This document shows positions 1 through 35,651 of a stretch of DNA of 35,651 bases, in pieces. A program made the translations under genes and the position numbers. The notes below the pieces were generated by a model. It was given only the letters and a program-made list of their open reading frames with translations. It did no database searches and was not told the origin of the DNA. Each line of letters begins with the position of its first letter. The first letter of the stretch is position 1. Source of the DNA: Zetaproteobacteria bacterium (GTDB lineage: Bacteria > Pseudomonadota > Zetaproteobacteria > Mariprofundales > Mariprofundaceae); assembly GCA_021545585.1 (NCBI GenBank), contig JAJRTF010000097.1:1-35651 (forward strand). Direction: 5' to 3'.

Positions 1-135
1 GTAGCGCACCATATGGACGATGCAGAGCTGAACATCGGTTTTCGGGAATGCAGCCTCAATGGCTTCAGGAAATCCCTTCAGGCCATCTACGCAGGCGATA
101 AAGATATCCTGTACGCCACGGTTCTTCAGTTCAAT
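1..135 (-). pseudogene. IS256-family (Mutator-type) transposase fragment, truncated by window edge
   Basis: Reverse-strand translation reads ...[45 protein letters not shown], matching the catalytic-region motif of IS256 transposases (RGV.D...DGL.GF.EAI...FP.T..Q.C.VH..R). Confidence 0.8.
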
Positions 136-166
136 GCCGTTTACACAAAACTTCTTACACCCTCCT
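136..166. mobile_element. Probable IS256-type terminal inverted repeat (one end)
   Basis: Minus strand reads GGAGGGTGTAAGAAGTTTTGTGTAAACGGCA, resembling IS256-family ends (G-rich tip, then ..TTGTGTAAA). It directly abuts mid-transposase codons. Confidence 0.55.
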
Positions 167-525
167 CACGCCAGGCTCAAAGCCGCGCTTTGAGACCATT
201 ATGCGGGTTATGCATGGACTGGGAATCCACTTGGCAGTGCATTAGCTTTGTTCTGTGCATTTTAAGGTTGTCTCCAACCCTGGAATGCAAAAAGCCTATT
301 GGGGTCGATGCCATCAACATATAAGCTGGACGACAATGAACATGCGCCACATGATAGCGTGATTGACTGACACCGCCAGTTGACTACAGTTCCATCGCGT
401 TCGCAACAAGCAGGCTTACAGCCACAAAGGCTGACGGTATAAGAAATAAGGAATCGAAAGTAACCCTTTTATATCAACTTGCCTTTCGACTCTGTCGAGG
501 ACACCATTTATTAATTGAGGTGATC

Positions 526-3045
526 ATGAACGAAGAAACACTGAATCCGGCTATTCCTGTGCTCATTGAAGATGAGATGAGGCGCTCCTATCTTGATTAC
601 GCCATGAGTGTGATTGTGGGCAGAGCTTTGCCGGATGCCCGGGATGGCCTGAAGCCGGTGCATCGTCGCATTCTTTATGCCATGCAGGATCTGGGTTGTA
701 CCTATGATAAACCGTTCAAGAAATCGGCCCGCGTCGTGGGTGATGTGATCGGTAAATACCATCCGCATGGCGATACGGCCGTGTATGATGCTCTGGTGCG
801 TATGGCGCAGCCCTGGAGCATGCGCCATGTGCTGGTGGACGGGCAGGGCAACTTCGGTTCGGTGGATGGCGATTCTCCGGCAGCCATGCGTTATACCGAG
901 GCTCGCATGAGTCGTCTGTCGGCCGAATTGCTGGCCGATATTGATAAAGAGACTGTCGACTTTATTCCCAACTACGATGAATCGTTGTCCGAGCCGAAGG
1001 TGCTTCCGGCCCGATTCCCGAATCTGCTAGTCAACGGCTCGCAGGGCATTGCAGTTGGTATGGCAACCAATATTCCCACACACAATCTCGTCGAGACCAT
1101 CACTGCCACCATTGCTCTGGTAGCCAATCCGGACGCTGATGACGATGAGCTGATGCAGGTCATGCCGGGGCCGGATTTCCCTACAGGCGGCTTTATCTAT
1201 GGCCGCAAGGGCATGCGTGATGCGTTCACCACCGGTCGTGGTTCAGTCACCATGCGGGCGCGGGCGCAGGTTGAGATTCATCCGCGTACCAAGCGCGAAT
1301 CATTGATCATTACCGAACTGCCGTATCAGGTAAACAAGGCGAACCTGATTGAGAATATCGCGGCACTTGTGCGTGATAAGAAACTGGAAGGCATTTCCGA
1401 TCTGCGTGATGAATCGGATCGCGATGGCATGCGTATCGTGATCGAACTGAAGAAGAATGAGATTGCCGAGGTTGTCCTGAATAATCTGTACAAGCGTACG
1501 CAACTGCAGTGCAACTTCAGCTGCAACCAGCTGGCGCTTGTTGACGGGCAGCCGAAGCTGTGCGGTGTACGCGAGCTGTTACTACATTTCCTTGATCACC
1601 GACGTCAGGTTGTGACCCGTCGCTGCCTGTTCGATCTGGCCAAGGCAGAAGCCCGGGCCCATATCCTGGAAGGCCTGCTGATTGCCCTGGATCATATTGA
1701 TGAAGTCATCAAGCTGATTCGCGGCAGCCAGACGGCTGCCGAAGCCAAGGTCGGGTTGATGGATCGCTTTGGTCTGTCGGACAAGCAGGCTCAGGCCATT
1801 CTTGATATGCGCCTGCATCGTCTCACGGGCCTGGAGCGTGACAAGATCAAGGCCGAGTATGATGAGATTCAGGCATTGATCGAACGCCTGAAGGCGATTC
1901 TTGCCGATGAGAAGCTCCTGATGAATGTGATTGTCGAGGAGCTGGAACAGGTGCGCGATAAATATGGCGAGCCGCGCCGCAGCGAGATCATGGATGAAAC
2001 AGCGGAATTGTCGGTTGAGGATCTGATCACCGAAGAGGATATGGTCGTCACCATCTCCAATGAGGGTTATATCAAGCGTAATGCCGCATCACTGTATCGT
2101 GCCCAGCGCCGGGGCGGCAAGGGCAAGACGGCCATGACCACCAAAGAAGAGGATTTTGTCACCCAGTTGATGGTGGCTTCCACGCATGATTATCTGCTCT
2201 TCTTCTCGGATCGTGGCCGCGTGTTCCGCAAAAAGGTGTATGAAGTACCTCAGGCCGGCCGCGCTGCACGCGGTAAGGCGCTGGTGAATTTGTTGCCGGT
2301 AGAGAAGAATGAAAAGATTTCAGCGACTTTGGCCGTGCGGGAATTCGATGAAGGGCAATATATCATCATGGCGACGAAGAAAGGCGTTATCAAAAAGACC
2401 CGCCTGACCGAATTTCAGAATATTCGCACCAATGGTATTATTGCTATCAAGATTGATGAAAGCGACGATCTGATCGGCGTGGTGATTAGTAATGGTGAGC
2501 AGGATATCATGCTTGCATCCAGTTGCGGCAAGGCTATCCGTTTCTCCGAGCGTGATGTGCGAGCTATGGGGCGCAGCACTCGCGGCGTCACCGGTATGCG
2601 CATGCCTGATGGCTGCAGGGTTATTTCAATGACGCCCGTATCGGATCGTGCATCACTACTGGCTGTATCCGAGAATGGGTTTGGCAAGCGCACTTCGGTA
2701 GCCGAATACAATGTCCAGAAACGCGGTGGGCAGGGCGTATTTACGATGAAAACGGGTGGCCGAAACGGTGACATGATCGCAGCCCTTCTGGTTCTTGATG
2801 AGGATCAGGTAATGATGATGACGGATACCGGTCGTCTGGTGCGTATTCGTATGGATGGTGTGTCGGTGATTGGCCGCAATACACAGGGTGTGAAGCTGAT
2901 CGGTTGCGATGCCAATGAGCGGGTGATCGGTGCTGTTCGTGTTGTCGAGCGTCTGGATGATGAGGCCGAGGATGATCTTGGCAGCGGCACTGCAGACATG
3001 ATGGCAGATAATCATGCTGAAGATGCGGGAGTTGATGAGGCATGA
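526..3045 (+). CDS. gyrA: DNA gyrase subunit A
   Basis: [53 protein letters not shown]; GyrA box QRRGGKG present. ATG at 526 with GAGGTGA Shine-Dalgarno (SD) preferred over GTG at 520. Confidence 0.97.
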
Positions 3046-4325
3046 TCGATCGGCAGGCTTTACGGCGTGATTTCGATGCCATGCAGGCGGCTCTGGCTCG
3101 CCGTGGAGGCGATGTTGTCGCTGCAGGCAGTCCATGGGCTCAAGTGGCTGAACTTGATGCCCGACAGCGCGATTTAAAGACCCAGTCTGAAAACCTGCAG
3201 GCCGAACGCAACCGTGTATCCAAACTGATTGGTCAGAAGAAGTCTCAGGGTGAAGATGCCAGTGATGAACTGGCAGCCATGGGAGAGATGTCACGTAAGG
3301 TGAAGGAACTTGATGCGCAGGCACGTGAGGCGGAAGCTGAATTCGCCGAAGCACTGCTCGAGATTCCCAACCCTTTGCATGAAAGTGTTCCCGATGGCGA
3401 AAGTGAAGATGATAATGTCGAATTACGTCGCTGGGGCGACCCGCGCCAGGATGATGTGCCGGCGCACTGGGAGATTGGGGCTGAACTCGGCATTCTCGAT
3501 TTTGAAGCGGGGGCAGTACTTGCCGGTAGTCGTTTTACGGTTCTTAAAGGGGCGGCTGCAAGGCTCGAACGAGGCCTGATGCAGTTCATGCTGGATATGC
3601 ATGCCGATAAGCACGGTTATGAGGAAGTATGGGTGCCGGCGATTGTCAATCGCAAGACCATGACCGGCACAGGTCAGCTGCCGAAATTCGAAGAAGACCT
3701 GTACAGGCTGGAGGGAGAGGATGCCTTCCTGATTCCGACCGCCGAGGTGCCGGTGACCAATCTGTATCAGGACAAAATCCTTGAAGCTGAATCACTGCCG
3801 ATCCGGCATTGCGCCTATACCCCCTGTTTTCGCCGGGAGGCAGGTTCAGCCGGCCGTGATATGCGCGGCATGATTCGCCAGCATCAGTTCGATAAAATCG
3901 AGCTGGTGCATTTAACCGCTGTCGAGAGGGCATTGAGTGATCTGGATGCATTGACCGCCCATGCCGAGGCGGTACTCAGAGCGCTTGAGTTGCCGTATCG
4001 TGTGGTGGAGCTGTGTGCTGCCGATGTCGGATTCTCGGCACAGAAGACTTATGATCTTGAAATCTGGCTGCCGAGTCAGAGGACCTATCGGGAGATTTCA
4101 TCGTGCTCGTCATTCGGTCAGTTTCAGGGGCGTCGAGCCGGTATTCGTTACCGGCCCGAAGGCGGCAAGCCGCAGCCTGTGGCCACACTGAACGGCTCCG
4201 GCCTGGCGATCGGCCGTACACTGGTTGCCATCCTTGAGAATGGCTGGCAGGCCGACGGTTCGGTCAAACTCCCTGCTGCACTGGTGCCATATATGGGTGG
4301 GTGCAGCGCCATATCCAAAGGGTAG
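3042..4325 (+). CDS. serS: Seryl-tRNA synthetase
   Basis: Class II aaRS motifs ([67 protein letters not shown]). Overlaps the gyrA stop (ATGA). Confidence 0.97.
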
Positions 4326-4447
4326 CTGAAGAAGAACGTTTTATTTTTCTATTCCAGAGCCTGAATTCGAAGCCGTACGATTGGATTGAAAGTCCACCAC
4401 CGGGCATATTTCACAGTCATACTGTTGAGACGGGTTGCATCCGGCAG

Positions 4448-4467
4448 GCGAAGTCCCTATGCTTCGC
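4448..4467 (+). promoter_or_regulatory. Hairpin in rimP leader
   Basis: GCGAAG-(8 nt)-CTTCGC inverted repeat immediately upstream of the terminator hairpin. Confidence 0.4.
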
Positions 4468-4474
4468 TGCGTTG

Positions 4475-4500
4475 AAAGTGGGCTGCGGCTCGCTTTTTTT
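4475..4500 (+). terminator. Rho-independent terminator/attenuator upstream of rimP
   Basis: AAAGTGGGC-TGCG-GCTCGCTTT (9-bp stem including GU pairs) followed by TTTTCGTTTTT. Confidence 0.75.
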
Positions 4501-4525
4501 CGTTTTTGAGGACAGGTGACGGCTT

Positions 4526-5014
4526 TTGGAATCACGAATACTTGCGTTGTTGCAACCGATTGCTGATGAGTTGGGTGTGGATGTGCTCAAGGTCAGCGTG
4601 GGCGGCAGTGGGCGCAGCCAGGTTTTGCGGGTCGTTATTGATAAGCGCCATGGTGTGGATTCCGATGTGCTGGCGCGCATCAGCAGAGGGCTGGCATTGC
4701 AGCTGGATGCAGAGGATTTGATCGCCGGGCACTATCGCCTGGAGGTGACCTCACCGGGCCTGGACTGGCAGCTTGAAACGGAAGCTGATTTTACTCGCTA
4801 TGAGGGCGAGTGGGTCAAGGTTTTCCTGATCGAGGGCGGCAGCATCGAAGGGCGAAATCTTGGCCCGTGCGATGTAGCCGGAAACGAAGGATTTAAACTC
4901 GGGATTGAGGCTGTGAAAGCCAGAAGTTGCGAGGAAAGGCTGTTTGCCATGAACGAAATAGCCAAGGTGGTGCGGGCCATCAACTGGAAGGATGTTTCCC
5001 GCAGGAGCAAATAA
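4526..5014 (+). CDS. rimP: Ribosome maturation factor RimP
   Basis: LLQPIADELGVDVLKVSVGG...DLIAGHYRLEVTSPGLDWQL (RimP signature); directly upstream of nusA; TTG start with AGGTGA SD. Confidence 0.92.
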   Translation: MESRILALLQPIADELGVDVLKVSVGGSGRSQVLRVVIDKRHGVDSDVLARISRGLALQLDAEDLIAGHYRLEVTSPGLDWQLETEADFTRYEGEWVKVFLIEGGSIEGRNLGPCDVAGNEGFKLGIEAVKARSCEERLFAMNEIAKVVRAINWKDVSRRSK

Positions 5015-5049
5015 GTGATTAACAACTTAATGAGTGAGAGTGCTGACGT

Positions 5050-6519
5050 ATGAATGTTGAAATGTTACAGGTTGCAGAAGCAGTTGCACGGGAGAAATCG
5101 GTTGACCGTGAACTGGTCGTGGATGCCATGGAACAAGCGATGAAAACGGCGGCCCGGCGTACCTATCCGGGCAAGAATGTTGAAGCGGAGATCGACCGTG
5201 AAACGGGCGAACTTCGTCTGTTTCATGTGCGCACCGTGGTTGAGGAAGTCGAAGAGGAAGAGAACGACCTGACGCTGGAACAGGGCCGCGAGCTTGATCC
5301 GAAGGCTGAGATCGGAAGCGAATTCCGCGAACCTTTGCCTCCGATCGAGATGGGCCGTATTGCTGCCCAGACTGCCAAGCAGGTGATTAACCAGAAGATC
5401 CGCGAAGCTGAACGCGAGCGTGTGATTGCCGAATACGAGCCGCGCGTGGGTGAATTGATTACCGGTATCGTCAAGCGTGTTGAGCGTGGCAATGTTTATG
5501 TTGACCTTGGCCGTGGTGAAGCGGTGATGTATCGCGAGGATTTGCTGCCACGGGAAACATTCCGTCAGGGAGATCGTGTACGCGCCTATCTGCGCGAAGT
5601 GCGCAATCAGCCCAAGGGACCGCTGGTATTTGTCTCGCGTTCCGATGCCGGCATGGTGTTGCGCCTGTTTGAGCAGGAAGTGCCGGAGATCGAAGACGGT
5701 ATTGTGGCCATCCAGGCTATTGCCCGTGATCCGGGAGCGCGCAGTAAAATTGCAGTCATTTCAACTGACCCTGCCGTTGATCCGGTGGGTGCCTGCGTAG
5801 GCATGCGGGGAGCTCGTGTACAGGCGGTTGTCAACGAACTGCACGGTGAAAAGGTTGATCTGATTGAATGGACCGATGATCCGGCGGCCTTTGTCGTCAA
5901 TGCACTGGCACCGGCGGAAATCGAACGCGTGCTGGTGGACGAATCCCGCAATACGATTGAAGTAGCGGTTAATGAGGAAAACCTTGCCATTGCCATTGGC
6001 CGGCGCGGCCAGAATGTTCGTCTTGCTTCTGAACTTAGCGGCTGGAACATTGAGCTGATGAGCAGCGGTGAAGAGCAGGAACGCCGTCAGGATGAAATCA
6101 AGAATGCGACGGGCATTTTCAAGGAAGCCCTCGATGTTGATGAAGATTTTGCAGCTGTACTTGTCGGCGAAGGGTTTATCAATCTCGAAGACCTGGCTTA
6201 TTGCGCTATTGAAGATATCGCAGGCATTGAAGGCTTTGACGAAGATCTGGCTCAGGAGTTGCAGAAGCGAGCCCGCAATGTCCTGCTTGATCAGGCATTG
6301 CAGCAGGGTGAACAGAAAAGCGAAGGCAAGGTATCCTTGCTGGACCTCAAGGGCATGACCCGCGAGATCGCAGAACAACTGGCTGCACGCAATATGGTGA
6401 CCGTTGAAGCGCTGGCAGATGCGGCAGGTGATGAGATCGAGGATATTGAAGGCCTTGATCGGGAGCAGGCGGATGCGCTGATTATTGCTGCCCGGGAAGC
6501 CAGCGGCTGGTTTGACTGA
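5050..6519 (+). CDS. nusA: Transcription termination/antitermination factor NusA
   Basis: S1/KH architecture with [28 protein letters not shown] and [18 protein letters not shown]-terminal repeats. Confidence 0.97.
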
Positions 6520-6530
6520 GGCCGGGGTTT

Positions 6531-7118
6531 TTGGTGCCGATGCGTACCTGTCTGGCCTGTCGTCAGAACTTGCCCAGAGAAAGCATGCTGAGGCTTGTGG
6601 TAGATGAGTCAGGGCAGATATGGCCCGATGCCGGACACAAGGCGCCCGGGCGCGGCACCTATCTGTGCATGCAGGAAGATTGCCTGTCGGCCATGTCTGA
6701 CAGGTGGCTGCAGCCGATGAAGGCGAAGTTCCCGGTCGTATTGCCACAGTGGCAAGTGCTCCGGCAACGCATCGGGGATGTTCTGGATGCATGTTTGGTG
6801 CAGGGCTTTTCCTGTTTGCGTGCCAGGGCGGATATCGGCAGGGATGCGGTAATGCATCGACTGTGGAATAATACGCCGATGGTATTATTTGGCGCTGCGG
6901 ATGCCGGTGATGCCATTTGTCGGCAGATTGAGATGGCGATAGCAAAAAGAACGCAGTCAGGCCATGCGGTTGAGCTTGTGGAAGTCGAGTCGACGGCATG
7001 GCTGGGCAGGATGTTCGGGCGGGAATGTGTTGCTGTAGCGAGTGTTGATTGCTCGCCGATGGCGGAAAAATTGAAACAATATTGTGTCTGGTTAAGGCAT
7101 GTGAAGGTATCAGGGTAA
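6531..7118 (+). CDS. ylxR: YlxR (DUF448) RNA-binding protein with C-terminal L7Ae-like domain
   Basis: MRTCLACRQNLPRESMLRLVVDESGQIWPDAGHKAPGRGTYLC = DUF448; C-terminal LGRMFGRECVAVASVDCSPMAEKL resembles the L7Ae/L30e-like fold. Lies between nusA and infB. Confidence 0.85.
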   Translation: MVPMRTCLACRQNLPRESMLRLVVDESGQIWPDAGHKAPGRGTYLCMQEDCLSAMSDRWLQPMKAKFPVVLPQWQVLRQRIGDVLDACLVQGFSCLRARADIGRDAVMHRLWNNTPMVLFGAADAGDAICRQIEMAIAKRTQSGHAVELVEVESTAWLGRMFGRECVAVASVDCSPMAEKLKQYCVWLRHVKVSG

Positions 7119-7127
7119 TTATAACAG

Positions 7128-9998
7128 ATGGCAAAACGTATTCTCGACTTGGCAAAAGAACTCGGTGTCGACGCGGATGAAATCCAGCGTCTGGCGGTAA
7201 GCTGTAATGTGGCCGCAAGCGGACCCACCAGTACGCTGGACGCAGATGACCAGGAAAAAATCCGCAAGGCTTTGAAAAACAAGCCCAAGGAAGATGCTAA
7301 AAAGTCGGGCGGTAAGACCCTGACTTTGAATCGTCCGATGATTGCTTCCCAGCCACGCGGAGGAGCTCGTGTAGAAGGCCGGGGACGAACCGTCGAAGTT
7401 GCAGTTCGCAGGCGTCATACACCGGTGAAGTCGGGAGCGAAGAAGACTGCTGCTGAGTCTGCACCTGCTGCCAAGCCGACAGCATCATCGCCAGCGGCCC
7501 GTGCCGCAGCAGCAGTTGAAAAAAAGCGTGCCGCAGCTCCGGCACCCAAAGCTGCAAGCAAGCCCGCCGTTAAAACAGATGTGAAACCCGTCCAGTCGGC
7601 TGAGGCCTCCGGACAGGCTGCAAAACGCCCGGCTGGCCAGCCAGCCAAGCGAGCCGCTGAAGCGATGGCCGCTCGCAAACCTGCTCAGGCTGCCGCTGCT
7701 TCCACACCTTCCCGGATAGCACCTGCCCGCACGGCCGGAGCACCTCGTCAGGTACAGCGTCCGGGTGTGCCGGGGCAGCGAACAGGTCAGCCAAGTCATA
7801 AGGGACCCCGTACAACAATCCGTCGCGGCTTGACCCCGGCCCAGATCGCGGCATCCAAGGCGCCGCGTTCTTCGATGAAGCAGATTGAAAGAAAAATTTC
7901 CGAGGATCGTGCCAATCGACGCGGCGACGGTCAGCGCCCTGCCGGGCGCCCGAGCGGTGCCGCCGGGGCCGGAGGAGGGCAGCGTCGGGCACCTTCCGTG
8001 GCTGTTTCACCTGAGCCGAATGCAGCGCCTCCTGGAGCTGTGCGCCGTCGCGGTCCGGGTGGTGGTCCGGGTGGACGTCCGCAACGCCGCCTTTCTCCTG
8101 CCGAGAAAGCAGCGCGTCGTTCGTATGCCGAAAAACGTAATCAGGTTCTGACACCGCAACAGGAAGAGCGTATGGCCCGCCTGGCACGTGGCGGAAGCAA
8201 GCGACGCAATATTATCACGAAGGATGATGAGGCTTTCGTGACCCGCACCGTGGAAGTGACTGATCCTATTCTGGTTTCAGAGCTGGCCAGCCGTATGGCG
8301 ATCAAGGGCAGCGAGGTTGTTAAGAAGCTTTTTGAAATGGGTATTATGACGACGGTTAATGAGGCCATTGATGCAGATACAGCGCTGCTTATTGTCGATG
8401 AATTTGGACATACGCCCAAGCTGATCAATGCTGCCGCGGTTGAGGATGTGCTGATCGAAGTGCCTGATGAAGATGATTCTGCTGATCTCGAGCCACGCCC
8501 GCCGGTTGTGGTGGTCATGGGACATGTGGACCACGGTAAAACCTCGATTCTGGATGCGTTGCGCAAGGCGAATGTGGCTGAGGGTGAAGCCGGCGGTATT
8601 ACCCAGCATATTGGTGCTTACATGGTGAAGCTGCAAAGTGATGAGCGCGTTGTGTTTATCGATACCCCGGGCCATGAGGCATTTACCGGTCTGCGCGCAC
8701 GTGGCGCCAGCCTGACCGATGTGGCTGTGCTGGTGGTGGCGGCAGATGATGGTGTGATGCCGCAGACGGTTGAAGCTGTGAATCATGCCCGCTCTGCTGG
8801 TGTGCCGATCATTGTGGCTGTGAATAAAATGGATAAAGAAGGCGCCGATCCCGAGAAGGTGAAACGTCAGCTGGCTGAACTGGAAGTGGTCCCCGAGGAC
8901 TGGGGCGGCGACACGATCTTTGTTCCCGTATCGGCGCATACCGGTGAAGGGCTTGATGATTTGCTGGAAATGCTTGCTCTGCAAACCGAAGTCCTAGAGT
9001 TGAAGGCCAACCCGAAGAGGCAGGGTAAGGGTATTGTGATTGAATCGCGTCTCGATCGTGGCCGTGGCCCCATCGCAACGGTTCTGGTTCAGAATGGTAC
9101 ATTTAATCAGGGTGATATCGTTGTTGTGGGTTCGGTGACGGGCAGGATCCGGGCCATTATTGATGAGAATGGCACACAGCATCGTACAGCCGGTCCGTCT
9201 ATTCCGTTCGAGCTGCTGGGTCTGGGTTCCGTGCCGGAAGCAGGGCAGGAACTTTATGTTGTTGAGAACGACCGTGTTGCGCGTGACATTGTCAGCTACC
9301 GCATGGATAAGGAACGTGAACTGGGCGCTGAAGCCAAGAAACGTGCCAGTCTTGATGAACTGTTTGCCAATATGCAGAGCGGTATCAAGGAAGTGCCGGT
9401 TCTGATCAAGGGCGATGTGACCGGTTCGGTTGAAGCCATGGCGGATTCAATGGCCAAGGCGGGTACCGACGAGGTGAAGGTGAAGGTGGTTCACAAAGCC
9501 ATTGGCGGCATTACCGAATCAGATGTGATGCTCGCTTCAGCCTCGAATTCCATCATTATCGGGTTTAATGTTCGCCCTGAAGCCAAGGCCAAGAAACTGG
9601 CTGAAGCTGAAGGTGTTGATATTCGCTTCTACAAGGTGATCTATGACGCCATTGACGAGATCAAGGCAGCCATGGCCGGTGTACTGGCTCCGGAAGAAGT
9701 CGAGAAGGTCACCGGTACTGCGGATGTGCGTGAGGTTTTCCAGGCACCGAAGGTTGGCGCTGTAGCCGGGTGTTATGTAACCGACGGCTATGTGACGCGT
9801 GGTTCGCATGTCCGCGTCCTGCGCGAAAATGTACTGGTCTATGACGGTGTGCTGGCCTCTCTGCGTCGCTTTAAGGATGATGTGAAGGAAGTGAAAGCGG
9901 GTTACGAGTGCGGTATGAGCGTTGAGAAATTCAACGATGTGAAGCCCGGTGACACATTCGAGTTTTATGTCATTGAGGAAATTGCGGCCACACTCTAA
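7128..9998 (+). CDS. infB: Translation initiation factor IF-2
   Basis: [50 protein letters not shown]; Ala/Pro/Arg-rich N-terminal linker. Confidence 0.98.
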
Positions 9999-10007
9999 AC
10001 TGGTCTA

Positions 10008-10355
10008 ATGCAGAATCTTTCCGCCAGTCAGCAACGGTTGCTGAGCGACATTCAACGCTTGCTCAGTACCCTGATGCTACGCGATGTTGCTGATCCACGT
10101 CTTGCCGGCCTGACCATTACACGTGTGGAAGCATCCGGTCGTCAGCTTGTGAATGTCTGGCTGTATCATGGCGGTGAACTGGACGAAAAGGCCTGTATCA
10201 AGGCGATGGAAAAGATGAGTCCGCATTTTGAGCACGAGCTGCGCCGTGCCATGCCCAGGCGCCGCCTGCCCAGGCTGCGCTTTCACTGGGATGCTGCGTT
10301 TGAGAAAAGCGGCGATGTTCTGATGCTGCTGCGTGATCTGGACCGCTCGGCATGA
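10008..10355 (+). CDS. rbfA: Ribosome-binding factor A
   Basis: RDVADPRLAGLTITRVEASGRQLVNVWLYH...LPRLRFHWDAAFEKSGDVLMLLRDL; downstream of infB. Confidence 0.9.
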   Translation: MQNLSASQQRLLSDIQRLLSTLMLRDVADPRLAGLTITRVEASGRQLVNVWLYHGGELDEKACIKAMEKMSPHFEHELRRAMPRRRLPRLRFHWDAAFEKSGDVLMLLRDLDRSA

Positions 10356-11344
10356 GCGTACCGGCCATGTTTGCTGATATAAACTGGCAGCCGGTGATGC
10401 AGGTGGTTTCCGAGGCCCGGCAGATTGTTCTGATCACTCACTGTAATCCGGACGGTGATGGTATTGGCTCACAGCTTGCACTGTTTAATGCTCTGAAAGC
10501 CAGCGGCAAACAGGTACGTATGCACAATCGTGACGGCGTGCCGCGGATTTATGAGTTTCTCGAACAGGCTGATGCAGTCACGCATGGAGACTGGCCTGAA
10601 GACTGTGAACCCGACGTGATTGTCAGCCTCGACTGCGGCGCCAAATCCCGTCTGGGCATGCCCGATGAATTTTTTGCTTCTGCAACCCTGATTAATATCG
10701 ATCACCATGCCAGTAACCAGCTCTTCGGCGACATCAATGTTGTCGATGCCCGCTACTGTGCCACGGGGGCGATGATCTATGACCTCTTGCTGGCGATGAA
10801 GGTACCCCTGAACCCTGCAGGCGCTTCGGCCATCTATGCCGCTGTTCTGACCGATACTGCCAGCTTTCGACTGTCCAGCGCCACGGCCGATGTTTATCGC
10901 ATGGCAGCCAGTCTTATTGATGCCGGCGCAGAGCCGTGGCCGATCAGTGTCGGCATCTATGAGAGCAGACCACTGGCCGGACTTAGAATCATGACAGCCT
11001 GCCTGGAAACGCTTGAGGTTCATGATGGCGGACGCTCTGCATGGGTATATATTGACCGGGAAATGTACGAACACAGTGGCGCCGACGTCGAGGATACCGA
11101 GGGATTAATTGATTATGCCCGCAGTATTGATGGTGTGGAAGTGGCCGTGTTTGTGCGCATTGATGAAAGCCGCGATGCCTGCTGGAAAGTCAGTTTCCGC
11201 GGCAAGACCCACGCCGATGTCGGTAGTCTGGCTGCGGCTCTGGGCGGTGGCGGCCATCGTCATGCGGCCGGATGCCTGATGCGCGGCAGTTTTGATGAGG
11301 TCAATCAGCGCCTGCATACGGCTGTGAGTGAATTGCTTGGCTGA
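10352..11344 (+). CDS. nrnA: DHH/DHHA1 phosphoesterase, NrnA-like
   Basis: HCNPDGDGIGSQLAL, NIDHHASNQLFGDINVVD, GGGGHRHAAGCLM motifs. Confidence 0.88.
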   Translation: MSVPAMFADINWQPVMQVVSEARQIVLITHCNPDGDGIGSQLALFNALKASGKQVRMHNRDGVPRIYEFLEQADAVTHGDWPEDCEPDVIVSLDCGAKSRLGMPDEFFASATLINIDHHASNQLFGDINVVDARYCATGAMIYDLLLAMKVPLNPAGASAIYAAVLTDTASFRLSSATADVYRMAASLIDAGAEPWPISVGIYESRPLAGLRIMTACLETLEVHDGGRSAWVYIDREMYEHSGADVEDTEGLIDYARSIDGVEVAVFVRIDESRDACWKVSFRGKTHADVGSLAAALGGGGHRHAAGCLMRGSFDEVNQRLHTAVSELLG

Positions 11345-12263
11345 TTCCGCGCTTATCAGCGGTATCGTTTTCCTTGATAAACCACACGGCTGGACATCGC
11401 GTCAGGCCGTCAATGCGCTGATTCGACTGTTTTCTACACCCGGGCATAAACGTATCAAGGCAGGCCATGGCGGGACACTTGACCCGCTGGCAACCGGGAT
11501 GTTGCCGATTCTTCTCGGCGAGGCGACACGCTATGCCGACTATGGCCTGACGGCTGAAAAATCCTATAACGTCAGCTTTGATCTGAGTTACCAGACCGAT
11601 ACCCTGGACAGGGAAGGGCAGGTCATGGTCCGCTTTGAGAAAACGGCGGAGCAGGCTATCGATGAAGAGGCCCTTCGCGCAGTGCTGCAGCAGTTCACCG
11701 GCCGGATAGATCAGGTTCCACCGGCCTATTCTGCTATTCGCGTCAATGGCCAGCGTGCCCACAAGGCGGCACGCGCCGGTAAAGAGGTGGAGCTGTCGCC
11801 TCGCCTGGTTGAGATATATCAAGCCGAATTGCTGGCTTTTGAGTTCCCTGTTGTAAGCCTGCATGTACGCTGCTCCAAGGGCACCTATATCCGTTCGCTG
11901 GCGCGTGATATCGGCCAGGCACTGGGTATGGGCGGTTGTGTTACCGAACTTCGCCGCACTAGCACGGGTGGCTGGCCGGAAGCGATGATGGTCAGTCTGG
12001 AGATGCTGGAGGAGAAGGGGGCGGCCTGTGTGGTACCGCTTGCGCAGTGGCTTCGAGATCTGCATCGTTGTAATATTTCCGAGGCTGAAGCGCGTCGTTT
12101 TCTGCAGGGACAACGCCTGCAGCTTGATGAATCCTGCACGGGGGAAGCGAGTGTGTTCTGCCGTGATATATTGCTCGGCAATGCGCAACTCAAACCGGGC
12201 ATGAAAAAAATGATTCTACATCCGGTGCGTATATTGCCATCGGCACAGGAGCAATTCTTATGA
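11328..12263 (+). CDS. truB: tRNA pseudouridine(55) synthase
   Basis: GIVFLDKPHGWTSRQAVNALIR, GHGGTLDPLATGMLPILLGEATR, KGTYIRSLARDIGQALG. Confidence 0.97.
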   Translation: MNCLADSALISGIVFLDKPHGWTSRQAVNALIRLFSTPGHKRIKAGHGGTLDPLATGMLPILLGEATRYADYGLTAEKSYNVSFDLSYQTDTLDREGQVMVRFEKTAEQAIDEEALRAVLQQFTGRIDQVPPAYSAIRVNGQRAHKAARAGKEVELSPRLVEIYQAELLAFEFPVVSLHVRCSKGTYIRSLARDIGQALGMGGCVTELRRTSTGGWPEAMMVSLEMLEEKGAACVVPLAQWLRDLHRCNISEAEARRFLQGQRLQLDESCTGEASVFCRDILLGNAQLKPGMKKMILHPVRILPSAQEQFL

Positions 12264-12853
12264 ACAATGCAAAACGATGGTCAGGCCTGCTGGTGGCAGT
12301 GGCCTATTCAGTCCTGATGACCGGGACCATGACTGCCCATGCCGGCGGCGCACATCATTTAACCAAGGAGCAAAGAATGGGATTATTCAGTACAGCACCG
12401 CAAGCCGGGGACAAGGATGTTCCGGCAGGTGAACATATTCAAATCAGCACGGAATACGGAGACATCGTGATCCAATTATATCCCGATGCAGCCCCGAATA
12501 CGGTGGCCAATTTCAAGGCGCTGGCTGCCAAGGGCTATTACGATGGGCTCGTTTTTCATCGCGTCATTCCCGGCTTTATGGCCCAGGGTGGTGATCCGGA
12601 TGGTACAGGCACGGGAGGACCGGGATATAATGTGAAGGCTGAATTCAATTCACACCGGCATATCCGCGGTACGGTTGCCATGGCGCGCAGCCAGAATCCC
12701 GATTCTGCCGGCAGTCAGTTTTATATCTGCTTTGGGCCGCAGCCGCACCTTGACGGTCAGTATACCGTTTTCGGTCAGGTGACCAAAGGTATGGATGCCG
12801 TGGATCAGATTCAACAGGGCGATGTCATGGAGAAGGTTACGGTTCAGCCTTAA
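12260..12853 (+). CDS. Cyclophilin-type peptidyl-prolyl cis-trans isomerase with N-terminal signal peptide
   Basis: Hydrophobic signal LLVAVAYSVLMTGTMTAHA; FHRVIPGFMAQGGDPDGTGTGGPGYNVKAEF; overlaps truB by 4 nt. Confidence 0.93.
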   Translation: MNNAKRWSGLLVAVAYSVLMTGTMTAHAGGAHHLTKEQRMGLFSTAPQAGDKDVPAGEHIQISTEYGDIVIQLYPDAAPNTVANFKALAAKGYYDGLVFHRVIPGFMAQGGDPDGTGTGGPGYNVKAEFNSHRHIRGTVAMARSQNPDSAGSQFYICFGPQPHLDGQYTVFGQVTKGMDAVDQIQQGDVMEKVTVQP

Positions 12854-12878
12854 GAAGAGAGAGGCTTCTGAATAAAGC

Positions 12879-12906
12879 AAAGGCTCCGGCTTACACCGGA
12901 GTCTTT
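12879..12906. terminator. Bidirectional rho-independent terminator between convergent genes
   Basis: AAAGGCTCCGG-CTTACA-CCGGAGTCTTT, placed between the + cyclophilin gene and - typA. Confidence 0.8.
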
Positions 12907-12926
12907 GTTCGTTAACGGCCTATCAA

Positions 12927-14738
12927 CTATTCCGGACGCGTGGCGCGTTTGCGTTCATGCTCCAGCAGCAGACGTTTGCGCAGGCGAATACTCTTCGGCG
13001 TGATTTCAACCAGTTCATCATCCTCGATGAATTCAATGGCGCGCTCCAGGGTCAGCTGAATCGGTGTGACCAGATCAATCGAGTCATCTTTTCCGGATGC
13101 GCGGACATTGGTCAGTTTCTTGCCCTTAATCGGGTTGACGACCAGATCGTTGTCGCGGCTATGAATGCCGATGATCATGCCCTCATAAAGCTTTTCATTG
13201 GCACCAATGAACATCTTGCCGCGCTCTTGCAGTTTCCACAGCGCGAATGCAACGGATTCGCCATTTTCCATCGATATCAGTACACCATTAGTGCGCCCTG
13301 GCAGTTTGCCGATGTAGGGGCCGTATTCGTGAAATAGATGATGCAATACGCCGGTACCGCGTGTGTCGGTCAGGAATTCGGAGGTATACCCGATCAGGCC
13401 GCGTGTCGGACAGGTGAACTCGATACGTGTGGTGCCGTCGGGATTGGCCTGCATATGGGTCATTTCTGCGCCACGTTTCCCCAGTTTTTCAATCACCGTA
13501 CCCTGATATTCGGCATCCACATCCACCGTGACGCTTTCATAAGGCTCCTGCTTTTTGCCGTCTATTTCGCGCACAATGACGGTTGGGCGTGATACGGCCA
13601 TCTCGAAACCTTCACGGCGCATGTTTTCCAGCAGGATGCCGATATGCAGTTCACCGCGTCCCGATACCTTGTAGATATCAGCCGAACCGGTTTCTTCCAC
13701 ACGCATGGCAACATTGGTACGGATTTCCTTCATCAGGCGGTCACGAATCTGGCGGGTGGTGATGAACTTGCCTTCGGTGCCGGCCAGCGGTGAGCTGTTG
13801 ACATGGATTTCCATGGTCAGCGTCGGTTCATCGACATGAATGACAGGCAGTGCAACCGGATTGTCCCTGTCGGCAATGGTTTCCCCGATATTGATCGTTT
13901 CGATGCCGGCCACGGCGATAATATCACCGGCCACGGCTTCAGAAATTTCCACACGGTTCAGGCCTTCAAAGCCCAGGATCTTGGTGATGCGGAAGTTTTC
14001 CTCGGAAGCATCGGCATGCACAACCGTAATATCCTGACCGGTTTTGATATGCCCGTTGGCTACGCGGCCAACCACAATACGGCCGATGAAGTCATCCCAG
14101 TCCAGTGTTGTGGCCAGCATCTGCAGCGGTGCATCAGCATCACCTTCCGGCGCATGCACATAGTCGATAATGGTGTCGAACAGGCAGGTTAGGTTATCGG
14201 ACTCTTCACCCAGATTCAGCATGGCATAGCCGTTCTTGGCCGAGGCATAAACGACAGGGAAATCCAGCTGGTCATCGGTTGCGCCCAGTGATGCAAACAG
14301 ATCAAAGGTGGCATCCACCACGGCGTCGGGATCGGAGCCTTCCCGATCAATCTTGTTAACCACCACAATCGGCTTTAGGCCCAGGGCCAGAGCCTTGGAG
14401 GTGACGAACTTGGTCTGTGGCATCGGGCCTTCGCGGGCATCCACCAGCAGCAGTACGCCATCTACCATGTTCAGGATACGTTCCACTTCGCCGCCGAAGT
14501 CGGCATGGCCGGGGGTGTCCACGATGTTGATGTGTGTGTCACCGTATGTGATAGCAGTATTCTTGGCCAGGATGGTGATGCCGCGCTCTTTCTCCAGATC
14601 ATTGGAGTCCATGACACGCTCGCTGACTTCCTTGCGTCCTTCCAGGGTTCCGGACTGCTTGAGCAATTCGTCTACCAGTGTGGTTTTACCATGATCCACG
14701 TGAGCGATTATGGCGATATTGCGTAACTTGCGTGACAT
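12927..14738 (-). CDS. typA: Translational GTPase TypA/BipA
   Basis: [76 protein letters not shown]. Confidence 0.98.
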
Positions 14739-14850
14739 AAATGTGACCTCAGGAGCCTTCCGCAGAAAGCGAAGTGGCGCGCATAGTAGCGCTTTAGCGC
14801 CCCGAGGGAAGAAGAATCACGTCAGGTGGTCGGACGTGGGCGATAAACCC

Positions 14851-15600
14851 TCAGGATGGTCGCGTCAGAACCTCGCAACCGTTTTCGGTGACCACCAGTG
14901 TATGCTCGAACTGGGCCGACAGGGATTTATCCCGTGTCACCACTGTCCAGTGGTCATCAAGCAGCTTCACCGCTGCCTTGCCGATGTTCACCATCGGCTC
15001 AATGGTAAAAACCATGCCCTGCCTGAGTTCCAGACCGTGACCCGGCTTGCCGAAATGAAGGATTTGCGGGTCTTCGTGGAATACACGGCCAATGCCGTGA
15101 CCACAGTATTCGCGTACAATGGAACATTTTTCGCCCTCGACATAGCTCTGGATGGCATGTCCGATATCGCCCAGTGTTGCACCCGGACATACAGCCTCAA
15201 TACCGATATCCAGAGCTTTTCGTGCCACTTCAACAATCTTTCTGGCCCGCACCTTCGGCTCTCCGACAAAGAAGGTTTTGCTGGTGTCACCGTGCCAGCC
15301 ATTGATGATGCTGGTGACATCCACATTGACAATATCACCGTCACGCAGCTTTTTGCCGCCGGGAATGCCGTGGCAGACGACATGGTTGACCGAGGTACAG
15401 ACTGATTTCGGAAAACCATGGTAATTTAAGGGTGCCGGGATGGCGCCGGCCTTGACGGTGTATTCATGCACCAGATCGTTAATGTCATCGGTACTGATGC
15501 CCGGTTTGATGTAAGGCTCGATCATCACCAGCGTATCCGCCGCATGCCGGCAGGCAGGGCGCATGGCTTCGATATCTTCCGCTGTCTTGATCTGAACCAT
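14851..15600 (-). CDS. map: Type I methionine aminopeptidase
   Basis: MRPACRHAADTL...YHGFPKSVCTSVNHVVCHGIPG...CGHGIGRVFHEDPQILHFG. Confidence 0.97.
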   Translation of the reverse strand: MVQIKTAEDIEAMRPACRHAADTLVMIEPYIKPGISTDDINDLVHEYTVKAGAIPAPLNYHGFPKSVCTSVNHVVCHGIPGGKKLRDGDIVNVDVTSIINGWHGDTSKTFFVGEPKVRARKIVEVARKALDIGIEAVCPGATLGDIGHAIQSYVEGEKCSIVREYCGHGIGRVFHEDPQILHFGKPGHGLELRQGMVFTIEPMVNIGKAAVKLLDDHWTVVTRDKSLSAQFEHTLVVTENGCEVLTRPS

Positions 15601-15724
15601 GTGAACTCCTGCATATGCCGTGCTGGCCGGGGCTTGGTGAGCGCGGCATTCTGGCCTAAACTCCAGGCAAGGTCATTATTGATGATGTTGCCGCTGAAAA
15701 AGGGTGGCGTATCCGGGAGATGCA

Positions 15725-16192
15725 ATGCGGGTATATCTGGTACAGCACGGACTAGCCATGGATCAGAGTGAGGACGCAGCCCGTCCATTGTCCGATCAGG
15801 GCAGGGAAGGTGTCAGTCGTACGGCAGGATTCCTGAGTTTGTTTGAGAAGCCGAGACCGGTCTGGATTGGCCACAGTGGCAAATTGCGTGCCGGGCAGAC
15901 CGCTGACATGTTCGCTGAGGCATGGGGCGGTATTGCTGTAAAGCAGGTCGCTGATCTGGCTCCGAACGATGATCCGGGCATCTGGTCGGCGCATCTGGCC
16001 GAATTGAGCGAGGACGTGATGCTAGTCGGGCATCTGCCGTATATGCAAAGGCTTGCAGGCTTGTTGATCTGCGGCGATGCATGCTCAGACCCCGTGCGTT
16101 TTCGCAATGGTGGTGTGCTGTGTCTGCAAAAGGGTGAATCCGGATGGACTGTACTCTGGCACATTAATCCGGCGCTGTTTTATGGCGAGTGA
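15725..16192 (+). CDS. sixA: Phosphohistidine phosphatase SixA-like (histidine phosphatase superfamily)
   Basis: MRVYLVQHGLAMDQSEDAARPLSDQGREGV (RHG-like motif, here QHG), VGHLPYMQRLAGLL. Confidence 0.85.
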   Translation: MRVYLVQHGLAMDQSEDAARPLSDQGREGVSRTAGFLSLFEKPRPVWIGHSGKLRAGQTADMFAEAWGGIAVKQVADLAPNDDPGIWSAHLAELSEDVMLVGHLPYMQRLAGLLICGDACSDPVRFRNGGVLCLQKGESGWTVLWHINPALFYGE

Positions 16193-16228
16193 TGGAACAT
16201 CCGGCGGACATGGGTGTTGCAATCGCCT

Positions 16229-18055
16229 TTAACGGTGCAGTGCCTCGAATATCCGCTCGGCATAAATGCCTGAAATACCGGCTGCCTGAGCCAGTTGCTC
16301 ACGGCTGGCTTTTTTAACACCTTCGATACCGCCAAAATGTTTCAGTAACGCCGTACGCCTGGCCGGGCCGATACCGGCAATGCCTTCAAGCTGTGAGGTG
16401 AACATGCTCTTCTTCTTGCGTTTACGCATATAGCTGCCTGCAACGCGGTGCGCTTCGTCGCGTACGCGCGCAATCAGCAATAGTGCGGGTGAATGACGGC
16501 TGGGCTTAAGCGGTGATATATGCTGTCGTGCTGCATCCGTCCAGCCTGGCCATAATGCTTCCTCGCCAAGCCTGCGACTGCTGCCCTTGGCGACGCCGAG
16601 CATCTTCAGGGTATGCAATCCGGCACGGGCGGCAGATTCCTCGGCGACATGCAATTGACCCTGTCCCCCGTCAATCAGCATCAAATCAGGGCAGGGCAGT
16701 TCTTGCTTGCAGATGGCACGAAAGAAACGATCCAGCACCGCCTGCATGGCGGCGTAATCGTCACTGGCCGGCACATCATCAAGCTTGTAGCGGCGATAAT
16801 GATCCTTGTCCGGACCTTCCCAGTTCGCATAGGTGATGGCGGCAACCATCTGCTGGCCCCCGATGTGCGCATTATCCACTGCCGCGATCAGTTTCGGTGT
16901 TTCATCCATATGTAACAGCGTTGCCATGGCCTCGAAAGCGGCCTGCTGATTGATGCGGTTGCGACTGGCGAGCATCTGCTCACCGGAGTAGCGAACCTGA
17001 TTGAGCCATTGCAGGCATGACCCGCGTTTCGGGTTGCGGAAGCGGCAGCGTAAATTCGGATAAATAACTTTAACCAAGTGCTGTAACTTATCTAAAACAT
17101 TGGTAGAAGCAGATATAATAAATTCGCCTGGCGGCTCCTCATTCTGATAACGCTCTATGATGAATGATTGCAAAATTTCCACATCGTCAGCATCGACAGC
17201 TTGGTCGATACGGATGCTGTATGTCCCCAGATCGCGCCCGGCACGGCGTACGCCGATGCTGGCCATGACACCCGTCGGATAACGGATCAATGCAATGGCA
17301 TCGGCCTGCTCGGGAAGCTCTTCAGCTTCGGAGCCGGCCAATACGGTGCGCAGGGCACGGATGCGGTCGCGCAGTGCCGCTGCCCGCTCGAACTGCTGCT
17401 CTCCGGATGCCCGCTGCATATCCTGCTCCCACTGCCGGATCAGGTCGGTGTTGTTGCCTTTCAGGAAGGCGCAGGCATCACGCACCTGCTGCCGGTAGGC
17501 ATCGGGAGAGACTCTGTCGCAGCAGGGAGCCGAACAGCGGCCGATTTGATGTTGCATACAGGGGCGGGAACGATTGCGAAACACCGCATCCTCGCAATTC
17601 CTGAGCTGAAAGATGCTCTGCATCATGTGCAGGGTGGCATGTACCGCACCGGCATTGGGGAAGGGGCCGAAATATTCACCCGGCCGGCGGCGTTTGCCCC
17701 GGTACATGATCAGTTTCGGGTAATCCTCATCGGTGAGCAGGATATAGGGATAGGATTTGGAATCCTTCATCAGCACGTTGTAGCGCGGTTTAAGCAGTTT
17801 GATGAGGTTATGCTCAAGCACCAGTGCATCGGCCTCGGATGGTGTAACGGAGAAGTTCAGATCGCGGATTTGCTGCACCATAGCCTGCGTACGCGGTGAT
17901 TCGGGGCGGCGCTGAAAATAACTGGATACGCGTTTGCGCAGATTCCGCGCCTTGCCGATATAGAGAACCTTGCGTTTGCCATCAAGCATGCGATACACGC
18001 CCGGTTCATGGGGCAGGGTGGACAGGTCAATGGGCGGCTCGAACCACATGCTCAA
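16229..18055 (-). CDS. uvrC: Excinuclease ABC subunit C
   Basis: LPHEPGVYRMLDGKRKVLYIGKARNLRKRVSSYF (GIY-YIG), LMIDGGQGQLHVAEE, GIAGIGPARRTALLKHFGG (HhH). Start could be TTG 18055 or ATG 18049. Confidence 0.97.
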   Translation of the reverse strand: MSMWFEPPIDLSTLPHEPGVYRMLDGKRKVLYIGKARNLRKRVSSYFQRRPESPRTQAMVQQIRDLNFSVTPSEADALVLEHNLIKLLKPRYNVLMKDSKSYPYILLTDEDYPKLIMYRGKRRRPGEYFGPFPNAGAVHATLHMMQSIFQLRNCEDAVFRNRSRPCMQHQIGRCSAPCCDRVSPDAYRQQVRDACAFLKGNNTDLIRQWEQDMQRASGEQQFERAAALRDRIRALRTVLAGSEAEELPEQADAIALIRYPTGVMASIGVRRAGRDLGTYSIRIDQAVDADDVEILQSFIIERYQNEEPPGEFIISASTNVLDKLQHLVKVIYPNLRCRFRNPKRGSCLQWLNQVRYSGEQMLASRNRINQQAAFEAMATLLHMDETPKLIAAVDNAHIGGQQMVAAITYANWEGPDKDHYRRYKLDDVPASDDYAAMQAVLDRFFRAICKQELPCPDLMLIDGGQGQLHVAEESAARAGLHTLKMLGVAKGSSRRLGEEALWPGWTDAARQHISPLKPSRHSPALLLIARVRDEAHRVAGSYMRKRKKKSMFTSQLEGIAGIGPARRTALLKHFGGIEGVKKASREQLAQAAGISGIYAERIFEALHR

Positions 18056-18094
18056 ATGCTAACCATAAAAGCCGGGGGATACCAAGCGGCGATC

Positions 18095-18757
18095 TCAGTT
18101 CTGAAGGGTGAAATGGTCGCAGCACTGACGCAACGGGCAGGCGATACAATCCGGCTTGGCGCGGCAATGACGTTTGGCATGTTCGACAATCAGGGCATGG
18201 AATTCATTGAATACATGCGCATCCCTGGGAAGTTGCCCGTTGAACCATTGCTGTAGCATGGCATAGCCTGCACCCGGAGGCGTCAGCCCGAGGCGGGCGA
18301 AGATGCGCCGTGTATAGGCATCAATCACGAACAGCGGCCGGTCAAGGGCATAGAGAAGGATGGAATCGGCAGTTTCCGGACCGATGCCGTGCAGGGCCAG
18401 AAGGCGGGGGTGCAGCACCCCGGTTGGCATAGCCTGCAGGCCACTCAGACCGTCATGCCCGATATAAAAGCGGCACAGCTTCTGCAGGCGGGCCGCCTTC
18501 TGGCGGAAATAGCCGCAAGGCCGGATGATCTCTTCAAGCGTGGAAATATCGCATGCGGCAATCCTCTCCGCATCCAGCATGTCGGCATGTTTAAGCCCGG
18601 TAATGGCCTTTTCAACATTCTTCCAGTTGGTGTTCTGGGTCAGCAGAGCGCCGACCATGACTTCAAACGGGGAATCTACCGGCCACCAGTGCTGCGGACC
18701 GTATGCCTGATACAGGAGCCGGTAAATCTGTACGGCTGAATCATGCGCACCGCCCAT
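18095..18757 (-). CDS. Endonuclease III-like HhH-GPD base-excision glycosylase with FeS motif
   Basis: PFEVMVGALLTQNTNWKNVEKAI, LLALHGIGPETADSILLYALDRPLFVIDAYTRRI, C-terminal CRAKPDCIACPLRQCC cluster. ATG at 18757 chosen because the longer ORF runs into rluB. Confidence 0.88.
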   Translation of the reverse strand: MGGAHDSAVQIYRLLYQAYGPQHWWPVDSPFEVMVGALLTQNTNWKNVEKAITGLKHADMLDAERIAACDISTLEEIIRPCGYFRQKAARLQKLCRFYIGHDGLSGLQAMPTGVLHPRLLALHGIGPETADSILLYALDRPLFVIDAYTRRIFARLGLTPPGAGYAMLQQWFNGQLPRDAHVFNEFHALIVEHAKRHCRAKPDCIACPLRQCCDHFTLQN

Positions 18758-18761
18758 GATG

Positions 18762-19613
18762 TCAGTCTTTAGGAAGCAGTTGTCGCAGACGCTTGATTTC
18801 CCTGCTGTTGAGAGGGCGCCACGCGCCACGCGGCATTTCCTCATCCAGCCGGATCGGGCCGAAGGCTGTACGCATCAGGCGGCGAACCGGGTGCCCTACA
18901 GCTTCCAGAGTGCGCCGTACTTCGCGATTGCGGCCCCGGCGAATGGTGATGGTCAGCCAGGTGTGACCGCGTGTTTCGTAATCCACCGTAGCCTCCCACG
19001 GTTCGCTGCGTTCGCCTTCGCCGATATCCAGGCCGCCCTGGCGGATTTTCTGCAGCGTTTCGAGTGTGACCTGCCCGGCGACGCGCACGCGGTATTCGCG
19101 GGCCAGGGCGGCGGAAGGGTGGGTCAGGGCGCGGGCCAGGTCGCCATCATCCGTCAGTAACAGCAGGCCCTCGGTATTCATATCCAGCCGGCCAATGGAC
19201 TGGACATTGGGGGCCACATCCAGACGCTCATAAATCAGCGGTAGGCCTTTGGCATCATGGCGTGAGCAAAGCTGGCCGGTTGGTTTATTGTACAGGATAT
19301 AGGTATGGGTGGTTTGCCGGGAAACGGGTTTGCCGTCCACGCAGACCCTGTCGCTGAATGAAACAGTAACACCGGGCTGTGAGATGAGCTTGCCGTTGAT
19401 GGAGATGCGGCCGGCCTCTATCCAGCGGTCAGCCTCGCGGCGCGAGCACAGGCCGCAGTGGGCCAGATAGCGGTTGATGCGTTCACCATCATGTACTGCT
19501 TCCCGGGCGGGGCCTGTCTTCGCGTCAGGACGCCTGTTCTGCCGGGCCGATGTCCGCTTGGATGATTTCCGGGTTCCCGGTTTCTGTCTGGAGGCTTGTT
19601 TGTTCGTTGTCAT
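18762..19613 (-). CDS. rluB: Pseudouridine synthase, RluB/RsuA family
   Basis: S4 domain ERINRYLAHCGLCSRREADRWIEAGRISING; SIGRLDMNTEGLLLLTDDGDLARALTHP; basic N-terminal tail starting MTTNKQASRQKP. Confidence 0.9.
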   Translation of the reverse strand: MTTNKQASRQKPGTRKSSKRTSARQNRRPDAKTGPAREAVHDGERINRYLAHCGLCSRREADRWIEAGRISINGKLISQPGVTVSFSDRVCVDGKPVSRQTTHTYILYNKPTGQLCSRHDAKGLPLIYERLDVAPNVQSIGRLDMNTEGLLLLTDDGDLARALTHPSAALAREYRVRVAGQVTLETLQKIRQGGLDIGEGERSEPWEATVDYETRGHTWLTITIRRGRNREVRRTLEAVGHPVRRLMRTAFGPIRLDEEMPRGAWRPLNSREIKRLRQLLPKD

Positions 19614-20256
19614 AGATTGGGTCCTGCTCGCTGTTATCGTCCTGATGGGGTGGGGCGTTATCCTGAGATTCGGATAATTCAGCCTGATTCTCGGCCACAA
19701 TCTGCTGGATTTCATCTTCATCCATCAACTGAGCGGAATCGGGAAGGTCACTGAGGGAGTTTAACTCGAAATCAATCAGGAACTGCCTGCCGGTGCCATA
19801 CAGGTGCGGGCGACCGGGAACTTCCTTGCGCCCCAGTACCTTGATCCAGCCACGTTCCTGCAGGCTGGCAATGATATTGCTCGATACCTTCACTCCACGA
19901 AGCGCTTCAATTTCGCCTCGCGTGGCGGGTTGCCGATAGGCGATAATGGCCAGTGTTTCAAGGGCAGAACGCGATAGCCGGGGTGTCCTGACCTGCCAGA
20001 GCTGCTGGATGAGTTCGGCATGTTCAGGCGCGGTACGGAATTGCCAGCCGCCTGCTACGGTATTGATGCGGATGCCGCGGTTCTGGTAATGCGATTCCAG
20101 TTCGCTGATGGTCGCACGAATATCGGCGCTGGAGATATCTTCGCCGAGCAGACCACGCAGCTTCTTCATGCTCAACGGTTCATCGCTGGCTAACAGCAGG
20201 GCTTCGATGTGCTGGCTCAGTTGTGTTGGGTCGGTCATTTCTGCTTCCTTGCTCAT
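19525..20256 (-). CDS. scpB: Segregation and condensation protein B
   Basis: IEALLLASDEPLSMKKLRGLL...LSRSALETLAIIAYRQPATRGEIEALRGV...GRKEVPGRPHLYGTGRQFL; acidic C-tail. Confidence 0.95.
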   Translation of the reverse strand: MSKEAEMTDPTQLSQHIEALLLASDEPLSMKKLRGLLGEDISSADIRATISELESHYQNRGIRINTVAGGWQFRTAPEHAELIQQLWQVRTPRLSRSALETLAIIAYRQPATRGEIEALRGVKVSSNIIASLQERGWIKVLGRKEVPGRPHLYGTGRQFLIDFELNSLSDLPDSAQLMDEDEIQQIVAENQAELSESQDNAPPHQDDNSEQDPIYDNEQTSLQTETGNPEIIQADIGPAEQAS

Positions 20257-21074
20257 GTGTTCAACTCGGCATATTCGTTATTCGGGCTGGCCGGCAACAG
20301 TGTGATGGAGCCATAAGGCTCGCTCTGCACTACGGTGACAGTCTGCTGGCGCCACAATTCAAGAATGGCCAGTACCGTGATGACCAGTGGCTCGCGTCCC
20401 GGTTGATCCAGTAACAGTTCCTCGAGTTGCATGCCGCCATTGGCAAGGCGTTCCAGAATCACACCCATCTGTTCACGCACACTCATGGTATCGCTGAAGA
20501 TATGATGCCGCACCTCGCCACCCACGCGCTTGAGCACCTTGCGGAAGGCGACCAACATGGCATCAAGATCAGGAGCGGGCAGGGGGCGTTCAACCTCGTC
20601 GGCCTCGGGGAAAATCGGGCGGGTGAATACATCGCGCCCCAGACGTGAGCGCTCGCCCAGTTCCTCGGCCAGCATGCGGTACTGTTCGTAGGCAATCAGC
20701 TGGGCGGCCAGCTCGGCGCGCGGATCAATCTCGTTGCCTTCCTCATCCACTTCGAGACGCGGCAGCAGCATGCGCGATTTCAGCTGCATCAATGTGCTGG
20801 CCATAACCAGATAATCACCGGCAAGATCCAGATCGAGTTCAGCTTCGGCTTCGAGGATGGCCAGATATTGTTCGGTAATCATGGCAATCGGAATATCAAA
20901 TATTTCCAATTTCTGGCTGCGGATCAGATGCAGCAGTACATCAAGCGGGCCCTCGAAGCTGTCCAGGCGGACGGGAGGAAGGCGGCTGTCCGACTGGGCA
21001 TCCTCTGTCATGACTGACTGGGTATCCGTCAGCGGAGCCTCCCGGGCCGGGGCAGCCTCGGTGGCCTGATTCAT
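20253..21074 (-). CDS. scpA: Segregation and condensation protein A
   Basis: RLDSFEGPLDVLLHLIRSQKLEIFDIPIAMITEQYL...LVMASTLMQLKSRMLLP; 4-nt overlap with scpB. Confidence 0.95.
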   Translation of the reverse strand: MNQATEAAPAREAPLTDTQSVMTEDAQSDSRLPPVRLDSFEGPLDVLLHLIRSQKLEIFDIPIAMITEQYLAILEAEAELDLDLAGDYLVMASTLMQLKSRMLLPRLEVDEEGNEIDPRAELAAQLIAYEQYRMLAEELGERSRLGRDVFTRPIFPEADEVERPLPAPDLDAMLVAFRKVLKRVGGEVRHHIFSDTMSVREQMGVILERLANGGMQLEELLLDQPGREPLVITVLAILELWRQQTVTVVQSEPYGSITLLPASPNNEYAELNT

Positions 21075-22111
21075 ACGCGATAGCCCATCTTCAGCGTGCG
21101 CCGGACTTTCTCCATGGTACGCGATGCCTGAATACGAGCTTTTTCATTGCCCTGGCGCACAATATCCTTCAAATCATCGGGTCGTGAGGCAATATCGGCG
21201 CGACGCTCCCGGATGGGTTGCAGTTCTTCTTCCAGATGTTTTAATACGCACATCTTGCAGTCGATACAGCCGATGCCGGCTGTTGTGCAGCCTTCCCTGA
21301 CCCATGCACGTTCTTCCTCGGTCGAATAGACCTTGTGGAAATCCCATACTGGACATTTCTCCGGCGTGCCCGGATCATCACGACGTACGCGGGCCGGGTC
21401 AGTGGGCATGGTCTTGATCTTTTTCTCGGTGGTTTTCCATTCTTCCCCGAGCTCGATCGTATTGCCATAGGACTTGCTCATCTTGCGTCCGTCCAGCCCG
21501 GGCAACTTGGCGGCCGGCATCAGCAATGATTTCGGCTCCGGAAAGAGCGGTGGAATGCCCTGGCGATAGAGATGGTTGAAGCGTCGGGCAACCTCGCGGG
21601 TCAGCTCGACGTGCGGCACCTGATCTTCGCCGACCGGCACGCCGTCAGCCTGATAAATCAGGATATCAGCCGCCTGCAGCAGCGGATAACCGAGGAAGCC
21701 ATAGGTGCCGAGGTCTTTCTCGCGCAATTGCTCGATCTGATCCTTGTAGGTTGGCACACGCTCCAGCCATGAGAGCGGGGTCATGAAGGAAAACAGCAGA
21801 TGCAGCTCGGCATGCTCGGGCACCTCGGACTGGATGAATATCACGGCCTTTTCCGGATCAATGCCGACAGCCAGCCAGTCAATGAGCATATCCCAAATGG
21901 TGTCCTTGACGATAGAGGGGTTGGCATAATCCGTGGTCAGTGCATGCCAGTCGGCAGCAAAGAAATAGCTGTGATTGTCTTTCTGCAGCGTCAGCCAGTT
22001 TTCCAGTACGCCCTTGTAATGCCCCAAATGCAGACGTCCGGTGGGCCGCATGCCGGAAAGAATCCGCATCGGTTTATCGCTACTGCTCTGGTTGTTGTCC
22101 GAATTGCTCAA
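21071..22111 (-). CDS. trpS: Tryptophanyl-tRNA synthetase
   Basis: MRILSGMRPTGRLHLGHYKGVLENW, GRKMSKSYGNTIEL (KMSKS). TTG at 22111 with AAGGGGA SD favoured; ATG at 22069 is the alternative. Confidence 0.96.
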   Translation of the reverse strand: MSNSDNNQSSSDKPMRILSGMRPTGRLHLGHYKGVLENWLTLQKDNHSYFFAADWHALTTDYANPSIVKDTIWDMLIDWLAVGIDPEKAVIFIQSEVPEHAELHLLFSFMTPLSWLERVPTYKDQIEQLREKDLGTYGFLGYPLLQAADILIYQADGVPVGEDQVPHVELTREVARRFNHLYRQGIPPLFPEPKSLLMPAAKLPGLDGRKMSKSYGNTIELGEEWKTTEKKIKTMPTDPARVRRDDPGTPEKCPVWDFHKVYSTEEERAWVREGCTTAGIGCIDCKMCVLKHLEEELQPIRERRADIASRPDDLKDIVRQGNEKARIQASRTMEKVRRTLKMGYRV

Positions 22112-22252
22112 GCTTGTCCCCTTAACGGCGTGCCCGATTCTGGGCGTCCAGGCGAACGATAACAAAGCAGGCTCAGGAATGCGATGGCGACAGGGAAGAA
22201 AATTATTTGGCATTGACGAGTCATGGCTGAGCCCTAAAATGCCGGCCTCCAA

Positions 22253-22329
22253 GGCGCTTTAGCTCAGTTGGTTAGAGCAACGGAATCATAATCCGTGTGT
22301 CCGGGGTTCGAGTCCCTGAAGCGCCACCA
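22253..22329 (+). tRNA. tRNA-Met (anticodon CAU, probably elongator), CCA encoded
   Basis: GGCGCTT...AAGCGCC-A-CCA acceptor; D-arm GCTCAGTTGGTTAGAGC; anticodon stem-loop ACGGA-ATCATAA-TCCGT; TTCGAGT T-loop. Confidence 0.95.
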
Positions 22330-22332
22330 TAC

Positions 22333-22360
22333 AAGGCCCTGCAATCGCGGGGCTTTTTTT
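22333..22360 (+). terminator. Rho-independent terminator of tRNA-Met
   Basis: AAGGCCCTGC-AATC-GCGGGGCTTT followed by T run. Confidence 0.85.
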
Positions 22361-22527
22361 ACCCAATTCAATGGCATGGATTGTGGCACCTGATATCGGT
22401 AGTTTGACTAACATCTAAATCGGATGCTCTCCGAATCTTTAAGCAATGCCTGAAATATGCCGGAAACAGCCGTTTGAAATATTAAGCCCCCATACTGGAA
22501 TCCGAACGCCTGATTTTTTTAAGAGCC

Positions 22528-22560
22528 AAAAAATAGCCCGCCTATAGAAAGACGGGCTAT
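22528..22560 (-). terminator. Rho-independent terminator of the carbonic-anhydrase-like gene
   Basis: On the minus strand ATAGCCCG-(12 nt)-CGGGCTAT followed by TTTTT; lies just downstream of the 22594 stop. Confidence 0.75.
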
Positions 22561-22593
22561 GGATTGTCGCCGGAGTTATACGCGAATCAACGG

Positions 22594-23499
22594 TTAGTTA
22601 ATTCTGGAAAGAATATCCGGGTTTTTCACCAGGTTTCTCACGCCGTGACCATGATTCTCATCGAAATCGTTTTTCTCGCACCATTTGCCCACCGTTGCGA
22701 TGTTAACCTTGGCGACATGGGGGCGGACACTCCAGGTTACCTGGAAAGGAGAACCTTTTTCATTGTAGCCGGGGCCGGTCGTAGAGCCGGCATACTGGAC
22801 AGGGGTACCGGTATTATTCGGGATGCCCGTGGCCTGATACAGACCGGATGCTGCTTTGCCGTATTGCGTCAGGTCCTTGAAGCTGGCGGCATGCCTGTCA
22901 TTCACCAGCACATATACCTGTGCTTCCACACGCAGTTGCGGGTTGTTGATGGCTTTGCTCAGGCAGGAACCCAGGGTCGGGCCGGGTGTCACCTGAGCGG
23001 TTGAATAGACATAGTGAACCTCGATCGTGTCGCCGGGCCTGAGCGTGCTGTGGGCACTGTCGCAGACTTTATGCTCGGTGGGCGCCAGTTCCGCCTTGCT
23101 CAGATGGGACGTGTCGTATCGATAGCCACTCTGGTAACCATGGCCATTGCCATTGCCGGCATAGATAGAGAAGTCTTTGGCTTTATGCTCGGCATTTTTA
23201 TGGAAATGGATGTTGCACAGGCTCATTTGAGTTGATGCAGGGGCTGCACTGAAAATGCGGGGGTTGTTTCCCTCAACAGCGTCAATATCTCTGGGCGATT
23301 GCGGGCCGAAGCCTTTGCCTGCGGTATTTCTGGCAAGTGCTTCACGTTGCTCGGCAATGACTTTATCAGCCACCGGAGCGTGACTTGCATGCCCCCCTGT
23401 ATGGGCGCCCTCGTGGTGACCATCATGGGCCACGGCCGGTGCGGCCAGCATCAGACTTGCTGCCATGGCAATCGCCATGGCAATGGAATGGTTTTTCAT
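22594..23499 (-). CDS. Secreted/periplasmic delta-class carbonic anhydrase-like protein
   Basis: Signal peptide MKNHSIAMAIAMAASLMLAAPAVA, His-rich HDGHHEGAHTGGHASH, then MSLCNIHFHKNAEHKAKDFSIYAGNGNGHGYQSGYRY...TIEVHYVYSTAQVTPGPTLGSCLS...GSPFQVTWSVRPHVAKVNIATVGKWCE, which I recognise as the bacterial delta-class carbonic anhydrase family. Not verified by search. Confidence 0.72.
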   Translation of the reverse strand: MKNHSIAMAIAMAASLMLAAPAVAHDGHHEGAHTGGHASHAPVADKVIAEQREALARNTAGKGFGPQSPRDIDAVEGNNPRIFSAAPASTQMSLCNIHFHKNAEHKAKDFSIYAGNGNGHGYQSGYRYDTSHLSKAELAPTEHKVCDSAHSTLRPGDTIEVHYVYSTAQVTPGPTLGSCLSKAINNPQLRVEAQVYVLVNDRHAASFKDLTQYGKAASGLYQATGIPNNTGTPVQYAGSTTGPGYNEKGSPFQVTWSVRPHVAKVNIATVGKWCEKNDFDENHGHGVRNLVKNPDILSRIN

Positions 23500-23510
23500 G
23501 AATTTCTCCT

Positions 23511-23545
23511 CCCTCGTTTGATCTGCTTTGTAAAGCAGCCGAGGG
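23511..23545 (-). promoter_or_regulatory. Nested hairpin in the 5' UTR, abutting the SD of the carbonic-anhydrase-like gene
   Basis: Minus strand CCCTCG-g-CTGCTTT-ac-AAAGCAG-atcaaa-CGAGGG then AGGAGAAATTCATG. Confidence 0.45.
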
Positions 23546-23629
23546 CAATGTAGTTAAAAAAATCGAATCTGCAAGCGGGTGCTTTGAGTGTCGGTTGTGT
23601 ACTGTGCTGCGGCAGGGCAAACTTTCCGT

Positions 23630-24184
23630 ATGCGCATGGAATTGGTTCAATATTATCAATGGCTCCGTCTATATGGCTATAATGATTCACACTCGGGAAA
23701 TATATCAGCCCGTGCCGGCGAGCATTTCTGGGTAACGCCGACGGGGGCCTGCGCCGATACCATCAAGGCTGCGGACTTTTTGCGTAATCCGGTTGACGGA
23801 GCGCTGGTCGAGGGTGTTTCCGGCGATGCAGGCCTGCATCAGGCAGTGTATCGCTGTAAGCCTGAAGCCCGGGCGCTGATGCATTCGCATTGTCCGCATG
23901 CTGTGGCATTGACCCTGAACGGTGAGGACTTTGTTCCCCCGGATTTCGAGGGGCAGCTGTATTTCCCCCGGGTGAGTGTGATCAGCATACCTTACAAGGT
24001 TTATTTCGAGCAGGCGGCTGAGCGCGTGGCTGAAGCCTTGTGTGATGCACCGATCTGTATCGTGCGCGGGCACGGGGTTTATGCCTGGGGCGAGACCCTG
24101 AATATGGCCTATAAATGGACCTGTTCGCTGGAACTGTCGGCCAGGACCGCCTTTATCGCCCGGCAAGCCGGAACAGGGCATTAG
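23630..24184 (+). CDS. Class II aldolase/adducin family protein
   Basis: YYQWLRLYGYNDSHSGNISARAGEHFWVTPTGACADTI...ALMHSHCPHAVALTL...CIVRGHGVYAWGETLNMAYKWTCSLELSA. Confidence 0.88.
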   Translation: MRMELVQYYQWLRLYGYNDSHSGNISARAGEHFWVTPTGACADTIKAADFLRNPVDGALVEGVSGDAGLHQAVYRCKPEARALMHSHCPHAVALTLNGEDFVPPDFEGQLYFPRVSVISIPYKVYFEQAAERVAEALCDAPICIVRGHGVYAWGETLNMAYKWTCSLELSARTAFIARQAGTGH

Positions 24185-24185
24185 G

Positions 24186-24560
24186 TTGTTGCTGGATATT
24201 ATTCTGCCCCTGCATGTCAGTCTGGCGACACTGGCGCTGATTCTGTTTATCTGGCGCGGGCTGGCGATGTGGCTTGAGATGCCGGTACGACAGGTCTTGT
24301 GGCGACGCATCGTGCCGGATAGCGTGGATACGCTGCTGCTGGTATCCGGTATGACCATGCTGGTGATGGCGGGGCTGAATCCGCTGCAGTATGAATGGTT
24401 GCTGGCCAAGCTGATAGCGGTTCTGATATACATCGGGCTTGGCATTGTGGCCCTGCATCCGGGCGCGTGGCGGAAGCAGCGGCACGGGGCTTTTGTCGCG
24501 GCTGTGATGGTTTTCGCTTATATTGTTGCGGTTGCGCATAGAAAAACAGTCTGGTTTTAA
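24186..24560 (+). CDS. SirB2-family integral membrane protein
   Basis: LHVSLATLALILFIWRGLAMW...VPDSVDTLLLVSGMTMLV...WLLAKLIAVLIYIGLGIVALHPG; matches the SirB2 pattern. Confidence 0.75.
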   Translation: MLLDIILPLHVSLATLALILFIWRGLAMWLEMPVRQVLWRRIVPDSVDTLLLVSGMTMLVMAGLNPLQYEWLLAKLIAVLIYIGLGIVALHPGAWRKQRHGAFVAAVMVFAYIVAVAHRKTVWF

Positions 24561-24603
24561 GGCGTTTTCAGGCATAACTAAAAAGTTTGGCTAAGGAGTG
24601 GAT

Positions 24604-25158
24604 ATGGCATTGGTGGCTTCGGTACATGTAGATTTGGGTTGGCAGTTGCCCGATATGGCGCTCAGGGATGTGCGGGGCGGATCTGTGCATCTTGCTGAAC
24701 AAATGGGGGAGAAGGGGTTGCTGGTCGCTTTTACCTGCAATCACTGTCCATATGCGATTGCTGTCTGGCCGCGCCTGATCCGGCATGCGCATACCTTAAG
24801 GGATATGGGCATCAATACCATTGCCATCAACGCCAATATCCATCCGGATTTTCCGGAGGATTCAGTGCCGGCCATGCAAAAAAAGATCGTCGAATGGGGC
24901 ATCGATTTTCCTTATCTGGCTGATGATACGCAGCAAGTGGCTAGGGCATTCGAGGCCCAGTGCACACCGGATCTGTATATGTTCGATCAGCATGGCAAGC
25001 TTTATTATCATGGGCGCATTGATGATTACTGGAAGGATGAGGCCAAGGTAACGAAGGAAGAGCTGCTGCCGGCAGCCGAGGCCATGGTGGCCGGGAAAGC
25101 TGCACCACAGCCGCAGCATCCGACCATCGGCTGTTCGATCAAATGGCTGGATGAATAA
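24604..25158 (+). CDS. Thioredoxin-family (AhpC/TSA-like redoxin) protein
   Basis: LLVAFTCNHCPYAIAVWPRLIRHA (CNHCPYA active site), YLADDTQQVARAFEAQCTPDLYMFDQHGKLYYHGRIDD; AAGGAG SD. Confidence 0.88.
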   Translation: MALVASVHVDLGWQLPDMALRDVRGGSVHLAEQMGEKGLLVAFTCNHCPYAIAVWPRLIRHAHTLRDMGINTIAINANIHPDFPEDSVPAMQKKIVEWGIDFPYLADDTQQVARAFEAQCTPDLYMFDQHGKLYYHGRIDDYWKDEAKVTKEELLPAAEAMVAGKAAPQPQHPTIGCSIKWLDE

Positions 25159-25204
25159 AGGCTTGCAGCATGAAGCGAGTCCAGTCTGTAGAGGAGGGTG
25201 AGAT

Positions 25205-25564
25205 ATGCGGATAAAAAAACTGTTAGCGATTTCAGCAATTCCGGCGATGATGGCATTCCCCGTGCTGGTTGAAGCTGCCGATGCTGAAGCAGGAAAAGCC
25301 ATGTTTGATATGGTCTGTAAATATTGCCATAACAGCGATTACGACGATAAATACGGTCCCGGGCTGAAGGGTGTGATGGAGCGGGTGGATGAGGCATGGG
25401 TGGATCGCTGGCTGCTCGACCCGTCTGCCATGGTTAAAACCGATGAATATGCCAAGTCCTTGCGTGAATCGAATAATTTTGACATGACGATGCCGATTAT
25501 TCCGGCGATGAAGGACCCGTATGCCCGGGCGAATGTAATCGAGTTTCTCAAAACCTTGCGATAA
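25205..25564 (+). CDS. c-type cytochrome, small, exported
   Basis: Signal peptide and single CKYCH haem motif in DMVCKYCHNSDYDDKYGPGLKGVMER; GAGGAGGGTGAG SD. Confidence 0.88.
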   Translation: MRIKKLLAISAIPAMMAFPVLVEAADAEAGKAMFDMVCKYCHNSDYDDKYGPGLKGVMERVDEAWVDRWLLDPSAMVKTDEYAKSLRESNNFDMTMPIIPAMKDPYARANVIEFLKTLR

Positions 25565-25632
25565 ACACTCTGTCATCATCGCTTGCCGTAAGCGCGGCAA
25601 TGCAGGGCTTATGCGAACTGGCCCGGATAAGT

Positions 25633-26361
25633 TTAGCGGGTGAACAGCTCAATGGTTCGGCATTCAGGATATTTGCCGCACACCCAGAACAGGGTGCCCT
25701 TGTATTTTCCCGATTTTGCACGCTTGAGTATCATGCGCGTCTGGCATTTCTTACAACTGCGGAAGGCTTCCATCGAAATCGTCGCTACCATTTGTTCAGG
25801 AGACGGTGGCGCTTCTTTCAGGAACGGAGTGAGAATTTCGCGGATTTCAGGCATCGAATAACTGGTTTTGCGTGGTAATTTGAATACCGGAATACCAACC
25901 TGCTGCAATACCTCGCCGGGGCCGACATCCTGGCTGCCCAGATCCTGCAGCTCGATAGCACATGAAACCGACATGTTTTCACGTGTGCACAGAACAAAAT
26001 CAATATGGTGGTGATTGCGGGATACCTTTTCCAGTAATGAACGATCCACGCCGCGTTTGACAATGGCAAGATCCGACAGAGCTACCTTGGCCATGACATG
26101 GAACTCTTTACCGGCCACTTCGTATAGCCGGTTGAAACAGGCCAGTTCCGGCTCAGTCAGCAGGGACGGGATTTCTGCGCTGGAAATAGTTACAGGAATG
26201 CTGCCATTACTTTCAGGCAGAGATTGTTTTTTGTTGCGGCGGGAGAGGAGAACGGTTTGCAGCAGGATGATAGTGATCAGCAGGCCGAGGCCAAGGATGA
26301 TCCAGGTTGTTTGACCCAGCGCCAGCAACCCATCCAGCATATCCTGCATGTAATCCTCCAT
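25633..26361 (-). CDS. Membrane-anchored DUF2726 protein with C-terminal topoisomerase-type zinc ribbon
   Basis: N-terminal TM TTWIILGLGLLITIILLQTVLL; HIDFVLCTRENMSVSCAIELQD; C-terminal CKKCQTRMILKRAKSGKYKGTLFWVCGKYPEC. Confidence 0.75.
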   Translation of the reverse strand: MEDYMQDMLDGLLALGQTTWIILGLGLLITIILLQTVLLSRRNKKQSLPESNGSIPVTISSAEIPSLLTEPELACFNRLYEVAGKEFHVMAKVALSDLAIVKRGVDRSLLEKVSRNHHHIDFVLCTRENMSVSCAIELQDLGSQDVGPGEVLQQVGIPVFKLPRKTSYSMPEIREILTPFLKEAPPSPEQMVATISMEAFRSCKKCQTRMILKRAKSGKYKGTLFWVCGKYPECRTIELFTR

Positions 26362-26451
26362 CGTTTTGATTAGTCAAATGCCAAAAGGCCTGACCAACGC
26401 ATTCTAGCATTTCGTGTTTGCACTAACGTGATGCCCATCACTAAATGATCC

Positions 26452-29211
26452 CTAGAGCCGGTGTGCCTCAAACCATGAGTGACCACTGCCGATATCGACG
26501 GTCAGGGGCACATCCAGAGCTACGGCGGATTCCATGGTTTCGCGCATGATGGTACTGATTTGCCCGGCCATATGTGCCGGAGCTTCAATCACCAGCTCAT
26601 CATGCACCTGCAGAATGATTTGTGCGTCAGGGGCTTCCTTTCTTAATCGCCGGTGCAGCTCGATCATGGCCACCTTGATGATATCGGCCGCCGATCCCTG
26701 CAGGGGGGCGTTGATAGCCGTACGCTCGGCATAAGCGCGATGCATGCCGTTGCTGGCCAGGATGTCGGGCACATAGACGCGATGGCCGAGCAGCGTTTCG
26801 ACAAAGCCCTGTTCACGAGCCTTGTCCAGCGTATCATCCATGAAGGTCCTGACCTGACGATATTTATCAAAATATGCATCAATAAATACCTGCGCCTGCT
26901 GGCGGTCCATATCAAGCTGTTTGGCCAGTCCGAAGGCGCTCATCCCGTACAGGATGCCGAAATTGATGATTTTGGCACGGCGGCGCATCTCGCCGCTCAC
27001 CTGATCCAGGGGCACATGATTCACCACGGCGGCTGTGGCAGCATGGATGTCTTTACCCTGTCGGAAGGCCTCACAGAGGGTCGGGTCCCTGGAAAAATGA
27101 GCCATCAGTCTCAGTTCGATCTGGGAATAGTCCCCGGCCAGCAGAACATGATTTTCTTCAGCGATAAATGCTTTACGAATTTCACGGCCTTCGCTGCTGC
27201 GGATGGGTATGTTCTGCAGGTTCGGGTCTGAAGATGAAAGCCGACCGGTGCTGGTGATGGCCTGATTGTAGGACGTATGCACGCGGCCGGTTTCGGGATG
27301 CACCAGTTTTTGCAGTGCATCGGTGTAGGTGGATTTCAGTTTGGTCAGGGCACGTGCCTTAAGGATCAGGCGTGGCACTTCATGCTCATCAGCGAGTTTT
27401 TCCAGAACACTCTGGCCTGTGGCCCATTGTCCGGATTTGGTCTTTTTCCCGCCGGGAATAGCGAGCGTCTCGAACAGCAGTACACCCAGCTGTTTGGGCG
27501 ATTGAATATTGAATTCAACACCGGCAGTCCGGTGAATATCGGATTCAAGCTGGCGGATGCGTTTGCCGAAATCCTCCGACATGGCTGCCAGCTGACTGCT
27601 GTCAATGCGTACACCCCGCCATTCCATATCGGCCAGAACCAGGGATGACGGGAGTTCGATATCATCATGCCTGTCGAGGCGTGCTTCGGCTGCCAGCAGG
27701 TCACGCAGATTCCTGGTCAGGCGCAGTGCAATATCGGCATCCTCGCAGGCATAGGGCGCGGCGGTCTGCAGCGGGACACTGTCAAAGCCGATCTGTTTGG
27801 CACCTTTGCCGGTGACGTCTTCATACGGGATGCATGTATAGCCGAGATAGTCCGCCGCTACGGTATCCATCTTGGGCGGATATTTGCCCGGATACAGGCA
27901 GTAGGCCAACAGCATTGAATCGGCGGCAATGCCGTCCAGTTCGATGCCGGCGCGATGGAGCACCTGGAGGTCATATTTCAGATTGTGGCCGCATTTGGCC
28001 TTATCCGCATCTTCCAGAATCGGGCGCAATGCCTCCAGCACCTGCTCTTTCGGCAATTGTTTCGGCGCGCTGGCAAGCAGATCGCCAGCGCGATGTCCGA
28101 CCGGCACATACCACCCTTCGCCAGTCTTGACCGAGAATGACAAGCCGACCAGATCGGCATCGTGGGTATTCAGCGAGGTTGTTTCCGTATCCAGCGCTAT
28201 CAAATCGGCGCTGTTCAGCGCATCCAGCAAACGCTGCAGGCCGGTTTCGTCATCCACCAGTATATCGTTGCGCGGCGTATTGACGGCTTTTTGCTGCACA
28301 TCTGTCGCCGCGACCGTTGCGCTCGGCGGTTCCGTGCTTTTCGCGGCAGCCGGTTTCTCATTGCCGTCCAGCGCGCTCAGAAAACGGCGGAATTCCAGTC
28401 GCGTGAACAGCTCTTTCAAATGCTCGCGATCCGCATCGCGCACCGTCAGATCGTCCAGACTCAGGCCCACCGGCGTTTGCGTATCCAGCGCCACCAGCTT
28501 ATAGGACAGGCGCGCATCATCGGCAAATTCAATCAGGTTTTCACGGCGTTTGTTCTGTTTGATTTCCGGAGCGTGCGTCAGCACACCTTCCAGATCGCCA
28601 TAGGCTTCCAGCAACTGCACGGCTGTTTTCGGGCCGATACCGGGCACGCCGGGGATATTGTCGGACGAATCGCCGGCCAGGGCCAGTAAATCGTGAATGC
28701 GATCCGGGCCGATGCCCCATTTCTCTTTCACTTCATCAATGCCATATTCCTTGCGACGCATGGTATCAAGCATCCAGATACGCTCATTGACCAGCTGCAT
28801 CAGATCCTTGTCGGTGGAAACAATCGTGACATCCCATCCTCTGGCATCGGCCTGTGTGGCCAGCGTGGCAATCACATCGTCGGCCTCGTAATTGTCGATA
28901 CAGATACGATTGAGTTTGAAGGCATCGGTAATATCGAATACCCACGGCCATTGTGCCGCCAGATCCTCCGGCATCGGTGGCCGGTGTGCCTTGTAATCGG
29001 CATACATCTGATTGCGGAACGTGCCGCCCCTGGGGTCGAAAGCGACGGCGACATGGGTTGGATTCAGGTCTTTGAGCACGCTGTTCAGCATCTGCACATA
29101 ACCGAACACGGCATTGGTCGGCTCGCCTTTCGAATTGGTCAGGTTGTGGCGTACCGCATGAAAGGCGCGAAATACATAATTGGGGCCGTCAATAAGAACA
29201 AGATGTGGCAT
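26452..29211 (-). CDS. polA: DNA polymerase I
   Basis: 5' nuclease (LVLIDGPNYVFRAFHA), 3'-5' exo (IALDTETTSLN), polymerase (DYSQIELRLMAHFSRD; KIINFGILYGMSAFGLA; ILQVHDELVIEAP). Confidence 0.98.
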   Translation of the reverse strand: MPHLVLIDGPNYVFRAFHAVRHNLTNSKGEPTNAVFGYVQMLNSVLKDLNPTHVAVAFDPRGGTFRNQMYADYKAHRPPMPEDLAAQWPWVFDITDAFKLNRICIDNYEADDVIATLATQADARGWDVTIVSTDKDLMQLVNERIWMLDTMRRKEYGIDEVKEKWGIGPDRIHDLLALAGDSSDNIPGVPGIGPKTAVQLLEAYGDLEGVLTHAPEIKQNKRRENLIEFADDARLSYKLVALDTQTPVGLSLDDLTVRDADREHLKELFTRLEFRRFLSALDGNEKPAAAKSTEPPSATVAATDVQQKAVNTPRNDILVDDETGLQRLLDALNSADLIALDTETTSLNTHDADLVGLSFSVKTGEGWYVPVGHRAGDLLASAPKQLPKEQVLEALRPILEDADKAKCGHNLKYDLQVLHRAGIELDGIAADSMLLAYCLYPGKYPPKMDTVAADYLGYTCIPYEDVTGKGAKQIGFDSVPLQTAAPYACEDADIALRLTRNLRDLLAAEARLDRHDDIELPSSLVLADMEWRGVRIDSSQLAAMSEDFGKRIRQLESDIHRTAGVEFNIQSPKQLGVLLFETLAIPGGKKTKSGQWATGQSVLEKLADEHEVPRLILKARALTKLKSTYTDALQKLVHPETGRVHTSYNQAITSTGRLSSSDPNLQNIPIRSSEGREIRKAFIAEENHVLLAGDYSQIELRLMAHFSRDPTLCEAFRQGKDIHAATAAVVNHVPLDQVSGEMRRRAKIINFGILYGMSAFGLAKQLDMDRQQAQVFIDAYFDKYRQVRTFMDDTLDKAREQGFVETLLGHRVYVPDILASNGMHRAYAERTAINAPLQGSAADIIKVAMIELHRRLRKEAPDAQIILQVHDELVIEAPAHMAGQISTIMRETMESAVALDVPLTVDIGSGHSWFEAHRL

Positions 29212-29299
29212 CAGAACTCCGGATTTAGATGCATGCGAGCATGCCCGAGAAGCCCGTCTGCTGCAATTGAGCGGGCTTTAATGTGTGCTGACGGGATGA

Positions 29300-30064
29300 T
29301 TAGCGACTGAATACCCAGGTGCGCCCCTCGGACAGCTCGGCATTGAAGCTATAACCATCGGCATCGAAGCCTTTGATGCCTTCCGAATCCTGCAGGCGTT
29401 GTTCGATGATGTAACGACTCATCATGCCGCGCGCTTTTTTGGCCGAAAAACTGATGATCTTGTAAGTGTCGCCCCGGAGTTCCCTGAACTGTGGCGTGAT
29501 GATCTCGGCATTCAATCCGGATGTATTCACCGCTTTGAAATACTCATTGGAAGCGAGATTGATCAGGGTTCTGTCGCCCTGTTCGGCAAGCGCATGGTTC
29601 AAAGCATCGGTAATGATATCGCCCCAGAAGGCATATAAATCGCGGCCGCGCGGTGTGGTAAGTCGTGTTCCCATCTCCAGTCGATAGGCCTGCATCAGAT
29701 CCAGGGGACGCAGCAGCCCGTATAGGCCGGACAGAATACGCAGATGCTGCTGGGCAAACTCGATATCATCGGGGCCCAGGCTTGCGACATCCATGCCCTG
29801 ATACACATCACCCTGGAAGGCGAAGATGGCCGCTCTGGCATTTTCCGGCGTAAATGGCGTATGCCACTGCTGATAGCGCGCCATATTCAGATCGGCCAGT
29901 TTCATGCTCAGCTTCATCAGATCGGCAATCTCGAAACTGTCCATGTCGCGCAGGATATCAATCAGCTGACGTGACTCATCCAGCATCCGGGGCTGTGTGA
30001 AGGCCTCCATGGGTGCGGGTCGTTCGACATCGAGTTTTTTGGCAGGGGAAATAATCAGCAACAT
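29300..30064 (-). CDS. yaaA: YaaA/DUF328 family peroxide stress protein
   Basis: MLLIISPAKKLDVERPAP...FAFQGDVYQGMDVASL...LSGLYGLLRPLDLMQAYRLEMGTRL. ATG at 30064 with CAGGAGT SD. Confidence 0.93.
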   Translation of the reverse strand: MLLIISPAKKLDVERPAPMEAFTQPRMLDESRQLIDILRDMDSFEIADLMKLSMKLADLNMARYQQWHTPFTPENARAAIFAFQGDVYQGMDVASLGPDDIEFAQQHLRILSGLYGLLRPLDLMQAYRLEMGTRLTTPRGRDLYAFWGDIITDALNHALAEQGDRTLINLASNEYFKAVNTSGLNAEIITPQFRELRGDTYKIISFSAKKARGMMSRYIIEQRLQDSEGIKGFDADGYSFNAELSEGRTWVFSR

Positions 30065-30068
30065 GGCA

Positions 30069-30235
30069 ACTCCTGATGGCCTCGTAAAAAGCCCATCCAT
30101 GGCCTTTTTACTCAAGGAAAGCGAAAAGTGTCATTTTTACTTTCCTTACAAATTCAATAACTTGCATGATAAGCCATTGATTTGCACGCCCGTCCATGGG
30201 CGTAGTGATGACTTTTTACAAAGTCATCACTCCTG
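30069..30235. repeat. MITE-like structured intergenic element with imperfect TIRs and 7-bp flanking direct repeats
   Basis: ACTCCTG at 30069-30075 and 30229-30235; ends ATGGCCTCGTAAAAAG and (reverse complement) ATGACTTTGTAAAAAG; four internal or terminal hairpins. Confidence 0.55.
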
Positions 30236-30370
30236 CGCGAACCATAAAAGCGGTGCTTCAATCTGCCAACCGGGGAATAATTGCAAGGCGCTCTGCCGGT
30301 GTGAGCTGTGTCGCAGCCTGCTTGTGCTTTAGTCGTTAACGTGGCACCTTTTTGTGATAAGGTGGATGGG

Positions 30371-31447
30371 ATGGATATCAGCGAGAAGTGGATGAAACGG
30401 GCCATCTCTTTGGCCAAAAAAGGAATCGGTACGACACATCCGAATCCGCGCGTTGGCGCGGTGGTGGTCAACAATGGCGTGGTTGTGGGTGAAGGCTGGC
30501 ATGCGAAGCCCGGTGAACCCCATGCCGAGGCTATTGCTCTTCAGAAGGCTGGACACAGGGCGCGGGGCGGCAGTCTGTACGTGACCCTCGAACCTTGCTC
30601 GGCCAGAGGTAAAACACCTGCCTGTACCGATACGATTCTGCATGCCGGCATTCGACAGGTGGTGTTTGCATCATCCGATCCGAATCCGAAGATGGCCGGT
30701 GGCGGCAAGGTGCTGGCCGCTTACGATGTTGAGGTTCAGGGTGGAGTCATGGCCGAGCAGGCCGATGCGCTGAATATCCCGTTTTTTCATTATATACGTA
30801 CCGGCCTTCCCTATGTGACAGCCAAAGCGGCCATATCTCTGGATGGAAAACTGGCGACGCGCACTCATCATTCCCAGTGGATCAGTGGCGAGAAATCGCG
30901 TCGCCATGCGCATGGTCTGCGTGCGGCTTCGGATGCCATTATTGTCGGCGCCGGCACATTACAGCACGACAATCCGTCCCTGACCGTGCGCGATGCGAAA
31001 ATCAAGGGGAACCCTCCGCTGCGTGTGGTCCTGTGTTTTGAGACCCCGCCGTTCAATCCCGATTGCAACTTGCTTGGCGATGATGCGCCGACCCGCTTTT
31101 ATGTGCGCAGCACCAATGAACATACGCAGCGCTGGCATGATGCCGGTGTGCAGGTGGGAAAGGCTGCCAGTTTGCCGGCGGTGCTCAGGCATCTGGCAAA
31201 TGAAGGCTATCTGGAAGTATTGCTGGAGGGTGGCGGCCATCTGCATGCCGCTTTTCTGGATGCACATTTCACCAGTGAACTGGTTTTGTATCAGGCCCCC
31301 ATGCTGATTGGCGGTCGGGATGCAGTGTCTCTCTGGAACGGCATGGGTGTTGAAACGGTGGATAAGGCATACCGGCTGGCTGATATCAGTCGTCGGAAAA
31401 TGGACGAAGACTATATGATCCGTGGCCGGGTGATTTACCCCGGCTGA
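30371..31447 (+). CDS. ribD: Bifunctional diaminohydroxyphosphoribosylaminopyrimidine deaminase / 5-amino-6-(5-phosphoribosylamino)uracil reductase
   Basis: MKRAISLAKKGIGTTHPNPRVGAVVVNNG, HAEAIALQKAG, YVTLEPCSARGKTPACTDTI; reductase domain VTAKAAISLDGKLATRTHHSQWIS. Confidence 0.96.
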   Translation: MDISEKWMKRAISLAKKGIGTTHPNPRVGAVVVNNGVVVGEGWHAKPGEPHAEAIALQKAGHRARGGSLYVTLEPCSARGKTPACTDTILHAGIRQVVFASSDPNPKMAGGGKVLAAYDVEVQGGVMAEQADALNIPFFHYIRTGLPYVTAKAAISLDGKLATRTHHSQWISGEKSRRHAHGLRAASDAIIVGAGTLQHDNPSLTVRDAKIKGNPPLRVVLCFETPPFNPDCNLLGDDAPTRFYVRSTNEHTQRWHDAGVQVGKAASLPAVLRHLANEGYLEVLLEGGGHLHAAFLDAHFTSELVLYQAPMLIGGRDAVSLWNGMGVETVDKAYRLADISRRKMDEDYMIRGRVIYPG

Positions 31448-31509
31448 TGCAGGTGTTTCTCGCCCTGGCTGTCGACCGCTGTTTGACATAAATCCATGGC
31501 AGTATCCCT

Positions 31510-33981
31510 GTGAATCCAAGCCATGTTCAAAGCCTGAATGTCCCAGCGGGCCGACTGTCCGGCAGTCGTTTGCCCCTGTTATGGCCGACCGGTCTCTGGG
31601 TTCTGGGCCTGCTTCTGACGCGAACCGATGTCCTGCCCGTATTCATGGAGGTGTTTTTTCTTTCCGCACTTATCCTGGCATTGCTATGGCGGCATCAATG
31701 GCATCTGCTGCTTCTGTTTGCCATGGCATGCCTGTGGGGTATCGCGGACCTGAGCCTGCATGCCCGTGATATGCAGGTGCCGAAGGACTGGCTGGGCGCA
31801 CCCGTTCAGATCACTGCGCGCGTGGTGTCCGTACAGCATCTGCCTGCCTATAGTCGTTTGCAGGTAAGCGAGATTCAGTCCCGGAATGCATCGGGGCTGA
31901 CGGGGAATGCCTTGCTGTATGTATATCCCCAGCATGACAAAGCTGAGTTACAGGCTTATCAACTACGAAGCGGCGACATGATTCAGGCCCGGGTGCGCCT
32001 GCATCAGCCGCGTAATCATTTGAATCCCGGTGCGTTTGATTATCGCAGCTGGTGCTTTGATCGAAGTATTGCGCTGCTGGGAAGTGTTTCCGGCAAGATT
32101 CACATCCTTGCCCGTCAGACGTCATGGCTGGAGTCGACCAGAGAACGGATTCGACGGGCCATTGCGGCATCAAATCCCCGGGCGAGCGCCGGTATATTGC
32201 ATGCAATATTACTCGGTGACCGAAGCCGTGTGGATAGTAACGCAAATGATGCCTTTGCAGCGACAGGCACAGCGCATTTGCTGGCTATATCGGGGATGCA
32301 TGTCGGTATGGCGGCAGCCTGGATGTTCGCTCTGTTCTGGTGGCTGCTGACACGCCGTGAGGTATGGATGGTGTATTTGCCGGTGCGCTCGCTGTCCCTT
32401 CTGGCCGGGCTGCTTGCGGCGACTGTCTATGCATGGCTGGCCGGCTGGCCGCTGCCGGCCATTCGCTCCGGAGTCATGCTTATGGCCGGCGTACTGGCAT
32501 GGATGCTTGCCGCAAGAACGTCACCGCTGAACACATTGCTTGCCGCATTATGGTTGATGCTGATCGCTGATCCATCGGCTATCGCTTCGCTGTCACTGTG
32601 GCTGTCGTTTCTGGCCACGGCAGGGATATTGTGTTGGGTTGAACAGGCCCGTCTGCCGGCGCAATCAGGTGCTATGTATAAAGCGTTGCATGGTCTGTTC
32701 TGGGTCTCGCTGCTGGCCATGCTGGCCACATTGCCCCTGATTGTTGCGGTGTTCGGGCGGGTGCCGCTGTACGGATTGCCCGGCAATCTTCTGATGGTGC
32801 CGCTATACGGGCTGTTTGTGATGCCTTTGTCTCTGGCCGGGGAGCTTATGGCAGCACTCGGACTGGATCATCTGGCCGGCTGGCTATTGCAGTTTGCCGG
32901 CGTGGGTATTCAACGGGGTCTTGATCTGGTGCGCGGCATTGAGGCTTTGCCGTACGGCAGATTGTGGGCGATTTCTCCTGGCTGGATGATGCATGGATTC
33001 TATGCTCTGGGTACCGCGCTGGTTGTGTGGCGGTGGATCAAAGGGGATTCGAAGGCCCTTGTCGCCGCAAGCATGAGTGCTGTCGTTGGTATCTATTTGT
33101 TATTTGTATTGAGTGAAAAGGCAATCCAGACACCGACATGGCTGGTCTGGGATGTCGGTCAAGGCGCTGCATCGAGTCTGTTATTGCCGGATGATCAGGT
33201 CATGGTCGTGGATGTACCGGGCCGTGCAGGCAGTCGCTTTAACGGCGGCACCCAGGTGGCGGCGGGGTTACGCGAGATGGGGATTACGCATATCAATGTA
33301 TTGATGTTATCTCATGCCCAGTCCGATCATCTCGGTGGCGCCCTGAGTCTGATGAGTCGGATGAACAGGGTGGGTGAAATCTGGTTGCCGGATGTTCCTG
33401 CTGCACACAATGACAGGCGCGTGAAAGCCATTGTTGCCGAAGCTGGCAGACGCAGTATTACAGTGTATTGGCTGGCGCGCGGTGATCATATGACGCTGGG
33501 AAAGTCGGGGCAGGGCGTTGATTTGCATATCATGTGGCCGCCCAGAGGCGCTGCGCTGACCAATCCCAATAATGCCTCGCTGGTGGTGGCGGCCAGGTTG
33601 TCCAATGGCGCAACCCTGCTTTGGCCGGGTGATATCGAAGCGGATGCGGAAGCAGGCCTTATACATGGCAAACTTGCGCATGTTGATGCGATGCTGGTGC
33701 CGCATCACGGCAGCCGCACTTCCAGCAGTCCGGATTTCGTGGCCGCTCTGCATCCATCATTGAGTATTGTACAAACCGGGTCCTCCAATCGTTATGGCTT
33801 TCCCGATCCGGCTGTGGTCGGCCGTTATAAGAGCGCCGGGAGCCGGGTGCGGAATACAGCGGACGGTGCGCTGATTATCGAATGGCCGGGGGAGGCGAAG
33901 CATTTACATGTCAGCCAGTGGCATGAGCCGCAGAATGGTCGGCGAGATATCGCGTTGCAGTGGTGGCCCGGGCTTCTATAA
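31510..33981 (+). CDS. comEC: ComEC/Rec2 family DNA-uptake channel protein
   Basis: ComEC core LLGDRSRVDSNANDAFAATGTAHLLAISGMHVGM; C-terminal metallo-beta-lactamase domain VWDVGQGAASSLLL...MLSHAQSDHLGGALSL...LVPHHGSRTSSSPDFV. Confidence 0.94.
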   Translation: MNPSHVQSLNVPAGRLSGSRLPLLWPTGLWVLGLLLTRTDVLPVFMEVFFLSALILALLWRHQWHLLLLFAMACLWGIADLSLHARDMQVPKDWLGAPVQITARVVSVQHLPAYSRLQVSEIQSRNASGLTGNALLYVYPQHDKAELQAYQLRSGDMIQARVRLHQPRNHLNPGAFDYRSWCFDRSIALLGSVSGKIHILARQTSWLESTRERIRRAIAASNPRASAGILHAILLGDRSRVDSNANDAFAATGTAHLLAISGMHVGMAAAWMFALFWWLLTRREVWMVYLPVRSLSLLAGLLAATVYAWLAGWPLPAIRSGVMLMAGVLAWMLAARTSPLNTLLAALWLMLIADPSAIASLSLWLSFLATAGILCWVEQARLPAQSGAMYKALHGLFWVSLLAMLATLPLIVAVFGRVPLYGLPGNLLMVPLYGLFVMPLSLAGELMAALGLDHLAGWLLQFAGVGIQRGLDLVRGIEALPYGRLWAISPGWMMHGFYALGTALVVWRWIKGDSKALVAASMSAVVGIYLLFVLSEKAIQTPTWLVWDVGQGAASSLLLPDDQVMVVDVPGRAGSRFNGGTQVAAGLREMGITHINVLMLSHAQSDHLGGALSLMSRMNRVGEIWLPDVPAAHNDRRVKAIVAEAGRRSITVYWLARGDHMTLGKSGQGVDLHIMWPPRGAALTNPNNASLVVAARLSNGATLLWPGDIEADAEAGLIHGKLAHVDAMLVPHHGSRTSSSPDFVAALHPSLSIVQTGSSNRYGFPDPAVVGRYKSAGSRVRNTADGALIIEWPGEAKHLHVSQWHEPQNGRRDIALQWWPGLL

Positions 33982-34112
33982 TGCTGCACTTCGAAGGAAT
34001 CTGTGTGAGTGGCGCACATCGGCAACTTTCTGCAATATTCCGGCGGGGCTTCAATTCGTTGAAGGCTTGAGTTTAAAAGCTGGCAGGGCGCAAGGCCCGG
34101 CCTGGAGGCAGT

Positions 34113-34721
34113 GTGTTTGAATTTATCCAACAGGGCGGCATGGTGATGTATATCCTGCTGGCCGCATCGGTTCTGGGGTTGACGATTATTTTTGAGCGTG
34201 CCTGGAGTCTTCGCCGTTCGGTTGTCATCCCGTTAAAAGATGTCAAAGCCATTGAAGCGGCCGTACGTGCCAACGACGTTGAAGAAGCCATGCGGGTTTG
34301 CCAGGAAAATAATACATCGATGAGTCGAATTCTGTGGATCGCGCTGGCCAATCGCGGTGTACGCCGTTCGATTATGAAAGAGATTCTGGAAGAAACCGGG
34401 CGCCAGGAAGTGGCCCATCTGGATCGCTTTATCGGTATTCTGGGCGTGATTGCGGCAATATCACCATTGCTGGGGCTGCTGGGCACGGTGATCGGTATGA
34501 TTGAGGTATTTCAGCAGATTTCGCTGGTTGGTGTCGGCAAGGCCGATGTGCTGGCCGGTGGTATTTCCACGGCACTGAACACCACGGCCGCAGGCCTGAC
34601 TGTCGCTATTCCGGCAATGGTGGCATACCGCTATTTTGAATCCCGTGTCGATGCATTTGTGGTGGAGATCGAGCAGCATGCCATCCACTTTATCGAAATG
34701 CTCAAGGGCGAACGCGAGTGA
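34113..34721 (+). CDS. exbB: MotA/TolQ/ExbB proton channel family protein
   Basis: FIQQGGMVMYILLAASVLGLTIIFERAWSLRR...ISPLLGLLGTVIGMIEVFQQIS...LAGGISTALNTTAAGLTVAIPAMVAYRYF. Confidence 0.9.
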   Translation: MFEFIQQGGMVMYILLAASVLGLTIIFERAWSLRRSVVIPLKDVKAIEAAVRANDVEEAMRVCQENNTSMSRILWIALANRGVRRSIMKEILEETGRQEVAHLDRFIGILGVIAAISPLLGLLGTVIGMIEVFQQISLVGVGKADVLAGGISTALNTTAAGLTVAIPAMVAYRYFESRVDAFVVEIEQHAIHFIEMLKGERE

Positions 34722-35134
34722 AGCTGCACTCTAAAAAGCGTATGGATTATCTGGTCGATATTACACCGCTGGTGGATGTCGTCTTCCTGATGCTTATTTT
34801 TTTCATGGTCTCGACGAGTTTCAGCGTATCATCGAGCCTGAAGCTGGAGCTACCCTCAAGTCACTCAAGTGAACAGCAGCAGGAAGTAAAGCAGGTGGTT
34901 ATCGGTGTCGATGCGAAGGGACAGTTCTACGTGCAGGATGAAGCGGTGGATGATGGTGCTTTGCGCAAGCGTATTCTGAATATCTCCAGGGGTGATCCGA
35001 ATATGGGTGTTGTGCTGCGTGCCGATGCCGATGCCAGGCACAAGCGTATTGTCTATGTGCTTGATACCCTGCGGGAACTGGGCATGAGCAAGGTTGGCAT
35101 TGCCACATTAACATCCGACTCAGAAAGCAACTGA
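34718..35134 (+). CDS. exbD: ExbD/TolR family biopolymer transporter
   Basis: [27 protein letters not shown]; 4-nt overlap with exbB. Confidence 0.9.
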
Positions 35135-35651
35135 TGCGCATTGTTCAGAAATTCGGCGGTACATCTGTCGGCAGCCTTGATCGGATTCGTGAAACCGCGA
35201 AGCTGGTACAGGCTGAAATCGAGCGTGGTAACGAGGTGGCTGTCGTTGTCTCGGCCATGAGCGGTGAGACCAACAGGCTGATTTCGATGGCCAGAGAAAT
35301 GATTGCTGAACCTGCCGGGCGTGAACTGGATGCGCTGGTGGCAACCGGTGAGCAGGTCAGTGCCGCGCTGCTGGCTATCGAGTTGCAGGCTAGGGGTATC
35401 TTTGCCTATTCCTGCAACGGCGGACAGGCCGGGTTTCGTACCGACAGCCGTCATGCCAGAGCCCGCATTACGCATGTCGAGAGCGATCATCTGGTCCGCC
35501 ACATGCAGGCAGGTCAGGTGCCGGTGGTGACCGGTTTTCAGGGCGTTGATGAAGCAGGCAATGTCACCACCCTGGGGCGCGGCGGTTCGGATACCTCGGC
35601 CGTTGCTCTGGCGATTGCGGTTGAAGCGGATACCTGTGATATCTATACCGA
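35134..35651 (+). CDS. lysC: Aspartate kinase, N-terminal part (runs off window end)
   Basis: ATG overlapping the exb[29 protein letters not shown]...[14 protein letters not shown]...[25 protein letters not shown]. No stop in window, so absent from the ORF track. Confidence 0.95.

Follow-up and report, generated by a model that had tools for sequence, protein, structure and literature searches.

The window analyzed here, 35,651 nucleotides of zetaproteobacterial DNA, is contig 85 of a draft genome (G000) of 1.75 Mb in 119 contigs that is ~87% complete. A mobile element sits in it between a gene on the minus strand and a gene on the plus strand, which we take from their sequences to be yaaA-like and ribD-like, respectively. 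The features of the locus are as follows.

29300-30064, minus strand: yaaA-like gene (MLLIISPAKKLD...), an open reading frame listed with an upstream TTG start; its leader carries the element
30069-30074, no strand: left copy of the target-site duplication, ACTCCT, the same as 30229-30234, in line with ANNNNT duplications across the family
30075-30228, plus strand: mobile element of 154 bp, GATGG...GTCATC, with boundaries set by the duplications, an empty site and the family alignment
30075-30091, plus strand: left terminal inverted repeat, GATGGCCTCGTAAAAAG, matching the ends of IS1182-like elements
30084-30111, no strand: hairpin 1, GTAAAAAGCCCATCCATGGCCTTTTTAC, from the fold; double-sided changes in 4 of 11 pairs across 56 copies
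30091-30102, plus strand: copy 1 of a direct sequence repeat, GCCCATCCATGG
30114-30147, no strand: hairpin 2, AAGGAAAG...CTTTCCTT, from the fold; double-sided changes in 8 of 11 pairs across 56 copies
30149-30184, no strand: hairpin 3, CAAAT..ATTTG with an inner CTTGC-type stem, from the fold; double-sided changes in 8 of 12 pairs (helices 3 and 4)
30186-30203, no strand: hairpin 4, ACGCCC...GGGCGT, from the fold; double-sided changes in 3 of 6 pairs
30188-30199, plus strand: copy 2 of the direct sequence repeat, GCCCGTCCATGG
30204-30231, no strand: hairpin 5, a palindrome with 12-bp arms that includes the right end; double-sided changes in 8 of 10 pairs
30212-30228, minus strand: right terminal inverted repeat, read on that strand as GATGACTTTGTAAAAAG, matching the ends of IS1182-like elements
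30229-30234, no strand: right copy of the duplication, ACTCCT, identical to the left copy and backed by the empty site and the family-wide duplications

All of the inverted repeats named in a first-pass annotation of the window are present where it had placed them, and they fold well beyond chance: z-scores for the region were -5.7 on the plus strand and -6.1 on the minus strand, and none of 200 shuffles was equally stable. That annotation rightly described the interior as packed with hairpins but overlooked the one at 30149-30184. Its count of 13 matches in 16 terminal positions is correct, but the repeat that the family shares is GATGNNYTYGTAAAAAG; the terminal inverted repeats of the element span 18 nt with an 83% match. 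The 35.6-kb window contains exactly two occurrences of the end motif GAY-N6-GYAAAAAG, one at each end of the element, against 0.045 expected from mononucleotide shuffling. As had been proposed, coding does not explain the sequence, since no open reading frame accounts for the 154 bp, and the interior is conserved through base pairing. A search of the element against Rfam gave no family above the gathering score and only two chance-level matches. Scanning for promoters and terminators yielded no terminator and one weak promoter-like site, which lies outside the element.

Copies, target duplications and an empty site

A single copy is visible in the window, as first noted, but not in the genome, which holds a second, 59-bp copy, and many more occur in relatives. 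Dispersed matches at an E value of ≤1e-4 were found in 30 of 78 genomes of the Zetaproteobacteria, with up to 89% identity, so the sequence is not unique. Scanning a genome collection for the right end returned 87 stretches, which occur in Zetaproteobacteria, many Desulfobacterota-type metagenome-assembled genomes (MAGs), a Nitrospirae MAG and others. The same ends enclose two main interiors, that of the window and a distinct one of 153 to 157 bp in Desulfobacterota-type genomes. A deltaproteobacterial MAG of 5.3 Mb (G003) contains 886 end matches, or ~440 elements if the ends pair. Our searches of part of the literature, among them text searches on the end sequence and on MITEs (miniature inverted-repeat transposable elements) of Mariprofundus, returned no description of this family, which is seemingly undescribed so far.

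Copies in G003 include those at L018, L045, L059, L075 and L092, the last with a run of three elements (5666-6161). Four copies lie within 2.3 kb at L122 879-3139 (G011 contig 8), and their hairpins include compensated ones such as TGATGGTTTC/GAAACCATCA. Several copies carry other palindromic modules nested within hairpin 2 (L178 3339-3569, L191 from 2038-2094 onward, L063 6094-6309). Solo 24-bp palindromes of the form TGATGACTTTTTACGA..TCATCA, which lack a left end and show what look like direct repeats, were seen at L074 1704-1728, L077 2848-2872 and L081 2936-2960; they could be mobile units of minimal size or else the outcome of deletions. Exact-end searches of IMG/VR returned two contigs for one pattern and none for two others. 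Those two contigs hold Desulfobacterota-type relatives (L196 7492-7616, L197 10508-10632) and represent a possible route between hosts; the Desulfobacterota-type element had no plasmid match.

Among 113 distinct insertions, 55 are flanked by exact duplications directly outside GATG...CATC, 6 bp long in 45 cases and 7 bp in 10. Duplications of 5 bp or more numbered 56, as opposed to 1.8 on average and 7 at most in 2,000 random re-pairings of the flanks. The duplicated hexamer reads ANNNNT, with A at position 1 in 43 of 45 cases and T at position 6 in 40 of 45, and it is often preceded by C and followed by G, making the target weakly palindromic. In copies with deviant outer bases, such as ATATCA (L141) and CTCTCT (L170), those bases are identical on both sides. 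Thus, the outer A and T are part of the duplication, and the element proper is GATG...CATC. These copies also fix the boundary in the window: the duplication ACTCCTG of the first-pass annotation is real, but its length is 6 bp (ACTCCT), because the G starts the GATG end, and duplications of 7 bp exist in a minority of family copies. The same duplication, ACTCCT, flanks a copy in another genus (L144 1501-1656, G051 contig 38).

In a congeneric genome (G001, contig 84), yaaA and ribD are neighbors with no element between them and a single TCTCCT. Its junction, ...CAGCAGCATGGCA-TCTCCT-TGAGCGCAACG..., corresponds to ...CAGCAACATGGCA-ACTCCT-[element]-ACTCCT-GCGCGAACC... in the window and reads as the unoccupied site, with one hexamer left, as expected. 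The comparison is anchored at the yaaA end and at a BLAST boundary at query position 785 (window position 30074), while the intergenic part past the hexamer has diverged and aligns loosely, so that a global alignment is poor there.

The yaaA-like start codon is the ATG at 30064-30062 on the minus strand, on which the hexamer reads AGGAGT, four bases before this ATG by the spacing in the sequence. For this reason ACTCCT is probably the Shine-Dalgarno sequence of yaaA. The insertion would then have struck the AGGAGT of yaaA, the duplication would have left one copy beside the start codon, and about 160 bp of hairpins would have been placed in the yaaA leader, where they may affect that gene.

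The second copy in the genome (contig 107, about 5517-5575; L002 1502-1559) equals the window element minus the stretch between the direct repeats GCCC(A/G)TCCATGG, and deletion between two such repeats (30091-30102 and 30188-30199) would yield the 59-bp form. It adjoins a dapA-like gene and has ATAGTG repeats on either side. G075 contains at least eight further 59-bp copies. The short form would be either itself mobile or the product of repeated deletion between direct repeats. No gene for the partner transposase described below was detected in the ~87% complete G000, and the sole other copy there is the 59-bp form. The window copy therefore looks like an immobile relic, one that would be unable to move now.

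IS1182-like elements with the same ends

The ISNCY group, known for duplications of 6 to 7 bp, was our first guess for the mover and was rejected: its only full match (G004, L198) lacks matching ends. A weak match of that search in G069 was the final portion of a DDE transposase with an end of the MITE type directly after it, and this fragment led to the real partner. Used as a query, it found full transposase genes in G024 and G022, and the G024 protein in turn found further genes in G103 and G095. Three elements have the ends on both sides and one transposase open reading frame (L207, 1,899 bp; L208, 1,984 bp; L210, 1,899 bp). These ~1.9-kb elements with ends GAYNNNNNNGYAAAAAG, which bear out the suggestion that a transposase with matching terminal repeats be sought, come from two Zetaproteobacteria and one other MAG. 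One-ended remnants are present in G069 and G095 (L211 and L209), and in G103 the insertion sequence (IS) directly adjoins a MITE copy. A relative on a Microvirga plasmid, with 36.6% identity, has perfect inverted ends (18/18; GACGGGGCGGTAAAAAGT), which came from a search made independently of the end motif. When ten IS ends are aligned with seven MITE ends, nine of the first 17 columns are invariant. Only the ends are held in common, and the MITE interior does not derive from the IS by deletion.

The transposase has the Pfam domains DDE_Tnp_1_6 and DDE_Tnp_1. Residues D152, D354 and E479 (numbered in the first sequence) are invariant in five proteins, and D, D, E are kept in alignment with two annotated IS1182 transposases. 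The NCBIfam IS1182 model was the best family match (E values of 3e-49 and 1.9e-47), but its scores of 168.2 and 162.3 bits lie below the curated cutoff of 270. We therefore call the partner IS1182-like rather than a member of the family. Searches with the transposase found no relative in IMG/VR and no match among PDB sequences.

Members of the IS1182 family such as IS1272 resemble the partner IS in having a single DDE transposase gene and inverted ends (PMC5678879). IS1272 replaces palindromes without duplication (PMC5678879), whereas the MITE family of the window leaves 6-bp duplications. Some family members are said to target palindromes (PMC5678879). IS1182-like elements on a Microvirga plasmid (L251 1386-3289) and a Streptomyces plasmid (L254 609-2427) are inserted at the centers of palindromes, which agrees with that targeting (PMC5678879). 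An annotated Streptomyces IS1182 element (L253) has AGCGAG on both sides. None of the four end-complete IS relatives (L207, L208, L210 and L251) has matching 6-bp duplications, although L207, L208 and L210 resemble the MITE in having T as the last base of the left flank and A as the first base of the right flank. For the G024 IS, AAGTAT was considered as the left duplication but rejected, since the true left end lies further out.

The first-pass annotation had suggested a nonautonomous mobile element, and the dispersed copies, target duplications, empty site and transposase element with matching ends support a MITE. Very probably it is mobilized through the ends GAYNNNNNNGYAAAAAG by an IS1182-like DDE transposase. 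The transposase would bind the ~17-bp ends and free or copy the element, which would be joined to a weakly palindromic target, C-ANNNNT-G, cut with a stagger of 6 (sometimes 7) bp, and repair of the gaps would generate the target duplication. That this class moved the window copy in trans is the most likely reading of the sequences. Counting against it are the missing IS duplications, the scores below the cutoff, the lack of a shared interior and the frequent lack of overlap among genomes: a transposase match was found in 3 of the 78 class genomes as opposed to 30 for the MITE, the IS carriers G022 and G024 had no MITE match, and G003, the genome richest in copies, had no transposase match. 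The same missing duplications and separate genomes would suit a MITE moved by a different transposase that escaped detection, its end motif shared with the IS1182-like elements through deeper common ancestry. This is unlikely in light of the nine invariant end columns, the IS beside a MITE in G103 and the relic IS in the MITE-rich G069, and repeated elements can also be lost during assembly of draft genomes.

Compensatory changes in the hairpins

An alignment of 56 copies with a mean pairwise identity of 79% contains six conserved helices in five hairpins, and 96.0% of its cells (50 pairs in 56 copies) are paired. Changes on both sides were found in 31 of the 50 pairs, compared with a mean of 8.5 in shuffles, and in 108 cells, compared with 23.2; none of 500 shuffles reached either value. 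One C-G pair of hairpin 4, for example, is swapped to G-C in 14 of the copies. When partners were shifted by one to three columns, pairing fell from 96% to 36 to 51%, a contrast that is overstated because the structure is the consensus fold of the same alignment with added pairs, which does not affect the double changes.

Compensation this strong is what would be expected if the hairpins were a functional structured RNA (a leader, a small RNA or a terminator) that benefits the host or the element and is also spread by transposition, a proposal compatible with the MITE rather than exclusive of it. An RNA made from one strand should favor G-U, yet no clear strand preference is seen: G-U cells numbered 64 and A-C cells 50, or 30 and 48 without two pairs near loops. 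The orientation relative to flanking genes in tandem is even (21 versus 21). Since G-U hardly exceeds A-C and orientation is even, an RNA-level cause is not favored. The results of the Rfam and terminator searches also speak against it, and we consider a functional RNA rather improbable.

The compensatory changes would be better explained by selection acting on the DNA or by a mutational process in which palindromes are mended. It is possible, if doubtful, that the hairpin array itself functions in the transposon as DNA, so that the interior is selected and not only the ends. The palindromes would form cruciforms or single-stranded hairpins, recognized by the palindrome-preferring IS1182-like transposase or by the replication machinery of the host. 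Such a role would explain the compensation without strand preference, the near-constant length of ~155 bp and an interior that does not derive from the IS. Template switching that mends imperfect palindromes is the purely mutational alternative.

Relation to other repeats

The short, palindromic, intergenic character of the element, and the solo 24-bp hairpins, recall palindromes of the REP/BIME type spread by a TnpA-REP (RAYT) tyrosine transposase, which the first-pass annotation had mentioned. RAYT insertion is not known to create target duplications, whereas the duplications here are clear 6-bp ones, and the inverted ends are shared with a DDE element. This evidence for a MITE suffices, REP-type spread is not needed, and we regard it as highly improbable. 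An ordinary intergenic region whose inverted repeats arose by chance, an explanation favored by nothing more than the low copy number in G000, is refuted by the folding z-scores, the family, the duplications and the empty site.

For Methanosarcina acetivorans, a table of PMC3852290 lists two MITEs, 160 and 169 bp long, as partners of ISMac2 (IS1182 family). By these descriptions, rather than by sequence, they are like the window family in being multicopy, with inverted ends and an IS1182-type partner, but the host is an archaeon, and the entries 26/4 and 25/0, which we read as inverted- and direct-repeat sizes, give duplications of 4 or 0 bp, not 6 (PMC3852290). Chunjie, from the sulfur- and metal-reducing bacterium Geobacter uraniireducens, is likewise short, mostly intergenic and variable in size, with inverted ends and direct repeats; according to a review it measures 178 to 235 bp, and the likeness is one of description, not of ends or sequence (PMC10969869). 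QMITE2 of Coxiella burnetii is also short, and its transcript would fold stably, but it has direct repeats of 7 to 9 bp, inverted ends of 23 to 29 bp and another host (PMC10969869).

A hairpin-packed repeat that is widespread in iron oxidizers and sulfate reducers is now tied to a specific class of transposase. The window copy would exemplify a target duplication that preserves the ribosome-binding site struck by the insertion. With a MITE whose interior is so strongly compensatory, the question of why bacterial MITEs are often rich in hairpins becomes directly testable.
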